From contig JAOARC010000037.1 of NCBI GenBank assembly GCA_025210745.1, positions 310,001-374,000 of the forward strand: 64,000 nucleotides of DNA, written 5' to 3'. The position numbers were made by a program, and so were the translations under genes. Origin of the DNA: Bacteriovoracaceae bacterium (lineage in GTDB: Bacteria; Bdellovibrionota; Bacteriovoracia; Bacteriovoracales; Bacteriovoracaceae). Shown here in pieces: positions 1-64,000 of this stretch. How positions within the stretch are numbered: position 1 is the stretch's first letter; every line of letters starts with the position of its first letter. Below the pieces are notes generated by a model. That model was not told the DNA's origin and did not search any database. It saw only the letters and a program-made list of their open reading frames with translations.

Positions 1-514
1 TCTTATTATTGAATCAAATGGCCTAGAAAGGTTCTCACAAGCTGGACTTAGAATTACTGGTGGTGGTTGGCCTTTAAATTTAAGTGGTGCCGGATATCAA
101 GTTTCAACACTTACTAATGGAAATATCTTAGTCTGTGTAGGAGGAGCTATTGATCAAGTACAAATAAGAGATCCGTCTACAGGAGCTCTTTTATTTAGTG
201 ATAATGGTCCAGGTGGACATAATCCAACAGGTTGTAAAGAACGATCAGATGGGACAATTGCTGTTTCTTTTAATGGTGGAACTGATCAAGTATGGTTATA
301 TAATGATGATTTATCTGTTGGATCAGCAATTGCCTTAAATTCAAACTTAGGCAATATTATGTCGAACCCTCAAGGAATAGCTATTGCAGAAAATGATAAT
401 ATATATGTAAGTGATGCTACTCATAATCATATATTAGAACTTAATAGCAATGGAGAATTAATAAGAGCTTTTGGCGTTCTTAGTTATGCTTCAGATATTA
501 TTGTTATTGATTAG
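1..514 (+). CDS. C-terminal part of a secreted beta-propeller (NHL-like) protein
   Basis: The window opens inside a reading frame that runs from base 2 to a TAG at 512-514, giving about 170 residues. The translation is rich in Gly, Asn and short beta-strand patterns, with recurring phrases such as NPQGIAIAENDNIYVSDATH, which is the typical core of an NHL-type propeller blade (P-x-G-I/V-A-V ... I-Y-V-x-D ... I-x). At least two blade-like units are visible. No catalytic motif is seen. Members of this family are mostly extracellular or cell-surface binding proteins; the partner cannot be told from this fragment. The start lies outside the window, so a signal peptide cannot be assessed. Confidence 0.7.
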   Translation, partial: LIIESNGLERFSQAGLRITGGGWPLNLSGAGYQVSTLTNGNILVCVGGAIDQVQIRDPSTGALLFSDNGPGGHNPTGCKERSDGTIAVSFNGGTDQVWLYNDDLSVGSAIALNSNLGNIMSNPQGIAIAENDNIYVSDATHNHILELNSNGELIRAFGVLSYASDIIVID

Positions 515-530
515 TAAAAGTTACCCTATA

Positions 531-558
531 TTTACAAAAAATCAGAATTTCATATCAT
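531..558 (+). promoter_or_regulatory. Probable promoter of the cheX-like/cheY pair, leaderless layout
   Basis: TTTACA at 531-536 and TATCAT at 553-558 are separated by 16 bases. Only 6 bases lie between TATCAT and the ATG at 565, and no Shine-Dalgarno sequence fits there, so transcription would begin at or next to the start codon. Inferred from spacing only. Confidence 0.45.
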
Positions 559-564
559 TTATAA

Positions 565-1077
565 ATGGCAAATAAACCGCTTAAAATTATAACAACTCCT
601 ATCAAAAATATTACTAAAGATGTTTTAAAGTCTTTTGTAGATATAGATATAAATATTGCAAACTTTGAAAGCTGTGAATTAAATAGTATTCCATATAATC
701 ATATTTTCTCTATTCCACTTATCGGAATTCTTGAAAATCAGGGAATAAGCTACAAGCTTGATGGACATATCGCACTATCTTTTGAAACACCTGCTTATTT
801 AAATATCGCTAGCATTATTTTAGGAGAAACGATAGAAGAGCTCAATGAAGATATTGAAGATCTTGGACTTGAGATTGTCAATATTATCCTAGGAAAAGCT
901 AAAAGCGTTTTTGAAGCAACAAACTTAACACTTCAAGCAACTTCACCAAAGGTTATTAAAAATAACACCGAATTTAAATACCCTAAAAATCCAAAAGTGT
1001 TTTCTGTCACAGCAGATTGTATGGTTGGAAATATGGCCCTTGAAGTTTGCTATAGCTTTAAAAAGGCAGTTTTTTAA
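565..1077 (+). CDS. CheX-like chemotaxis phosphatase domain protein
   Basis: This 170-residue protein has the layout of the CheX/CheC-related phosphatases, which remove phosphate from CheY-type receivers. The diagnostic helix is around residues 100-114, where E103 and N106 (EIVN) sit in the E-x-x-N arrangement used for catalysis in CheX, followed by the usual Ile-Leu-Gly and Lys-Ala-Lys pattern. A second E-x-x-N helix is not evident, which fits CheX rather than CheC. No membrane segment or signal peptide is present, so it should be cytoplasmic. The CheY-type gene starts 18 bases downstream, which makes that receiver the most likely substrate. The start follows a -10-like hexamer by only 6 bases and has no ribosome binding site. 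Confidence 0.75.
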   Translation: MANKPLKIITTPIKNITKDVLKSFVDIDINIANFESCELNSIPYNHIFSIPLIGILENQGISYKLDGHIALSFETPAYLNIASIILGETIEELNEDIEDLGLEIVNIILGKAKSVFEATNLTLQATSPKVIKNNTEFKYPKNPKVFSVTADCMVGNMALEVCYSFKKAVF

Positions 1078-1095
1078 TTATAAGGAATTTTCAAA

Positions 1096-1482
1096 ATGGA
1101 TAATCTAAAAGTACTTGTTGTTGATGATATGAGAGTTATGAGAAATATTATAAAGAAAAACCTTACTGTACTAGGCATAAATAAAATTGATGAAGCTGAT
1201 GATGGAGTAACTGCATGGCAAATGCTTTTGGATTCAAAAAAAGAAAATGATCCCTACCATCTTATTATTTCAGATTGGAATATGCCTAATATGAATGGAC
1301 AAGCTTTATTAACAAAAGTTCGTTTAGATACTGAATATAAAGAAATTCCTTTCGTTATGGTAACAGCTGAAGGAGAAAGAAAGGTCATTGTAAATGCGAT
1401 TCAATCAGGTGTCAGCAACTTTATAGTAAAGCCATTTACCTCTGAAACTTTTGTAGATAAAATTTGTAAAGTTCTTAAATAG
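1096..1482 (+). CDS. CheY-type single-domain response regulator
   Basis: A stand-alone receiver domain of 128 residues, the usual CheY length. It has the acidic pair D10/D11, the phospho-acceptor D60 in SDWNMP, T90 in VMVTAEGE, and K112 in VKPF, so it should be fully competent for phosphorylation. There is no output domain. An AAGGA sequence precedes the ATG. It follows the CheX-like gene closely, so the two probably form a receiver plus phosphatase pair acting in chemotaxis or gliding control. The WNMPNMNG stretch and FIVKPF end are typical of true chemotaxis CheY proteins rather than transcription regulators. The kinase partner is not in this window. Confidence 0.88.
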   Translation: MDNLKVLVVDDMRVMRNIIKKNLTVLGINKIDEADDGVTAWQMLLDSKKENDPYHLIISDWNMPNMNGQALLTKVRLDTEYKEIPFVMVTAEGERKVIVNAIQSGVSNFIVKPFTSETFVDKICKVLK

Positions 1483-2193
1483 CTATAGAGAAAACTCTTT
1501 ACTTAAAAGAGTATTTTTAAAACAATCATTAAACTTAAGAATTAAATTATCAGAACTGAAAAACTCGTCAACACAAAAGTATATCTTAGGATTAAGTCCA
1601 CAAGGACTCACTTTTTTAAGCTCATTAAACATATCTTCATCTCGAACTAAATTTAATGCAAGTCCATGATAGCTAACAAAACGATCTAAACCGACACCAA
1701 TAGATGCTACTTTTCTTTTTTCCTTCCAAATTCCCATCAACTTTTTAGCTGTTATAAAGTCTTCACTGCCAGTTAACTGACAAAGCGTACTTCTTACACT
1801 TTTCAATATTTCACACATTAAATCCTCTAAAGAAAATGAGGTATTAACAGCAACAATAGGATAAAATATCCACTGTCCTGGATAATGAAAAGTTAGTCCT
1901 CCCCCTCTTTTTATTCTATGAATAGGAAAAGAAAGACTATCACTTAAACTCATATCAAAGTCTACAAGATTCTTAACACCTCTTTCATTAGCACGTCCCA
2001 ATGTAAAACAATGTGGATGATTGCAGAAAATATAAATCCTTAAGTCTCTATTAGCTTGAATGAAACTAACAGCTTTTTTTTGAAACTTTAAACATTCTTG
2101 ATAGTCCCAGTTCCACCTTGTTACAAAAAGAGTATTGTTCTTTTGACTTACTACCATATCAGCTGGAATATCAAGTTGACTAAATCTATTCAT
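1483..2193 (-). CDS. lipB: Octanoyltransferase LipB
   Basis: LipB moves octanoyl groups from acyl carrier protein to lipoyl domains of enzymes such as pyruvate dehydrogenase; LipA then inserts the sulphurs. Family motifs are clear: RGGGLTFHYPGQ for substrate binding, the catalytic lysine in RKVASIGV (about residue 161) and the catalytic cysteine in SPCGL (about residue 198). The ATG at 2193 is preferred over an in-frame TTG twelve bases upstream; it overlaps the end of lipA by 8 bases, indicating translational coupling. The length of 236 residues is normal. Convergent with the cheY gene, with no gap between the two stop codons. Confidence 0.92.
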   Translation of the reverse strand: MNRFSQLDIPADMVVSQKNNTLFVTRWNWDYQECLKFQKKAVSFIQANRDLRIYIFCNHPHCFTLGRANERGVKNLVDFDMSLSDSLSFPIHRIKRGGGLTFHYPGQWIFYPIVAVNTSFSLEDLMCEILKSVRSTLCQLTGSEDFITAKKLMGIWKEKRKVASIGVGLDRFVSYHGLALNLVRDEDMFNELKKVSPCGLNPKIYFCVDEFFSSDNLILKFNDCFKNTLLSKEFSL

Positions 2194-3100
2194 TTTTATT
2201 AACAAACTCTAAGAAATCAGCTGCTTTATACGAACTTCTTACCATTGGTCCACTTGCAACAAAATCAAAGCCAATATCATATGCTATTTTTTTTAAGTGT
2301 TCGAACTCATCTAACTCATAATATTTTTGTACTTCTAAATGAGCTAAAGTCGGCCTTAAATATTGTCCAAAGGTAATAATATTTACCCCAGCTTCTCTAA
2401 GATCAACCATTGCTGACGTTAGCTCTTCTTTAGTTTCTCCCAAACCAACCATTAATGAACTCTTAGTCCATATATGAGGGTAGTTTTCCTTATAGAATCT
2501 CAAAGCATTCAAAGTTTTTTCATAGCCAGCTCTTCGATCTCTCACCTGATGAGTTAATCTTTTAACAGTTTCTAAATTTTGAGCAATCACAAAAGGATTA
2601 CTTTGGGCCAATGTTTTCATATGAACTTCCTCAACTGAAAAGTCAGGAATTAAGACCTCTACTTTAACATCTGGATGGTCTTTGTTTACTTTTTTTACTA
2701 TTTTTGCAAACTGACCAGCCCCATAATCTTCAAGATCATCTCTATCCACACTCGTTATAACAATATAATTAAGACTCATTAAGCTAACCATATCGCTTGC
2801 TTTTTGAGGTTCATTAGGGTCAACCATACCCTTTGGGTTACCAGTTTTCACATTACAGAATTTACACGCCCTAGTACAAGTATCACCAAGTACCATCATT
2901 GTAGCAGTCTTTGCTTCCCAGCATTCTCCAAGATTTGGACATTTTGCTTCTTCACATACAGTGAAAAGGTTTTTTTCTCTTAATGAGTTTCTAATTGAAT
3001 TATAATTGTTTCCCTTTGGTATTTTAGATTTCAAATACCTTGGTTTGCCAACTAAATTTTTCTTTCCATACTTTTTAAAAACAGTCTCTGTCATATGCAT
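2186..3100 (-). CDS. lipA: Lipoyl synthase LipA
   Basis: A radical SAM enzyme that inserts two sulphurs into protein-bound octanoyl groups. Both iron-sulphur clusters are visible: the auxiliary cluster cysteines C49, C54 and C60 (CEEAKCPNLGEC) and the SAM cluster C75, C79, C82 (CTRACKFC). The RSSYKA serine near the C-terminus is the usual auxiliary cluster ligand. 304 residues is typical. Two possible starts, ATG at 3100 and ATG at 3094, are both without a clear ribosome binding site; a TATGCT hexamer lies 6 bases before the first. It overlaps lipB, so the pair forms one unit for lipoic acid synthesis. Confidence 0.94.
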   Translation of the reverse strand: MHMTETVFKKYGKKNLVGKPRYLKSKIPKGNNYNSIRNSLREKNLFTVCEEAKCPNLGECWEAKTATMMVLGDTCTRACKFCNVKTGNPKGMVDPNEPQKASDMVSLMSLNYIVITSVDRDDLEDYGAGQFAKIVKKVNKDHPDVKVEVLIPDFSVEEVHMKTLAQSNPFVIAQNLETVKRLTHQVRDRRAGYEKTLNALRFYKENYPHIWTKSSLMVGLGETKEELTSAMVDLREAGVNIITFGQYLRPTLAHLEVQKYYELDEFEHLKKIAYDIGFDFVASGPMVRSSYKAADFLEFVNKNE

Positions 3101-3106
3101 TTAAAT

Positions 3107-3112
3107 AGCATA
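3107..3112 (-). promoter_or_regulatory. Possible -10 hexamer for leaderless lipA
   Basis: On the minus strand TATGCT is followed by 6 bases and then the lipA ATG at 3100. There is no Shine-Dalgarno sequence. No good -35 is visible and a second TATAAT lies slightly further upstream, so this call is tentative. Confidence 0.3.
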
Positions 3113-3131
3113 TAAACTTATTATAGGCCAT

Positions 3132-3578
3132 TTATTCCTCTAAAGGGTTTAAAGCATCATTTGTCTCATGATATGTCTTAATATTGTCTACCTGAGAGAT
3201 TTTCCAACTTTTTTCATGCTTAGAAAGATTTGCTATTTTTCTAACAGAAGTTTTATACGAACTGCCGTCTGCAGCTTTACTTTTATACTCTACAATATAA
3301 GTAATCGCACAACTATCAATCTCACAAGACTCTCTTAATATTTTTACTTTTTCTAAATCTATACTCTGAGTTCTATTTAACTTTTCAAAATCTTGATCAC
3401 TAAGTTGTTCAATAGACTTTAATAGGCTTCCTGTTGTCATATCTTTATAATCATCTTTACTAAGATTGCCCTTAGCTATTTTATTGACATAGTTTTTAAG
3501 AGCTCCTAGTGCCGTATCATTGTTATTAAAGCATGAACTTAATAAAGCAAAACTTAATAAAAAATATAGTATTTTCAT
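3132..3578 (-). CDS. Small lipoprotein of unknown function
   Basis: Starting at the ATG at 3578 gives 148 residues; a GGAG ribosome site is 6 bases before it, and an upstream in-frame extension would read through the previous gene. The N-terminus is a lipoprotein signal (Lys-Ile, hydrophobic core, then LLSSC), so it should be lipid-anchored in the envelope. The rest is a compact acidic/basic domain with two cysteines in SCEIDSCAI, perhaps a disulphide, and an NTF2-like or DUF-type look (alternating strands ending in KSWKISQVDNIKTY, the common ending of lumazine-binding/NTF2-like proteins). The ATGA overlap with the upstream PilZ-like gene shows coupling. No specific function can be assigned. 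Confidence 0.75.
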   Translation of the reverse strand: MKILYFLLSFALLSSCFNNNDTALGALKNYVNKIAKGNLSKDDYKDMTTGSLLKSIEQLSDQDFEKLNRTQSIDLEKVKILRESCEIDSCAITYIVEYKSKAADGSSYKTSVRKIANLSKHEKSWKISQVDNIKTYHETNDALNPLEE

Positions 3579-4288
3579 TTTTTCTCCATTGAATAACCTA
3601 GCATATCTATTATACCAAAAAAGCTGTTCCAAGAAAGGAAATTACTTTTTTCTTCAAAAAATTCTAATCCAATTTCCCCAGTACTAGCACTATATGACTT
3701 TACAGTGGCCATTGCCTTAAGCTTTTTAGATTTTAACTGAGACTCTAATTCTAGTGTACCTTTTAAATTTATGGTATCTTCTTTATTTTCAGGCACAAAA
3801 GTACAAGAGTATTTATCAAATCCTATAATCTGTCCTCTAACGACATGATCCTTATGAATAACTGCATTAATAATTGGATATGATTGTTTTTTTACTCTAA
3901 ATCGAAATTTTAAATTCATACTAGATAAATCTAAAACCCAACAGTAAACTTGATAATTATAGTAACTTAATATCAAATAAGCACAAAAGAGGCCTAAACT
4001 TATTTTACTGAAATTATAATATAAAACTCCCACTGAAAATAAGACATAAAGAAAGATTTGCATAAGATAAACTATCTTTGAAAAGCGATTTGGTTTTAAA
4101 ATACACAACAAGTTAATAAAGCTTATTAAGAGTAAACTTGAATTAATCTTAAAGAAAGATCGAAGCTCATAAAAATCAAAAGGAGATCTTGAAACACCTA
4201 TCTTTTGAATCAAGTATAAGTAAAATATCGAAATAATTACAAAATATATTTGGAGAGAATGACTTTTACTTTTATAATATAATTTCAT
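3575..4288 (-). CDS. Membrane protein with a degenerate PilZ-like domain
   Basis: Of 237 residues, about the first 125 contain three to four hydrophobic helices (for example around YFVIISIFYLYLI and LLLISFINLLCIL). The remainder looks like a PilZ beta barrel: it starts with a basic stretch (RFRVKKQSYP), continues through RGQIIGFDKYSCTF in the place of the second c-di-GMP motif, and ends in GEIGLEF. The canonical R-x-x-x-R and D/N-x-S-x-x-G motifs are both imperfect, so direct c-di-GMP binding is doubtful. It probably links the membrane to a signalling partner. It overlaps the following lipoprotein gene by 4 bases and leads the operon that ends in lipA-lipB. Confidence 0.6.
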   Translation of the reverse strand: MKLYYKSKSHSLQIYFVIISIFYLYLIQKIGVSRSPFDFYELRSFFKINSSLLLISFINLLCILKPNRFSKIVYLMQIFLYVLFSVGVLYYNFSKISLGLFCAYLILSYYNYQVYCWVLDLSSMNLKFRFRVKKQSYPIINAVIHKDHVVRGQIIGFDKYSCTFVPENKEDTINLKGTLELESQLKSKKLKAMATVKSYSASTGEIGLEFFEEKSNFLSWNSFFGIIDMLGYSMEKK

Positions 4289-4298
4289 AATAATATTT

Positions 4299-4304
4299 TA
4301 TACT
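4299..4304 (+). promoter_or_regulatory. Possible -10 hexamer for leaderless ferredoxin gene
   Basis: TATACT is followed by 7 bases and then the ATG at 4312. No ribosome binding site is present. This matches the layout at 553-558 and 56459-56464. Confidence 0.35.
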
Positions 4305-4311
4305 TAATGAT

Positions 4312-4506
4312 ATGGACAAACAATTAGATAAACCATTAAACATCACATCAATATGCATCAACTGTGATTCATGCAGACAGATATGTCCCGAAAATGCTGT
4401 TCTAACTATTGGGAATCTCTATGCTATAGATCCATGGTCCTGTACAAATTGTGCTTTGTGTATAAAAGTATGCCCCTCAGATGCTATCAAGCCCGTAAAA
4501 AAGTAA
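4312..4506 (+). CDS. Small ferredoxin with two 4Fe-4S clusters
   Basis: A 64-residue protein holding two complete 4Fe-4S motifs: C-x2-C-x2-C-x3-CP near residues 15-25 (CINCDSCRQICP) and again near residues 44-54 (CTNCALCIKVCP). Such bacterial-type ferredoxins carry low-potential electrons in the cytoplasm. The redox partner is not evident; radical SAM enzymes such as LipA, encoded close by in the opposite direction, need such an electron donor, but that link is only a guess. It is divergent from the PilZ-like gene, with 23 bases between their start codons. Confidence 0.88.
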   Translation: MDKQLDKPLNITSICINCDSCRQICPENAVLTIGNLYAIDPWSCTNCALCIKVCPSDAIKPVKK

Positions 4507-4549
4507 TATCGCCCTTTAACTTAATAGTCTTTAATGCTACAAATTATGA

Positions 4550-5431
4550 ATGAGAATTATTATATACATTTCTTTTTTATCCCTTTGTGCATTTGCAAAT
4601 ACCCAATCTTACTTTGAAGAACAATTAAAAAATAATCCTCATTTTGAGATTGACCCTGCACTGTTGAACCCTCAAAAATCATATCAAAAAAAGAATAAAA
4701 CAAAGTTTAAAAATACTATTATTTCAAAAAAGCAACTAAGAGATCTTCTTTTTAATACTCCAGACTATGCTTATTACAAAAATGGAAAATATAAAAACAA
4801 ACTAAAAGTATTTTTGCTTTGTAGCTCTGATAGAAGTTATCCGTGTTTATTTTTAATGAAAGATATAAATGACGACTTTGTTATGGAAGACAATAGTGTA
4901 TGGAGATTGCCAGGTCTTGCCTTATCAAGACACGGGTTGCCATATAATATCACAAATGGTTCAACACCTACAGGTGTTATGACTTTGGACTCAGTAATGC
5001 CACTTGCAAATAACACTAAATGGTACGGAGAATATAGAAGAGTTATTCTAAATTGGATACCTAATGATAATCTAATGAACCAATTTCTACCCGTTAGCAG
5101 CAAAAACTCTGACTGGTGGAAACAAGCGAGTATTGCAAGAGATATTGGGAGAAAATATTTAAGAATTCATGGTACAGGTAATATAAATACAGATAAAAAA
5201 AGCAGCTATTATCCTCACTTTGCTACTTCTGGATGTATCTCAACAAGAGAAGGAAAATATGATGGTACTGTATATAAAGATCAAAGATTACTACTTGATA
5301 AAATGATGACATCACTTCAACTAGGCCCTATTTTTTCTAATGAAGTATTAATTGAAGGTGTTCTTTATGTCGCTAATATTACAAATAAAAAGAAAAAGGT
5401 TACATTTAAGGACATTGAAGATTTATTTTAA
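4550..5431 (+). CDS. Secreted L,D-transpeptidase (YkuD-type catalytic domain)
   Basis: The protein of 293 residues starts with a signal peptide (ending near AFA-NTQS). The YkuD signature is present: H207 in LRIHGTGN and the nucleophile C229 in TSGCIS with the following arginine at 233. Typical substrates are tetrapeptide stems of peptidoglycan, where these enzymes make 3-3 crosslinks, exchange D-amino acids or attach proteins. The domain is unusually embedded, with about 120 residues before it. In predatory Bdellovibrionota such enzymes modify the wall of the prey or of the predator; which applies here is not known. It ends 4 bases inside the convergent murU-like gene. Confidence 0.82.
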   Translation: MRIIIYISFLSLCAFANTQSYFEEQLKNNPHFEIDPALLNPQKSYQKKNKTKFKNTIISKKQLRDLLFNTPDYAYYKNGKYKNKLKVFLLCSSDRSYPCLFLMKDINDDFVMEDNSVWRLPGLALSRHGLPYNITNGSTPTGVMTLDSVMPLANNTKWYGEYRRVILNWIPNDNLMNQFLPVSSKNSDWWKQASIARDIGRKYLRIHGTGNINTDKKSSYYPHFATSGCISTREGKYDGTVYKDQRLLLDKMMTSLQLGPIFSNEVLIEGVLYVANITNKKKKVTFKDIEDLF

Positions 5432-6228
5432 ATTAAAAGTTCTCCATTAGAGAATGTTAAAAAATCATTAAGCTTAATTGTTTCATTCTCCAGAGGAATT
5501 TTCACACTATTTTCTTCTAAAAAAGTTTTAAAAGCTGAATCTGATTTTAAAACTCTCTCTAATGAGTTTTTATATCTATCTATTGTTCCAAAGTCCCAAT
5601 ATTCACAATCCGATACATCTAAATGTCCAACATCTAATTTTGAAAAATTAATAACTGTATCAAAAAATTTTGACTCTCCTTGAATTGGAACTATTTTATC
5701 CAAATTAATAATACTCATACCAGTATAGGTTTTAATACTATTATGCTCGAGACAATCTTTATTGGGAATGATACCAATAACCTTCTCATTCTTGATATCC
5801 AAAGCATTATAGCCATCTTTTGGATCAACATCTTTTGTTAAAATAGTTGCATCCGAATCATTTTTTATAAATGCTTCTTTTTCAACTTGACCCAACATAA
5901 TAAACTGATCACTATTTATGACAAGTAACTTTCCTTTATAATCGACTTTCTGAGCTAAATTATGAACCGCTCCACCGATATCAAGAACTTCTTCTTCAAT
6001 TAAAAAACTTATATCATTGCGAGATTTTAATGTTTCAAAAATTTTATCTTTATAATTATATAAATTAATAAATATTTTTTGAGGATGAAAAGCCTTCGCA
6101 TACTCAATCTCAAGATCGAGCATCCTTTTATTGAAAATAGGCCAAATTACTTTTGGTATTTGTTTACCAATATCTCCCATTCTTGTTCCTTTACCAGCAG
6201 CAAGGATAAGAACATAATCAACTTTCAT
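5428..6228 (-). CDS. murU: Sugar-1-phosphate nucleotidyltransferase, MurU-like
   Basis: An NTP-transferase fold enzyme of 266 residues beginning with the nucleotide-binding loop LILAAGKGTRMG and a downstream lysine (QIPKVIWPI). A metal-binding aspartate follows in NSDQF. The downstream half is compact, without the acetyltransferase repeat domain of GlmU. Its nearest known match by layout is MurU, which makes UDP-MurNAc from MurNAc-1-phosphate. This is supported by the gene directly upstream, an AmgK-like kinase that would supply that substrate, and by an 11-base overlap between them. The ATG at 6228 is preferred to an upstream TTG. A hexose-1-phosphate nucleotidyltransferase of other specificity remains possible. 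Confidence 0.72.
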   Translation of the reverse strand: MKVDYVLILAAGKGTRMGDIGKQIPKVIWPIFNKRMLDLEIEYAKAFHPQKIFINLYNYKDKIFETLKSRNDISFLIEEEVLDIGGAVHNLAQKVDYKGKLLVINSDQFIMLGQVEKEAFIKNDSDATILTKDVDPKDGYNALDIKNEKVIGIIPNKDCLEHNSIKTYTGMSIINLDKIVPIQGESKFFDTVINFSKLDVGHLDVSDCEYWDFGTIDRYKNSLERVLKSDSAFKTFLEENSVKIPLENETIKLNDFLTFSNGELLI

Positions 6229-7228
6229 AATAAAGCCCAAAAATAATTTTTCTTATTTCATTATATTTTTCATTAGTCAGAAAATATTTTCTTAACTTCT
6301 CTAAAGCAAAACCAATATATTTTAAATATCTTTCATCCTTTCGATTATGATAAATATAACAAAAACTTCCAACAGCTTTAAATACTCTTTGAATTGCCAT
6401 ATCAATATATAAGTCGTTAAATTTATCAAAGTCCTGCTCAATAAAGTTCGACACTTTATCAAAGTAGTATTGCTTAAGCTTAACCCTATTTACAGGATCT
6501 AAATCATAATAACAATCATCTAGCAAAGATGCTAAATCATATTGAGGGATTCCCCATCTTGCATCTTGAAAATCTATGATTTTCATTTTTTTATCTAACA
6601 TCATTATATTTCTTGAGTGATAATCTCTGTGGGTTAAAACCATTTTTTCCGAAGATAGTCTTACACATAATGGCCCAAATAAATCAGATAACTTATCTAA
6701 AATATGCTGATCCTCACAACCAAGATAAAACTTTATAAAATATTTAATTGTAAAATTAATTTCAAATTTTAATTTTTCATAATCAAAACTTTCATGAAAA
6801 ATATTAGAATTATCAACTTCATCTTTATTTAACTGATGAATACTTATTAATTCGTCAATTGCACTTTTATATAATGTATATTCTTGTTCAATATTACAAT
6901 TCGACAATAAAGATAAAAGCGTTATATCCCCTAAATCTTCTTCTAATAAGTATCCTTTAGAAAGGTCTTTATCATATATTTTAGGAACCGAAACCGATTT
7001 TGATTCTAAAAATTTTTGTACTTTAACAAAACTATTATCTTCATCTGATGGATTATCTAAACATACAACGAAAGAAACTTTATTTGTATAAACACGATAA
7101 TATCTTCTTGTTGATGCGTCTCCCGTAAGACGATCTATGTTCTCAATTGATATATCTTCATCCATAGAAGATTTTGATTTTTTGAATAATTCCTCAATAA
7201 AAAGACGTTCAGATACTTCTGGCTTCAT
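6218..7228 (-). CDS. amgK: Anomeric amino-sugar kinase, AmgK-like (APH fold)
   Basis: A phosphotransferase of the aminoglycoside kinase family, 336 residues. Near the N-terminus is LTGDASTRRYYRV, the glycine-rich loop typical of AmgK. The catalytic loop is LTHRDYHSRNIM and the metal-binding motif IIDFQDARWG, both complete. AmgK phosphorylates MurNAc and GlcNAc at carbon 1, bypassing de novo UDP-MurNAc synthesis. The following gene is a MurU-like nucleotidyltransferase, the exact partner known from Pseudomonas, which makes this assignment much stronger than the fold alone. The start overlaps the stop of the upstream lipoprotein gene (ATGA). An aminoglycoside-resistance role is unlikely. Confidence 0.78.
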   Translation of the reverse strand: MKPEVSERLFIEELFKKSKSSMDEDISIENIDRLTGDASTRRYYRVYTNKVSFVVCLDNPSDEDNSFVKVQKFLESKSVSVPKIYDKDLSKGYLLEEDLGDITLLSLLSNCNIEQEYTLYKSAIDELISIHQLNKDEVDNSNIFHESFDYEKLKFEINFTIKYFIKFYLGCEDQHILDKLSDLFGPLCVRLSSEKMVLTHRDYHSRNIMMLDKKMKIIDFQDARWGIPQYDLASLLDDCYYDLDPVNRVKLKQYYFDKVSNFIEQDFDKFNDLYIDMAIQRVFKAVGSFCYIYHNRKDERYLKYIGFALEKLRKYFLTNEKYNEIRKIIFGLYYES

Positions 7229-8022
7229 GCTTTACTTCTCAAATAACGTAATAAACTGTAGAAGCTTTTGGCTGATCCTCTATAGTTTCTTTTTTTAGAG
7301 CCCCGTGTATTTTCAATTATAAAAGCCTTAAACATTGCCTCTTCCCTTGATATGTTATTTATATCTCCTAGCTGATATGAAAAGTCCACAGAATTTCGGT
7401 TCTGTATCTGTAGCCATGATAAATAAGTATCACTATCTATATCGACTTTCTTTAATAAACTAAAAGCCCATTTATGAACTTCAACCTTTTGCTTAATTGA
7501 TAGCCTTAATAAAGAAAGAATTTTTTTTATCTCAAGGTCTCCAGTTGGTATAATAATATTTTTCTTATAAATATTTTTTTCACTTCTAATCAACTCGAAC
7601 ATTAGAACGCAATAAAGTAAACTTTCATTTTTAATATACTTCTGAAATAAAGATGTAGATATAAAAATTCTTCTTCCCGGTAAAGAAAAATGAAATGGTA
7701 TTTCATCTTTTATAATATAAAAAACAGGCTTCACTTTTAATTTAAAAAAAAGCTTATTTTCACTTAGAATTTTTTTCGTAATTCGATCAAGATATCTTTT
7801 AGAGGCGTAATCCAAAGGTATTTGTTTTTCATTATTTGTAGACAAATAAAACTGTTCAAATTCCTTCAGGTGCTCAAGGTAATCTACTTTCTCATATTTT
7901 TGGTAAGTTTTATCTGAAATAAATTTAGAGCTTTTATCTTTAGAAAAGAAAGTTGAGCAAGACACTAATATAAGTAAAAAAAGCAGGCCTATTGACCTGC
8001 TTATATATTTTATTTTATTCAT
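7225..8022 (-). CDS. Lipoprotein resembling an M48 metallopeptidase without its zinc site
   Basis: The 265-residue protein has a lipoprotein signal with the acylated cysteine at 22 (LILVSC). Residues 95-150 follow the M48 core: a strand, then PFHFSLPGRRIFIST matching the usual N-A-F-x-x-P-G-G-x-I-x-V segment, then a helix where the zinc motif H-E-x-x-H should be. Here that place reads FELIR (142-146), so two of the zinc ligands are lost and hydrolysis is not expected. The protein is probably a structural or regulatory relative of BepA-like envelope proteases. It starts 7 bases after the LysM gene and overlaps the amgK start. A terminator lies inside its first codons. Confidence 0.6.
   Translation of the reverse strand: MNKIKYISRSIGLLFLLILVSCSTFFSKDKSSKFISDKTYQKYEKVDYLEHLKEFEQFYLSTNNEKQIPLDYASKRYLDRITKKILSENKLFFKLKVKPVFYIIKDEIPFHFSLPGRRIFISTSLFQKYIKNESLLYCVLMFELIRSEKNIYKKNIIIPTGDLEIKKILSLLRLSIKQKVEVHKWAFSLLKKVDIDSDTYLSWLQIQNRNSVDFSYQLGDINNISREEAMFKAFIIENTRGSKKRNYRGSAKSFYSLLRYLRSKA
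7974..8002 (-). terminator. Intrinsic terminator inside the start of the next gene
   Basis: On the minus strand an 8-bp stem (AGCAGGTC / GGCCTGCT, one G-U pair) with an AATA loop is followed at once by a run of seven T. It ends the LysM transcript, but lies in codons 7-17 of the following lipoprotein gene, which starts at 8022. It could therefore act as an attenuator for the amgK-murU part of the operon. Confidence 0.7.
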
Positions 8023-8029
8023 ATTTCTA

Positions 8030-8635
8030 TTATTTTGTTGCTACGTCCCTTCCTTCAATCTCCGGAGTGAAAATTGTAAACCCAGCATATATTTTGTTCG
8101 GATCTTTAATTAGAGGTTTATTATTCTCCCATATATTTCTCCAAAACTTATTTGCACCATAAGTAGCAAAAGAGATTTTACCTAGCGTATCACCACTTTT
8201 AATTAAATATGGGTTCCCCTCTGGAGTCCAAGAAAAACTTTCAGTAGGAGCATTATACTTTAATACAGTTCCAGCCGATAATTTTTTTGAATCTGATATT
8301 ACATTTTGGTTTAAATCTGATAACTCTTTCCACTTCGAATAATCACCATAGATTTTAAAAGAAATCATCATTAAAGTATCATTTTTTTGAACTGTATATT
8401 CTTTTTGTTCAGCTACATCTTCAATAACAATTTCTTCATTGCTTTGAACAGGAGTTTCTTCACTAACCAACTCTTCTGTGTTCTCATCAGTTACATCTGC
8501 ATTTTCATCATCTAATAACTCATCAGAGTCTGTTAACTCAATTGCTGTATCTGATTCATCCACTTCACTTGTCGTTGATTTTTGTGAACAAGACACAACA
8601 AAAGACAGCATTAATAAAAATAAAATAAACTTCAT
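8030..8635 (-). CDS. Lipoprotein with two LysM peptidoglycan-binding domains
   Basis: A 201-residue lipoprotein with signal and lipobox (FVVSC) followed by a strongly acidic, disordered spacer of about 55 residues. Two LysM domains follow: one starting EYTVQKNDTLMMIS (about residue 79) and one starting PYLIKSGDTLGKIS (about residue 142), each with the Y-x-V-x-x-G/N-D-T-L opening and an N-containing ending. LysM domains bind N-acetylglucosamine-containing glycans, so this protein would tie the outer membrane to murein. A strong AAGGAG site precedes the ATG. It leads the murein-salvage operon, with the terminator for its own transcript just inside the next gene. Confidence 0.85.
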   Translation of the reverse strand: MKFILFLLMLSFVVSCSQKSTTSEVDESDTAIELTDSDELLDDENADVTDENTEELVSEETPVQSNEEIVIEDVAEQKEYTVQKNDTLMMISFKIYGDYSKWKELSDLNQNVISDSKKLSAGTVLKYNAPTESFSWTPEGNPYLIKSGDTLGKISFATYGANKFWRNIWENNKPLIKDPNKIYAGFTIFTPEIEGRDVATK

Positions 8636-8707
8636 AAATTTCTCCTTAACTATTACTTAATAGTATAGCGTAAAAACAAATGAAATTTATAAGGAAATTT
8701 TTGCCTT

Positions 8708-9382
8708 TTAGTAAAATTGAAACATTTCTTGTTGATCAATAGAGTCATGTATTCTTTGAACAAGCCTATCAAAGTGCTCTTCATTTTCAAGAAAGTCTAA
8801 GTCATCAGTATCAACGATCAATGATTTTCCCTGATCATAACTATCATACCATTCATCGTAATAGTGGTTTAATTTCGTAAGATAATCAACAGGGATAGTT
8901 TGCTCATAATCCCTTCCTCTCATTTTAATTCTCTCTTGAAGTTTTGGGACGCTTCTCTTTAAAAAAATCATAAGTGTTGGAGGACTCAAATATTTAATCA
9001 TAGATTCATATAATGAACGATAGTTTTCATAATCTCTTTTATCAAGATCTCCTTGCTCAAACAAAGCTCTTGCAAATATATTTGCATCTTCATAAATAGA
9101 TCTATCTTGAATTGAACTTCCATTGCTACTTTCAATCATCTTATGTGTATTAAATCTATGTGTTAAAAAATACACTTGTAATGGAAAGCTCCATCTACTC
9201 ATATCATCATAAAAATCTGCAAGATATGGGTTATCTTGAACTGATTCATAATATGGCTTCCAACCGAGCTTTTGCGAAAGTTTCTTCGTAAGAGTGGTTT
9301 TACCACCACCTATATTTCCGGCAACAACAACAAACATTTTATTATTACCACTAGATAGCTCTCTATACGCCTCATTTAACAT
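8708..9382 (-). CDS. Deoxynucleoside kinase
   Basis: A 224-residue kinase of the dCK/dGK family that phosphorylates deoxynucleosides for nucleotide salvage. The P-loop is GNIGGGKTT (22-30), the substrate/catalytic DRS motif is in IQDRSIYED, and the lid has RGRDYEQ. The start at 9382 is supported by GGGAG nine bases upstream. The base specificity (dA, dG or dC) cannot be read with confidence. Salvage of deoxynucleosides would be useful to a predator living on host DNA breakdown products, but that is an inference. No neighbour shares the pathway; the gene is transcribed alone and is divergent from the next one. Confidence 0.85.
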   Translation of the reverse strand: MLNEAYRELSSGNNKMFVVVAGNIGGGKTTLTKKLSQKLGWKPYYESVQDNPYLADFYDDMSRWSFPLQVYFLTHRFNTHKMIESSNGSSIQDRSIYEDANIFARALFEQGDLDKRDYENYRSLYESMIKYLSPPTLMIFLKRSVPKLQERIKMRGRDYEQTIPVDYLTKLNHYYDEWYDSYDQGKSLIVDTDDLDFLENEEHFDRLVQRIHDSIDQQEMFQFY

Positions 9383-9501
9383 ATTTTCTCCCTATATCTT
9401 GTATAGTTTATTGGTATCAACCCATACTAAATCAGTCAATTACTTCGTTTTTCTATTTTCAAGCATTTACGTAAGAAATGTTATTGGTTAATATAATATT
9501 T

Positions 9502-10461
9502 ATGAAAAATACAATTGTATTTATTTTATTTAGTCTATTTATGCTATGCGACTCTTACTCCCAAGACCTCGTTGATGATATTTCCACAGGTGGAATCATT
9601 GGAGACGAAGCCCAAATATTCACAGAACAAGTAAGAATCATTTCTCATTCAAAAAAAATTTTCATCCTAACTAATACCAACCAGCAACTTAACAAAGGCG
9701 ACTTCATAACATTAATTGTTAATGATAAAGATGCTGCCTGTAGAGCAATTGTAGCAAAGAATCACGATTCTTTGGTAGGTATTAAAATTTTAAAAATATA
9801 TTCTTTGGCCAATTGGTCAAAAATTAGAAAAGGCAAAGATGTTAAGATCTTAAAAGGTGATGACACTATTTTGTTTACCAAAAAAAATGAAGATAAATCT
9901 GAAGAGCAAGAAGATAAAATTAAATCAGAGGAAGATCTTTACGCTGAAGAACTCGCTATAAATAATGAGTTAAATGGTGACTTTGAAAGCGATAAAAGGC
10001 TAATTAAGCCTGATAATATTGTATCTGCAGCGTATGGACAAATTAGATTTACAAGTTCTATCAATGACAATAAAGAGTATGCTGGACACTTAATTAGTGG
10101 CGGGTGGGCTTACCAGTTTCAAGATAATTTCTGGCTTGAAGGACTTATATCTTATGCAAGTATCAAAGACTATCCGACAGTAACAAATCAAACTGTTGTC
10201 AATCCTCTTACAGCTAGAATTAAATATACTTTAAAGGCTCCTTTTTATTCATACTTAATGCCTTATGTAGGGTTTCAAGTCAATAATGTAGATAGTCCGG
10301 CAGCAACAGAACAAGATCAAAAAAATGAAATTCAACAAAAGTTAGCAGGAACTGAAGTAGCTATTGGTGTAACAATTTTAAAAAGACTTGTTCCTGGTTG
10401 GTTTGCAAAAGCTGATATTGGAACAGATATGATTAATATAGGAGCTGCTGTTGAATTTTAA
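9502..10461 (+). CDS. Outer-membrane protein, predicted beta-barrel, unknown family
   Basis: Using the ATG at 9502 gives 319 residues with a clean signal peptide (MKNTIVFILF...SYSQ). An upstream in-frame ATG at 9478 would spoil the signal. The region after the signal (residues 25-120) is a small beta-rich domain, followed by an acidic, low-complexity linker of about 40 residues (EDKSEEQEDKIKSEEDLY). From about residue 165 the protein shows alternating aromatic strands and ends in Val-Glu-Phe, the terminal phenylalanine signature of a barrel that BamA inserts. No specific function is recognised. A TATAAT lies just before the ATG. It shares its end with a small lipoprotein gene. Confidence 0.65.
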   Translation: MKNTIVFILFSLFMLCDSYSQDLVDDISTGGIIGDEAQIFTEQVRIISHSKKIFILTNTNQQLNKGDFITLIVNDKDAACRAIVAKNHDSLVGIKILKIYSLANWSKIRKGKDVKILKGDDTILFTKKNEDKSEEQEDKIKSEEDLYAEELAINNELNGDFESDKRLIKPDNIVSAAYGQIRFTSSINDNKEYAGHLISGGWAYQFQDNFWLEGLISYASIKDYPTVTNQTVVNPLTARIKYTLKAPFYSYLMPYVGFQVNNVDSPAATEQDQKNEIQQKLAGTEVAIGVTILKRLVPGWFAKADIGTDMINIGAAVEF

Positions 10462-10582
10462 GCTTTTACTACTAGTCATTTTTCTTTTTTCTTGTGGACT
10501 CAAAACTAAACCAAGATCAATTAAGAAAAATAACAAAGCCTCATTGATTGAAAAATATTCTCAAAGCAAAAAAGGTAATTAA
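10451..10582 (+). CDS. 43-residue lipoprotein, LptM-like
   Basis: A short gene missed by length filters. It starts with TTG at 10451, six bases after GGAG, and overlaps the end of the upstream barrel gene by 11 bases. The product is a lipoprotein signal with FLFSC, then C-G-L-K-T-K-P, close to the C-G-x-K-G-P-x pattern after the acylated cysteine of LptM/YifL small lipoproteins, which help the LPS-assembly barrel LptD fold. The C-terminal half is basic. It ends exactly before the folK start, with one base-pair-tight spacing, so it is in the same operon. The LptM match rests on a few residues only and is a suggestion. Confidence 0.6.
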   Translation: MNFKLLLLVIFLFSCGLKTKPRSIKKNNKASLIEKYSQSKKGN

Positions 10583-11041
10583 TTGAGTCTAATTATAGCA
10601 ACAGGATCAAATCTAGGTGATCCAATAGAAAATCTTAATATCGCTAAAAAAGAACTATCTAAAACCTTTAAACTTTTACAAGAAAGTAATATTTTTATTT
10701 CTAAAGCTGTAGACTATGAAGATCAAAATGACTTTTATAATCAAGTTCTAGAGTTTCAGCTGCCACAATTAGATCCTAGCAAAGTTATGAAAGAAATCTT
10801 AATATTAGAAAATAAACTTGGAAGAGTGCGAACAGTAAAATATGGACCAAGAATAATTGATATAGATATAATCTTTTGGGGTCTACACAAAATACAAACT
10901 GAAAACCTCATAACGCCTCACCCCAAATGGATTGAAAGAAGTTTTGTTGTAAAACCATTGCAACAGTTACCATTCTTTAAAACTGTCGAAAATTGTTTTA
11001 CAATACCAAGTAGTTTTTTAATTGATGCAACACCAATTTAA
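10583..11041 (+). CDS. folK: Dihydropterin pyrophosphokinase FolK
   Basis: FolK transfers pyrophosphate from ATP to 6-hydroxymethyl-7,8-dihydropterin on the folate pathway. The 152-residue protein starts with ATGSNLGD, contains LGRVRTVKYGPRIIDIDIIF, the HPPK signature with the metal-binding aspartates, and ends with LITPHPKWIERSFVVKPL. The start codon is TTG, supported by AAAGG with suitable spacing. It follows directly on the stop codon of the small lipoprotein gene. Other folate genes are not nearby. Confidence 0.93.
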   Translation: MSLIIATGSNLGDPIENLNIAKKELSKTFKLLQESNIFISKAVDYEDQNDFYNQVLEFQLPQLDPSKVMKEILILENKLGRVRTVKYGPRIIDIDIIFWGLHKIQTENLITPHPKWIERSFVVKPLQQLPFFKTVENCFTIPSSFLIDATPI

Positions 11042-11056
11042 ACCAAGGACTAGGTT

Positions 11057-12196
11057 ATGAACTTTGAACTAACAAGTGAACAAAAAGAAATTAGAAATAT
11101 GGTTTCTAAATTTGTAAAAAATGAAATTATTCCCGTAGCTGGAGAATATGATGAACATGGAATATTTCCTAAAGAACAGTTTAAGAAAGCTTGGGAACTT
11201 GGACTAATTAATACTTGTATTGCACCAGAATACGGTGGAGCAGGCTTTAGTGAAGTAGAATCTGTTATTATTGGAGAAGAGGTTGCCTATGGATGTATGG
11301 GTATAAATACATCTTTTATGGCAAATGACCTTGCCTTACTTCCAATTGCAATTGCAGGAACTCATGAACAAAAAGAAAAGTTTTTAAAACCATTTACGCA
11401 AAGATTTAAGATAGCAAGTTTTTGTCTAACAGAGCCATCAAATGGATCTGATGCTGCTGGAATTAAAACAACAATTAAAGATGGCGGTGATCACTGGATT
11501 ATAAACGGTGAAAAAATGTGGATTACAAATGCAGGTCATGCTGATTTATTTGTTCTTTATGGAACTATTGATCCAGAACTTAAGCATAAAGGTATAAGTG
11601 CAGTTGTTATCCCAGCAGATACTGAAGGAATTCATCTAGGAAAAAAAGAAGATAAGATGGGACATAGATCTAGTGATACAAGAGGAATTAGATTTGAAAA
11701 TGTAAAAGTTCCTAAAGATCATATGCTAGGAGCTCCAGGAGAAGGCTGGAGTATTGCTATGAAAACTTTAGATCATTCAAGACCCCTAGTAGCAGCAAGT
11801 GCAGTGGGTGGAGCTAAAAGAGCGTTAGATGAAAGTGTTAAATACTCAAAAGAGCGTAAACAATTTGGAGTAAGTATTGCTAAGCACCAAGGTGTGAGCT
11901 TTATGTTAGCCGATATGGCCATGAAAGTTGAGGCTTCTCGTCTACTAACTTATAAAGCTGCATCGTTACTTGATGCGGGTCAAAGAAACACTGAAATAGC
12001 TAGTTATGCAAAAGCTTTTGCTGCCGATTCGTGTATGCAAATAGCAACTGATGCGGTACAAATATATGGCGGATATGGCTACAGTAAAGAGTATCCTGTT
12101 GAAAAAATCATGAGGGATGCAAAACTTATACAAATCTATGAAGGTACCAGCCAAATCCAAAGATTAGTAATTGCTAGAGAGTTATTAAATAAATAA
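11057..12196 (+). CDS. Acyl-CoA dehydrogenase
   Basis: A flavoenzyme of 379 residues that oxidises acyl-CoA to enoyl-CoA and passes electrons to ETF. The domains run helical N-terminal part, middle beta domain (FCLTEPSNGSDA and WITNAGHADL for FAD), and C-terminal helical domain with the catalytic glutamate at 362 in IYEGTSQIQ. This position fits short-chain/butyryl-CoA type enzymes, but chain length is not fixed by this. It lies 27 bases upstream of etfB and etfA, the electron acceptor genes, so this is a working set that delivers fatty-acid or amino-acid derived electrons to the respiratory chain. Confidence 0.93.
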   Translation: MNFELTSEQKEIRNMVSKFVKNEIIPVAGEYDEHGIFPKEQFKKAWELGLINTCIAPEYGGAGFSEVESVIIGEEVAYGCMGINTSFMANDLALLPIAIAGTHEQKEKFLKPFTQRFKIASFCLTEPSNGSDAAGIKTTIKDGGDHWIINGEKMWITNAGHADLFVLYGTIDPELKHKGISAVVIPADTEGIHLGKKEDKMGHRSSDTRGIRFENVKVPKDHMLGAPGEGWSIAMKTLDHSRPLVAASAVGGAKRALDESVKYSKERKQFGVSIAKHQGVSFMLADMAMKVEASRLLTYKAASLLDAGQRNTEIASYAKAFAADSCMQIATDAVQIYGGYGYSKEYPVEKIMRDAKLIQIYEGTSQIQRLVIARELLNK

Positions 12197-12223
12197 AAAT
12201 ATTAATTTCTAAGGAGAGAAAAC

Positions 12224-13012
12224 ATGAATATTTTCGTTTGTGTCAAACAAGTTCCAGATACAGAAACAAAGGTTCAACCTAATGGTGATGGAACATTTAT
12301 TGAAACAAGTTCAATTAAATGGATTATGAATCCATATGATGAATTTGCTGTTGAGCAAGCTCTATTAGTTAAAGCTGCAAACGCAGGTTCAACAGTTACA
12401 GTTGTAAGAGTTGGTAGTGTAAAAGATACTGAGGCTCTAAGAACAGCTATGGCCATGGGGGCTGATGATGCTATCTTAGTTGAAGCTGAAGATAACTTAG
12501 ATTCTTATTCAATTGCAAAAGCTCTTAAAGGCGCTATTGATAAATCAGGAAAAACAGCTGATCTAGTTCTTTGTGGAAAGCAAGCTATTGATGATGACTG
12601 CTTACAAGTTCCTCAAATTTTAGCTGGCATGATGGATCTTCCATCTGTTGCTGTTATCGTTGGTTTTGAACAAAACGGTGACGCTGTTACAGTAAAAAGA
12701 GAAATTGAAGGTGGAGCATTAGAAGTTTATGAAGTAAACACTCCATGTATCCTTGCAACTAACAAAGGAATCAATACTCCAAGATATGCTTCACTACCTG
12801 GAATCATGAAAGCAAAAAGAAAACCATTACAACAGTTAAGTTTAACTGATGTTGGTGTAAGTGCTGATGATAGAAGAGTTAAGTATTCTAACTTTCAACT
12901 TCCACCAGAAAAACCTCCTGGGAAAAAGTTTGATGCATCTGATGAAGCAAATGCTGCTTCTGTAGTTGCTGAAGTTGTTGGTTTATTAAGAAACGAAGCA
13001 AAAGTTATATAA
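12224..13012 (+). CDS. etfB: Electron transfer flavoprotein beta subunit
   Basis: EtfB binds AMP and forms a dimer with EtfA; together they collect electrons from acyl-CoA dehydrogenases. The 262-residue product has the start MNIFVCVKQVPDTETKV and the later LVLCGKQAIDDDCLQVP, both hallmarks of the family. It has a strong AAGGAG site. It follows an acyl-CoA dehydrogenase and is 10 bases before etfA, forming one operon. The C-terminal region (SDEANAASVVAEVVGLL) is the usual anchor to EtfA. Confidence 0.94.
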   Translation: MNIFVCVKQVPDTETKVQPNGDGTFIETSSIKWIMNPYDEFAVEQALLVKAANAGSTVTVVRVGSVKDTEALRTAMAMGADDAILVEAEDNLDSYSIAKALKGAIDKSGKTADLVLCGKQAIDDDCLQVPQILAGMMDLPSVAVIVGFEQNGDAVTVKREIEGGALEVYEVNTPCILATNKGINTPRYASLPGIMKAKRKPLQQLSLTDVGVSADDRRVKYSNFQLPPEKPPGKKFDASDEANAASVVAEVVGLLRNEAKVI

Positions 13013-13022
13013 GGAATTAAAC

Positions 13023-13982
13023 ATGGCAAATGTATTAGTATATTCAGAAACAAATAAAGGTAACGTTAAGTCTGTTACATTAGAAATTTTAGGAAAGCTT
13101 ACTGGTCAAAATGTTGATGTTGCTGTTATTGGTGATTTATCAGATGACCAAGTAAAAGTTTTAGCTGAGCATGGAGCTGCAAAAGTTCACAAACTAAAAG
13201 GTGATAACTTAGATAAGTATTCTCCAGAAGGATACACAAATGCTCTTCATGACTTTATCTCTAAAGGAAGCTATGACTATGTATTAGCAGGAGCAACTGC
13301 AGCTGGTAAAGACTTCTTACCAAGATTAGCAACAAAGTTTGATGCTGGACTTGCAAGTGATTGTGTAAACTTTCTTTTTGAAGGAGATTCTTTTCACGGA
13401 ACAAGACCACTATTTGCAGGAAAATGTTTAGCTAAGGTTGAACTTCAAGGACCTAAGCCACACTTTGCTACAATTAGACCAAATGCTTTAGGAATGCCTG
13501 AAAACAAAACAGCAGGTGCTGGTGAAGCAGCTGATGTATCAGTTGATGCAGGAAATATTAGAGCTGCAATTAAAGATATCGTCGCTTCTGCTAGTGAAAA
13601 GTTAGATTTAACAGAAGCAAATATTATTGTTTCTGGTGGTAGAGCAATGAAGTGTGCTGAAAACTTTGCAATCTTAGATGATTTAGCAGATACAATTGGA
13701 GCTACAGTTGGAGCATCCCGTGCTGCTGTTGATTCTGGGTACGCATCTCCAGATATGCAAGTTGGACAGACTGGTAAAACTGTTGCTCCTTCTTTATATA
13801 TTGCTTGTGGTATCTCTGGTGCGATTCAACACTTAGCAGGGATGAGAACATCAAAGGTTATTGTTGCAATCAACACTGATCCAGATGCTCCTATCTTTAC
13901 TAAAGCTGATTATGGAATTGTTGGTGATTTATATAAAATCGTTCCAATTCTTAAAGAAGAATTTGCTAAAATCTTAGGATAA
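13023..13982 (+). CDS. etfA: Electron transfer flavoprotein alpha subunit
   Basis: EtfA carries the FAD of the electron transfer flavoprotein. The 319-residue protein has the N-terminal domain beginning VLVYSETNKGN, and the FAD-binding C-terminal part with VSGGRAMKCAENF, the signature region GQTGKTVAPSLYIACGISG and a following HLAGM. Spacing to etfB is 10 bases with AAGGA before the start. It is the third gene of the acyl-CoA dehydrogenase set. Downstream there is a gap of 62 bases to the next gene, with no clear terminator. Confidence 0.94.
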   Translation: MANVLVYSETNKGNVKSVTLEILGKLTGQNVDVAVIGDLSDDQVKVLAEHGAAKVHKLKGDNLDKYSPEGYTNALHDFISKGSYDYVLAGATAAGKDFLPRLATKFDAGLASDCVNFLFEGDSFHGTRPLFAGKCLAKVELQGPKPHFATIRPNALGMPENKTAGAGEAADVSVDAGNIRAAIKDIVASASEKLDLTEANIIVSGGRAMKCAENFAILDDLADTIGATVGASRAAVDSGYASPDMQVGQTGKTVAPSLYIACGISGAIQHLAGMRTSKVIVAINTDPDAPIFTKADYGIVGDLYKIVPILKEEFAKILG

Positions 13983-14044
13983 AATGTAGAGAACTTTGTA
14001 GGGAAGATAGACTTCTTCCCTATATCCCAACTCCTTTCTAATCT

Positions 14045-14653
14045 ATGAAACAAAAAATAATTGGAATAATAGCAGGTCTTATATTTTGGGCCTACAAATT
14101 TACACTTCGTTTTGATCTTCAGTTTGAAAATGAAGGTGATAGGCCATTATTAAAAAAGATGTTAAAAACAAAAAAGCCAGATCATGACTCTAAATATATT
14201 TTGGCATTTTTTCATCAAGATGAACTTTGTATGCTTCCTTTCTTTATTGGAAAGCAGTTATCAATGCTAGTTTCTCATTCTAAAGACGGTGAGATCATGG
14301 CAACAGCACTTAAAACTCAAGGTCACACACCAGTTAGAGGCTCATCCTCTAAGGGTGCAGTCGCTGGTCTTATAGCATGTATTAGAAAAGTAAAAGAAGG
14401 CTATCCAAATGCCATGGCAGTAGATGGGCCAAGAGGACCTATATATAAAGTTAAAGATGGTGTTATAGCTATTAGTAATAAAACAAACACACCAATTTTG
14501 CCTATGAGAGCACATCCGGTTAAGGCCAAAATATTTGAAAAATCTTGGAATAAAGCAAAGCTTCCAATGCCATTTTCTAAAGTTGTTTTAAAAGTTGGCG
14601 CTATAAAAAGTTATGAAAAAGAAGAGTTAGAAAACTGTCTTATTAACCTATAA
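14045..14653 (+). CDS. DUF374 acyltransferase-like protein
   Basis: The 202-residue protein belongs to the DUF374 family, related to lipid acyltransferases of the LpxL/PlsC type. Diagnostic features are FFHQDE (around residue 58, holding the H-x-D/E-type catalytic site), SHSKDGEIMA, the block GHTPVRGSSSKG, and DGPRGP near 138. The N-terminus has a hydrophobic anchor. Members are thought to acylate an envelope lipid, perhaps lipid A or a lysophospholipid, at the inner membrane, but the substrate is not known. No ribosome binding site is obvious. A strong hairpin terminator follows. Confidence 0.8.
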   Translation: MKQKIIGIIAGLIFWAYKFTLRFDLQFENEGDRPLLKKMLKTKKPDHDSKYILAFFHQDELCMLPFFIGKQLSMLVSHSKDGEIMATALKTQGHTPVRGSSSKGAVAGLIACIRKVKEGYPNAMAVDGPRGPIYKVKDGVIAISNKTNTPILPMRAHPVKAKIFEKSWNKAKLPMPFSKVVLKVGAIKSYEKEELENCLINL

Positions 14654-14686
14654 AAAAGCCTCCAATTGGGAGGCTTCATTTTTATT
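14652..14686. terminator. Bidirectional hairpin terminator
   Basis: AAGCCTCC (14656-14663) pairs with GGAGGCTT (14669-14676), loop AATTG, preceded by a run of A and followed by CATTTTTATTTT. It closes the DUF374 gene from the left and the S41 protease gene from the right. Confidence 0.85.
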
Positions 14687-16472
14687 TTAAAAGCTCTTTA
14701 ATCGCCTTATCTAATGTTTCTTTATACTTTGTAGATATATCATTATAAGTTGGATATTCAATATCAGGATTAATTCCATCATTTTCAATATACTTTCCAG
14801 TTGATCTAACAATTAAAGACTCTGTTTGTCTTAATACAAGACCACTATTTGGAGCTTGAGTATGAGTTGTAACGTTTCCACCTGCACCCATTGTCTTAGT
14901 TCCAAATACCTTTGCCATCTTATTGTCTTTTAACATTCCAGTAAAGATATCACACATAGAAGCACAACCTTCGTTGGCCATAACAATTGTATTAAATCCT
15001 TCTTTTAATGAAGTATTAACAGAAAATGAAAATGGAAATAATTCACTCATCTTAAACTTTGATGATAAAACTGTCTTTCCTTTGATTTTTTCATCTTCTA
15101 ATTTCATTAACACTCTTCTTGCAATCTCTTTTTTTGCATCAGAATTTGCCGTTAAAGATGTTCTTTCAAAATCATCTAACCAAGTATCATTTAATTTAAA
15201 TTGTAATGTTGGAAGCTCAATTTCTTTAGCAGATAAAGCGTATGCTAGCTTTGTACCAAGCTCTAAAGAACCACCACCATTATCAAGAAGATCTAATATT
15301 AAATGTTTAACATCCATATTTTTAAAGAACTTTAATGTTTCTTTAAACTCCTTTACAGCTGTTGGAGTATCTGAACTTGGAGAAAATGTGTCGATTCTAA
15401 TATAACCCACTTTTATCATTTCATTTGCACTATCTTTTACAAATAAAATTGCTGACGGATAAGTTTTTGCTTTTTCATATACAAATTTTTCCATTGAAAA
15501 AGCACGCTCTTCATTCATTCTCTTGTCTTCATTAGCATCCTTACTTAAAGCCTTTTCATATAATGCAATTAAGTCCCAGCTTGTATTTGCAGAGTACTCA
15601 AAAGAATTTTTATAATCACTATTATTAATATAGTTTCTAATATCCTTTAGAAGCTCATCACTTGTTTGATCTTTTAGAAAAAGATTCTTTAATTTATTGT
15701 GAGAAATATATTTAGAAGCAACAAATGGAAGTAATCCTTCCTTTTCTTCTAACTTATTAAGATCCCCACCTGTTGCCTTAGCAATAGCTTCTTTTTGTTC
15801 TTTATTAAAGATCGCTCTGTCTTTTGTAATCCAAGGAAGGGTAACCACCATTTTCTTTCCAGCTCTTTTAAGATTAATTAGTGCATCCATCTTTGGTGAA
15901 GAAGGCATCTTATCTAAAGCTCTTGTAAATAATGCTGACATTAAACCAGTATAATTAGATTGCTTATTACCTAAATTTCTATAAGGTAAAACGATTGTAT
16001 TAATTGCACTTTTAAGAGTCATTCCATCAAGATGTGTAATTATATCCCCAACCTTTATTGGAAAAGAATCTATATCAGTAATTGTTGGAAGTAATTTCGT
16101 AACTAAAAGGTTTTTACCTTTTCTAACTCCGTTAAAACCTAAATATGAAATCTTTGATCTTCCAGGTAATGAAGACATTGTGATGTTTCCAGATGTATGA
16201 GCATCTTTAAACTCAGCAATAAATTTATGCATCAATCTAAAAAATTCAAAGTTTGTTTGATCTTGCTTAGCTGATTCTAAATACTTTTCTTTAAGCTCTT
16301 TATAATCAAATTTAAAAAGTTTTTCTTTATACTGTGTTGGAGCATAGTTGTGGTCAAACTTAGTAAACATCCAGTGCATGTCAGCAACTCTTTCAGATTC
16401 AGATAATTGTCTTCTTGGAGACTCTGAACAAGATGCAATAACAATTACTACTAATAATAGTAAAATTCTCAT
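14682..16472 (-). CDS. S41-family (tail-specific) protease lipoprotein
   Basis: A 596-residue lipoprotein (signal ending IVIASC). An N-terminal helical part with FKDAHT is followed by a PDZ-like segment (KVGDIITHLDGMTL). The S41 protease domain has LILDLLDNGGGS, the nucleophile serine at about residue 505 in ANEGCASMCDI and the lysine in GTKTMGAGG. Such C-terminal processing proteases act on envelope or incoming proteins. The extra stretch between the PDZ-like region and the protease domain, more than 150 residues, is longer than usual. A GGAGAG site supports the ATG at 16472. The 181-base gap to the divergent gene must hold both promoters. Confidence 0.82.
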   Translation of the reverse strand: MRILLLLVVIVIASCSESPRRQLSESERVADMHWMFTKFDHNYAPTQYKEKLFKFDYKELKEKYLESAKQDQTNFEFFRLMHKFIAEFKDAHTSGNITMSSLPGRSKISYLGFNGVRKGKNLLVTKLLPTITDIDSFPIKVGDIITHLDGMTLKSAINTIVLPYRNLGNKQSNYTGLMSALFTRALDKMPSSPKMDALINLKRAGKKMVVTLPWITKDRAIFNKEQKEAIAKATGGDLNKLEEKEGLLPFVASKYISHNKLKNLFLKDQTSDELLKDIRNYINNSDYKNSFEYSANTSWDLIALYEKALSKDANEDKRMNEERAFSMEKFVYEKAKTYPSAILFVKDSANEMIKVGYIRIDTFSPSSDTPTAVKEFKETLKFFKNMDVKHLILDLLDNGGGSLELGTKLAYALSAKEIELPTLQFKLNDTWLDDFERTSLTANSDAKKEIARRVLMKLEDEKIKGKTVLSSKFKMSELFPFSFSVNTSLKEGFNTIVMANEGCASMCDIFTGMLKDNKMAKVFGTKTMGAGGNVTTHTQAPNSGLVLRQTESLIVRSTGKYIENDGINPDIEYPTYNDISTKYKETLDKAIKELLK

Positions 16473-16653
16473 AATCTCTCCTTACTTTTTGAATATTAAT
16501 TTTTATCCTTTAGTTTAAATACCTGTCAATTACACTGCATTAATTAACTAGCTAACTCATTGATATCATAGAAATATCATGTTAATTTTTATGTTTTAGA
16601 AATGAATAACCGAGAAGTTTAGTAATAAATTAGAATTTTAAGGTATCAAAACT

Positions 16654-17352
16654 ATGAGTAGAATTAACTATATGTGGGATGAAAAAACCGTAGAAGAAAA
16701 TACATACAATAATGTAGAAGCCCTACCAACCCGAAACAATCTTCAAATCCCAAGACGTTTGTTTCATATGGCAAATGGCTCCGTTATAGCAACTCTTTAT
16801 TGGCTATCCTTTTCTCACTCCCAAATGATTAGATTCTTAGGAACTATTGCTTGCTTACTTTATGTAGCGGAACAAATAAGAATCAATTACCCCCAAGTGT
16901 CTGCTAAATTTTTACCTATAACTAAATTTGTTATGAGAGCTGAGGAGCAGCTAAAAGAATCAGCAATGGTTCCTTATGCTTTTGCTGTTTTATTAACAAT
17001 AATTACTTTTCCCAAACCAATAGCCCTAGTTGCAATTTTCACCTTAGCTATTGCTGATCCAATGTCGGCTATTATTGGTATCCGTTTTGGAAAAAGAAAA
17101 ATTGTCTCTCATAAGTCTCTAGAAGGATCAGCTGCATTTTTTATTTCAACACTAATTATATCTAATATTATTCTTTTTAATTTTGTTGATGCATCTGATG
17201 GGATGATTATTCTTCTATCACTATTGATAGCATTTTTTACAAGCTGCTTTGAAATGATACCTTTAAAAATTGATGATAATCTTACCATTCCACTTTTTGT
17301 TTCATTCATTATGTGGATGCTATTTGAATCATTTGGGATTGTTCTTCTTTAA
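16654..17352 (+). CDS. CTP-dependent lipid kinase family protein (SEC59/DGK1-like)
   Basis: A membrane protein of 232 residues with six to seven hydrophobic helices after a soluble start of about 35 residues. The signature of the SEC59/DGK1/VTE5 group is clear: [17 protein letters not shown], then [10 protein letters not shown], and [15 protein letters not shown]. These enzymes phosphorylate lipid alcohols (dolichol, diacylglycerol, phytol) with CTP. A diacylglycerol or isoprenoid alcohol is the likely substrate here, at the inner membrane. Its stop codon overlaps the sdaA start by one base, although no metabolic link is evident. An AAGG lies ten bases before the start. Confidence 0.8.
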
Positions 17353-18737
17353 TGAACTTAAGCTTTGATGATATATTTAAAGTTGGAATAGGGCCATCGA
17401 GTTCACATACAGTTGGACCAATGAAAGCAGCTTTTATTTTCTTAAAAGAAATTAGAAAAAAAAGAAAACTTAAAAAAATCAAAACTGTAAAGTGCGATTT
17501 ATATGGCTCTCTTGCATTAACAGGTAAAGGACATGGAACTGATAAAGCTGTATTACTTGGCTTAAGTGGTTATAAGCCAAGCTCAATAGCATCAAATGAA
17601 ATTGATACCATCTTAAAAAACATAAAAGATAAAAAGAAAATTGATTGTAAAAGCTTTAAAATAGAATTTGATTTTAATCAAAAAAGTGATATTAAATTTC
17701 ACAGAAGGGTTTCACTACCATTCCATCCAAATGCCATGGCCATTGCTGCTTTTGATAAAGATAATAACGAAATTTATAGACAAACATACTACTCTGTTGG
17801 TGGTGGCTTTATTATTAATGAAGATCAGATAGATCATGAGGCTACAGATCTTTTAAAGCCTAAAAAGCTAAAGTATAGATTTTCAAGTGCAAAAGAGCTT
17901 TTAGATTTATGTAAAAAAAATAAAATTACCATCTCTCAGTTAATGTTTAAAAATGAATGTTCTTTATATAAAAAGGATATTGCCTATCAAAACATACTTA
18001 GCATCTGGAATGTAATGGATGAATGTGTGCTAAATGGGTTACATAGTGAAGGAATCCTGCCAGGTGGGTTAAAAGTAAAAAGAAGAGCTCCTAGTATCTT
18101 TAAAAATCTTACCAAAAATATGGAAAAAAACTTAAGTGATAACTTAAGTGTACTTGATTGGGTTAATTTATATGCTCTAGCTGTAAACGAAGAAAATGCA
18201 GCTGGAGGAAAAGTCGTAACTGCACCAACAAATGGAGCTGCTGGCATAATTCCAGCTGTGCTTAAGTATTATTTAAACTTTTATCCAAGAGCAAGTGAAC
18301 AAGGTATTGTTGATTTCTTATTAACAGCTGCTGCTATTGCTATTCTTTATAAAGAAAATGCTTCTATTAGTGGAGCTGAAGTAGGTTGCCAAGGAGAAGT
18401 TGGAGTTGCATGTTCTATGGCAGCTGGTGCTTTAACGGCAGTAATGGGAGGGAGTTTATCCCAAGTAACTAATGCTGCTGAAATTGCGATGGAACATAAC
18501 CTTGGACTTACATGCGACCCTATTGGTGGCCTTGTACAAATACCATGCATTGAACGTAACGCTATGGGAGCAATAAAAGCTATAAATGCGACAAGAATAG
18601 CTCTACAAGGAGATGGTTCTCACTTTGTTTCACTAGATAAAGTTATTAAAACAATGAAACAAACTGGAAAAGATATGAAAAAGCAGTATAAAGAAACCAG
18701 TAGAGGTGGACTTGCCGTTAATCTACCAGAATGCTAA
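17352..18737 (+). CDS. sdaA: L-serine ammonia-lyase, iron-sulphur type
   Basis: Single-chain serine deaminase (461 residues) converting L-serine to pyruvate and ammonia. The beta domain begins with [15 protein letters not shown]. The three cysteines that hold the oxygen-sensitive 4Fe-4S cluster appear in GCQGEVG and in [12 protein letters not shown]. Also typical are [14 protein letters not shown] and the C-terminal [11 protein letters not shown]. The start codon overlaps the preceding stop (TAATG), so translation is probably coupled to the lipid kinase gene. Together with the hut genes it fits use of amino acids as a carbon source. A hairpin follows. Confidence 0.93.
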
Positions 18738-18739
18738 AT

Positions 18740-18780
18740 GACCTCTAAGCTTTCATCTAAACTTTAGAGGTCGCTCTATT
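18740..18780. terminator. Hairpin terminator between convergent genes
   Basis: GACCTCTAA (18740-18748) pairs with TTAGAGGTC (18764-18772) over a 15-base loop, followed by GCTCTATTTT. It suits the plus-strand sdaA transcript; on the minus strand the T tail is poor. Confidence 0.65.
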
Positions 18781-20031
18781 TTAGCGTTTTCTATAAACTC
18801 TAAACATAACTTTTCTATCAGTATTTTTATTTACCGTTTGCTTATCAGCTTTCTCATTTCCATAGGAAACAACTTCAATAATATCTTTTGATACTCCAGC
18901 TTTTATTAATGCAGCTGTAACTTCTTGTGCCCTCTTCTTTCCTAAGTATTTATTTATTTTCACAGAACCAACTGTACTTGCGTATCCCTCAATAACAATT
19001 TTGCTTATATAAGGATCATTTGCAATATCCTTTTTCATTTCCTTAAGCTTTTCCATTTCTATATCAGTTATATCAAACTTGCCTGTTTCAAAGTAAATAT
19101 TAAACAATTTATAAATTCGCCCAAACTTCTTTTCTTCTCTTTTAACTTTTTCAGATTTTTCTTTTCCAGAAGGAAAATATTTATAACCAGCATAAATTCT
19201 TAAATCATTCGCATCATCTTCATTTGTCGACCCTGCTCCTACACCTAAGAAAGTTGCCGCTTGTGTTGAATGGCCATATCTTAAACCAACACTACCCTCA
19301 CTAGGAGCTTGTACATTATTAGACTCATAGGGTGTATCTCTAAAAAATTCAGCTGTAAAATCCCAGTTTCCAACAAGAGGGATTAAAGCTCCTACAGAAA
19401 AGTGAAATTGACTTTCATGATCTACGATCTGCCCATTTTTCTCGTAGATCGCGCCTGTATTTGCTTTATGTCCTAAGTTTATAGCTAACTGAAAAAAGCT
19501 AAACGCTTTATCAAGAGCAAAACCTAAATAATAACCAATTTCATCAGTAGAAAGATAAGCGTTTTCTTCACCTGTAGGTATATATAGTCTAGGTGTAAAA
19601 GCTACTGCTAATCGACTTTTTTCAAAAAACTTGTATTTTAAATCTATTGTTGTATCGCCTAAAGAAAAGTCTTTTTCTTCATCATTTGAATTTGAATCAT
19701 AAGGAATTGAATTTTGATATGTAAAAAATGTACTGAGTCCTAATTGTAAATTTTTATTAAACTTATATGCTCCACCTAAGTTAAAAGTGTGCATCCAAGA
19801 AATTATATCCTGCGATCTATTATTATTATCGATCTCAACAAAAGGAGCTCTTACATAGTTATAGCTACCAACTAAAATATACTTATAATCATTTGAAATT
19901 AAGCCCTCATCTAAAATTCCATCTTCTAAAGTTGCAAATGTAGGGCTATTTGAAAAGTGAAACTTTTGTAAGTTAATACCATAAGCGCTTAATCCCAACA
20001 ATGAGATAAACAAAAACGTCCATGTTTTCAT
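18781..20031 (-). CDS. OmpA-family outer-membrane protein
   Basis: A 416-residue protein with a signal peptide, a beta-barrel of about 260 residues, and an OmpA C-terminal domain (residues 300-416). The latter has IYFETGKFDIT, IEGYASTVGS and N-x-x-L-x-x-x-R-A, and ends with KNTDRKVMF, so it should bind murein. The usual aspartate of GHTDSxGS is replaced in part (GYASTVGS), which may weaken the diaminopimelate contact. It would anchor the outer membrane to the cell wall. The next gene upstream on the same strand is a lipoprotein 15 bases away, so they are likely cotranscribed. Confidence 0.8.
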   Translation of the reverse strand: MKTWTFLFISLLGLSAYGINLQKFHFSNSPTFATLEDGILDEGLISNDYKYILVGSYNYVRAPFVEIDNNNRSQDIISWMHTFNLGGAYKFNKNLQLGLSTFFTYQNSIPYDSNSNDEEKDFSLGDTTIDLKYKFFEKSRLAVAFTPRLYIPTGEENAYLSTDEIGYYLGFALDKAFSFFQLAINLGHKANTGAIYEKNGQIVDHESQFHFSVGALIPLVGNWDFTAEFFRDTPYESNNVQAPSEGSVGLRYGHSTQAATFLGVGAGSTNEDDANDLRIYAGYKYFPSGKEKSEKVKREEKKFGRIYKLFNIYFETGKFDITDIEMEKLKEMKKDIANDPYISKIVIEGYASTVGSVKINKYLGKKRAQEVTAALIKAGVSKDIIEVVSYGNEKADKQTVNKNTDRKVMFRVYRKR

Positions 20032-20046
20032 TTTAATATCCTTTTT

Positions 20047-21477
20047 TTATAAGTTACATGCTTTAGTATATTTTACATTTAACTGCGGTATTTGTTCAAG
20101 CTTAATGTCATCTGCAAATACAACCCTTAACTTATTATTCTCTTTAGCATTTTTCTTTATAGTTGATACTTTTTCTCCATAAAGTTCATCAAAATCAAAA
20201 GTTCTCGTTAGCCTTCTAAATTCGACATCTTCAAATCTCTGAATAGAACTTTCACTCATTATAACATTTGAAAATACCTTATTTGTATATTCATAAGACT
20301 TATCAACATGCTTAACATAACTTGATCTTCCTAGAAAACTTTGCCCACTACAAAGTTTACTAGAAGTTTCACACATAATTTCAGTTCTATGAAAAACTTC
20401 GTGCTCACCAGGAGAAATACTCTTTAACAAATTTGTATGCATCTCTATATTTTTAACTTCTCCCTTATTTTTAGGTAAATTATAAGAAACAACAACCTGA
20501 GCATCTTCAACATAATTGATAGAATAATCTAATGGCTTTATAAACTTATTAAAGTCTAAGTTTGCAATTGCCTCTAGCTTTAATTGAGTATTACTTCTTT
20601 CAACAAAATAAGGTAAGTTTTCACTATCCTCCTTAGTAAGTTCATTTCTGCTTTTTGGAAAAATTGCTTTATCATGTATAAGTTCACACTGCTCAATAGC
20701 ATCAGCCTTTCCTATTAGTTTTACATTTAATGCTTTTTTAGCCTTATCTTCAAACTCAACGATAAGATTATCTTCATACTGCCCAACTAAATTTGGGTCA
20801 AATGTAACCTCAATTAAGCAATAACCAGGTGCTAAAGACTCACAAAGAACTCCTTCTTTAACAGAAAATACTGAATCCTCAGCCAACGACAACTTTGTGA
20901 TCTTTGCGCCTTTATCTAACTTTAAAACTAGATCTTTTTTATAATCACTTCCAACACCAACAACTCCATAATCTAATTCTTTGTCGATATCTCTATTAAC
21001 CTTAACACCATCACTTTGTGTTCTTTTATTAACACCAATAAGATTTATATTAAAATCTTTAATAGCGCTCGATTCTTTACCTTCAAAAGAAGCCTTTATA
21101 GGAAATCTTAACTTTCCAGCTTTAGAAACCTTAATTTTAGCATTGATAGAAACTTGCTCGCCAGCAACAACAGAGCTAACAGGAAGGGCAATAATACTAA
21201 TGTCTTTATCATCGATATCAAATTTTAGTTTATTGATTGTTACCTCTGAAACATTTTTTAAAACAAAAGCAAAATCTAAAGTCTCACCGATAGTATGTAC
21301 ACCTAAATCAATATCATCAATATCAACATCTAAAATTGCTTTTTTAGCCTTCACACCTTCAATTGGTCTTACTTTGGAAATAATACTCGAAGATTTATTC
21401 TTACCAACATATGCATTTTTACCACATGATGAAAGAATTAAAGTCCCCAATAACAACATTGTCGATTTTTTTCGCAT
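20047..21477 (-). CDS. Lipoprotein with choice-of-anchor-D/ASH-like domains
   Basis: A 476-residue lipoprotein (lipobox ILSSC). Two immunoglobulin-like domains of the ASH/choice-of-anchor-D class follow: the first around 50-150 opens with DVDIDDIDLGVHTIGET, the second around 160-260 opens with LDYGVVGVGSDYKKDLVLK and contains CLIEVTFDPNLVGQY, a typical P-x-x-x-G-x-Y ending. The remaining 200 residues have no recognisable domain but hold several cysteines. Such proteins are surface-exposed binding scaffolds. It sits directly upstream of the OmpA-type gene and has an AAGGAG site before the ATG. Confidence 0.72.
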   Translation of the reverse strand: MRKKSTMLLLGTLILSSCGKNAYVGKNKSSSIISKVRPIEGVKAKKAILDVDIDDIDLGVHTIGETLDFAFVLKNVSEVTINKLKFDIDDKDISIIALPVSSVVAGEQVSINAKIKVSKAGKLRFPIKASFEGKESSAIKDFNINLIGVNKRTQSDGVKVNRDIDKELDYGVVGVGSDYKKDLVLKLDKGAKITKLSLAEDSVFSVKEGVLCESLAPGYCLIEVTFDPNLVGQYEDNLIVEFEDKAKKALNVKLIGKADAIEQCELIHDKAIFPKSRNELTKEDSENLPYFVERSNTQLKLEAIANLDFNKFIKPLDYSINYVEDAQVVVSYNLPKNKGEVKNIEMHTNLLKSISPGEHEVFHRTEIMCETSSKLCSGQSFLGRSSYVKHVDKSYEYTNKVFSNVIMSESSIQRFEDVEFRRLTRTFDFDELYGEKVSTIKKNAKENNKLRVVFADDIKLEQIPQLNVKYTKACNL

Positions 21478-21586
21478 TTTATGCTCCTTCTATATAAATA
21501 ACTATACTGAAGCAATTTTGTTGCCATATAAGGCTTTCATTTATTGGGGTTTATTTAATATTTAATATAAATATTTTTACAGATGA

Positions 21587-22996
21587 CTAATCTTTATACA
21601 GTTTTTCATCAATTTCGAATAAATTTTCTACAAATTGATCTATATCTTTATATGTCGTTATATTATTTATAAATACAAATCTAAAAAATATGGTTCCATC
21701 TTTAAGACGACTAAAATTAACCATTGATTTTCCAGAACGCAATAACGCAAACCTTAGATCATAATTGTATTGATTAATATCAAGATCATTTCTCTTGGGG
21801 ATAACTTGAAAGCATAGATTCAAATAACGAGGCTCACATATCAGTTTTAAGCGAGGATGCTCTTTAACCAAAGAAAGCATATACATGGCTTTATCATATT
21901 GGCGCTCAACTAATTCTTTATACCCATCTTGCCCTAAATGTCTCCACTGTAGCCACATTTTTAAAGCATCAACTTTTCTACCACATTGTAAGGACATTCC
22001 CCCCGTATCAAATTCACTATTTTCATAATCATGAAACAAATACTTTGTTCCACCTCCAGAGTTTGCCTGATAGAGAGCTCCTACGTGCTTCGTAAGAATA
22101 AAGGAAGTTACAAGAGCACTTCCCATCAATTTATGAGAATCCCAGGTAACAGAATCCACATCTTTAATCCCCTTCATCAAATAATCATACTTGTCACTAA
22201 AAAGAACTGGTCCACCCCAAGCAGCATCAACATGATGCCAAAGAGAATATTTTTTCGCAACAATGTCATTATTTAGAATATTATCAAATGCTCCTAGCAC
22301 TGTCGTTCCCGCAGTCGATGCGATCATCAATGGTGTATAGCTTTTAGCAAGGTCTTTTTGTATTAACTCTTCTAAAGTACTACTACACATTATACCATCA
22401 CGATTAGACTTAACTGCTATCAAATTAGAGTGTCCAATTCCCATTAAATTTACCGCTTTTTGAAAGGAGTAATGTGCTTGATCAGAAACGTATATCCTAA
22501 ATTTTTTGTTTGAGTTTCCATTTTGCTTAACTTCTTCAAAAGCTTTAGATCTAGCCAAATGAATTGCCAACATATTAGCATTACTACCACCGGTAACCAT
22601 TATTCCTTCTCCATGAGAAAATCCAATAAGGTCATTTAAGCTTTTAACTAATTCTTTTTCTAAAATTGAAGCAATTGGAGCAACTTCATAAGTGGCCATA
22701 GTTGTATTTGTTATATAAGAAACTATTTCTCCAACAAATGCTGGAAAAGAAAAACCTCCATAAAGTTGGTTGTTAAACTGAGGATGAGTTGTTCTAACAG
22801 CATATTTCATATAAGACCTAACATCATCAAGAATACTTTGATAATCTCCAGGTCGCCCATTCAAAGAAAGATCGATATGATCTCTAACTTCTGTACCCTT
22901 CAGATAATTTACAACAGGAGTGCTCTTTTTCTGATTTTCTTTTAAATATTGCTCAACTAAACTAATTAATTCATGCCAAAAATTTTCTTTATTCAT
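21587..22996 (-). CDS. Pyridoxal-phosphate group II decarboxylase
   Basis: A 469-residue PLP enzyme of the glutamate/aspartate/sulfinoalanine decarboxylase group. The PLP lysine is K289 in DSHKLMG, the aspartate that binds the pyridine nitrogen is D257 in HHVDAAWGG, and the stacking histidine is H175 in DQAHYS. The substrate is not determined; the group includes glutamate decarboxylase, aspartate 1-decarboxylase PanP (beta-alanine for coenzyme A) and cysteine sulfinate decarboxylase. No amino acid antiporter is nearby, which argues against acid resistance. A TATAAT lies shortly before the ATG at 22996, and no ribosome site is seen. Confidence 0.85.
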   Translation of the reverse strand: MNKENFWHELISLVEQYLKENQKKSTPVVNYLKGTEVRDHIDLSLNGRPGDYQSILDDVRSYMKYAVRTTHPQFNNQLYGGFSFPAFVGEIVSYITNTTMATYEVAPIASILEKELVKSLNDLIGFSHGEGIMVTGGSNANMLAIHLARSKAFEEVKQNGNSNKKFRIYVSDQAHYSFQKAVNLMGIGHSNLIAVKSNRDGIMCSSTLEELIQKDLAKSYTPLMIASTAGTTVLGAFDNILNNDIVAKKYSLWHHVDAAWGGPVLFSDKYDYLMKGIKDVDSVTWDSHKLMGSALVTSFILTKHVGALYQANSGGGTKYLFHDYENSEFDTGGMSLQCGRKVDALKMWLQWRHLGQDGYKELVERQYDKAMYMLSLVKEHPRLKLICEPRYLNLCFQVIPKRNDLDINQYNYDLRFALLRSGKSMVNFSRLKDGTIFFRFVFINNITTYKDIDQFVENLFEIDEKLYKD

Positions 22997-23028
22997 GGCA
23001 TGATATTATAATGAATAGGATGTTTTTA

Positions 23029-23838
23029 CTATGAATTAAAATTATACCCAAAAGAAGGATTTTCTTCTGCTTGCTCAGTAGACTCTATTTCATTTTGCTC
23101 ATAATTTTGTGAATTATCAACATTTTCAACAGCTAATTGTGAATTATTATTTTGTTGATCCATTTGCCAATTTTGAGTGTTTTCATAATGATCTTGAGCA
23201 TACTCAAGCCCTTGTCCAGAAGTTTTAAACTCCATTTTCATTCCTTGATACTGAGAATCATTAGATAAAACGACAGTAAAAGCATTTTTTCCTGACTCAT
23301 AAAGCATTCCACTTCTTACTTCACCTGTTGCAGGATCATCATATGTAAAAACATTTCCTACCATTCTATCATATGTGTTGATTTCTATTTGATCACCATT
23401 TGGAAGATTAACAAAGATCTCTTCTATAACACCATCTACAGTTTTTGCACTCCCAGAGAATGTTCCTTCTTTTAACTTTTTCTTATGAAATACCTTTGCT
23501 AATGTTAAGTTTAAATCTTCCTTGATTGTTGGATCTAAAACTTTTTGCTCTTTTTCAAAAACTCTCTTTGAAGTTTTTGAAGAAGATTTTGCTAAAACTT
23601 TAGTTGTATTTTTTCTCTTATTTTCAATTAAAGATTCCCATTTTCTAGTTGAAGCAGCCATTCTACCGATTGTAACTTTACCATTAACTTCATCTAATCT
23701 TTTGGAAAAAGCAACTCCCATATTTTCACTCATAAAAGAGTTATTATTAATCACAACAGAGTTATATGCTGTAAGAGTCAAGCCTAAAACGAATGAACTA
23801 GATCCTAAAATAATTGCCATTTTTTTTAATACTTTCAT
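23029..23838 (-). CDS. Secreted protein with a Q/N-rich C-terminal tail
   Basis: The start at the ATG of 23838, with AGGAG before it, gives 269 residues. A longer frame begins upstream but would put 27 residues before a good signal peptide. After the signal, a basic region of about 90 residues with Lys/Thr/Ser repeats is followed by a compact beta-rich domain (residues 120-210) and an acidic, Gln/Asn-rich tail of about 55 residues. No family is recognised. The tail is the type found in surface or biofilm proteins. It ends 32 bases beyond the decarboxylase start on the same strand. Confidence 0.6.
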   Translation of the reverse strand: MKVLKKMAIILGSSSFVLGLTLTAYNSVVINNNSFMSENMGVAFSKRLDEVNGKVTIGRMAASTRKWESLIENKRKNTTKVLAKSSSKTSKRVFEKEQKVLDPTIKEDLNLTLAKVFHKKKLKEGTFSGSAKTVDGVIEEIFVNLPNGDQIEINTYDRMVGNVFTYDDPATGEVRSGMLYESGKNAFTVVLSNDSQYQGMKMEFKTSGQGLEYAQDHYENTQNWQMDQQNNNSQLAVENVDNSQNYEQNEIESTEQAEENPSFGYNFNS

Positions 23839-23987
23839 ACTTAACTCCTGTGCCTTATATAAAGCAAGGAGTGTGCCAAAAGAAAGAGGATCTAAGTTAC
23901 TGAAAACACAACTCAACAAAGGGTTAAACTAGTGTAAAAAATCTACAATGTCTAAAAATCAGACGATATTACAACTTATTGAGACTA

Positions 23988-24179
23988 TTAAGGAAAATCT
24001 ATCTTTATTCCCATATAATCAGCATGGCTCGATCTAAACCTCTTAATCGCTATAGCAACAAGATCATCAGTGCTCATTCCAGAGTTTTCAGACATTACTT
24101 TTAAATCTTCAACCAATTGTTTTTCAATATTTACATTTAATTGATCTAATTCACCTTGATTATGCTCTTGTGTTTTCAT
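23988..24179 (-). CDS. Ribbon-helix-helix (CopG-like) protein
   Basis: A 63-residue protein whose central part, LNVNIEKQLVEDLKVMSEN, matches the ribbon-helix-helix pattern of a short strand followed by two helices (second helix SGMSTDDLVAIAIKRFR). Such proteins dimerise and bind DNA through the strand. It is the last gene of the mrp unit, 3 bases after the DUF4388 gene, with GAGG before the ATG. The target is unknown. The usual toxin partner of RHH antitoxins is absent, so a regulator of its own operon or of Fe-S genes is one option, but unproven. Confidence 0.6.
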   Translation of the reverse strand: MKTQEHNQGELDQLNVNIEKQLVEDLKVMSENSGMSTDDLVAIAIKRFRSSHADYMGIKIDFP

Positions 24180-24182
24180 CTT

Positions 24183-24719
24183 TTACCTCACAACCTTTAT
24201 AATCTTATCCCTTCTTAATCTAACAAGAATTGATGTCAGTTCATCTTCACTTAAAACAGTGTTTTTATATATATCTTCAACTTTATTATAATCACATATA
24301 AGTTTCAAGATATCGAATTCCTTATAAGTAAAATTCACAAAGTTCAAAGCCTCTTTAGCATCTATTAATATTTTTAGATTCATTGGAGGTTTAAGATTTT
24401 GCGAATTCTTTATAAGCTCAATATGTTTTTTTACTTTGCGCTTTAAAGTTGCTAATGGAAAATGTATTTTTCTTTCTAAGGTATCAATCATTTCTGGCTC
24501 AACAATATACTTTAAAGCTTGATCATTAAACTCCGCTTCAAATATTCTAAGAAAAGCATCTATACCTTCAAGTTTATTTAATTTTGCATTAACAACACTT
24601 CCACTTTCTATAAAGATAGAAGCTATATACTGTCCTTGCTCCTCATCTAATAAGTTAACTTTTCCAGTAAAACCTAAAAAGTGTTGCTCTTCTAAAATAC
24701 TAAAAAGATTCTCTTGCAT
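24183..24719 (-). CDS. DUF4388-domain protein
   Basis: This 178-residue cytoplasmic protein has the DUF4388 pattern: LGFTGKVNLLDEEQGQYIAS followed by FIESGSVVNAKLNKLEG and a F-L-R-I-F segment. The family is often found with response-regulator and gliding/pilus signalling systems in Deltaproteobacteria-type genomes, but its exact role is not known. The C-terminal part forms a small helical region. It lies between mrp and an RHH regulator gene with almost no spacing, so all three are likely one operon. Confidence 0.6.
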   Translation of the reverse strand: MQENLFSILEEQHFLGFTGKVNLLDEEQGQYIASIFIESGSVVNAKLNKLEGIDAFLRIFEAEFNDQALKYIVEPEMIDTLERKIHFPLATLKRKVKKHIELIKNSQNLKPPMNLKILIDAKEALNFVNFTYKEFDILKLICDYNKVEDIYKNTVLSEDELTSILVRLRRDKIIKVVR

Positions 24720-24722
24720 TAT

Positions 24723-25871
24723 TTAGTTTTTAAACAATTTAGATAAAAGTCCTTTTTTCTTTTCTGGATTAGGAAAAAAGTAATCTGATATTTTTGATGC
24801 TATCTCTCTGTATGAGTTATAAACTTTAGAACCTTCATACTTGTTTTGACTCATATAAGGTGTCCCAAAGTCAGATCCCTTTCTAAGTCCAAGCTCAAGA
24901 GGAATACTTCCTAAAAAACCAACTCCAAGTTCATTTGTAGCAGCAAGAACACCATTTGTTCCGTAAATAAAATGCTCTTTATCACAATTGTCGCAAATAA
25001 ATGAACTCATATTTTCTACCATTCCAATCACATGTACACCAAGCTTATCAAACATATGAAGAGCTTTTCTTGCATCTAATAAAGCAATATCTTGTGGTGT
25101 TGAAACAATAATTGATCCGTCGAGCTCAATACTCTGAACCATTGAAAGCTGAACATCACCAGTTCCAGGAGGAAGATCAAGTAATAAAAAGTCTAATTCA
25201 CCCCAATCAGTTTCAAAGAAAAACTGATTTAAAACTCCACCAAGCATCGGTCCTCTCCAAACAACAGGCTCATCTTCATGAATAAAGTTTCCAAAACTTA
25301 TAAACTTTATTCCATGATTTTCTAATGGAATTATTTTTTTATCTTCAGTTGCTTCTGGCTTATCATTTCTTCTATTAAACAACATTGGCATTGATGGACC
25401 ATATATATCAGCATCAATAATTCCAACTTTATATCCCATTGAAGTTAAGGTAGCCGCTAAGTTTGCAGTAACAGTAGACTTACCAACTCCCCCCTTACCA
25501 GATCCGATTGAAATAACATGTTTAACACCTGGTATTTTTTTCTTCTCTTCTACTTTTCCATGTCCAACTTTAAGTTGTGCTGGGTTTTTCGAGGCATTTG
25601 GATTGTGCGACTTAGTAGACTTATATATATCTTGACTGCTCTTTGACTCAGTTAAAACATAGATATTATCTTCAGAAAAAGAATCTTTTAATGAATCAAT
25701 GATTAGGTTTTCAATCGTTTTTTTTACATCAGGAGTAATTCCATCACGATTATACTTTATATAAATATCATCGCCTTTTGGCTCAACACTGATAATTCTA
25801 TTCTCATCTCCTAAACTTAAATTCGTTATCGGATTTTTAATTTCTGATACAACATTTTTTAAATCACTCAT
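24723..25871 (-). CDS. mrp: Mrp/ApbC iron-sulphur carrier ATPase
   Basis: A P-loop ATPase of 382 residues that transfers Fe-S clusters to apo-proteins. The deviant Walker A motif is GSGKGGVGKST (about residue 123), followed by IDADIYGPSMP, DLPPGTGDVQLSM and the cluster-binding C-D-N-C (CDNCDKEHF). The N-terminal 85 residues look like the reduced DUF59/MIP18 domain seen in many Mrp proteins. It is the first gene of a three-gene operon. Fe-S enzymes in this window (LipA, SdaA, the ferredoxin) are possible clients, with no direct evidence. Confidence 0.9.
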   Translation of the reverse strand: MSDLKNVVSEIKNPITNLSLGDENRIISVEPKGDDIYIKYNRDGITPDVKKTIENLIIDSLKDSFSEDNIYVLTESKSSQDIYKSTKSHNPNASKNPAQLKVGHGKVEEKKKIPGVKHVISIGSGKGGVGKSTVTANLAATLTSMGYKVGIIDADIYGPSMPMLFNRRNDKPEATEDKKIIPLENHGIKFISFGNFIHEDEPVVWRGPMLGGVLNQFFFETDWGELDFLLLDLPPGTGDVQLSMVQSIELDGSIIVSTPQDIALLDARKALHMFDKLGVHVIGMVENMSSFICDNCDKEHFIYGTNGVLAATNELGVGFLGSIPLELGLRKGSDFGTPYMSQNKYEGSKVYNSYREIASKISDYFFPNPEKKKGLLSKLFKN

Positions 25872-25979
25872 GACTATAAAACCTTTATTAAAGCTGGATT
25901 ATTTTGCCTTTATTTTTAAATTATTTATACCTCGTTTATCATATTAAGTATAATAATTTCAATAAACTAAGGGCTTGTT

Positions 25980-26528
25980 TTGGCAAAGTATAAGAGACGT
26001 ATATTTATTATTAATCCTAAGTTTCAACTCAAAGTAAGCTTTTTTATATGCTTTATTGTACTTTTAGCAACTTCTTTTTATCCAGTAACAATTTTTGATC
26101 TCTTTGAAGGTGTTAGCAAACTAGTACCCGACAAAGCTGATACGCTTTTAAAATCTCGAAATGACTTAATGATTGTTTTAATACTTCTTCAAACGGGTGT
26201 TTTAGGAGTTGTATTTGTTACATCAATATTTGTTTCTCACAAGATTGCGGGACCAATGTACAAGCTTATTAAGTCTTTTAGGCAAATGAAAGATGATGGT
26301 GAGCTTAACGAAGTCTATTTTAGAAAAGGTGACTATTTTCAAGAGGTTGTAGTAGAACTAAATCAACTAATTGGAACAATTAAAGAACAAAGAGAAGATG
26401 ACTTTAGATATCTTTCAGAAGTACAAACATTTATTAACAACTTAACTTTTGTTATACCTGACGATAAAAAACCAGTATTAGAGGAAATACAAGCAAAACT
26501 TATAGAAATACAAAACAGATATAAATAA
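25980..26528 (+). CDS. HAMP-domain membrane protein without output domain
   Basis: A 182-residue inner-membrane protein with two transmembrane segments (about 17-33 and 60-85), a short periplasmic part between, then a HAMP-like linker starting SHKIAGPMYKLIKSF and a coiled-coil helix. Unlike chemoreceptors or sensor kinases it lacks a signalling or catalytic domain, so it is a stand-alone HAMP protein that may pair with a separate kinase or receptor. The start codon is TTG with AAGGG upstream and a TATAAT about 30 bases further up. It is divergent from mrp. Confidence 0.7.
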   Translation: MAKYKRRIFIINPKFQLKVSFFICFIVLLATSFYPVTIFDLFEGVSKLVPDKADTLLKSRNDLMIVLILLQTGVLGVVFVTSIFVSHKIAGPMYKLIKSFRQMKDDGELNEVYFRKGDYFQEVVVELNQLIGTIKEQREDDFRYLSEVQTFINNLTFVIPDDKKPVLEEIQAKLIEIQNRYK

Positions 26529-26575
26529 TTTTCTTTCTTCTATTCTTGCATCTTAATTGCTAGAATTAATCGGGC

Positions 26576-28372
26576 ATGGAGAAACTGATAAACGGATTCA
26601 TCATTTCTTTTTTAATCTTTAATATATCTTTTGCTAAAGATCTGTTTACACCTGAGTCCAATATAAAATTTTACAACAATGATTTTCAAATTGCTCAGTA
26701 CCTTGTTAATGTTTTCGAAAAGAACAAGAGTAAGCAGTTACCAAACCATTTGTACAAAAAACTTAAAGGTTCAAGTGAATTTAGTGTTTATAAAGATATC
26801 GTTGAACACTATAAAAAAATAAATAACTCTCAACAACCTCACTTATTATGTCAAAATAACTCAAATATAACGAAAGGCCTTGTATTTGCAAAAGATACTT
26901 TTGTAAAATTATGTTTCTCAAAGATATTCAAAAATAAAAAGTCTATAAAAAACTTAAAGCTCTACATAGGCAACACACCCGATTACGATGCTGTTTCCGA
27001 GGTTCTCTTCTCAATAAAAAAATACATTAAAAAGAACAAGAAAAAACTTAAAAATGAAAAAAAACTGCTTGGCTTAATTGAAAAGAAAAAAAGAGAAAAG
27101 TCTTTAGTTAAATCTTTAAGATATAAAAGTAATAGAAATAGATATAACAAAGAATTTAACAAAGAATTTAAATTAATCCTAGATAAGATTGCAGATGGGT
27201 CAGTATCTGCAAAAAAGGTTCACGCCTTAGTTAAGACTCTAAGAAGGAATGAAAAGCTAGATATGACAAGACAAATTGCAGATCAGTTTCTTAAATACAA
27301 CTCAAAAGATCCTGCAATACTTTTTGAACATCTATGGAGCTTTATTAAAGATGGTAAATACCAAGAAGCTTATAATAAAACCATTAGAAAGTATGATTTA
27401 CACGATAGTTCAAAAAACAATAAAAACTCCAAGCTTATGTTTTGGGTTGCACATACTTTAAATAAGATAAAAAAAGAATCCAATGCTAATTCAATTTATA
27501 GTAAAATTATTGAAAAACATCCATTAAGTTATTATGCCATAATGGCAAAAAAACATCTTCCTGGAACTATACATATTAAAAAAGTTGATAAACAGCTTCT
27601 GAATATAGAGCTTAGTCTAAAAATGAAAAGGCACTTACGAGTGATCAGATCATTTATAGCAATAAATTCATATCAGTTTTTAGATTATGAAATTAAACGT
27701 TTTCAAAAAGAATATATTGAACACTTACCTCTAAAAGAAAAGCGGGACTTCACAATTAAGTTTGCTAAGTTCTTACAAAAAAATGATAGTTATTTAGAAA
27801 GTTTTAAAGTTGTCTACAAAAGTATTGGGAAATCTATTCTCGATTTAAACCTTAGCACCCTTGATCTTTTATACCCAAGACCATATTTTAAAATACTCAA
27901 GAAAAATAAAAAGTATTTTGATCCATACATAGCTCTATCGCTTGTTAGACAAGAATCTAGCTTTAACCCAAATGCAACATCAAGAGTTGGAGCAAGTGGC
28001 CTTATGCAACTTATGCCAACAACAGCACAATCATTATCAAAAAGATTTAAAACCTCTATGCTTACAAATCCTTATGAAAATATAAGGCTTGGAATGAAAT
28101 ATCTAAAACAACTAGATAAAAATCATAAAAGTAACTTTGTTCACATTCTTGCTTCATACAATGCAGGGGAAAGAAAAGTAAATAAGTGGAAAAAAAAATA
28201 TTTTATTTCTAAAAGTCTTTTTAAAAACATAGAAAATATTCCATACGATGAAACAAGAAAGTATGTAAAATTAATTTTTAGAAATTTATATTTTTATAAT
28301 TATTTGGATAATGCCCAAGGAAGAACTCCTGCTCATAGTGAGCAAGAGATCTTTAAACATATTTTTAAATGA
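26576..28372 (+). CDS. Soluble lytic murein transglycosylase (Slt70-like)
   Basis: A 598-residue exported protein: signal peptide, a long helical superhelix region (residues 30-440) rich in Lys, and the SLT catalytic domain. The catalytic glutamate is E460 in VRQESSF, followed by GLMQLMPTTA, ENIRLGMKYL and ASYNAGERKV, all motifs of family 1. The enzyme cleaves the MurNAc-GlcNAc bond to give 1,6-anhydro-MurNAc. In a predator it could digest prey or its own wall. The spacing to the HAMP gene is 47 bases and no ribosome site is seen. Confidence 0.88.
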   Translation: MEKLINGFIISFLIFNISFAKDLFTPESNIKFYNNDFQIAQYLVNVFEKNKSKQLPNHLYKKLKGSSEFSVYKDIVEHYKKINNSQQPHLLCQNNSNITKGLVFAKDTFVKLCFSKIFKNKKSIKNLKLYIGNTPDYDAVSEVLFSIKKYIKKNKKKLKNEKKLLGLIEKKKREKSLVKSLRYKSNRNRYNKEFNKEFKLILDKIADGSVSAKKVHALVKTLRRNEKLDMTRQIADQFLKYNSKDPAILFEHLWSFIKDGKYQEAYNKTIRKYDLHDSSKNNKNSKLMFWVAHTLNKIKKESNANSIYSKIIEKHPLSYYAIMAKKHLPGTIHIKKVDKQLLNIELSLKMKRHLRVIRSFIAINSYQFLDYEIKRFQKEYIEHLPLKEKRDFTIKFAKFLQKNDSYLESFKVVYKSIGKSILDLNLSTLDLLYPRPYFKILKKNKKYFDPYIALSLVRQESSFNPNATSRVGASGLMQLMPTTAQSLSKRFKTSMLTNPYENIRLGMKYLKQLDKNHKSNFVHILASYNAGERKVNKWKKKYFISKSLFKNIENIPYDETRKYVKLIFRNLYFYNYLDNAQGRTPAHSEQEIFKHIFK

Positions 28373-28540
28373 ATAATATATTTTTACTGGCCTCATACAT
28401 CTTTATTTAGCCTTAATAGATTAGCTTTTTCACATTCTAATAAGCCTATCTAACTGTAAATTTTACAAAAAAAAAACACGACGCAACATTCCATGCTAAA
28501 TATACTTATATGTAAAACAAGTCAAAAAATCGAGGACTTT

Positions 28541-29308
28541 ATGAAAAAATTTATTATTTTAAAAACTTTAGCTTTTTGTATTCTTTTTACTCAGGCTTTC
28601 GCTTATTATCCACCTACAGAAGAACAGCAAGTACTTGATATAGCTGATAAAGTTATTAGCATTAATGGTATAGACAATGCCGATAAGTTATCTCTTAGTG
28701 ATATAAAGAAATTTGAAAAAAATAAAAAGAAAGTAATAAAAGCTCTAAAAAAAGAACAATATAAAATAAGAAAGATGGATGCAGATCAGCAAGAAAACTA
28801 TATAACAAAAAAAATAACGCAAAAATTTAAAAAACTTAGAAAGTTAACTCATCGCTTAGTAAAAAGAAAAAAATTCATGCAAAGGCTAGCTCGTAAAAAA
28901 GGTATTAGCTCCGCACAGATGAAAAATCAACTTATAAACAAGGTTAGCTTTGATACAGAATTACAAATAAAAGATCAACTCTATAACAAAATACATATAC
29001 ATGGCAGTTATTCTTTATTTTTACAATTTCAAATTGAAAAATTACGTGTACTAAGAGTAATAAGTGAAAAAATTGTAAACAAAAATAAATCTTCAAAATC
29101 CTATCGCTCTATTGCAGAAGATACGGCAATAGGACTTATTGTTTTTCTTTTTGTAGCTGCAATAATAGGAGCAATAGGAGGTCTTTTTTACCTAATAGGT
29201 ATTGCTTTAATGGCAATAGGGATTCCATTGGGAGTACTTGTTGGGTCTGCTATACTTATTTTTTTAGGATCAGTTGCATATTCCATATCGAGGTCACCAA
29301 ATTCTTAA
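28541..29308 (+). CDS. Secreted or membrane protein of unknown function
   Basis: Taking the ATG at 28541 (GAGGA before it) gives 255 residues; an in-frame ATG 48 bases upstream would destroy the signal peptide. The mature part is a very basic helical region (about residues 45-150, many Lys) followed by a hydrophobic C-terminus of about 60 residues with two helices, the second rich in Gly and Ile (IGIALMAIGIPLGVLVG). It may be a membrane-bound, DNA- or murein-facing protein, but no family is recognised. A hairpin terminator follows. Confidence 0.55.
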   Translation: MKKFIILKTLAFCILFTQAFAYYPPTEEQQVLDIADKVISINGIDNADKLSLSDIKKFEKNKKKVIKALKKEQYKIRKMDADQQENYITKKITQKFKKLRKLTHRLVKRKKFMQRLARKKGISSAQMKNQLINKVSFDTELQIKDQLYNKIHIHGSYSLFLQFQIEKLRVLRVISEKIVNKNKSSKSYRSIAEDTAIGLIVFLFVAAIIGAIGGLFYLIGIALMAIGIPLGVLVGSAILIFLGSVAYSISRSPNS

Positions 29309-29314
29309 ATATGC

Positions 29315-29350
29315 GAAGAAGATAAGACTATTCAGTCTTATCTTCTTTTA
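29315..29350. terminator. Strong hairpin between convergent genes
   Basis: GAAGATAAGACT (29318-29329) pairs perfectly with AGTCTTATCTTC (29334-29345) over a 4-base loop, then TTTTA. It terminates the upstream gene and probably also ychF, which ends directly beside it. Confidence 0.85.
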
Positions 29351-29352
29351 AA

Positions 29353-30462
29353 TTAAACATTAAATCTAAAATGCATAACATCACCATCTTTAACGATGTA
29401 TTCTTTACCTTCCATCCTAAGCTTTCCAGCTTCTTTTAATTTACCCTCTGTTCCTAATTCAAATAAATCTTCACAGTGATAAACATCAGCTTTGATAAAA
29501 CCTCTTTCAAAGTCAGTGTGAATAATACCTGCACATTGAGGAGCTTTGTAACCTTGGTTAAACGTCCAAGCTCTTACCTCTTTTTCACCAGCTGTAAAAT
29601 ATGTATTTAAACCTAAAAGAGAATATCCAGTTCTAATAAGTAAATCTAACCCAGATTCACTAAGACCCATATCAGTTAAAAACTCTTGTTTTTCTTCAGG
29701 AGTCTCTAATTGAGAAATTTCAGATTCTAAGGCACCACAAATTTTAATAACTTGTGCATCTTCTTTAGCTGCAATTTCTTTTACCGATTTTACATATTCA
29801 TTATCTTCATTTATTGTATCTTCATCAACATTACAAACATAAAGCATTTTCTTTAATGTAATTAAATGAAGATCTTTAATTGCTTCTAATTCATCATCTG
29901 ATAAGTCTACTGATCTAGCTGGCATCCCATTTTCTAATGAAGCTTTAAGCTTTGTTAGAGCAGGTTCCATAATAACAGCTTTAGATTTAACAGCTTTATC
30001 ATGTGACTTTAACATCTTGGCAAGATTACTAATTCTTTTTTCAACAGTTTCAAGATCAGCAAAGGCTAATTCAATATTAATAACTTCAATATCTGAAGCA
30101 GGATCAACCTTTCCAGCTACGTGAACAATATCAGTATTATCAAAACATCTCACAACATGAGCAATAGCACTAACCTGTCTAATATGTCCTAAGAATTGAT
30201 TTCCTAATCCTTCTCCTTTTGAAGCACCTTTAACTAAACCAGCAATGTCGACAAACTCCATAACAGCAGGAATAACTTTTTGAGGTTTAATAAACTTAGT
30301 TATTTGATCTAATCTTCTATCCGGTACTTGAACAAGACCAACATTTGGTTCAATTGTACAAAATGGATAATTTGCAGCCTCAGCAGGTGCACTTGTGATT
30401 GCTTGAAATATTGTTGATTTACCTACATTTGGTAGGCCTACGATTCCGACATTTAATGCCAT
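29353..30462 (-). CDS. ychF: GTPase YchF (OLA1 family)
   Basis: A P-loop NTPase of 369 residues, universal in bacteria, that binds ribosomes and prefers ATP. The first motif is GLPNVGKST, then PFCTIEPNVG and the G3 region FVDIAGLVKGASKGEG. A coiled-coil insert follows (around residues 130-165) and the protein ends with the TGS domain (RAWTFNQGYKAPQCAG through the C-terminal YIVKDGDVMHFRFNV). It follows pth by 3 bases in the tRNA-Gln-prs-pth-ychF unit. This pth-ychF pairing is common across bacteria. Confidence 0.95.
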   Translation of the reverse strand: MALNVGIVGLPNVGKSTIFQAITSAPAEAANYPFCTIEPNVGLVQVPDRRLDQITKFIKPQKVIPAVMEFVDIAGLVKGASKGEGLGNQFLGHIRQVSAIAHVVRCFDNTDIVHVAGKVDPASDIEVINIELAFADLETVEKRISNLAKMLKSHDKAVKSKAVIMEPALTKLKASLENGMPARSVDLSDDELEAIKDLHLITLKKMLYVCNVDEDTINEDNEYVKSVKEIAAKEDAQVIKICGALESEISQLETPEEKQEFLTDMGLSESGLDLLIRTGYSLLGLNTYFTAGEKEVRAWTFNQGYKAPQCAGIIHTDFERGFIKADVYHCEDLFELGTEGKLKEAGKLRMEGKEYIVKDGDVMHFRFNV

Positions 30463-30465
30463 AAT

Positions 30466-31044
30466 TTACTCCAGTTTTAGAAAATCTTTTCTGTTATATT
30501 GATTACTAGCTTTTTTAAAGCCAATTGAAAAGAGATCAATGATGGCTTTTGCACTATTTTCTAGCACTATACCAAGCTCTATATCTTTATCCTTAGGAAA
30601 ATCAGCTAAAACCCAAGAAGACACACTTCCTCTTGGAGGTCTTCCAATACCGATTCTCATTCTGTAGAAATCCTGAGTTCCAAGATCTTTTGCTATAGAC
30701 TTAAGTCCATTGTGACCAGCAAGACCACCTCCCTTTTTAAACTGTATTTGTCCAAAAGGGATATCTAATTCATCATGAAGTACTAGAACTTCTGATGGTT
30801 TAATCTTAAAGAACTGACATAATGGCCAAACACTTTGACCACTTAGATTCATAAAGGTTTGTGGCTTTAAAAAATAAACTTTTTCACCATCAAAACTACA
30901 GTCTGTATATTCACCTTTAAATTTATTCTTCCAAATATTAGAATTAATCTTAGACATATTATCTAAAACTAACCAACCAATATTATGTCTATTTAGCTCG
31001 TACTCTCTTCCAGGATTTCCAAGACCAACTACAAGTTTAATCAT
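30466..31044 (-). CDS. pth: Peptidyl-tRNA hydrolase
   Basis: Pth releases peptides from tRNAs that dropped off the ribosome. The 192-residue enzyme has GLGNPGREYELNRHNIGW with the catalytic histidine (H20), KPQTFMNLSGQSV, the aspartate in LHDELDIPFG and GGLAGHNGLKSI. Its start overlaps the prs stop by 4 bases, showing translational coupling, and ychF follows 3 bases later. Confidence 0.95.
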   Translation of the reverse strand: MIKLVVGLGNPGREYELNRHNIGWLVLDNMSKINSNIWKNKFKGEYTDCSFDGEKVYFLKPQTFMNLSGQSVWPLCQFFKIKPSEVLVLHDELDIPFGQIQFKKGGGLAGHNGLKSIAKDLGTQDFYRMRIGIGRPPRGSVSSWVLADFPKDKDIELGIVLENSAKAIIDLFSIGFKKASNQYNRKDFLKLE

Positions 31045-31985
31045 AGAAATAACGAGCTCACTGAATCATGGTTAAAAGTTCTACTAATTGTTTTTGATAA
31101 AACTTGTGCACTAGATAGAACCTTAATCTTATCAACTTTTGAAAGTTCATCAGTTAAAGGTATTGTATCTGTTACAATAACTGAATCAAGATTATCGCAT
31201 TCAGCTATTCTTTTAGCAGCTGGCCCACTAAAAACTCCATGAGTTGCCATGGCATATATTTTATTTGCGCCATTTTCTTTTAATGTATTAACTGCTTCAA
31301 CTAAAGTTCCAGCTGTATCAATCATATCATCAATAATAACAACATCTTTACCCGTAACATCACCAACTATATTATAAGCTTTAGCTACATTTCTTCCGGT
31401 TCTTCTTTTATCAATTAATGCTATATCTTTTTGAATTTTCTTAGCATACCAACGAACTCTATCAACACCACCCGTATCAGGCGAAACTAAAACGAGATTA
31501 TCTAAATTAATATTATCTAACATATAGTCTAATAGGATTGGAGAAGCATATAAATTATCAAAAGGAATATTAAAAAACCCTTGTATCTGGCCTGCATGTA
31601 AATCCATTGTCACAACCCTAGAAGAGCCAGCAACGGTAAGCAGATCTGCTACAAGTTTAGCTGATATTGGAGTTCTAGGACTTGCTTTTCTATCCTGCCT
31701 TGAATAACCATAATGAGGAATAACAGCTGTTATAGAATCGGCTGAAGCTCTTTTTAAAGCATCAATCATGATTAACAGCTCCATCAAGTTATCATTTACT
31801 GGATTACATAAACTTTGAATAACAAAGACATCAGCTCCTCTAACATTCTTTTCAATTTCACAAAAAATTTCACCATTAGCAAATCTCACAAGTTGAGGAT
31901 CAACTAATGAAATACCTAGTAAATCAGAAATTTTATTTGCAAGATCGATAGAAGAGGATCCGGAGACAAGTACTATTCTTCGCAC
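31041..31985 (-). CDS. prs: Ribose-phosphate pyrophosphokinase
   Basis: Prs makes PRPP from ribose 5-phosphate for nucleotide and histidine synthesis. Using the GTG at 31985, seven bases after AGGAG, gives 314 residues and the normal N-terminus; a longer in-frame extension would run through the tRNA gene and is rejected. Motifs are GYSRQDRKASPRTPI, DLHAGQIQGFF and the PRPP loop DDMIDTAGT, all complete. It starts 26 bases downstream of a tRNA-Gln gene and shares its promoter. Confidence 0.95.
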   Translation of the reverse strand: MRRIVLVSGSSSIDLANKISDLLGISLVDPQLVRFANGEIFCEIEKNVRGADVFVIQSLCNPVNDNLMELLIMIDALKRASADSITAVIPHYGYSRQDRKASPRTPISAKLVADLLTVAGSSRVVTMDLHAGQIQGFFNIPFDNLYASPILLDYMLDNINLDNLVLVSPDTGGVDRVRWYAKKIQKDIALIDKRRTGRNVAKAYNIVGDVTGKDVVIIDDMIDTAGTLVEAVNTLKENGANKIYAMATHGVFSGPAAKRIAECDNLDSVIVTDTIPLTDELSKVDKIKVLSSAQVLSKTISRTFNHDSVSSLFL

Positions 31986-32010
31986 GATTTTCTCCTGTGG
32001 AAATAGAAAG

Positions 32011-32085
32011 TGGCAGGGGTGGCAGGGATCGAACCTGCGCATGTCAGAATCAAAATCTGATGTCTTACCACTTGACGACACCCCT
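32011..32085 (-). tRNA. tRNA-Gln (anticodon TTG)
   Basis: On the minus strand a 75-base tRNA folds with a 7-bp acceptor AGGGGTG/CACCCCT, D arm with AGTGGTA, a 5-bp anticodon stem TCAGA/TCTGA, loop TTTTGAT (anticodon TTG, reading CAA and CAG), and the T arm GCAGG/CCTGC with TTCGATC. The CCA end is encoded. It is close to the E. coli glutamine tRNA in sequence. It lies between a strong promoter and prs. Confidence 0.95.
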
Positions 32086-32103
32086 ACAATCTAAGTTTTA
32101 TAA

Positions 32104-32133
32104 AATATACTGCTAATTATTAGAAATTGGCAA
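32104..32133 (-). promoter_or_regulatory. Promoter for tRNA-Gln and prs
   Basis: On the minus strand TTGCCA (32133-32128) and TATATT (32109-32104) are 18 bases apart, putting the transcript start near 32097, some 12 bases before the tRNA 5' end. A good fit to a sigma-70 promoter. Confidence 0.65.
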
Positions 32134-32181
32134 GAAAAATCTAAAAATATTCAGAATTAAGTATTTGATTTTACTCAAATG

Positions 32182-32195
32182 TTAAGAAATCTTAA
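32182..32195. promoter_or_regulatory. 14-base palindrome upstream of the signalling operon
   Basis: TTAAGA (32182-32187), AA, then TCTTAA (32190-32195) is a perfect inverted repeat in the space between the tRNA-Gln promoter and the gas-sensor operon. It is AT-rich, so chance is possible; it may be an operator for a dimeric regulator. Confidence 0.35.
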
Positions 32196-32213
32196 AGCTT
32201 ACTAACAATTTCT

Positions 32214-32246
32214 TTGGCCTATCCCTATAAAGTATTTACAGGCCAA
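32214..32246 (+). promoter_or_regulatory. Inverted repeat around the possible -10 of the signalling operon
   Basis: TTGGCCT (32214-32220) is repeated inverted as AGGCCAA (32240-32246). Between them is TATAAA (32226-32231), the best -10 candidate for the operon that starts at 32265. The GC content of the arms stands out from the AT-rich surroundings, so a protein-bound dyad or a leader hairpin is plausible. Confidence 0.45.
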
Positions 32247-32264
32247 CCAAACAAGGGGATTCGA

Positions 32265-32882
32265 GTGAAAAACATTTTAATAGTAGAGGACAACAGACAC
32301 TTTAACTACTTGCTAAAGAAGTCCCTCCTAAAAAGAAATTATAATGTAAGATGCGTTTTCAATGGGGAGCAAGCAATGAAGTTTCTCACAACTTCCAACC
32401 TCGACATTGATATTATTATACTAGATCTCATGATGCCCAAAATGAATGGCGAACAGTTCTTAAAAACCCTAGATAGTAACCCCACTCTAAAAAAACCAGA
32501 TGTTTGTATTTTGTCATCTAAAATTGATAAGAATGTAATACGAGGACTTAAGAATATTTCTGTAATAGATTATTTTATTAAAGGTGATCATCTTGATGAT
32601 CTTATTCATAAAATTGAATTTTCATCGATAGTAAATGATCCAATCCAAACGGTTGCTAGTGTTTATACTCCAGAAACTCTAATGACAAGATATCAAATTA
32701 TAAGACAAACAGATGAATCGCTTTTAATTAAGAGTGAAGTTGAACTACCAACAAACTCAATAATACAAATAACACTAGATAACGAAGAAAAACTTTACAA
32801 AGTTCTAAATGTAAGTCCTCACGGCATAAGAAGTTTAGTTACTTGTCAACGAATCAACTCAACAAAAGGAAAAGTAGCATGA
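32265..32882 (+). CDS. Response regulator, receiver plus uncharacterised C-terminal domain
   Basis: Starting at the GTG of 32265, preceded by AAGGGG, gives 205 residues. The receiver (1-115) has the acidic pair E8/D9 and phospho-acceptor D54 in LDLMMPKMNG. The switch threonine is replaced by serine (ILSS) and the lysine is followed by glycine instead of proline, so the conformational response may be unusual. The last 85 residues form a small beta-rich domain, similar in pattern to PilZ folds but without the c-di-GMP arginines. It is the first gene of a seven-gene operon and overlaps the next by 4 bases. Confidence 0.8.
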   Translation: MKNILIVEDNRHFNYLLKKSLLKRNYNVRCVFNGEQAMKFLTTSNLDIDIIILDLMMPKMNGEQFLKTLDSNPTLKKPDVCILSSKIDKNVIRGLKNISVIDYFIKGDHLDDLIHKIEFSSIVNDPIQTVASVYTPETLMTRYQIIRQTDESLLIKSEVELPTNSIIQITLDNEEKLYKVLNVSPHGIRSLVTCQRINSTKGKVA

Positions 32883-33556
32883 AAAAAGTTTTAATTGTAG
32901 AAGATATGCTAAGCATTCAAAAACTATTAAAAACTATTCTCGAATCCAGAGACTATAAAGTTATTTGTACGAATAATGGAAAGGAAGCTCTAAAAGTTCT
33001 AGAACAAGAAAACTTTGACCTTATTCTACTTGATATTATGATGCCGATTATGAGTGGCGTTGAATTTTTAAAAAATTTTTCTCATAATGATAAGACGAAA
33101 ATATGCATGCTTACAGCTAAAGAAGAAAATGATTCCATAAAAGAATGTATGGACCTTGGAGCTTCAGACTACGTTTTAAAGCCTATTGATAAAAGTATTC
33201 TTTTAGAAAAAGTAAAATGTCTTGTTAATGATAGAAATGCTGTCAGAATTCCATCAATCAAATTATATGAAAATATTGAAATTCACAGTGATAAAGATAA
33301 TTTTATAGGAAAACTACTTTACTTATTTGAAGATAAAATAATCCTTGAGATGGAAGGAGATTTTGAAAATGGCCAAATTGTCTACATTAATACGGAAACC
33401 TTAAAAAAGAAAATTGGTTTTGAATTAGATGTTGTCTGTAAAATAACAGCAAAACATGAAAGTGAAGATCTAAATGGCTACGTTGCGCATTTTTATGGCT
33501 TTCAAAAAGACAAAGCAAGAAAAATAAGGTCTTACGCAATTTCTCCACCTCAATAA
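32879..33556 (+). CDS. Response regulator with PilZ-like tail, copy 2
   Basis: A 225-residue protein; the ATG at 32879 overlaps the previous stop. The receiver has E8/D9, D52 in LDIMMPIMSG, the threonine in MLTAKEEND and K in LKPIDK, all standard. The tail (about 125-225) is beta-rich and ends in KARKIRSYAI, like the closing strand and helix of PilZ domains; the c-di-GMP motifs are missing. It is clearly a tandem relative of the next gene: both share TNNGKEA, LDIMMP, MLTA and LKPID/VKPID blocks. It probably takes phosphate from one of the kinases in the operon and changes a protein partner. Confidence 0.83.
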   Translation: MKKVLIVEDMLSIQKLLKTILESRDYKVICTNNGKEALKVLEQENFDLILLDIMMPIMSGVEFLKNFSHNDKTKICMLTAKEENDSIKECMDLGASDYVLKPIDKSILLEKVKCLVNDRNAVRIPSIKLYENIEIHSDKDNFIGKLLYLFEDKIILEMEGDFENGQIVYINTETLKKKIGFELDVVCKITAKHESEDLNGYVAHFYGFQKDKARKIRSYAISPPQ

Positions 33557-33573
33557 AAAACAAAGGTGGTTGT

Positions 33574-34293
33574 ATGTCTAAAATACTAATTGTTGATGAT
33601 ATGAAGCCCATTCAAGTTCTTCTTAAAAGGAGGCTTGAGAAGGAAAAGCATGATGTTATTGTTACAAATAATGGCAAAGAGGCTTATACGGAGATTATAA
33701 ATAGCGAAGATATCGATCTTATTTTTTTAGACATTATGATGCCTGGCCAAAATGGAATTGAGTTTTTAGAAAAACATTTTAATGAATGCCGAGATAAAAA
33801 TATAAAGGTTTGTATGCTAACTGCACTTGAAGATAACGATAACATTCAAAAATGTCTTAAATTAGGTGCTATCGACTACCTAGTAAAACCAATAGATAAT
33901 GAACTCCTTCTTGAAAAGCTCGATGCTCTTCTTAACGATAACCCCAGTGGAAGATTTGCTGCAATTAAGACACTTATACCTGCAATTATTGAGCTCAACG
34001 ATATGATATACAAAAGCTCAATCATTGTTTTGTCTGAAAACAGAACATTAATAGAATCAAAACAAGAATTTATTACGCAAGAAATTATTCAAATATCAAG
34101 CCCGCACCTTGATAAGCTTATTGGTGACATCAAAATAAGTGCTCGAATTATTCAACTAAAAAAAGATAAAGATTCTTTTGTCTATTTATGTGAATTTATA
34201 GGTTTGAGTGAGAAAAAAACAAGTAAAATTAGAGAGTTAACAGTATCAGGTAAAGAAATTATTATAGAAGAAAATACTAATAGTTCAACATAG
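33574..34293 (+). CDS. Response regulator with PilZ-like tail, copy 3
   Basis: A 239-residue protein. The receiver carries D8/D9, phospho-acceptor D53 in LDIMMPGQNG, the threonine in MLTALEDND and K in VKPIDN. The C-terminal half has the same kind of beta-rich domain as the preceding gene, ending with KTSKIRELTVSG. The two tails have diverged more than the receivers, which suggests different partners. It begins 17 bases after the previous gene, preceded by AAAGGTGG. Confidence 0.83.
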   Translation: MSKILIVDDMKPIQVLLKRRLEKEKHDVIVTNNGKEAYTEIINSEDIDLIFLDIMMPGQNGIEFLEKHFNECRDKNIKVCMLTALEDNDNIQKCLKLGAIDYLVKPIDNELLLEKLDALLNDNPSGRFAAIKTLIPAIIELNDMIYKSSIIVLSENRTLIESKQEFITQEIIQISSPHLDKLIGDIKISARIIQLKKDKDSFVYLCEFIGLSEKKTSKIRELTVSGKEIIIEENTNSST

Positions 34294-34313
34294 ATATTCC
34301 GACAAGAATAGAG

Positions 34314-34991
34314 ATGAAAGGAAAAATACTCGTAGTGGAAGATAACTTAAATTTACAAACTTTAATCCAAAAGTCTTTAGATAAGGAGTTTGAAGTTATT
34401 ACCTGCTCAAATGCAGAAGAAGCTTATGATAAATTCGAACAAGAAGACTTTTTTCTTGTTCTTTTAGATATCAATCTTCCAGGTATGAGTGGCTATGAGT
34501 TTGCCGGCACTATCAAATCTTTAGCCGAAACTCAAAATCCATTTATTCTTGTTATGTCGGCAAATGCATCTAATGCTGCAAAACTAACAGCATTAAATTT
34601 AGGAGCGATAGGATTTTTAGAAAAACCTTTTGATATAAGATATTTAAGAAAGCTTGCTCAAAACTTATTCACCCATCAAGTAAAAGAATATGGCCCACAA
34701 CATAACTATGGCGATATAGAAATCGACTTTTCTAAGTCAAAAATTTCCATTCATGAACAACAAATCTGTCTTACTCAAGCTGAAATAAATATTTTAAAAG
34801 AACTCGTTTCTAATTCAGATAGTGAAGTTTCTAGAGAACGACTCTTCCTAGTTAGTGGGAACCACAAGTCTGAAGCTGGAACAAGAGTTGTCGACACTCA
34901 TATTTCAAGCATTAGAAAAAAAATCAAAGACTCTAAGATAGAGATAAAGTCCATCTATGGAAAAGGATATAAAATTAATAAAGCTGCATAA
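34314..34991 (+). CDS. OmpR/PhoB-family response regulator
   Basis: A 225-residue regulator with a receiver (D52 in LDINLPGMSG; lysine in EKPFD) and a winged-helix DNA-binding domain from about 135. The recognition helix region is RVVDTHISSIRKKI and the wing ends with SIYGKGYKIN, the usual OmpR hallmark. This is the only gene in the operon that should bind DNA, so it is the likely transcription output of the pathway, perhaps including its own promoter dyads at 32182 and 32214. It starts 20 bases after the third receiver gene. Confidence 0.88.
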   Translation: MKGKILVVEDNLNLQTLIQKSLDKEFEVITCSNAEEAYDKFEQEDFFLVLLDINLPGMSGYEFAGTIKSLAETQNPFILVMSANASNAAKLTALNLGAIGFLEKPFDIRYLRKLAQNLFTHQVKEYGPQHNYGDIEIDFSKSKISIHEQQICLTQAEINILKELVSNSDSEVSRERLFLVSGNHKSEAGTRVVDTHISSIRKKIKDSKIEIKSIYGKGYKINKAA

Positions 34992-35006
34992 ACAAAGGGA
35001 GACTTG

Positions 35007-36173
35007 GTGAAATTTAACATACTTTTTATAGATGACGAAAAAGACATTCTAGCCGCATATCAAAGATTACTTGAATCAAATTCAAAAAAATCAAAACTAG
35101 ATGACTTACTCGGAGAGCTTACGGATGATATTCCTGAAGAAAAAAAGTTTACACATGAAGACCAATATAATTTCTTTCAAGCCTCTCAAGGACAAGATGG
35201 TATTGATATTGTAAAAAAGCAATTAGAACTTAAAGACCCTATCAGCTTATGTTTTGTTGACTTCAGAATGCCACCGGGTCTAAACGGTAAGGATACAATT
35301 AAAGCTATAAGACAGATTGATAAAAATATAGAAATTGTACTAGTTACAGCTTATTCTGACATCAATCTTGAAGATATTGTACAAGAAGTTGGAACTCCAG
35401 AAAAACTGTTGTTTCTAAAGAAGCCTTTTGATAATAAAGAAGTTAGTCAACTTATCCTAAATTTAACAAGAAAATATTTTGATGCGAGGGTAAGAGAAAA
35501 TTTTGTCTCAAGTGTAACACATGAACTCAAGACTCCCCTAGCTTCCATATTAGGTTTTTCACAACTTTTACTTGAAGAAGAATTATCTGAAGATCAAAGA
35601 GATTTTATTGGAACTATATTAGATAGTGCGATTCTCATGAAAGAACAAGTTGATGATCTTTTATCTGTTGCTCATATCGAAAGAACAGGACTTAAACTTA
35701 ATAAAAACACTGTAAGTGTATTAGAAATTACGAATGAAGTATCTCAAATGATGCAACCACTTTTTAAAAATGGTCCTCTTGATTTTAAAGTTGAATGCCC
35801 TGAAGACTTTAGTATAAATGTAGATAAAAATAAATTCAAACAATGTTTAATTAATCTTATTACAAACGCTCGAAAATTTACTCATGCAGGCTTTGTTAAA
35901 CTAAATGTAAAAAAAGATATTCAAGGCTTTTCTTTTGAAGTTGAAGATTCGGGAATAGGTATTTCGCAAGAAAAAATTGAGAAAGTATTTGATCGTTTCT
36001 TTAGAGTAGAAGATGAACATCACAATACACCTGGTCTTGGGCTCGGACTTGCCATTGTTAAAAATATACTTGATGCTCACGAGCTTAAAATACATGTTGA
36101 AAGTCAATTAGGTAAAGGCTCAAAGTTTGTTATTAAATCGATCAATCACGAAGAATTAAAAGAGGTAGCATGA
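35007..36173 (+). CDS. Receiver-histidine kinase hybrid
   Basis: A 388-residue protein with an N-terminal receiver and a C-terminal kinase, an order opposite to the usual hybrid. The receiver holds D85 in VDFRMPPGLNG but has an insertion of about 30 acidic residues after the first helix. The kinase has the H box with H172 in VTHELKTPLASILGF, then the N box NLITNARKF, G1 DSGIG and GLGLGLAIV, so it can bind ATP. No membrane segment is present, so input comes from the receiver or a soluble partner. The start is the GTG at 35007 after GGGAG. It overlaps the H-NOX gene by 4 bases. Confidence 0.88.
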   Translation: MKFNILFIDDEKDILAAYQRLLESNSKKSKLDDLLGELTDDIPEEKKFTHEDQYNFFQASQGQDGIDIVKKQLELKDPISLCFVDFRMPPGLNGKDTIKAIRQIDKNIEIVLVTAYSDINLEDIVQEVGTPEKLLFLKKPFDNKEVSQLILNLTRKYFDARVRENFVSSVTHELKTPLASILGFSQLLLEEELSEDQRDFIGTILDSAILMKEQVDDLLSVAHIERTGLKLNKNTVSVLEITNEVSQMMQPLFKNGPLDFKVECPEDFSINVDKNKFKQCLINLITNARKFTHAGFVKLNVKKDIQGFSFEVEDSGIGISQEKIEKVFDRFFRVEDEHHNTPGLGLGLAIVKNILDAHELKIHVESQLGKGSKFVIKSINHEELKEVA

Positions 36174-36700
36174 AAGGAATTGTATTTAATATTTTTCAAT
36201 CATTTGTTGAAAAGAATATGGGAGAAGATGCTTGGGATGAAGTGTTGGAAGAAGCACAAATCGAACAAGATTTTTTTGTAGCTCCTGAAACCTACGAAGA
36301 CAAAGATTTTCTTACACTAGTAACTCATACAATTGAAAAGTTTAAACTTGTACCCTCGGAAGCAATAAGACTGTTTGGAAACTTTTCCTTTCCTCTTCTC
36401 ATATCAAAAGTACCTCAATTTAAAGAAGAATTCAAAAGTGCCAAAGACTTCTTAAAAGGGCTTGATTCAATTATACACGTTGAAGTTAGAAAACTTTTAC
36501 CAGGAGCTAAAACGCCACGTTTCTACCACAAGGAAAGAGATGATGGGTCATTAGAGCTAGAATATGAATCAGACAGAAATTTGCCTGATTTTGTTATTGG
36601 ACTCATAGAAGGCTTAGGTAAGCACTATAAAGAAGAAATAAAGGTTCAACTTATGGGAAATAATAACAATAAATATCAATTTTTAGTGGAGTTTGCTTGA
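36170..36700 (+). CDS. H-NOX heme nitric oxide sensor
   Basis: A 176-residue protein that matches H-NOX throughout: MKGIVFNIFQSFVEK at the start, the heme-ligating histidine H103 in IIHVEVRKLLPGA, P116, and the heme-propionate motif Y132-x-S134-x-R136 (YESDR). These fit the positions H102, P115, Y131, S133 and R135 of the Thermoanaerobacter protein. The distal tyrosine Y140 of oxygen-binding members aligns with F141 here, so this one should bind NO and not O2. Soluble H-NOX proteins control a partner kinase. The kinase gene that follows begins within the stop codon of this gene. Confidence 0.88.
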   Translation: MKGIVFNIFQSFVEKNMGEDAWDEVLEEAQIEQDFFVAPETYEDKDFLTLVTHTIEKFKLVPSEAIRLFGNFSFPLLISKVPQFKEEFKSAKDFLKGLDSIIHVEVRKLLPGAKTPRFYHKERDDGSLELEYESDRNLPDFVIGLIEGLGKHYKEEIKVQLMGNNNNKYQFLVEFA

Positions 36701-37995
36701 TAGACTTTCAAAAAGAAATAGATAAATTAAAAAAAAGACTCATAAGAGAAAAAAAATCTAAAGAAGCTTTAGAAAAGATTATTGAAGATCGATCTCGCGA
36801 TCTATTTTTATCCTATGAGTTCAGTAAAAAAGTTCTTGATAGTGTTGATAACTTAATTCTAACAACCGATGAAAACCTTAAAATAATTAGCAATAACGAG
36901 TCTTGGGGACAATCTGTCCAGAACTTAAAAGGACAGTACTTATATAAAGTTTTCAAACTCGTTGAAACTGAAAATAAATTAAAAGACAAAATTTTAAATG
37001 ATGCTTCTTACGAAGGTGAACTTAGTCTACAACTAGACAATAAAGTGATTCCCGTTTATGTAAAAGGACATAGAATTAATACGGAAAAAATTATTAATTA
37101 TGTTTTTTCACTTGTTGATCTCACACGAATGAAAGAAATTGAAAAAGAAAGAACAGAGCTTCAAGAAAGACTTATAAAGAGTGCATATGCAGACGGTGTT
37201 ACGGAAAGTGCCATTGCTGTATTGCACAATATTGGAAATGTCCTAACTGCTTTAAACTCAAGGATATCAAACAAGTCTGAAATTAGCGAGCTTCAAAAAA
37301 TGTCAAAGATTATGGATATATTTTCTCAAAAGCAAAGTGAGCTATCTAAAGAAAAACAGAAAGAAATTTTAAAAGTGATGCAAGATTCATTTGATAAGTC
37401 TCTTGATGAAATGAATGATCTGTATTCTTTTGTTTCTAGCAAATGCTCTCATATAGCAAATATTATTTCCTCACAACAAAAATATGCTAATTTAAAAGAA
37501 AACATTCGAACCAAAACAAATCTTTTGACGATTATAGATGACTGCCTTGAAATGATAAGCGACCGCTTTAAAAACAGAGGTATTAAAGTTTATATAGAAA
37601 GAGATGAAATACCCAAAATCATGTCTGAAAAAATTGGTTTATCGCAAGTTGTACTTAATCTTTTTACAAATGCAATGGAATCTATTGATGAAAAAGTTAT
37701 GCTTACTAAATGTAAAGATGAACAAAGTATACAAATTACTTTTTCACAAAATCAGAGTTTTCTAACAATGTCAGTACATGATACAGGTATGGGAGTTGAA
37801 CCAGACAAACTCAAAGAACTTTTTAACTTTGGCTATTCAACTAAAAATAGGAGCTCAGGCTTTGGTCTTCACAACTGTGCAAACTATATGAAAAATAATA
37901 ATGGTAAAATTACCATAAAATCACAAGGAAGATATAAAGGCGCTACAGTAGAACTTTCATTTGAGATTGAAGAAACACTAAAAAAAGTAGCTTAA
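36697..37995 (+). CDS. PAS-containing histidine kinase, partner of the H-NOX sensor
   Basis: A 432-residue soluble kinase. Residues 1-40 are coiled coil, 45-145 form a PAS domain, then comes the phospho-acceptor helix with H177 in VLHNIGNVLTALNSRI. The H-N-I-G-N box is unlike classic HisKA (H-E-L-K-T-P) and is found in a subset of kinases linked to heme sensors. The ATPase domain has NLFTNAMESID, DTGMGV and GFGLHNC. The TTG start overlaps the H-NOX stop codon, which is the strongest sign that the two form a signalling pair. Its output is probably one of the four receivers upstream. The stop overlaps the convergent PBP gene by 4 bases. Confidence 0.85.
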   Translation: MIDFQKEIDKLKKRLIREKKSKEALEKIIEDRSRDLFLSYEFSKKVLDSVDNLILTTDENLKIISNNESWGQSVQNLKGQYLYKVFKLVETENKLKDKILNDASYEGELSLQLDNKVIPVYVKGHRINTEKIINYVFSLVDLTRMKEIEKERTELQERLIKSAYADGVTESAIAVLHNIGNVLTALNSRISNKSEISELQKMSKIMDIFSQKQSELSKEKQKEILKVMQDSFDKSLDEMNDLYSFVSSKCSHIANIISSQQKYANLKENIRTKTNLLTIIDDCLEMISDRFKNRGIKVYIERDEIPKIMSEKIGLSQVVLNLFTNAMESIDEKVMLTKCKDEQSIQITFSQNQSFLTMSVHDTGMGVEPDKLKELFNFGYSTKNRSSGFGLHNCANYMKNNNGKITIKSQGRYKGATVELSFEIEETLKKVA

Positions 37996-39830
37996 TAACA
38001 ATCTAATATACTTAGCCTTTTGCCTCTATATTTCATAAAGTATTCGTAAATACGATAGCTTGTTGTTGAACCAGAAGCAACAAGACGAGTTTTATCACGG
38101 TTTGTTTCTTGTCCGGTCCATGCGATAAAAAGTTCTCTATTAGTATACCCAACAAACCAATTATCAAGAGCTTTATTTGTGGTTCCCGTTTTTCCAAAAA
38201 AAGAAAAACTTTTAAATAGATCACTAGAAATACCTGATAATGTGTTCGTTTTTGCATCAGATAAAATTGTAACTGAGTTTTCTTTTTTATTAGTACAAAA
38301 TTCATTAAAATACCTTAAGTATAATTTCTTTATTTGTACCATCGAAAGTTCTAACGCTCCTAAAAGTTGAGCCGGATATTGAGATAAAGGCAATTTTAAT
38401 TGAGGAACATATGAGATTAGTTTCTTTTCTAAATTTAAAAACCCAACTTTTTTCGCAACTCTAATTAATGGAATATTTTTCGATTTTCTTAAAGCTTCTC
38501 TTAAATTTATAAATTTATTTTTAGCCTTTGAATAATCTTTTGGCTCCCAACTTCGACCCGATAATAAGGGAACCTGAACTTTATCTGTGCTAACTATATA
38601 GTTATAATCAACCCCAAAAGAAGTGATCAGTTCGTACACTAAGGGTTTTACTATACTTCCAATAGAATGTTGTTCATTTTCAAAAGCACGCTTTAAATCT
38701 CTTTCATTTTTATTATAAAATCTATACTCATGACATTCTTGACAATTATTTTTAGATAGCAAAACCTTAATTCCAATATCTTTTTTTAAAAAGCTATTTT
38801 TCATTTGTTTTTTCATTTTATTAACAGACTCATTCATTACAAACTGCTCAAAATCACTTAAATAAGAAGGTTCTGTATAATTTAAATAGGACTTTAAGTA
38901 GTTCTTATCGCTATCTTTTTTAATCTTTAACTCATAAGAGCTCCATTTTTTCTCACTCCAAATATCTTCATGTGATAATAACTGATTCTTTTTAAGAATA
39001 CTTTCTATTAGCCTTACCCTCTTTTTTAGATTCTCTATTTTTCTTACGGGATGATAGAAAAATGGGCCCTTTAGCATTGCAATCAAAATTGAAGCTTCAT
39101 AAATTGTGATATCAGATATTGCTTTTTTAAAATAAGCAAAACTTGCAGCTTTTATTCCTTTTAGTTCTACACCTTGATAAGACCCCCAGGAAACATTATT
39201 TAAATAAGCTAATATTATTTCATCTTTTTCTAATTTAAACTCTAGTAAGCTCGAATAAAATACCTCTTTAAATTTTCTCATTAACTTTTTATCATTTGTT
39301 AGAAATATGTTCTTAACAAGCTGTTGTGTTAAAGTTGATCCACCTTGAACAAGCCTCATTGCTTTTATATCAATTAATAAAGCCCTAAAAATCGCTTTAA
39401 AATCAATCCCTTTGTGCTCAAAAAATCTATTATCCTCAACACTAATCAAAGTTTTCCAAACAGAAGGATTTAAGTCTGAAAATGATGATGGAATATAAAG
39501 ACAATTTATCTTATTAAAACATCTAAGACTTCTATTACCTTTTAATTTAAAATCCTTATTTGTACTAAATTCGTGCTTATTATAAGTCTGGATTAATCTA
39601 TCATCTAAATAAGAATTTAAGTCTTTTTTACTATCTATTAATAAAAGAAAGTGTTCTAAATGCTCTTTAAGTAAAAGAGTATCGGATTCTATATAAGAAA
39701 TACTTAAAGATGGATGATCTAGCTCTAAAGCATGGTCAACCCTTTCCAATAAAACAAAAAAGTCGCTTATAAAATAGACGAATATTAATACGCACAGCAG
39801 CGCAAAAAAACTAAAGATCCTCTTTAGCAC
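37992..39830 (-). CDS. Class A penicillin-binding protein (glycosyltransferase plus transpeptidase)
   Basis: A 612-residue bifunctional murein synthase. One N-terminal membrane anchor is followed by a GT51 domain with SVEDNRFFEHKGIDF (catalytic glutamate), then QGGSTLTQQLVKN and a late KFKEVFYS. The transpeptidase has the active-site S392-x-x-K (GSIVKP), the S-x-N motif (SKN) and KTG (FGKTGTTNKALDNWF). It is shorter than typical PBP1a/1b and lacks extra accessory domains. The start codon is GTG. The gene is divergent from the porin gene, with 71 bases between. Confidence 0.88.
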   Translation of the reverse strand: MLKRIFSFFALLCVLIFVYFISDFFVLLERVDHALELDHPSLSISYIESDTLLLKEHLEHFLLLIDSKKDLNSYLDDRLIQTYNKHEFSTNKDFKLKGNRSLRCFNKINCLYIPSSFSDLNPSVWKTLISVEDNRFFEHKGIDFKAIFRALLIDIKAMRLVQGGSTLTQQLVKNIFLTNDKKLMRKFKEVFYSSLLEFKLEKDEIILAYLNNVSWGSYQGVELKGIKAASFAYFKKAISDITIYEASILIAMLKGPFFYHPVRKIENLKKRVRLIESILKKNQLLSHEDIWSEKKWSSYELKIKKDSDKNYLKSYLNYTEPSYLSDFEQFVMNESVNKMKKQMKNSFLKKDIGIKVLLSKNNCQECHEYRFYNKNERDLKRAFENEQHSIGSIVKPLVYELITSFGVDYNYIVSTDKVQVPLLSGRSWEPKDYSKAKNKFINLREALRKSKNIPLIRVAKKVGFLNLEKKLISYVPQLKLPLSQYPAQLLGALELSMVQIKKLYLRYFNEFCTNKKENSVTILSDAKTNTLSGISSDLFKSFSFFGKTGTTNKALDNWFVGYTNRELFIAWTGQETNRDKTRLVASGSTTSYRIYEYFMKYRGKRLSILDCY

Positions 39831-39901
39831 AATTGCCAGTCCTTTTTACTTTTAATACTATCTGTAAAGATAAAATTTTTAAGATTATACAAGGAGTATA
39901 C

Positions 39902-41293
39902 GTGAATTCCAAAAAGTTAATCACTTTTATAGCAATAATTTCAACTAGTGCATTTTCTATGCCGATTGACTGGACAGGTTCGGTCGGTTTTGACTCTCAC
40001 ATTATTAGAGATGCAAGAGGTCTTACATCTTCTTGTACACCAAATGATGATAGTCAATGTGTTGGAGATGATCAAAAAGATGTAAGGATGCAAACAACAC
40101 TACTTAAACTTGAGCCATCGATCATAGTCAATGACTCTACTTCTATCAAAGGAGAATTATCTACAGGAAGCTCAAGAGGTCTTTTCTCAGGTGAAGATGC
40201 TGGGATCAATAACTCCGGATCTTATATTTCTTCAACTCAGGGAGGGTCTGAACTTAGAGTCAATCAACTCTATGCTGAGCTCTATGCTGACACAGCAATA
40301 TATAGAGTTGGAAAGTTTGCAAGACACTTTGGACTCGGAGCTATCTTAAACAATGGAAATCAAGCTTGGGATAGGTTTTTTACTGCCTATAATGGAATTG
40401 AAGCTGAGTTTAAACTTGGTAATTTTTCATTTATACCTTCTTGGTCAAAACTTAGCTCAGGGGCAGCCTCTAATACGGCAAGTGGTAAATATGATATCAA
40501 TGACAAATCTTTTGAACTATCTTACGAAAATGATATTAAAGGAATGAATATTGGGCTTCTCTATAGCTCTAGAGATGGTAACTCAAGCGAAACTTTATTT
40601 AACTCGACTTCAGGATTTAGTACAACTCTAATAGACATATATTTTAAAAAGTCTTGGGATAAACTAGATATTGCATTTGAAGTTCCTGTTTTAAGTGGAG
40701 ATGTGGGAAAAACATACTCAACTACAAACCAAGATATTGATGCGACAGCTTACATATTTGAAAGCAATTATAAACTAAGTGAAAAATGGTCATTAGAATT
40801 AAATGCAGGTATGGTATCAGGTGATGCTAAGAATGATGACTCCTATGAAGCGATGTATTTAAATCCAAATTATCAGTTAGCAAATATTATGTTTAGATAC
40901 AATCTTCATGGTTTTCAGCAACCTAATACAAACCCACTTGAATCATCTATTAGAAACACGACATATATAAACTTAAATACTCACTATACAACGGCTAACT
41001 GGAATTGGACAATTGGATTTACTATGGCCACAGCTGAACAAACTGCTAATAATGGAGAGGGTTTTTACAATCACGAAACGAAAAGGTATGCAACAGCGAC
41101 AGCGGATCAGTCTGATGACCTAGGATATGAAGTAGATCTTGGCTTTTCTTATGAATGGAATCCACAAATTATGGTTACAGGATACATCGGATACTATGCC
41201 GTAGGAGACTACTATTCATTTACAAATACGGCAACTGAAGCCGATACAGCAAATATACTTGCTTCAGGTCTTGGCCTATCAGTTTCCTTTTAA
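39902..41293 (+). CDS. Porin-like outer-membrane beta-barrel protein
   Basis: Beginning at the GTG of 39902, five bases after AAGGAG, the product is 463 residues with a signal peptide ending in AFS. The mature part is one long series of amphipathic strands, with many aromatic girdle residues, ending in GLGLSVSF with a terminal phenylalanine. It resembles a general porin of 16-18 strands. No plug or binding motif allows a substrate guess. It abuts the convergent gene with a single base between stops. Confidence 0.75.
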   Translation: MNSKKLITFIAIISTSAFSMPIDWTGSVGFDSHIIRDARGLTSSCTPNDDSQCVGDDQKDVRMQTTLLKLEPSIIVNDSTSIKGELSTGSSRGLFSGEDAGINNSGSYISSTQGGSELRVNQLYAELYADTAIYRVGKFARHFGLGAILNNGNQAWDRFFTAYNGIEAEFKLGNFSFIPSWSKLSSGAASNTASGKYDINDKSFELSYENDIKGMNIGLLYSSRDGNSSETLFNSTSGFSTTLIDIYFKKSWDKLDIAFEVPVLSGDVGKTYSTTNQDIDATAYIFESNYKLSEKWSLELNAGMVSGDAKNDDSYEAMYLNPNYQLANIMFRYNLHGFQQPNTNPLESSIRNTTYINLNTHYTTANWNWTIGFTMATAEQTANNGEGFYNHETKRYATATADQSDDLGYEVDLGFSYEWNPQIMVTGYIGYYAVGDYYSFTNTATEADTANILASGLGLSVSF

Positions 41294-41294
41294 C

Positions 41295-43502
41295 TTAAAA
41301 CCTACTTGGTCCGTACATAAAGTTCATTGAACCACCTGGTGCGGACCATCCATTTTGATATAATCCCATTGGCACCGAATATTGATTGTTGTTAAAACCA
41401 CCAAAAGAAGCTCCTGACATAAATGATCCCTGCATTCCATAATACATACTCGGATTATTATAAAGGGATGAATTCATTCCATTATTATAACCAGAGTTCA
41501 TACTAAACTGGGGGTACATATTATTCTGAAAACCAGAGTTCATATTAAACTGAGGGTACATACTAGTTTGGAAACTAGAATTATATCCTCCATTAAGTCC
41601 CAAATTAGAACTTGCCATCCCTCTATTTTGTCCCCCTTGAAACTTAAAATTATACTCGGGCTTTGTCGGCGATAGCTCTTTACTATAAGCTTTTTGTTTT
41701 TTTTCTTTTTGTTCTTTTGTCAAACCAAGATATTCATCTCTTTGTGCTTCTAAGCTTTTCCACTTACTTTTTTGAGCTTCATAGTGAGCTTTCATTTTTT
41801 TACAATTTTCCATTTCATAATTTAAAGCTTCTACATCTGTTTTAATTTGCTCTTCGTATTTTGAGATACATGATCTTAAAGCATATTGATTCCCACCAGA
41901 TTTTTGCTGACACTGTTGCATAATCTGTTGACTCTGTCTCATTACAGCTTGAGAATATCCCTGAGAAACATTAGTTTGATTTTTACATTCAGATAATAAC
42001 TTTTCATATTTTATTGACTTATAAGAGTTTGGTTTAGTTATTAGCTTTAGCTTATCATCATAATTATCCATGGCAACTTGATTAAATTCATTTGCTTTTT
42101 TATGTAAAGAACCTAGACTAACAAGTCTTGACTCTTTAATTTTAAAATTTTTTGTTTTAGGCACTACTTCCTTGCAGGACTTACCAGATCCGTATGCTTC
42201 ACAAGCTAACTTTAAAGTAATTATATTTTGATGCATTATCTTTGATGTATCTTTCCATTTTTTACTATTTAACTTTGGCTTTAAAGTTAATAAAGTTAGT
42301 TTTTTGTAATCACCTGCTGTAAAATAAGGTTCTTTTATATAATCAGCTAATTCATCTGTTTTCTGAGAAATCTTTTCTTTAAGTTCTTTTGCATAGTCAT
42401 AGTTTCCATTAGATCTAGCGAGATTATATTCTTTAATCATATTAACTAAAAGGTTTGGATTCATAGTATCAATATCATCATGGTTCTTGTCAGAAAAGTT
42501 TTTATCAACAATAAGTCTTTTAAAGTCCTTCATAACTTGATTATAATAATCAATATCTAGCTGCGATAAATCCTCATCCTTTACATGAGAATCAAAGTTT
42601 TCTTTGGCTTTTTTCATCTCATCCAGTAACAGTTTATTTCTCACAGACAAAAGATTTTCATAAAGTTGATCATTACCCAAGAAGGCTTCTAAACCATTCT
42701 CTATAGCTTTATAATCTTGTTTTTGACACAAAACTTGTGCTTTACTATGAAGAGCATTAAGCTCAACATCCGAACGAGATAAATGATAAGTAGGTACTGA
42801 ATCTATCTTTTCATAAAAATAACATTCATTATTTTCAAATAGGTTTTTTTGAGAATTAACTTTTTTACTTTCACTTGCGATAGGCCCTTTTGAAGCATAA
42901 ATGACTTCGGCTGTCACATTAGCATTATGAGTAACCTCTTTTAGTTCCTCTCTAAGAAGTTTACTTTTATCCCAAGTTCTCTTTCCCTCAACCTCTTTTA
43001 TGCCAACATTTTCTTCCATACATTTATAGAAACCTGAAAGTGTTGGAAGATACGCTTTTGTTCTTTGCTTAATTTCTTGAGTTTTATCATCTCTATATGT
43101 TACGGAATAATCACAAGGGCTACTTCCCTCACAGTTTTTTCTAATTTTTACTTCATATATATATTTATCAAGACTAGAGTCATACTTAAGAGTTGGCATT
43201 AACATTGAACTACAATTACCTATTATTGGTGAGTTTAAAGATGCCGAAATAACATCTCCATTTGAAGCGGCACCAATAACTATTTCTTTTTGTTTAGAAG
43301 GTATCAAGCCTAATAAATGAGAAAGTGGCAAAGAAGATTGGTCTTTTGAAGTACACTTTCTTTTAACTTGTGCTGAGCTAATATTATCTTTTAGTTTTTT
43401 ATCTGCTTCATCATCTGAAGTATTATAGCCAATATCAACGTATCTACTAGTTTGTGCAAATAAATTACTAAGTGCTATTAAAAATATAATAAATAACTTC
43501 AT
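41295..43502 (-). CDS. Large secreted protein with Met/Asn/Gly/Tyr-rich tail
   Basis: A 735-residue protein, ATG at 43502 with GAGG upstream, signal peptide ending FAQ. The first 220 residues contain several cysteines in pairs (for example GSSPCDYS), followed by a long helical, charged middle (residues 250-620, coiled-coil-like) and a low-complexity tail of about 110 residues made of Met, Asn, Gly, Tyr, Ser and Phe. The tail contains two tandem 14-residue repeats. No family is recognised. Such tails are seen in adhesive or self-assembling surface proteins. It follows a second secreted gene by 59 bases, on the same strand. Confidence 0.65.
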   Translation of the reverse strand: MKLFIIFLIALSNLFAQTSRYVDIGYNTSDDEADKKLKDNISSAQVKRKCTSKDQSSLPLSHLLGLIPSKQKEIVIGAASNGDVISASLNSPIIGNCSSMLMPTLKYDSSLDKYIYEVKIRKNCEGSSPCDYSVTYRDDKTQEIKQRTKAYLPTLSGFYKCMEENVGIKEVEGKRTWDKSKLLREELKEVTHNANVTAEVIYASKGPIASESKKVNSQKNLFENNECYFYEKIDSVPTYHLSRSDVELNALHSKAQVLCQKQDYKAIENGLEAFLGNDQLYENLLSVRNKLLLDEMKKAKENFDSHVKDEDLSQLDIDYYNQVMKDFKRLIVDKNFSDKNHDDIDTMNPNLLVNMIKEYNLARSNGNYDYAKELKEKISQKTDELADYIKEPYFTAGDYKKLTLLTLKPKLNSKKWKDTSKIMHQNIITLKLACEAYGSGKSCKEVVPKTKNFKIKESRLVSLGSLHKKANEFNQVAMDNYDDKLKLITKPNSYKSIKYEKLLSECKNQTNVSQGYSQAVMRQSQQIMQQCQQKSGGNQYALRSCISKYEEQIKTDVEALNYEMENCKKMKAHYEAQKSKWKSLEAQRDEYLGLTKEQKEKKQKAYSKELSPTKPEYNFKFQGGQNRGMASSNLGLNGGYNSSFQTSMYPQFNMNSGFQNNMYPQFSMNSGYNNGMNSSLYNNPSMYYGMQGSFMSGASFGGFNNNQYSVPMGLYQNGWSAPGGSMNFMYGPSRF
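41478..41561 (-). repeat. Two tandem 42-base repeats in the tail of the secreted protein
   Basis: The units 41520-41561 and 41478-41519 encode MYPQFNMNSGFQNN and MYPQFSMNSGYNNG. The copies differ at a few bases. Further degenerate Asn/Gly/Tyr segments flank them. Confidence 0.8.
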
Positions 43503-43561
43503 ATCCAACCTCGGTTCTATACAAGATCTTTATCGGATATTTAAAGAAAAACTTGAGTATT

Positions 43562-44482
43562 TTAAATCGTTAATGCTGATTTCTTTAAGATCCTAGAATC
43601 ATTAACTTTTTTAGCATTTTTATTATTTCTTCTCGCAAAAGAATTCCCATTTTCATTAAAATAATGAACCTTATTAAAATTCAACTCTACCTGCTTTGAA
43701 AGTCCCTTTATTTCAATGCTCTGTGGATAAAAGATCCCAAAACTATTTCTTTGATAACTTTTAGGTATTATTACAACTTCATCTTCATCTTTTTTCAAAC
43801 TTAATTTAAGTAGTCTGTTATTTTCCCCATCAAATAAGGCCCTTACAACAGAGTCATTATATAACCAAAAATAATTCATTCCATTTTTTACTCGATTAAT
43901 GTATTCATCTTTATTTAAATAATTAACACTTAAAATCTTATTAATCTTAGCTTGAATCTCTTTATCTTCACTTTCCAAAGGATTTTGTAAACTCTCGTCT
44001 TCTTTTGATGCCAAAAGATAATCTAAATAGCTTTTTAAGTAAGAGCTTTGTTCTTTATTAACTAAGTATCGATTTAAGGAAATTTTAGCTCCCATCTTAT
44101 TTAAAGTCTGAATAAGTTGCTCCGGAGAATTATTAACATAGCTTAGGACTAAGCCATATAAAATTCCTTGCTCTAAACTAGACTTTGATAAAAGTTCTTT
44201 TATATTAAAACACTGTATCTGTGCAAGAGTTGAGCTATTAATAACTCCATCTGCATAATAATACTGACAAATATTTTGTTTGTATTTTTTTTCATTATTA
44301 ATATATAGCTTTAAATTATAAAATTCACTTTCATCCTCCTTGCTTTCCTTTATTGTAAGAGTTATTGTCGCCGTTTTATCTTCGGTATCAATATTTTCAC
44401 TATTACCCAAAAGAGAATGTAACGTTGGAGTATATGCCATTACGTGAGTTGTAAAAATTAATAAAGTCGCTATTTTTTTCAT
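43562..44482 (-). CDS. Secreted protein of unknown function
   Basis: A 306-residue protein with a signal peptide (ending VMA) and no further membrane helices. It is mostly mixed alpha/beta with a basic C-terminus (ARRNNKNAKKVNDSRILKKS). Two cysteines lie near residues 78 and 95. It is the first gene of a pair with the large secreted protein and could be its partner in secretion or folding. No domain is recognised. It is divergent from the FadL-like gene, with 33 bases between the starts. Confidence 0.6.
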   Translation of the reverse strand: MKKIATLLIFTTHVMAYTPTLHSLLGNSENIDTEDKTATITLTIKESKEDESEFYNLKLYINNEKKYKQNICQYYYADGVINSSTLAQIQCFNIKELLSKSSLEQGILYGLVLSYVNNSPEQLIQTLNKMGAKISLNRYLVNKEQSSYLKSYLDYLLASKEDESLQNPLESEDKEIQAKINKILSVNYLNKDEYINRVKNGMNYFWLYNDSVVRALFDGENNRLLKLSLKKDEDEVVIIPKSYQRNSFGIFYPQSIEIKGLSKQVELNFNKVHYFNENGNSFARRNNKNAKKVNDSRILKKSALTI

Positions 44483-44515
44483 TTCAAACCCTATATTTTA
44501 ATGTAGCCTAAAAGT

Positions 44516-45376
44516 ATGAAATTTTTAATATTAATACTATTTTCCATATCATCTTTTGGACAAATAAAACCCTTTATGACCACAAGAATGATTTCCACTG
44601 GTGGTGCAGGAGTTGCATCTATATTATCAAATGAATCATCTATATTAAACCCTGCATCTATCGTTTTTGTACCGGTCACTAATTTTTATTATCAAAGAGG
44701 AACGTCTAAAACTACTAATGCCAGCCCAAATAGATCAAGCATTAGTGATGAAGGATTAGATCAGATATATCTTATATCAGATACCTCATCTCAACTAAAA
44801 GGAACTTTAAGTTATAAATCTCAGAGCCAAAATGGTTTTGCAAGAAAACAATATTCAAGTTCAGTTGCTGCTCTTATAGGTAAACAAACATCAATGGGAG
44901 TAATATACCACTATACCAAAGACAACTTATTAGGATTTGAAGAAAAGTTTCACCAAGCAACTGTTGGATTAACTTATATACATTCAAAAAAACTCACTTT
45001 TGGCTTTAGATTTCACGATCCATTTAAAACTAAAAAAGAGGAATCTTTAATAACAAGTGGTTTTCAAGTAAGAGTATTTTCTAGTATTCTCTACATTCAA
45101 GACTTTTCCTTTTCGCCTATTTACAACATGACAGATACTCTAGGAAGCTTATCTGCAATACAGCTAAGAGCATTTAAAGACATTTATCTTCGTTTTGGAA
45201 AATATAATGATAAAAATCTAAAACAAGATGGTTTTTCTTACGGCATTAGCTGGATTGGACCAAGACTTTCTGTTGAATATGCTCTCATGAAAGGCTCATA
45301 TACGGAAAATACAAACTTAAACTTTAAAGATGAAGAAGATATCAGATCCTCTTTATCAATTTCGGTTGTCAATTAA
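44516..45376 (+). CDS. FadL/OMPP1-like outer-membrane protein
   Basis: A 286-residue protein with a signal peptide (SSFG). The early segment STGGAGVASILSNESSILNPAS is the family signature: two glycines, then A-x-A, then N-P-A. The remainder is beta-strand rich. It is shorter than FadL proper (about 420 residues). The hatch-like N-terminus suggests transport of a hydrophobic ligand, but that is not proven. It is the first gene of the operon running to hutH, with the next start codon overlapping its stop by one base. Confidence 0.62.
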   Translation: MKFLILILFSISSFGQIKPFMTTRMISTGGAGVASILSNESSILNPASIVFVPVTNFYYQRGTSKTTNASPNRSSISDEGLDQIYLISDTSSQLKGTLSYKSQSQNGFARKQYSSSVAALIGKQTSMGVIYHYTKDNLLGFEEKFHQATVGLTYIHSKKLTFGFRFHDPFKTKKEESLITSGFQVRVFSSILYIQDFSFSPIYNMTDTLGSLSAIQLRAFKDIYLRFGKYNDKNLKQDGFSYGISWIGPRLSVEYALMKGSYTENTNLNFKDEEDIRSSLSISVVN

Positions 45377-46140
45377 TGAGTCAAGAAGAACGTCGTAAAA
45401 AGCTTGAACTCCAAGCAAGATATTCTCAAAGAATTACAATAGCAAAAGCAGGTAGAGCCGCTTATATTGCTAAAAACTTTACCGTTGCCGTTGAAAACTA
45501 TAATAAGTACCTTCATATTCTTTGTGAAAATAAAGAATTAGAAGATATGTATAGTTTAAGTCCAACTCACTTTGACAAAGATAAAGATGTAACAGAGCTT
45601 CTTCTTATCAGTCATGTCTTTTGGGAACTTAGTAGAATGTATGACACAAATGAAAGCTTCCAAGAACATTTTCATAATTCCTTAAATCAATTTGTGAAAT
45701 TTACGGCAAACCAACCTTACCAAGTTTTAAACGCGGAAATGCTTAGAAAGTTCATCAAACGACATAAAAATAAAAACCATGTATCATTAAAGCCAATAGA
45801 AGAAGCTTACTCACAGATTTTTGTTGAATCTAAATCTTGTTTTATTGCAACTTATTGTTTTGGAGAAAATCATCCAACTACAGAACAATTAAGATTATTT
45901 AAAAATGATTTATTACAATGGCCTTTTGGTCAAAGGTTTGTTGAGCTTTACTATCAAATATCTCCTTTGCTTATAAATAAATATAAAAACTCAAAACTGT
46001 TCATATTTATAACTAATTTTATATTTAAAAATATACTAAACTCTTTTGCTTTTTTTACACAAACCAGTATATTTAAAATATGTTCATTCTCTCTAAAATA
46101 TTTGCAAAAGCTTGGTTTAAATCGCTTTTTGGATCGTTAA
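45376..46140 (+). CDS. CFI-box protein with TPR-like N-terminus
   Basis: This 254-residue protein has a charged helical N-terminus resembling a TPR unit (AAYIAKNFTVAVENYNKYL) and, near residue 152, the CFI-box CFIATYCFGENHP followed by LRLFKNDLL and YYQISPLL, the pattern of CFI-box proteins known from Bdellovibrionota and other deltaproteobacterial relatives. The last 55 residues are hydrophobic and could anchor it. It overlaps the following lptF gene by 61 bases, an unusually long overlap for two real genes. Its function is unknown. Confidence 0.6.
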   Translation: MSQEERRKKLELQARYSQRITIAKAGRAAYIAKNFTVAVENYNKYLHILCENKELEDMYSLSPTHFDKDKDVTELLLISHVFWELSRMYDTNESFQEHFHNSLNQFVKFTANQPYQVLNAEMLRKFIKRHKNKNHVSLKPIEEAYSQIFVESKSCFIATYCFGENHPTTEQLRLFKNDLLQWPFGQRFVELYYQISPLLINKYKNSKLFIFITNFIFKNILNSFAFFTQTSIFKICSFSLKYLQKLGLNRFLDR

Positions 46141-47177
46141 TCGTTTTATTTATTCTCCTAACTGTTGGAGATATTATAAATGGCTTTTTAAGAGGATGGG
46201 AAACAAAAAGAATCTTTATAGAATATGCATTAAAAATGCCTTTTCTAATGGGAAAACTCATTCCCATATGTACACTTCTTTCAACATTATTTGCAATTAA
46301 TGGGCTTAAAGCCCATAGCGAACTAATAGCGATTTTAGCTGGTGGCTATAGTGCAAAAAAATTATACAAACTTGTTTTTATTTTTTCTTGCTTTGTTGCT
46401 CTTTTTCAATTTCTTAACGTAGGATTTTTGCAACCGATTGCAAATAAAACAAAAAGAGAGCAATTCGAAAAGAGTAAAAGAAACGATAGTAAATACCTTG
46501 CTCGTAGTAAAATAGGTGGTACCGGATATCTTTGGTACAAGTCTAATAACTACTTTAGTACCTTTTCGCATTTTGATAAGTCTAAAAATGAATTACACAA
46601 TTTCTATATGTACTACTTATCTAATGATCAAAAAATAGAAAGTATTTTTAAGGCAAAAAAAGCTAAATACTACAAAAATGATTTATGGCTCATGCATGAT
46701 CTAAAAATCATAAGAAGCTTAAATCAAAAAGATATTTTTCCCAAAATAAATCAAGAAAAAAACTTACTTGTAAGTTTAAAAGAAAAACCTTCTGACTTTG
46801 TACAGTTTGAATCTGATATTACAACATTAAATATTTTCAAACTTAGAAAATTTGTAAACAGACTAGATACAACAGGTATAAATTCAAATGAATATAAAGT
46901 TATCTATCTTGAAATGATAGCAAATTGCCTTATCTGCATCGTATTTTCACTTTTTCCAATGGTAGGGATATTTAATCCAAATAGAAGAAATAGCTCATTT
47001 GGTAAAAGTATTGTTCTTACACTTGTTTTTACAATAGCCTTCTGGGGTATATTCTCTGCAGCAATTTCACTAGGACAATCGGGAAAAATACCTCCTATTA
47101 TAGCAACTCTAGGTATTCCCTTTATATTTAGCCTCTTTATTGGTAAGACATATTTAAAAAATAGAAAACTAGCTTAA
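46080..47177 (+). CDS. LPS-export permease LptF/LptG family
   Basis: A 365-residue inner-membrane permease of the YjgP/YjgQ family. Helices are at about 13-40, 55-75 and 98-120, then a periplasmic beta-rich domain (150-260) and three C-terminal helices. The transmembrane pattern and the segment LLSTLFAINGLKAHSELIAILAGG are family hallmarks. With LptB it forms the complex that extracts lipopolysaccharide from the inner membrane. Whether it is LptF or LptG is not clear. The start must be inside the upstream gene, because the first transmembrane helix lies there. Confidence 0.85.
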   Translation: MFILSKIFAKAWFKSLFGSLIVLFILLTVGDIINGFLRGWETKRIFIEYALKMPFLMGKLIPICTLLSTLFAINGLKAHSELIAILAGGYSAKKLYKLVFIFSCFVALFQFLNVGFLQPIANKTKREQFEKSKRNDSKYLARSKIGGTGYLWYKSNNYFSTFSHFDKSKNELHNFYMYYLSNDQKIESIFKAKKAKYYKNDLWLMHDLKIIRSLNQKDIFPKINQEKNLLVSLKEKPSDFVQFESDITTLNIFKLRKFVNRLDTTGINSNEYKVIYLEMIANCLICIVFSLFPMVGIFNPNRRNSSFGKSIVLTLVFTIAFWGIFSAAISLGQSGKIPPIIATLGIPFIFSLFIGKTYLKNRKLA

Positions 47178-47188
47178 GGTTTTAATAT

Positions 47189-47758
47189 ATGGAATCTGTT
47201 ACTCAAGATTATAAATTTGAAGGTGAACTATTAGATATCGTTACATACCCTGATTCTGTTTTGACAACAGTTGCAACGGATGTAACAGAATTTAATGATG
47301 AGTTAAAAACATTATGTAAAAATATGTTATATACAATGTACCATGCTCCTGGAATTGGACTTGCAGCTCCACAAATTGGATTATCAAAAAGAATATTTGT
47401 AATTGATGTAGATTTTTCTAGAGAAGAAGATGAAGAAAGTGATAATGTTACTTATGATGATTTTAATCCAAGAGTCTTTATCAATCCAAAGTTCGTAGAA
47501 AAAAATGGTGAAACAAAATATCAAGAAGGATGCCTTAGCCTTCCAGGTATTTTTGAAGATGTTAAAAGATATGAGTCAATCGTTTTAGAATATCAAGATA
47601 CTGATGGTAACACACATACTCTTGATGCTGATGGTCTACTATCTATTTGCATTCAACATGAAAATGATCACCTGGATGGAATTGTTTTTATTGATAGATT
47701 ATCCAACTTAAAGAAAAGCTTTTTTAAAAAGAAATTAATTAAGGCCAAAAGAAAGTGA
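47189..47758 (+). CDS. def: Peptide deformylase
   Basis: Def removes the formyl group from new proteins. The 189-residue enzyme has GIGLAAPQIG, EGCLSLPG with the metal cysteine, and the zinc site QHENDHLDG. Between the first two motifs is an unusual acidic insert of about 20 residues (SREEDEESDNVTYDDF), longer than in E. coli. It sits 4 bases into the fmt gene, so the formylation and deformylation steps are coupled in expression. Confidence 0.93.
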   Translation: MESVTQDYKFEGELLDIVTYPDSVLTTVATDVTEFNDELKTLCKNMLYTMYHAPGIGLAAPQIGLSKRIFVIDVDFSREEDEESDNVTYDDFNPRVFINPKFVEKNGETKYQEGCLSLPGIFEDVKRYESIVLEYQDTDGNTHTLDADGLLSICIQHENDHLDGIVFIDRLSNLKKSFFKKKLIKAKRK

Positions 47759-48690
47759 AAAAAATCAAAGTAATTTTTTTTGGAACACCAGATTTTGCTG
47801 TTCCAAGTCTAGATATAATAAATAACCATCCTCATGTAGAGCTTATTGGTGTTGTTTCAATGCCAGATAGAAAATCAGGTAGAGGGCACAGGCTTAAGTC
47901 TCCAGAGGTTATTGAGTACGCTAAAAACAATAAACTAGCTTACTTTCAGAGTGAAAATATTAATAAAGACGATAAATTTGAAGACTTTGTTAAAGAAGCT
48001 GATGTTTTTATTGTTTTAGCTTTTGCTCAGTTTTTATCTCAGAAAATCTTAGATTTACCTAAAAATGGATGTTTTAATATTCATACATCAGTGCTTCCTA
48101 AATACAGAGGTGCAGCACCTATACAATATGCTCTTTTAAATGGAGATAATGAAACAGGTGTTTCTATTCAAAAGATGGTAAAGAAGATGGATGCCGGTGA
48201 TGTTTGCTTTGAAAAATCAGTTGCCATAGCTCAAACAGAAACAGGTGGACAGCTATATACAAGACTAAAATATCAAGCCGCTCTTTCATTAAATGAATTT
48301 ATTTATAATATTGTAGAAAAAAATATAAATTATAGAACTCAAGATGAAACACAAGTTTCAATAGCTCCAACTTTAAAAAGAGAAAATGGATTTTTAGACT
48401 TTAAAAATGAGACATTTGAAACTCTTAATAATAAAGTTAGAGCTCTGTATCCGTGGCCTGGAACTTATTGTATGCAAGGTAAAAAACGAGTAAAAGTTTT
48501 TACTATTGAAAAATCAAATATCAAACTTGAACCTGGACAAACACTTATTCAAAACAAACAATTGCTAGTTGGCTGTAAAGATACGTCTATAAGACTAATG
48601 GAACTTCAATTAGAAGGTAAAAAAAGATCTTATGATTATGATATCGTCAACGGGTTTAGATCTGATTTTAAACTAAACGAGGAATCTTAA
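47755..48690 (+). CDS. fmt: Methionyl-tRNA formyltransferase
   Basis: Fmt formylates initiator methionyl-tRNA. The 311-residue enzyme begins with VIFFGTPDFAVPSL, contains the catalytic block NIHTSVLPKYRGAAPIQYAL and the DAGDV region, and ends with the C-terminal tRNA-binding barrel. GTG start within the def stop codon (GTGA). The neighbours def and rpe are also housekeeping; rpe begins one base into its stop. Confidence 0.94.
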   Translation: MKKIKVIFFGTPDFAVPSLDIINNHPHVELIGVVSMPDRKSGRGHRLKSPEVIEYAKNNKLAYFQSENINKDDKFEDFVKEADVFIVLAFAQFLSQKILDLPKNGCFNIHTSVLPKYRGAAPIQYALLNGDNETGVSIQKMVKKMDAGDVCFEKSVAIAQTETGGQLYTRLKYQAALSLNEFIYNIVEKNINYRTQDETQVSIAPTLKRENGFLDFKNETFETLNNKVRALYPWPGTYCMQGKKRVKVFTIEKSNIKLEPGQTLIQNKQLLVGCKDTSIRLMELQLEGKKRSYDYDIVNGFRSDFKLNEES

Positions 48691-49334
48691 TGAAGATTGT
48701 ATCTCCAAGTATTCTTTCTGCTGATTTTTTAAACTTTCAAAAAGAAATAGAAAGTTTTAAAAACGAAAAGAACCTATGGTTTCATTTAGATGTTATGGAT
48801 GGTCATTATGTTCCAAACCTTACTTTTGGAAAAACGATCTTAAAAGATCTTCACAAAATAACAAATCACAAATTAGATGCTCACTTCATGGTAACAAACC
48901 CAGAAGATTATATTGAGCAATTTAAAGATATTGGTATATATAACTTTTCTTTTCACTGGGAAACTTGTGATGATCACTTGGCAATGATTAAAAGGATTAA
49001 AGAGCACTACCCTAGTGTTGGCCTTGTTCTTCATCCAAGTACTGATTGTAAAGATATTCCTTTAGAGGTTATTAAAGAAGTTAATTTGATTTTAGTTATG
49101 TCTGTTAATCCAGGTTTTGGAGGACAAAGCTTTATGACTAACTCACTAGATAAAATTAAATACTTTGATGAAATTAGAAAAAAAGAAAACTTAAACTTTG
49201 TTATTCAAGTTGATGGCGGCATAAATGAGCAAACAGCAAAAGATGTTATCAATGCAGGAGTTGATAATTTAGTTGCTGGATCATTTATTTTTAAATCAGA
49301 TAACTATAGTGATGCAATAAAAAAATTAAGGTAA
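48690..49334 (+). CDS. rpe: Ribulose-phosphate 3-epimerase
   Basis: Rpe interconverts ribulose 5-phosphate and xylulose 5-phosphate in the pentose phosphate route. The 214-residue TIM barrel has SPSILSADF, WFHLDVMDGHYVPNLTFG, LVMSVNPGFGGQSF and VDGGIN, all complete. It overlaps fmt by one base (TAATG). PRPP synthase (prs) in this window uses a product of the same pathway. Confidence 0.95.
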   Translation: MKIVSPSILSADFLNFQKEIESFKNEKNLWFHLDVMDGHYVPNLTFGKTILKDLHKITNHKLDAHFMVTNPEDYIEQFKDIGIYNFSFHWETCDDHLAMIKRIKEHYPSVGLVLHPSTDCKDIPLEVIKEVNLILVMSVNPGFGGQSFMTNSLDKIKYFDEIRKKENLNFVIQVDGGINEQTAKDVINAGVDNLVAGSFIFKSDNYSDAIKKLR

Positions 49335-49336
49335 TT

Positions 49337-50878
49337 ATGAAAACATATATTTTAGATGGTACTTCTTTAACAATTGAACAAATTTATGAAATTTCAAATG
49401 CAAAAAAAGGTGAAATTAAACTTTCTTTATCTGAAGATTCTATAAAAAAAGTTCAGTTATCCAGAAAATTTGTAGATGATATTGTGGAAAAAGGTGATCC
49501 TGTATACGGTATCAATACAGGATTTGGAGCTCTATCGTCTAAACATATTGATAAAGAAGATCTATCTACTCTTCAATATAATCTTATTAGATCTCATTGC
49601 ACAGGTGTTGGAAATCCATTTGCAAGATTAACGACTAGAGCAATTATGCTTCTAAGAGCAAATTGTCTAGCTTCTGGTTTTTCAGGTGTTTCAATTGAGG
49701 CAATTGAGTTATTATTTAAGTTTATTGAAGAAGATATAACTCCAATTGTCCCAGAAAAAGGATCTGTCGGAGCATCGGGTGATTTAGCCCCTCTATCACA
49801 TATTGCTCTTTGCTTAATTGGTGAAGGACAAGTTATTTATGACTCAAAGGAAGTTAATTCAAAGTTTGCAATAGATGCTATTGGGCAAAAGCCAATCGAG
49901 CTCAAAGCTAAAGATGGGCTTGCTCTTATTAACGGAACAGCTGTTATGGCAGCTCTAGGATCTCTAGCACTATATGAAGGTGAAAGAGTTGTAAAAATTG
50001 CTGATATTGCAACCGCAATGACCCTTGAAGCTGTTAGAGGAACAAAAAGAGCATATGATCCAGATATCTCTATGCTAAAACCACAACCAGGACAAGTTGA
50101 TGTTTCACAGAATCTTACAATTCTTTTAACTGAAGAAAGTGAAATCGCGTCTTCACATATAGATTGTGGTAAAGTTCAAGACCCTTATTCATTAAGATGT
50201 GTTCCTCAAGTTCATGGAGCTATAAGGCAAACCCTTAAACATGCAAGAGAGGTCTTAACAACGGAGATAAATTCCGTAACTGACAATCCTCTTATCTTTG
50301 TAGAAAAAAACAAGGTTGTATCTGGTGGTAATTTTCATGGAGAAGCTGTTGCACTTTGTATGGACTATTTATCAATGGGTTTAAGTGAAATTGCCAATAT
50401 TAGTGAAAGAAGAGTTGAAAAAATGATGAACCCATCTTTTTCAGGACTTCCAGCATTTTTAGTTAAAGAATCAGGATTAAACTCTGGTCTTATGATTGCT
50501 CATGTAACAATGGCAGCCTTAGCATCTGAAAATAAGTATCTTTGTCATCCAGCAAGTATTGATTCTATTCCTACTTCTACTGATAAGGAAGATCATGTCT
50601 CTATGGGTGTAACTTCAGGTAGAAAACTTCACGAAGTGATTAGAAATGTTAAAAACTGTTTGGCTATCGAATTCTTATGTAATACTCAAGGTATTGATTT
50701 ACTAAGACCACTTAAGACAACTAGTACTTTAGAAAAAGTACATAAACTTATTAGGTCTCATGTCGAAGAGATTAGAGAAGATAGAGTCTTTGCGCCAGAC
50801 ATAGACTCTATTACCGCTTTAATAAGTAATTTTGAAATTTTAAAGATTGTTGAAAGTGATGTAGGAAAGCTTAAATAG
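49337..50878 (+). CDS. hutH: Histidine ammonia-lyase
   Basis: HutH removes ammonia from histidine to give urocanate. The 513-residue enzyme has the ASGD triad that forms the MIO cofactor (GSVGASGDLAPLSH) and the family blocks YGINTGFGALSS and SPQ/QDPYSLRC-type CVPQVHGA. It follows rpe by only 2 bases, so it is the last gene of the lptF-def-fmt-rpe operon, an odd home for a catabolic gene. Its partners hutU and hutI are found separately, 2 to 6 kb downstream. Confidence 0.95.
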   Translation: MKTYILDGTSLTIEQIYEISNAKKGEIKLSLSEDSIKKVQLSRKFVDDIVEKGDPVYGINTGFGALSSKHIDKEDLSTLQYNLIRSHCTGVGNPFARLTTRAIMLLRANCLASGFSGVSIEAIELLFKFIEEDITPIVPEKGSVGASGDLAPLSHIALCLIGEGQVIYDSKEVNSKFAIDAIGQKPIELKAKDGLALINGTAVMAALGSLALYEGERVVKIADIATAMTLEAVRGTKRAYDPDISMLKPQPGQVDVSQNLTILLTEESEIASSHIDCGKVQDPYSLRCVPQVHGAIRQTLKHAREVLTTEINSVTDNPLIFVEKNKVVSGGNFHGEAVALCMDYLSMGLSEIANISERRVEKMMNPSFSGLPAFLVKESGLNSGLMIAHVTMAALASENKYLCHPASIDSIPTSTDKEDHVSMGVTSGRKLHEVIRNVKNCLAIEFLCNTQGIDLLRPLKTTSTLEKVHKLIRSHVEEIREDRVFAPDIDSITALISNFEILKIVESDVGKLK

Positions 50879-51389
50879 CAATATCCATTTCATAGTCAGC
50901 TTCGCAATTTTTAATTGTTGCAACTAATGATTCAACATTATTTTCAATTTTTGTAATTTCTATTTTATTCTCACTTGGATAATAATTTACCAAAACTTCT
51001 TTATCTTGAATTAGAAGCGGATCGATATTTACATAAGGGCCATAATCAACTCTTTGTTCATAAATAACATTATAGATGTCTACACCCTCAATACTAAAGT
51101 CAGCAATAGCTAATCCTGCATTATTAGGACCTTGCTCTTTTTTAATAACAAAAAACTGATGCTCATAAACTTCAGCTCTAGGAACTTGATATAGAAATAT
51201 ATCTGAACTATGAAAACCACTAGCTAAAACCAGCTCACATTTCATACCTTTCAATAAATTTGTCGAAATATTAACTTCGCTAGCCGGCTTTACTTTAGAA
51301 ATATGATCCGAAAAACTTTTTTTATAAATTGTAGCATTCCTACAAGAAAATAAACTAATAACTGATAAAAATAATAATAATTTTTTCAT
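50871..51389 (-). CDS. Lipoprotein of unknown function
   Basis: A 172-residue lipoprotein with signal and lipobox (SLFSC). The mature part is a beta-rich domain with no recognised family; one cysteine near 55 and one near 163 may form a disulphide. It converges on hutH, overlapping its end by 8 bases. No regulatory signals beyond an ordinary AAGGAT site are visible. Confidence 0.65.
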   Translation of the reverse strand: MKKLLLFLSVISLFSCRNATIYKKSFSDHISKVKPASEVNISTNLLKGMKCELVLASGFHSSDIFLYQVPRAEVYEHQFFVIKKEQGPNNAGLAIADFSIEGVDIYNVIYEQRVDYGPYVNIDPLLIQDKEVLVNYYPSENKIEITKIENNVESLVATIKNCEADYEMDIAI

Positions 51390-51484
51390 TATGATAATCC
51401 TTTTTTAAAAAATTATCTCATATGCTAAAAATTTAACTATATCTTTTGTAGATCTTATATATGCTGTCTAAAGTTTATACGATT

Positions 51485-52228
51485 TTATTTAAAAATCTTT
51501 TTCTGTTTACTCTTTTTATTGTTAATTTTAAAAGAAACTCCAAGATTTACACCATGAACTAGTTTACCGTTACTGCTATAGTTATTCATATAACCAATAT
51601 TGAAACTTACATCTGTATTTTTAAAATCATTTTTAAAGCCAAGACCTACTAAAGCTCTATTTTGATTAAATCCCCTTAAAACAGTATCCGTATTATTTAA
51701 ATTATAAAAATATTCGTTTTGTATGAAACCTATAATTTGAGTTTTTTTAATCTTAAACAAATTAAAAGACAATCTAAGCATTTGCCTTACTCTTAAAGCA
51801 AGATTATTTGAATCTTCTAAAAACCTTTCTTCTATTCTAGTATTTCCCATAAAAACAATAGGGCTAGTCTTTAATTTGCTAGAGTAAGTAATCATTTGAA
51901 AAAACCTATTTTCTTTTTTAATTCCTGCAGAAGAATCTGCTTCAATATAAGCATAACCCATCCACAAAGTAGAATTATCTTTTAACTTATAACCTAGCAT
52001 TGGTCTTAAAATTAAAGTTTGAAAGTTGTGAGCATTTTCATTTAGACGATAATGTATCTCTAAAGATCCTAATAACTTTTCATCTAATTGCTCGGGTAAA
52101 AAATTACTATCAATCTGTCCACTTACCCTCGTCCAACTCCACAACAAGTTATCTTGATAAGTTTGTCCATAAGCACTCAAGATACAAAATAATAAGCCCA
52201 AAATCAAAGAAAGTGAAAACCTAAACAT
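51485..52228 (-). CDS. DUF2490-like outer-membrane protein
   Basis: Using the ATG at 52228 (GAGG before it) gives 247 residues with a signal peptide (AYGQ). The mature part is a beta-barrel in the DUF2490 pattern: LWSWTRVSGQIDSNF, repeated strands and an ERFLEDSNNLALRVRQMLR segment typical of the family. It ends basic rather than in phenylalanine. The role is unknown. It is transcribed after the small gene at 52318, which lies 90 bases upstream. Confidence 0.65.
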   Translation of the reverse strand: MFRFSLSLILGLLFCILSAYGQTYQDNLLWSWTRVSGQIDSNFLPEQLDEKLLGSLEIHYRLNENAHNFQTLILRPMLGYKLKDNSTLWMGYAYIEADSSAGIKKENRFFQMITYSSKLKTSPIVFMGNTRIEERFLEDSNNLALRVRQMLRLSFNLFKIKKTQIIGFIQNEYFYNLNNTDTVLRGFNQNRALVGLGFKNDFKNTDVSFNIGYMNNYSSNGKLVHGVNLGVSFKINNKKSKQKKIFK

Positions 52229-52317
52229 ACTAGAAGCTTCCTCTATTAAAATATTTATATTAAATTTAAAAGAGTTATAGCACAGCACAGCATAAGCTAA
52301 AATATTCTTTGAAAAAA

Positions 52318-52563
52318 TTACTTTCTTCTAAAAGTAATAAAATACTCTATTAAAGATCGATCTAGTAGATGTTCAAAAACCTCTCCTGTTTTTAAACACG
52401 TAAAAGTAACTTCTTTAGGAATTCTAGTTGTTCCGAAAAATGTAATAAAGAACCAGCTTATTCCACTGTACTTCATATCAACCTTTAAAACGCTATCAGG
52501 ACTATCTACATGAGTTCCAATACTGCTTTGTTTGAATTTTGATAAATCTAAAGTATTGTTCAT
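52318..52563 (-). CDS. Small protein of unknown function
   Basis: An 81-residue protein without signal peptide. It has a central hydrophobic stretch (GISWFFITFFGTT) and basic ends, and may be a peripheral membrane protein. No family is recognised. No ribosome binding site is obvious. It sits between two outer-membrane-related and catabolic units and is divergent from hutU. Confidence 0.5.
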   Translation of the reverse strand: MNNTLDLSKFKQSSIGTHVDSPDSVLKVDMKYSGISWFFITFFGTTRIPKEVTFTCLKTGEVFEHLLDRSLIEYFITFRRK

Positions 52564-52655
52564 AACTAAATTAACCTTAATTATTTTAGATATTTATACC
52601 AATTAACATGATCATTTTCTATACCATTCTTTTCATTTTATATCAGTTTTTGCTA

Positions 52656-52661
52656 TATAAT
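52656..52661 (+). promoter_or_regulatory. Possible -10 of the hutU promoter
   Basis: TATAAT lies 30 bases before the hutU ATG at 52691, with a strong AAGGAG in between. No convincing -35 was found. Confidence 0.35.
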
Positions 52662-52690
52662 CTTTATACATATTTTAAGGAGAATTAACT

Positions 52691-54346
52691 ATGAACAATA
52701 TACCTCTGCCCCCAACGGGAAGTGAACTTACATGTAAAGGATGGCACCAAGAAGCAGCCCTTAGGTGTATGCTAAATAATCTTCATCCTGAAGTAGCTGA
52801 AGATAGAGATAATCTAATTGTTTATGGTGGAAATGGACAAGCGGCTAGAAATCATAAAGCCCTTGATGATCTTATTACTACATTAAAAAATCTAGAAAAC
52901 GATGAGACAATGCTAGTTCAATCAGGAAAGCCTGTTGCTGTATTTCCATCAAACCCACAAGGACCTAGGGTTTTATTAGCTAATTCTAACTTAGTACCAA
53001 ATTGGGCTAACTGGGATCATTTTAATAAATTAAAAGATGAAGACAAAATGATGTATGGACAAATGACAGCTGGTTCATGGATCTATATTGGTTCTCAAGG
53101 AATTTTACAAGGAACATATGAAACATTTATGGCTGCAGCTAAAAAACACTGGAATGCAGATGATCTAAATGGAAGACTAGCTTTATCTGCTGGTATTGGT
53201 GGAATGGGAGGTGCTCAACCCCTAGCAGTTAAGATGGCAAGTGGAGTATTTTTAGGATGTGATACTCATAAATGGAGAATCGAAAAAAGATTAGAAACTA
53301 AATATGTAGATCATCTTATAGAAGACTGGGATGAAGCTATTGATATGGCATTAAAAGCTAAAGAACAAAAACAAGCAGTATCAATTTGTGTTGTAGGTAA
53401 TGCTGCCGACTTTTTTAAATATGTTTTAGATAAAGGAATTGTTCCTGATTTAGTAACTGATCAAACATCTGCTCACGATCCGTTAAATGGATATATCCCA
53501 GATGGTATGACAACTGATGAAGCTGATACTCTTAGAAAAAATGATCCTGCTAAATATACACAAGTATCTTATGAAACAATGAGAAGACATGTTGAAGCTA
53601 TGCTTGGATTTCAAGAAAAAGGATCATACGTATTTGATTATGGAAATAATCTAAGAGCAGGTGCTCAAAAAGTAGGATTAGAAAATGCTTTTGATTTTCC
53701 TGGTTTTGTTCCAGCTTATATTAGACCTTTATTTTGTGAAGGATCAGGTCCATTTAGATGGGTAGCTCTATCAGGAGATCCACAAGATATCTATGAAACA
53801 GATAAAGCACTGATGGAGTTGTTTCCAGAAAATAAAGCTCTTCATAACTGGCTAACTAAAGCAAAAGAGATGATTTCTTTTCAGGGATTACCTTCAAGAA
53901 TTTGTTGGCTTAAATATGGAGATAGAGAAAAAGCTGCCTTACTTTTTAATAAGCTTGTTAGAGAAGGAAAGGTTAAAGCTCCAATTGTAATTGGTAGGGA
54001 TCATCTTGATTGTGGTTCTGTTGCTTCTCCAAATAGAGAAACTGAAGGGATGAAAGATGGAACAGATGCTGTTTCAGATTGGCCTTTATTAAATGCTTTT
54101 ATCAACATTAATAATGGAGCTTCGTGGATAAGTTTTCATCATGGTGGTGGTGTAGGAATGGGATTTTCTCAGCACTCAGGAATGGTAATCGTTGCTGATG
54201 GTACTGAGGATATGGATAGAAGATTATCACTAGTATTAAACTCTGATCCAGGAATGGGAATTGTTAGACATGCAGATGCTGGTTATGAAACAGCTCTTAA
54301 TGTAGCAAAAGATAAAAAGACGAAGATTAAATTTCCGTCTTTATAA
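52691..54346 (+). CDS. hutU: Urocanate hydratase
   Basis: HutU converts urocanate to imidazolone propionate using tightly bound NAD as an electrophile. The 551-residue enzyme has the family blocks [19 protein letters not shown] and [11 protein letters not shown] (NAD-binding), and the active-site cysteine in [14 protein letters not shown]. It is monocistronic, with its own ribosome site and a strong terminator behind. hutH lies 1.8 kb upstream and hutI 2.1 kb downstream, in different transcription units. Confidence 0.95.
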
Positions 54347-54347
54347 A

Positions 54348-54375
54348 AATAGGAGCAATACAATTTGCTCCTATT
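54348..54375. terminator. Hairpin terminator between hutU and hipA
   Basis: AATAGGAGCAA (54348-54358) pairs with TTGCTCCTATT (54365-54375), loop TACAAT. It stops both convergent transcripts; the second arm overlaps the hipA stop codon region. Confidence 0.75.
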
Positions 54376-55672
54376 AGTACTTAAATAATCTTGCTCTTTT
54401 ATTCATTCCCTCTAAAATTATATTTAATGTATCTTGGTTCAAGTTTTTATCTAGCTCACTTTGTGTAATATTGAGCTCCCTAAATCTTGTTAAAACATCG
54501 TCAATTATGCTATTACATCTATCACTATTTATTCCACACTGTTTTGCTGTTTGCTCATAGTGTCTTCTTCTAATTCTTTTAAATGCGTAATAACCGGAGT
54601 CTCCAACCTTCATAGCTAACTTTAAACTTTGTAAAGCTCTTCCTTCTCTTTTATATAAGAAATAGCTGCTCATAACATCATAAAATGGAGTTAGTTTAAA
54701 AGAAGTTCTAGTTAAAAAAACACTAAAATTTTTAGCATGTCCATCTGTAGCATACAAAAGATCAAAAATAATAATAGCTCTAAAAAATTTTTCCTTATCT
54801 TCTCTTTCGTCAGATGCATTTAGAAACTGTGATATTTCTTTAATTCCAATACCACCATCACTTTGATATTTCTTATATGGTGACACTCCAAATGCTTGAC
54901 ATAAATCCTCTTGAGGACGTCTTAAAATTATTTTTTTTCCATCATTTTCCTTCCATATGCGATCAAACCTTTTAACAATCAAAGCTCTTTGATCTTCAAA
55001 GTTTGAAATACTAGTTTCGCAAGTTTCAAGGCCAAGCTTTCTCATGATATATAAGCTTGCCCACTCATTATCAATACTATCATCAAAGCTTATTTCTTCT
55101 CCTAGAGCACCAATAGAAGTTTTTATTATATGAGTTGTCGGTGTTAAACCTCTTGGTTCATACCATTTATTATCTATTTGTAACAAAGCAGTTTTTTCCT
55201 GAGCTCCAGCTATTGAAAGTCGAAAATCATTAGAACTCATTCCTAACGGAGAAGATTTACCAAGCTCTCTTAGCTTGTGAGCAATTTGTTCATCACTTAA
55301 TTGATCCATTTTAATCGATAAATCAGGTTGATAATCTTCTCCTTGTCTCACAAAAGAAAGAGCGCCAACACAATCTCTTCCAATAACACTTAAGAGATCA
55401 AATGGTCTTTTTGATTCCGCTCCAAACTTAGTTGCAACAATCTCTTTGATTTGCTCATTATCTGGAAGAAGATTATCAAAATATCTTGCAACGACTTCTC
55501 CTTTGTATTCATCTTCCTGTAAGGGCATTGAGTTTGAGATCGCAATTCCTTCACTTAGCCATAAATCATCATATAAGAATGAAGTTAATCCACTTGTATC
55601 TTTCTTAAGCTCTCCTACCTTTAAAGTATTTAAATAAACATCTAGAATTTGAGTTTCTTTTTTTCTTCCCAT
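54374..55672 (-). CDS. hipA: HipA-like serine/threonine kinase toxin
   Basis: A 432-residue kinase of the HipA family that blocks translation in E. coli by phosphorylating glutamyl-tRNA synthetase. Features are the N-terminal subdomain (GALSF), the autophosphorylation loop RLSIAGAQEKT, the catalytic DGHAKN (D-x-x-x-x-N) and the D in PFYDVMS. All catalytic residues are present, so it is probably active. It begins 2 bases after the hipB stop. The target in this organism is unknown. Base composition matches the neighbourhood. Confidence 0.88.
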   Translation of the reverse strand: MGRKKETQILDVYLNTLKVGELKKDTSGLTSFLYDDLWLSEGIAISNSMPLQEDEYKGEVVARYFDNLLPDNEQIKEIVATKFGAESKRPFDLLSVIGRDCVGALSFVRQGEDYQPDLSIKMDQLSDEQIAHKLRELGKSSPLGMSSNDFRLSIAGAQEKTALLQIDNKWYEPRGLTPTTHIIKTSIGALGEEISFDDSIDNEWASLYIMRKLGLETCETSISNFEDQRALIVKRFDRIWKENDGKKIILRRPQEDLCQAFGVSPYKKYQSDGGIGIKEISQFLNASDEREDKEKFFRAIIIFDLLYATDGHAKNFSVFLTRTSFKLTPFYDVMSSYFLYKREGRALQSLKLAMKVGDSGYYAFKRIRRRHYEQTAKQCGINSDRCNSIIDDVLTRFRELNITQSELDKNLNQDTLNIILEGMNKRARLFKY

Positions 55673-55674
55673 AA

Positions 55675-55962
55675 TTAATCCTCAATCTGACTTAGCATTT
55701 TAGAAATTTTTGATTCTTTTTTTGAAAAAGTACTCATGCTAGTATTTGAAATACTTAAGTTAAGCTCTAGAGCTTGGATAATTTTAAAAACGGAGCTCAA
55801 AGTGCCTTTTCCAGACTCAACATCACTAATTGTAGGCTGCCTCATTCCCATCAAGTCTGCTAATTCCTTTTGACTTAAAGATGACGCTTTTCTCATTCTT
55901 TTAAGACAAACTCCAAAATCCTTTGCATTCTTGATATTTTTAATTACCAACTCTTTTTTCAT
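55675..55962 (-). CDS. hipB: HipB-like antitoxin and repressor
   Basis: A 95-residue helix-turn-helix protein of the XRE type: FGVCLKRMRKASSLSQKELADLM is followed by the recognition helix region RQPTISDVESGKG. The ATG at 55962 has GGAG at six bases; an upstream in-frame start would lie inside the operator. HipB both neutralises HipA and represses the promoter. Two copies of TATAC-N8-GTATA lie upstream, the same geometry as E. coli HipB operators. It is directly followed by hipA. Confidence 0.85.
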   Translation of the reverse strand: MKKELVIKNIKNAKDFGVCLKRMRKASSLSQKELADLMGMRQPTISDVESGKGTLSSVFKIIQALELNLSISNTSMSTFSKKESKISKMLSQIED

Positions 55963-55982
55963 ACTAATCTCCGTATAAAATA

Positions 55983-56010
55983 ATAATATACCCTTTTCAG
56001 TATAAGTCAA
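55983..56010 (-). promoter_or_regulatory. hipBA promoter
   Basis: On the minus strand TTGACT (56010-56005) and TATTAT (55988-55983) are 16 bases apart, some 20 bases before the hipB start codon. The first operator occupies the spacer, so HipB binding would block RNA polymerase. Confidence 0.6.
55987..56004. promoter_or_regulatory. HipB operator O1
   Basis: TATAC CCTTTTCA GTATA: two inverted pentamers with an 8-base spacer, like TATCC-N8-GGATA in E. coli. It lies between the -35 and -10 elements of the hipBA promoter. Confidence 0.75.
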
Positions 56011-56013
56011 ATT

Positions 56014-56031
56014 TATACTAATATCAGTATA
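56014..56031. promoter_or_regulatory. HipB operator O2
   Basis: TATAC TAATATCA GTATA, same geometry, 27 bases centre-to-centre from O1 and just upstream of the -35. Confidence 0.75.
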
Positions 56032-56040
56032 AGAATATAA

Positions 56041-56436
56041 TTACTTTAGACTCCTACAATAAGGAACTTCTTTTCGTATCTTGGCCAATAATCGACCTAT
56101 GACCATATTAACCTCATCACTACTACAAAGCTCTTCTTTGCAGTCTTCAGGTTCATAATAATGAATTAAATGTTTTCTATATCTATATAAATTATAAAAA
56201 AGGCTTATTTGCTCTTTTTCGTCCTTTTTTAAAATTCTAATTTTAATATTACTTCTAAAGGCAGATTTTTTTATTTGATAAATATATCCTTTTTTATCCA
56301 TCGCTTTTTTAGTTAGTGCATGTAAGTCTAACTTTATATCTCCATGCTCGTAACTTTTTACATCAATATTATAATTACAGTATTGAGCAAAAACAGAATA
56401 ACTTATTATAAAAGCATAAAGTATTGTTTTAATCAT
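56041..56436 (-). CDS. Small secreted protein of unknown function
   Basis: A 131-residue protein with a signal peptide (SVFAQ). Cysteines lie near residues 19, 99, 104 and 127, two of them in CKEELC, so disulphides are likely. No family is recognised. It ends 10 bases before the O2 operator of hipBA and is divergent from hutI, sharing the short intergenic region with its promoter. Confidence 0.6.
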   Translation of the reverse strand: MIKTILYAFIISYSVFAQYCNYNIDVKSYEHGDIKLDLHALTKKAMDKKGYIYQIKKSAFRSNIKIRILKKDEKEQISLFYNLYRYRKHLIHYYEPEDCKEELCSSDEVNMVIGRLLAKIRKEVPYCRSLK

Positions 56437-56458
56437 TTTTAATTCCTATGTATGTTTG

Positions 56459-56464
56459 TATAAT
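56459..56464 (+). promoter_or_regulatory. -10 hexamer of a probably leaderless hutI promoter
   Basis: TATAAT is a perfect -10 with only 6 bases (AATCTC) before the ATG at 56471. There is no ribosome site, and transcription would start on or beside the start codon. The -35 candidate TTTTTA at 56436-56441 is weak. Confidence 0.55.
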
Positions 56465-56470
56465 AATCTC

Positions 56471-57679
56471 ATGAAAGTAAAATGTATTAAAGATCTATCT
56501 CAGATAGTTACCCTAAAAAATGCTTACAAAAAAGATGGAAGAAATCTTTTGCCTGAAGATTTATCTATTATTAAAGATGGAGCAATCGTTTATAATGACG
56601 ATAAAATTATTTGGGTTGGAAGCACAAAAAATTTACCAACGAATTTAAGTATAGATGAAACACAATCATTAAAAGGTCATATTATAACTCCAGGTATTTG
56701 TGATTCACATACTCACCTAGTTTTTGGAGGTGATAGATCTTTTGAATACTCACTAAGATTAAATGGTGCTGACTACGAAAAAATAGCAAAAGCTGGTGGT
56801 GGTATTTTAAATACAATGGAAAACACAGTTAATGCTAGCTTTGATGATTTATATAATAAAGCAATAGAAAGAATTAATAGAATAAGCTCTTATGGTGTTA
56901 AAGCAATAGAAATTAAAACAGGTTATGCTCTAACAATTGATGGCGAACAAAAGCTTATTGATATCATTCAAAAATTAAAAAAAGAGTTTAAAGGCAAAGT
57001 CACAATTAAACTTACTTATATGGGAGCTCATGCTGTTCCAAAAGAATATTCATCTTCTAAAGAGTTTATTCAAAAGATGGTTATTCCACTTATTAAGAAG
57101 AATAAAGATATTATTGATTTTGTCGATATCTTTCATGAAAGGGGTTATTTTGATGATGAAGATTTAAAACTTCTATTTAGTGAATGTGATAAGTACAACT
57201 TAAAAAAGAAAATCCATGCAGATGAATTTAATGACAACAAAGGTGCTGTTCAAGCAACTCAATATAATTGTACAAGTGCAGATCATCTTTTATGCACTAC
57301 AGATGATGGTATTAAGGCCTTAAGTCATTCGTCTACAGTAGCTACTATTTTACCAGGCACTGCTTTATTTTTAGGAAAGCCTTTAGCTAATGCTAAAGCA
57401 ATGCTTGATAGTGGAGTGAAACTTGCTCTTGCTAGTGATTACAATCCTGGTTCATGTCACTGTGATAATCTATTATTGCTAACTAGTATTACTGCTAAAA
57501 ATCTTGAATTAAATATCGCTCAGGTTTGGAGCGCCATTACTATGAATGCTTATCATGCTTTAGATATTAAAGATGAAGGTATTATTGATATTGGAATGAA
57601 ACCAAGCTTTAATATTTTTAACTGTGACTCAGTTGATAAGATTACTTATTCTTGGGGAAGAAGTTTTTTTGTTAAATAA
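56471..57679 (+). CDS. hutI: Imidazolonepropionase
   Basis: HutI opens the imidazolone ring to N-formimino-glutamate, the third step of histidine use. From the ATG at 56471 the product has 402 residues; a TTG start 15 bases upstream would overlap the -10 hexamer and is not used. The metal-binding motifs are DSHTHLVFGGDRSFEYSLR, the HADEF block (with the second histidine) and SDYNPGS. The final step, HutG or HutF, is not in this window. It is followed by a perfect hairpin terminator. Confidence 0.93.
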   Translation: MKVKCIKDLSQIVTLKNAYKKDGRNLLPEDLSIIKDGAIVYNDDKIIWVGSTKNLPTNLSIDETQSLKGHIITPGICDSHTHLVFGGDRSFEYSLRLNGADYEKIAKAGGGILNTMENTVNASFDDLYNKAIERINRISSYGVKAIEIKTGYALTIDGEQKLIDIIQKLKKEFKGKVTIKLTYMGAHAVPKEYSSSKEFIQKMVIPLIKKNKDIIDFVDIFHERGYFDDEDLKLLFSECDKYNLKKKIHADEFNDNKGAVQATQYNCTSADHLLCTTDDGIKALSHSSTVATILPGTALFLGKPLANAKAMLDSGVKLALASDYNPGSCHCDNLLLLTSITAKNLELNIAQVWSAITMNAYHALDIKDEGIIDIGMKPSFNIFNCDSVDKITYSWGRSFFVK

Positions 57680-57682
57680 ATA

Positions 57683-57702
57683 TAGGCCCAAAAGTGGGCC
57701 TA
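57683..57702. terminator. Hairpin terminator after hutI
   Basis: TAGGCCCA (57683-57690) pairs with TGGGCCTA (57695-57702), loop AAAG. No long T run follows on either strand, so efficiency may be moderate. Confidence 0.65.
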
Positions 57703-57710
57703 ATATAAAA

Positions 57711-58337
57711 TTATTTATTAATTACAGTTGATGAAGATCTATTTATTTGATTTAACGCATCTTCAAAAATATCGTCAGCATTTCTTTGACTATCATCAAC
57801 ACTTTCTTTTTTATCTACTTCACTATCTAAAACAACAGCATAAGTTGAAATTTCATCTCCCAAAATACTTCTTAAGTGCCTAAACCCAAGTTGAGTACAA
57901 TTATCAACATCGCTTTTTGATAAGAAAAGGTCTGTTTCAGAGTCAATATTCGAATCTCCATTTGAATATAACTCAAATCTGAATGAGATTGAATTATCTT
58001 TATTTGTTATAAATGTATTAACTTCACAAATAAAATTATTACCTAATGGAATTTCTTTATAAAGTTTCTCTTTTATATTTTCCTCTAAGCTTTCTCCGAA
58101 AATACTTTTAGTGCTCTTTTTTAAATTTATCTTTGTTCTAATAATAGCCCCCGACATCTTTCCTTGCTCTTCAAGCATATGCTCATCACTTTCTACTTCT
58201 AACCTACCAACAAGTTTTTCCCAGTCGATTTTATATGTTTTTTTAATTAAAGATATCCCACCAAGATTTTCTTCTTTAACCTCTTGTGAAAAAATTGAAA
58301 TTGAAAAAACAAGACAAAACAAAATAACTTTACTCAT
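57711..58337 (-). CDS. Secreted protein of unknown function
   Basis: A 208-residue protein with a signal peptide (SIFSQ), a beta-rich domain of about 150 residues with two cysteines (one in ICEVN, one in NCTQLG) and an acidic, polar C-terminal tail. No family is recognised. It ends next to the hutI terminator and has no evident operon partner. The start is supported by AGAGAG, a moderate ribosome site. Confidence 0.6.
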   Translation of the reverse strand: MSKVILFCLVFSISIFSQEVKEENLGGISLIKKTYKIDWEKLVGRLEVESDEHMLEEQGKMSGAIIRTKINLKKSTKSIFGESLEENIKEKLYKEIPLGNNFICEVNTFITNKDNSISFRFELYSNGDSNIDSETDLFLSKSDVDNCTQLGFRHLRSILGDEISTYAVVLDSEVDKKESVDDSQRNADDIFEDALNQINRSSSTVINK

Positions 58338-58435
58338 ATACTCTCTCCATTTTTAAAACTATGTTCTAAATATGAAGCAATTTATATGCCAGAAAATTAA
58401 GATTGTTTTTAAAAAAATGTTTAAAATTTATACGA

Positions 58436-58460
58436 AATAAAGAGTTTTTGATCAAAACTC
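58436..58460 (-). terminator. Terminator after the TlpA-like gene
   Basis: GAGTTTT and AAAACTC (58442-58460) form a 7-bp stem; on the minus strand it is followed by CTTTATTTC. It lies directly after the stop codon. Confidence 0.5.
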
Positions 58461-58955
58461 CTACAATTGCAGACCTATTCTTCTCATCAAACTCTTGTTC
58501 ATAAAGTCATATTCTTCTGTTATATGCTCTATAACTTTTCTATTATAAAATACTATTGAGGTAGGAACTCTTGAAACTCTAAACTTATCCGTAAGATTTG
58601 TTGTCTCATCTAGGACTGATTCAAATGGTAACTCATATTTCTTTTCAATCTTTTTTACATTTTTATATGGCTTTTCATCATCATTATTAATACCAAGGAC
58701 AAAAACATTTTTTCGTCCAACTTTTTTTATAAATTTTTTCAGTGAAGCAAACTCTGAAACACATGGCCTGCACCAACTGGCCCAAAAATTCAAAATAATA
58801 ATAGGTTCTTTAATTTTAGCAAAATTTATAGAATTTCCCTTTGTAGTTTTCACTTTCAAAACAGATAACTCTTTTTCAAAATGCTTAAAAAGATCATCCT
58901 TTGCAAAAACAAAGTTTGATAGAACTAAAAAAATTACAGGCAAGATTTTCTGCAT
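58461..58955 (-). CDS. TlpA/ResA-like periplasmic thioredoxin
   Basis: The ATG at 58955, after GAGGATAATT, gives 164 residues with a signal peptide (FVFA). The thioredoxin fold has the active site WASWCRPC at about residues 67-74 and the cis-proline in SRVPTSIV. Such proteins keep cytochrome c or other secreted thiols reduced. An upstream extension of 29 residues would add a second hydrophobic stretch and is rejected. It is divergent from the pilin gene, with 61 bases between. Its partner reductase (CcdA/DsbD) is not here. Confidence 0.85.
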   Translation of the reverse strand: MQKILPVIFLVLSNFVFAKDDLFKHFEKELSVLKVKTTKGNSINFAKIKEPIIILNFWASWCRPCVSEFASLKKFIKKVGRKNVFVLGINNDDEKPYKNVKKIEKKYELPFESVLDETTNLTDKFRVSRVPTSIVFYNRKVIEHITEEYDFMNKSLMRRIGLQL

Positions 58956-59016
58956 AATTATCCTCAAATAGACCTCTATAATTATAGTATAATTTATATA
59001 AATAGTTAATGAGGTA

Positions 59017-59223
59017 ATGGTGAACAAAAGTATAAAAAACAATTTTATAGTAGATGAAAAAGGTCAATCTCTTGTTGAATTTGTACTATTACTAGCAATA
59101 ATTGTCGGTATTTCTTTTGGTTATATGTCTGGAATTAATAATGGTTTAGAAAAAAGATGGCAAGTTCTTGGAAATATACTTATACAAGATACAGATAATG
59201 GCTCAACTCTAGAGGTTCGATAA
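59017..59223 (+). CDS. Flp/TadE-like pilin or pseudopilin
   Basis: A 68-residue protein with the type IVb prepilin pattern: a short basic leader ending in DEKG, cut before QSLVEF, with the conserved glutamate at +5 and a hydrophobic helix of about 20 residues (VLLLAIIVGISFGYM). After that come 30 polar residues. A TATAAT and a GAGG ribosome site precede the start. It stands alone, without tad/cpa assembly genes in the window, and its stop codon overlaps the glpK start (TAATG). Confidence 0.65.
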   Translation: MVNKSIKNNFIVDEKGQSLVEFVLLLAIIVGISFGYMSGINNGLEKRWQVLGNILIQDTDNGSTLEVR

Positions 59224-60695
59224 TGAAAAAATATATTCTTTCCATTGATCAAGGAACAACAGGAAGTACGGCTTTAATTATTGATGCAAAAAGTTTAGAT
59301 ATAGTTTCTAAAATTAATCATGAATTTACACAGCACTTTCCTAATCCTGGTCATGTTGAACATGATCTTAATGATATTTATCAAAGCATTAAAAAAGCCA
59401 CACAAGATGCTATTTTAAAAGCAAGCATTAATGCAAATGATATCATTTCAATTGGTATTACAAATCAAAGAGAAACAACATGTGCATATAATAAAAATGG
59501 TGAACCTCTTGCAAAAGCCATTGTATGGCAAGACAGAAGAACAAGCCTATATTGTGAAGAAAATAAAAATTCTTATACAAAACTACAAGAGCTAACTGGA
59601 CTACCACTTGATCCATACTTTAGTGGAACAAAGATGAGGTGGTTAATTAAAAACAATCCTAATGTAAAAAGAGCGCTAGATAATGGTGACTTAAAGTTAT
59701 CTACCATTGATACATTTATACTATATAAACTAACAAATGGTACTTCTTTTAAAACAGATGCATCTAATGCTTCAAGAACTTTATTAATGAGCTTAAATGA
59801 TTGTAAGTGGAATGATTCTCTTTTAAACTTTTTTGAGGTTCCAAAAAGTACTCTACCTACTATAGAAAACTCTATTGGTGAGTTTGGTATAACTAAAGGG
59901 CTAGACTTTTTACCAGATGGAATACCAATTAATTGTATTTTAGGTGATCAACAAGCTGCTTTATTTGGGCAAGCATGTTTTGAAAAAGGACAAATTAAAT
60001 GTACCTATGGAACAGGTGCCTTTATACTTGCTAATACCGGAGATGAGATTATTCATTCTAAAAATGGTATGCTTACAACTGTTGCATATATGAATAATAA
60101 TAAACCTGTCTATGCTATTGAGGGTTCTACCTACATAGCTGGAGCTGCTGTTCAGTGGCTAAGAGATGGCTTAAAAATTATAAAATCTGCAAAAGATACA
60201 GCTACGATGGCAAAAGAATCTGATAATAAAGACACTAAAGATCTTTTTTTCTTTCCATTTTTTACTGGTATTGGTGCTCCCTATTGGAATCCAAATGCTA
60301 GAGGTATGATTAGTGGAATCACAAGAGGTACTAATAATAATGATATCGTTAAAGTTTGTCTTGAAGGTATTTGCCAATCTGTTTGTGATTCAATTGAATC
60401 TATGGAAAAAGACTTAGGACATAAATTAAGTGAAATCCAAGTTGATGGTGGAGCTTGTGCTAACGATTATTTAATGCAAATACAAGCTAACTTTAGTGAT
60501 AAAACAATTGTGAGACCCACAGTTATTGAAACAACTGCTTTTGGTGTTGCTCTTGGATCTTATATTCATATCAATAATATTGATATTCTAGATTCTAGTT
60601 CAAAAAAAGATATCGATCAAAAATTCTCTTATAGAAAAGATCAATACTATAACTATAAAAGAAATATGTGGATTGAAAGTATAAAAAAGTTTTAA
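59223..60695 (+). CDS. glpK: Glycerol kinase
   Basis: GlpK makes glycerol 3-phosphate from glycerol. The 490-residue enzyme begins with ILSIDQGTTGSTALIID (phosphate loop), has TNQRETTCAYNKNGEPL, KAIVWQDRRT and the C-terminal GAPYWNPNARG. All family blocks are complete. It is translationally coupled to the upstream pilin-like gene and converges on radA with a 4-base overlap. No glpD, glpF or regulator is nearby. Confidence 0.94.
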   Translation: MKKYILSIDQGTTGSTALIIDAKSLDIVSKINHEFTQHFPNPGHVEHDLNDIYQSIKKATQDAILKASINANDIISIGITNQRETTCAYNKNGEPLAKAIVWQDRRTSLYCEENKNSYTKLQELTGLPLDPYFSGTKMRWLIKNNPNVKRALDNGDLKLSTIDTFILYKLTNGTSFKTDASNASRTLLMSLNDCKWNDSLLNFFEVPKSTLPTIENSIGEFGITKGLDFLPDGIPINCILGDQQAALFGQACFEKGQIKCTYGTGAFILANTGDEIIHSKNGMLTTVAYMNNNKPVYAIEGSTYIAGAAVQWLRDGLKIIKSAKDTATMAKESDNKDTKDLFFFPFFTGIGAPYWNPNARGMISGITRGTNNNDIVKVCLEGICQSVCDSIESMEKDLGHKLSEIQVDGGACANDYLMQIQANFSDKTIVRPTVIETTAFGVALGSYIHINNIDILDSSSKKDIDQKFSYRKDQYYNYKRNMWIESIKKF

Positions 60696-62065
60696 AAAAG
60701 AATTTCTTCTAATTCAGTAGCTTTTTTTATACCGATGATTTCAATATCAAATTTATCTTTATACTTTTTTGCAACTGAACTTGCTGTAATAATTTTCTTA
60801 TAATTCAATTGCGCTATTTCTTTTATACGTGTTTCCATCATTGGAACTGATCTAACTTCTCCAGTTAATCCAACTTCTCCAATTAAAACCACTGATTCTT
60901 CTAGTGCTTGATTTCTAAATGAACTAAGTAAAGATGCTAATATACTTAGATCTCCTTCTCTTTTAGTAAGCTTGATTCCTCCAACAATATTTAAATATAT
61001 ATCGTTAAAGGATAAAGGAATATCAAAATATTTATCAATAACTGCTACAAGTAATGATAACCTATTACTATCTATTCCTTGAGTTGTTCTTCTTCCATTT
61101 CCATGTTTATTATCAACAACAAGAGCTTGTACTTCAACAAAGATCGGTCTTGTACCTTCAAGAATACAAGTAATGCTTCTTCCAAAAGCATTTTCTAGTG
61201 AGTTTTCTAAAAAGTATTGAGAAGGATTAGAAACTTCATTTAAACCAGCCTCATCCATTTCAAAAATACCAACTTCATTTGTATTTCCAAATCTATTTTT
61301 AATAGACCTTAACATTCTATATTGACCTAATTGATCTCCTTCAAAGTAAATAACCGTATCAACCATATGCTCTAATATTTTTGGACCCGCTATATTTCCA
61401 TCTTTTGTAACATGTCCAATTACAAAACATGTAAGTCCAGTTGCCTTAGCATAGTTCATTACTTCATATGTAACTTCTCTAATTTGAGAAACTGTACCAG
61501 CTGCTGATTGAATTTCATTTGATACAGTTGTTTGAATTGAATCTAATACAAAAAATGTAGGCTTAATATCTTTTATGGCCTTAACAATATTTTGCCAATT
61601 TGTTTCATTATAAATATAGAAGTTCTTTTCATCTATTCCCAGGCGCTTACTTCTTCCAGCAACCTGCCCCTCACTTTCTTCACCAGATACATATAAAATT
61701 TTATGATCTGAAGATAAATTTGATAGTTTTCCACAAATCTCCATTAATAATGTGGACTTTCCAATACCAGGCTCTCCACCTAATAAAGTTAATGAGCCTT
61801 TAGTTACACCACCACCCATAACTCTATCAAATTCATTATTTTTAGTAACAAATCTTGAATACTGCTGTAGCTCAATATCTTTTATAAGCTTAGGTTTTGA
61901 AGATCCTACATTCTGAGCTCTTGAAGCTGCATTTCTTTGAACGGACTTATCAATAGTTTCTTCTTCAAATGTATTCCATGAATGACACTCAGGACACTTT
62001 CCCATCCATTTAACTATCTCATAACCGCATTCACTGCAAACAAACTTCGTTTTACTTTTAGCCAT
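60692..62065 (-). CDS. radA: DNA repair protein RadA
   Basis: RadA is a RecA-like ATPase that drives branch migration in recombination. The 457-residue protein has the C4 zinc finger (CSECGYEIVKWMGKCPECHS), Walker A GEPGIGKST, the RadA-specific KNRFG motif and a Lon-like C-terminal domain. Its start overlaps the ligA stop by 8 bases, so the two repair genes are cotranscribed. Confidence 0.95.
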   Translation of the reverse strand: MAKSKTKFVCSECGYEIVKWMGKCPECHSWNTFEEETIDKSVQRNAASRAQNVGSSKPKLIKDIELQQYSRFVTKNNEFDRVMGGGVTKGSLTLLGGEPGIGKSTLLMEICGKLSNLSSDHKILYVSGEESEGQVAGRSKRLGIDEKNFYIYNETNWQNIVKAIKDIKPTFFVLDSIQTTVSNEIQSAAGTVSQIREVTYEVMNYAKATGLTCFVIGHVTKDGNIAGPKILEHMVDTVIYFEGDQLGQYRMLRSIKNRFGNTNEVGIFEMDEAGLNEVSNPSQYFLENSLENAFGRSITCILEGTRPIFVEVQALVVDNKHGNGRRTTQGIDSNRLSLLVAVIDKYFDIPLSFNDIYLNIVGGIKLTKREGDLSILASLLSSFRNQALEESVVLIGEVGLTGEVRSVPMMETRIKEIAQLNYKKIITASSVAKKYKDKFDIEIIGIKKATELEEILF

Positions 62066-63950
62066 TTATCAATTCCATAAATTTATCTTCATTAATAATA
62101 GGTATTCCAAGCTCGATTGCTTTTTTAAACTTAGAAGAAGAACTTTGAGTATCATTTGTAATTAAATAATCTGTTGCTTTTGACACAGATGATACTGCTA
62201 CACCAGAATTACTTTTAATAAGCTTTTGAAGCTCAGATCTTTTCATTGAAAGTGATCCAGTTATACAAAACTTTAAACCAGCTATAGAACTATCTGAAGC
62301 TGCTTTTTTAGCGGAAAAACTAAAACCTTTAGACATCAAACTATCTACTAATGGCATCTTTGATTTAAATGAACTTAAAAAATCAGTAGAAGATTTTTCA
62401 GCAAAAGATTCAATATTTTGAAGTTTTTCTACAGTAAGGTCTTTAAATTTTTCTATTGAATCAATTCCACTTAAAACAATTTTTTCACATTTATTATAAG
62501 CACCACCAGCAATTCCTAAAGAAGACATAAATGTTATTAGATCTACATTTTTAGAGCTTTGAATATTATCAATAATTTTTGTAGCTAACTTATCTTTTAC
62601 CTTATCTAAGTCCATTAACTGCTCTTTAGATAAATCATATAAATCATCTATCTTAGTGATAAGTTTATTATTTAATAACTCATCAATTCTCTTTGAGCTT
62701 AAATCTTCTATTCCAATTTTTTGAATAAAATTTAAAATTTCATCCTTTACTCTTGCTGGACATAATTTATTTTCACAAATTAATCTTATATCAACTTTAG
62801 ATATCTTTGTATCACAAGAGGGACATTTACTTGGATATGAGAATTCTTCTTTAGAAGCTTCTACAACTCTTAAAAATTTAGGAATAACTTCTCCACTTCT
62901 AACAATTTTAATTTTATCTCCAGCTTTAAGCTCATTTGTTTCAACAACACCAAAGTTATGTAATGTTACTCTCGATACCACAGCTCCACTGAGCTCAACA
63001 GGCTCGATATTAGCTACAGGAGTTAGGATTCCATTTCTTGATACTTGCCATGAAATTGAATTAATTATCGAATCTTTAGTCTCTCCTTGAAACTTAAATG
63101 CCATTTTATATCTAGGATGATGAGCCGTAGCTCCCATTTCTTTATGTAAATCAATATTATTAATAGTAAATACAATACCATCAATTAAATAATCTCCATC
63201 TTCCATAAAGCTTTGTGATTTATTTAAAAAAGCTTCAACTTGCTGCCGACTCTTTACTTTTGCATGCTCTGGTATTACAAAGCCGATCTTTTTTAAAAAA
63301 TTAAATTTTTCTTCTTCACTACTAAAATAGTCTTCATCGCTAATACATTCAAAAGCTTGAAAACTTAAATATTTAGCTAAAGAAATATTCTCTTTACGTC
63401 CTAAAAGACCTGCTACAATATTTCTTAAAGATGTTGGTTTATCTAATCCTAATTCAATCATTTTATTACTGAGTATTTCAAAGTTCTCCTCAGTACAATA
63501 TACTTCACCTCGAATTTCTATCTTCGATGTGTAACCTTCTATTTTTTTTGGAATATGCTCAATGTGTAATATCTTGTTAGTGATATTTTCGCCAAACTTT
63601 CCATCACCTCTTGTTTTTGCAATATGAATTTTTTCATTTTCATAAATAATAGAACAACTAGATCCATCAATTTTATATGTTGCTACAAGCTCATTATCAT
63701 CTTGCCACCTAACAAGATCATTAACATCATAAGTTTTATTCAAAGATAGCATTTTTGAATCATGAGCAATTTTATCTGACGAAAAAACAGTACTTCCAAC
63801 AATTGATAATGCATAGCTCTGCGGATCAAGTGACTTTAGCTCATCTTCAAGAGCATCATACTCTACATCTGAAATTTCAGGAGCTCCTTTGTAGTAAAGC
63901 TCTTTATGTTTTAGTATTTCGCTTTCTAATACAGAAATTCTATTAGACAT
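62058..63950 (-). CDS. ligA: NAD-dependent DNA ligase LigA
   Basis: LigA seals nicks in replication and repair. The 630-residue enzyme (usual length about 670) has the adenylated lysine K93 in ATYKIDGSS, OB-fold, a four-cysteine zinc finger (CPSCDTKISKVDIRLICENK region), helix-hairpin-helix repeats and a C-terminal BRCT domain. AAGG lies seven bases before the ATG at 63950. It is followed by radA. Confidence 0.95.
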   Translation of the reverse strand: MSNRISVLESEILKHKELYYKGAPEISDVEYDALEDELKSLDPQSYALSIVGSTVFSSDKIAHDSKMLSLNKTYDVNDLVRWQDDNELVATYKIDGSSCSIIYENEKIHIAKTRGDGKFGENITNKILHIEHIPKKIEGYTSKIEIRGEVYCTEENFEILSNKMIELGLDKPTSLRNIVAGLLGRKENISLAKYLSFQAFECISDEDYFSSEEEKFNFLKKIGFVIPEHAKVKSRQQVEAFLNKSQSFMEDGDYLIDGIVFTINNIDLHKEMGATAHHPRYKMAFKFQGETKDSIINSISWQVSRNGILTPVANIEPVELSGAVVSRVTLHNFGVVETNELKAGDKIKIVRSGEVIPKFLRVVEASKEEFSYPSKCPSCDTKISKVDIRLICENKLCPARVKDEILNFIQKIGIEDLSSKRIDELLNNKLITKIDDLYDLSKEQLMDLDKVKDKLATKIIDNIQSSKNVDLITFMSSLGIAGGAYNKCEKIVLSGIDSIEKFKDLTVEKLQNIESFAEKSSTDFLSSFKSKMPLVDSLMSKGFSFSAKKAASDSSIAGLKFCITGSLSMKRSELQKLIKSNSGVAVSSVSKATDYLITNDTQSSSSKFKKAIELGIPIINEDKFMELING

Positions 63951-63952
63951 AT

Positions 63953-64000
63953 TTATACCTTAAATTTTTGATTATACTTTTGAAGTTCTCTTTTAACTTT
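63953..64000 (-). CDS. Possible C-terminal end of an upstream gene
   Basis: On the minus strand a frame of 15 residues reads KVKRELQKYNQKFKV, then TAA at 63953-63955, right before ligA. The composition looks like a coding end, but the evidence is very short. Confidence 0.3.
   Translation of the reverse strand, partial: KVKRELQKYNQKFKV

Follow-up and report, generated by a model that had tools for sequence, protein, structure and literature searches.

A set of seven co-directional genes is found on the plus strand at positions 32265-37995 of the window, which is the whole stretch of 64,000 nucleotides of Bacteriovoracaceae DNA analysed here. The genes, taken from the ORF list, and the tRNA gene to their left are as follows.

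tRNA-Gln(ttg), 32011..32085, minus strand: left border of the insertion junction, outside the system (ARAGORN)
RR1, 32265..32882, plus strand: REC domain and short PilZ-like tail, GTG start (Pfam REC 2e-17)
RR2, 32879..33556, plus strand: REC domain and PilZ-like tail (Pfam REC 8e-30; sister to RR3)
RR3, 33574..34293, plus strand: REC domain and predicted PilZ-fold tail, residues ~124-225 (AF2, Foldseek; Pfam PilZ 0.0025)
RR4, 34314..34991, plus strand: OmpR/PhoB-type DNA-binding response regulator (Pfam REC 6e-22, Trans_reg_C 9e-14)
RHK, 35007..36173, plus strand: REC-HisKA-HATPase fusion with D85 in "DFRMPPG" and H172 (Pfam; subfamily kept in relatives)
H-NOX, 36170..36700, plus strand: predicted stand-alone heme sensor (Pfam HNOB 138 bits; residues)
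Gene 7, 36697..37995, plus strand: second kinase, with H-box VLHNIGNVLT (H177), GHKL ATPase and TTG start (HATPase_c 6e-14)

The spacings between the seven genes are -4, 17, 20, 15, -4 and -4 bases. A preliminary description of this DNA had claimed seven genes here with gaps of 20 bases or less, and all seven ORFs are indeed found, with a largest gap of 20. It had also claimed mostly overlapping stop and start codons, which is an overstatement, as overlap occurs at three of the six junctions. The hnox gene overlaps both RHK and the soluble kinase gene that adjoins it (36170-36700 and 36697-37995) by 4 bases each, and the TTG start of gene 7 overlaps the hnox stop codon. Pfam domains agree with the three tail-bearing receivers, OmpR-type DNA binder, receiver-kinase hybrid and H-NOX protein originally described.

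REC domains are found by Pfam in genes 1-5, with E-values of 2e-17 to 8e-30 and a weaker 4e-11 in RHK. All five REC domains keep the acid pair, phosphoacceptor Asp, Thr/Ser and Lys; both kinase boxes and the H-NOX heme ligand are likewise intact, and none of the reading frames of the operon is broken. Scans for promoters and terminators around the operon are no richer than shuffled sequence. A perfect inverted repeat, TTAAGAAATCTTAA, lies upstream at 32182-32195, but its frequency is at chance level. Further along the window, a minus-strand ORF of 737 aa (41295-43508) has a C-terminal, repeat-like region rich in Asn, Gly, Met and Tyr. The genome to which the window belongs measures 2.72 Mb and is 88% complete.

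Conservation of the system was assessed in a family sample of 129 genomes, to which the class-level set is identical. H-NOX is found in 21 of the 129 genomes. In the named genomes, a single H-NOX query gave no match, while a four-row H-NOX alignment used as query found relatives missed by the single sequence. The gene settings of these proteins are diverse, and include hybrid kinases, an HNOBA-containing kinase and PAS kinases. Pfam analysis of the H-NOX-adjacent kinase of locus L031 (9289-10788) found an HNOBA domain, of the sort known from soluble guanylate cyclase; the H-NOX-adjacent kinases of L026, L027, L034 and L035, of 496-500 aa, are similar to it. At locus L046 (8686-9021, genome G033, contig C347), H-NOX is split across two overlapping frames, likely through a frameshift or assembly error.

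The preliminary description had suggested a search for the same gene order in related genomes. Four genomes, each of a different genus, share a five-gene core of RR4, a tailed response regulator, RHK, H-NOX and an LHNIGN kinase, namely that of the window, G051 (recorded as Bacteriovorax sp. UBA1852), G020 (Bacteriovoracia bacterium Co_bin.260) and G034 (uncultured Bacteriovoracaceae bacterium H3_Bin_197_1). Since the set recurs in three other genera, it is not a chance arrangement. The order of RHK, H-NOX and kinase is kept in all four operons, whereas the number and order of response regulators differ in the window, which has RR1-RR2-RR3 followed by RR4 where the other three have RR4 followed by one tailed response regulator. 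Two further genomes have related sets lacking hnox. G038 contains RR4, a tailed response regulator, RHK and an LHNIGN kinase, with an HD-domain protein replacing H-NOX, and G050 contains a tailed response regulator, RHK, an HD protein and an LHSIGN kinase. At both loci (L081, 6829-12118, and L083, 8013-12585), an HD_5 protein of 444-447 aa stands where H-NOX would be.

In the window, the operon lies between ychF-pth-prs-tRNA-Gln and a penicillin-binding protein gene. The junction between prs/tRNA-Gln and the penicillin-binding protein gene is empty in G020, G034, G051 and G038, and G020, G034 and G051 carry their operons elsewhere. Therefore, the operon of the window was either gained at this junction or moved to it. 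In G018, of the same genus, the junction contains an lgt gene; H-NOX has no match in that genome, which is only about 90% complete.

The HNOB domain of gene 6 scores 138 bits compared to a curated cut-off of 25.5 (Pfam), and relatives of the protein include H-NOX proteins of solved structure. The proximal histidine H103, P116 and the YxSxR heme motif (Y132/S134/R136) are all present, and F141 occupies the distal tyrosine site, so that the pocket has no distal Tyr at that one residue; these residues are exactly as first described, and the NO-type pocket is borne out. It has been established that a distal tyrosine marks O2-binding H-NOX proteins (PMC8738867). By this rule, F141 is what an NO-selective H-NOX should carry, and NO is the presumed ligand. 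The H-NOX of the G034 operon (L044, 1756-2292) has several C-terminal cysteines that resemble the zinc-site type and are absent there from the window, G051 and G020 proteins.

Gene 7 had been described as a PAS kinase. The kinase ATPase is confirmed (HATPase_c 6e-14), but Pfam finds no significant PAS domain, although a longer homologue at locus L041 has one. Pfam also does not find a HisKA DHp domain, and the LHNIGN box is present instead. The VLHNIGN H-box is kept in gene 7 and its operon homologues, while elsewhere in the family AHE(I/L)NNP-type boxes are frequent among the kinases next to H-NOX. HisKA kinases have an acidic residue after the histidine, which the HNxxN box lacks, and a motif search of the open-licence literature found no characterised example; the kinase activity of gene 7 is therefore presumed. 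The strings LHNxGN and RMPPGWDG are likewise not mentioned in the open-licence literature searched.

Kinases of this type tend to be encoded close to a receiver with the motif D-x-RMPPG. Among kinases gathered from a phylum sample by similarity to gene 7 only, such a receiver is encoded by the next gene at 10 of 11 LHNxGN-type loci in the family (L160-L170) and within two genes at 6 of 8 outside it (L184-L191, where one receiver is two genes away and the box of L191 is LHNTGN). Related kinases without the box (L192-L203) have the receiver at none of 12 loci, and the background frequency of the motif is 3 in 409 genes. Pooled, this gives 16/19 boxed loci compared to 0/12 unboxed (Fisher p = 3e-6), an optimistic value because the loci share ancestry and the in-family set is where the rule was first noticed. 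The out-of-family sample (6/8 compared to 0/12) is the cleaner test. These receivers occur either as stand-alone proteins of 166-180 aa or fused to HisKA-HATPase as in RHK, and thus the partner common to these loci is the REC domain and not the kinase core of RHK. Three of the pairs (L162, L168 and L170) have periplasmic binding protein genes alongside.

RHK itself retains H172, N287, D314 and the glycine-rich boxes of the kinase core, and has no sensor domain besides REC. The D-x-RMPPG pattern, searched at the DNA level, has exactly one match in the window's genome, which is the REC domain of RHK. Relatives of RHK at loci without H-NOX are found in six more genomes. In G043 and G120-G122, RR4 and RHK occur with neither H-NOX nor an LHNIGN kinase beside them, so RHK and RR4 form a separable unit.

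A second VLHNIGN kinase is present in the window's genome (L166 in G000, contig C11, 6876-9535, minus strand). Directly upstream of it is the genome's only FIST-domain gene, which encodes a NosP-type sensor fold. In this kinase the glycine-rich box of the ATP lid is altered, with DFDLH replacing GFGLH, and there is no RMPPG receiver near it. A general association of FIST genes with LHNxGN kinases was ruled out, as LHNxGN or RMPPG matches are absent near 46 other FIST loci (30 of which were scanned with ~1.5 kb of flank). Because the FIST pairing is not seen at those 46 loci, the convergence of two NO inputs on RHK is hypothetical and derives from a single genome. More broadly, LHNxGN kinases and D-x-RMPPG receivers may be a dedicated, previously undescribed pair to which different outputs and different inputs (H-NOX, HD-domain protein, periplasmic binding proteins and perhaps NosP) can be fitted, with the H-NOX- and FIST-linked LHNIGN kinases of the window's genome converging on RHK as its single RMPPG receiver; this proposal is tentative, and somewhat more doubtful than not. 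The adjacency of LHNxGN kinase and RMPPG receiver offers a testable partner rule for a kinase type without an assigned partner in the sources searched.

The tails of RR1-RR3 comprise about 85-115 residues after REC. A fold search with full-length RR3 (AF2 pLDDT 89) was swamped by REC matches, and therefore the tail was modelled alone. The resulting AF2 model, made with 18 sequences, has a pLDDT of 87 and a pTM of 0.78, and contains six strands and a C-terminal helix. In a Foldseek search against the PDB, the first 40 matches are almost without exception PilZ proteins, including MotI/DgrA, PP4397, Alg44, MapZ, VCA0042 and YcgR, with a best E-value of 4e-5 and a TMq of up to 0.72; the Pfam PilZ match in RR3 reaches only 0.0025, below cut-off. 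The tails of RR1-RR3 are thus predicted to have the PilZ fold, by model for RR3 and by alignment for RR1 and RR2. The "unusual tails" noted earlier on three receivers are real, and AF2 and Foldseek give them an identity. "REC-PilZ" was not found as the subject of any paper in the open-licence literature.

The c-di-GMP-binding motifs are incomplete in these tails. RR1-RR3 all lack D/NxSxxG in the aligned strand, and a motif scan finds RxxxR only in RR2 among the three (RNAVR). The two motifs never occur together in RR1-RR3 or in 20 aligned relatives. The string NVSPHG occurs in RR1 at residue 182, towards the end of the tail and off the aligned motif position. The window's genome encodes two GGDEF proteins. 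Because D/NxSxxG is missing and RxxxR is found only in RR2, direct c-di-GMP sensing by RR3 appears unlikely, and protein interaction is the likelier role of its PilZ-fold tail. At E ≤ 0.001, the RR3-type tail has relatives in 21 of the 129 family genomes, the weakest of them close to that limit. RR2 and RR3 are each other's closest match (39% identity, support 91/86), suggesting that they arose by duplication. In contrast, RR1 clusters with short-tailed response regulators of G043, G045 and G046 (support 98/95), and in G043 the response regulator of this type sits between RR4 and RHK.

Taken together, gene content and motifs point to an NO-responsive two-tier His-Asp relay with its kinases in series, a reading to which we assign a probability of roughly 0.5. 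Soluble H-NOX would bind NO and alter autophosphorylation of the adjacent VLHNIGN kinase (gene 7, H177), which would phosphorylate the N-terminal REC of RHK (D85, RMPPG type). The phosphorylated REC would set the kinase or phosphatase activity of the RHK HisKA-HATPase (H172), and H172 would serve the four downstream response regulators, RR4 and RR1-RR3. RR4 would change transcription, and RR1-RR3 would act by PilZ-fold tails without the full c-di-GMP motif, probably through protein interaction. The step from gene 7 to the RHK REC is proposed because of the partner adjacency across loci and the sole RMPPG receiver in the genome, and the step from RHK to the response regulators because RR4 accompanies RHK at loci without gene 7 (G043, G120-G122). 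The sequences themselves establish the seven genes, their domains and catalytic residues, the core kept in relatives and the adjacency of kinase and receiver at many loci. We infer NO as ligand, the sign of regulation, the serial direction, RHK-to-regulator phosphotransfer and the outputs; adjacency gives no direction of phosphate flow. The H-NOX, two-kinase, multi-receiver phosphorelay of the preliminary description is thus upheld by anatomy and conserved core, while its two kinases both feeding four receivers give way to a series, the likeliest arrangement given the VLHNIGN/RMPPG adjacency.

Kinases acting in parallel have perhaps half the claim of the series. Here H-NOX would control gene 7, RHK would sense something else, and each would phosphorylate shared response regulators independently, as in Shewanella, where HnoK (responding to NO) and HnoS (to another signal) both feed HnoB, HnoC and HnoD (PMC6335343). 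That the RHK subfamily occurs without H-NOX or a neighbouring LHNIGN kinase in G043 and G120-G122 means that RHK can act alone; however, its sensor is REC alone, of a type that is near-constant beside LHNxGN kinases, the stand-alone form included. H-NOX could also have RHK as a target, alone or together with gene 7. Direct regulation of RHK, with gene 7 as a phosphatase or second input, would fit the 4-base overlap by which hnox follows rhk, the gene order common to the four operons, and the H-NOX genes that adjoin HisKA kinases elsewhere in the family. It is nonetheless unlikely, as a kinase follows hnox, like gene 7, at nearly all other family H-NOX loci with an adjacent kinase. Least probable is that H-NOX senses something other than NO, such as redox state or CO, or that the locus is a decaying remnant. 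The ligand is read from residues only, and heme-free H-NOX of Vibrio cholerae is reported to answer oxidation via cysteines (PMC7108781). The window H-NOX has zero cysteines, so this cysteine-based response does not apply; moreover, no catalytic or heme residue has been lost and the frames are unbroken.

If the serial relay is correct, NO would act via two steps on transcription and on three outputs at the protein level, in a lineage known for predation. Lineages of this family include predators, and NO from a host or prey, the source put forward in the preliminary description, may be the signal. In Bacteriovoracia, the locus would represent an H-NOX relay with PilZ-fold regulators, not c-di-GMP enzymes, as its end points; no work on H-NOX in Bacteriovorax was found in the open-licence literature.

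PilZ c-di-GMP receptors (YcgR, VCA0042, Alg44, MotI) resemble the window tails in the predicted six-strand barrel and helix and in the Foldseek matches, but the tails are only 7-17% identical to them, have incomplete motifs and a Pfam PilZ match below cut-off, and are fused to REC. NosP-NosK-NosR, a FIST-domain NO sensor with its kinase and response regulator (PMC12570481), likewise places a soluble NO sensor on an adjacent kinase and has a response regulator with a degenerate c-di-GMP-type output domain; the sensor fold differs, and the FIST gene of the window's genome lies outside the operon.

The closest precedent is the Hno network of Shewanella oneidensis and Vibrio cholerae, with H-NOX, HnoK, HnoS, HnoB, HnoC and HnoD (PMC6335343, PMC8738867). 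In Shewanella, two kinases integrate on three response regulators, one DNA-binding and one a degenerate HD-GYP protein (PMC6335343). Common to both systems are H-NOX beside a kinase, two kinases, and branching to several response regulators including a transcription factor, and the Hno regulator with a degenerate c-di-GMP-type output is a further likeness. The gene set, at first reported as unrecognised, thus has a known counterpart in the branching Shewanella network of two kinases and three regulators, and is distinct in its outputs, its REC-kinase intermediate and its kinase box. Unlike Hno, the window has an OmpR-type response regulator and three REC-PilZ-fold ones as outputs, and Pfam finds no EAL or HD-GYP response regulator among the seven genes. 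RHK, also unlike the second kinase of Hno, joins REC to HisKA and has a receiver of the type that goes with the box of gene 7, and gene 7 has LHNIGN compared to the AHExNNP-type box common in the other H-NOX-adjacent kinases seen. Given the Shewanella precedent, the window system is therefore best described as a variant, with other outputs, a REC-kinase intermediate and another kinase box.
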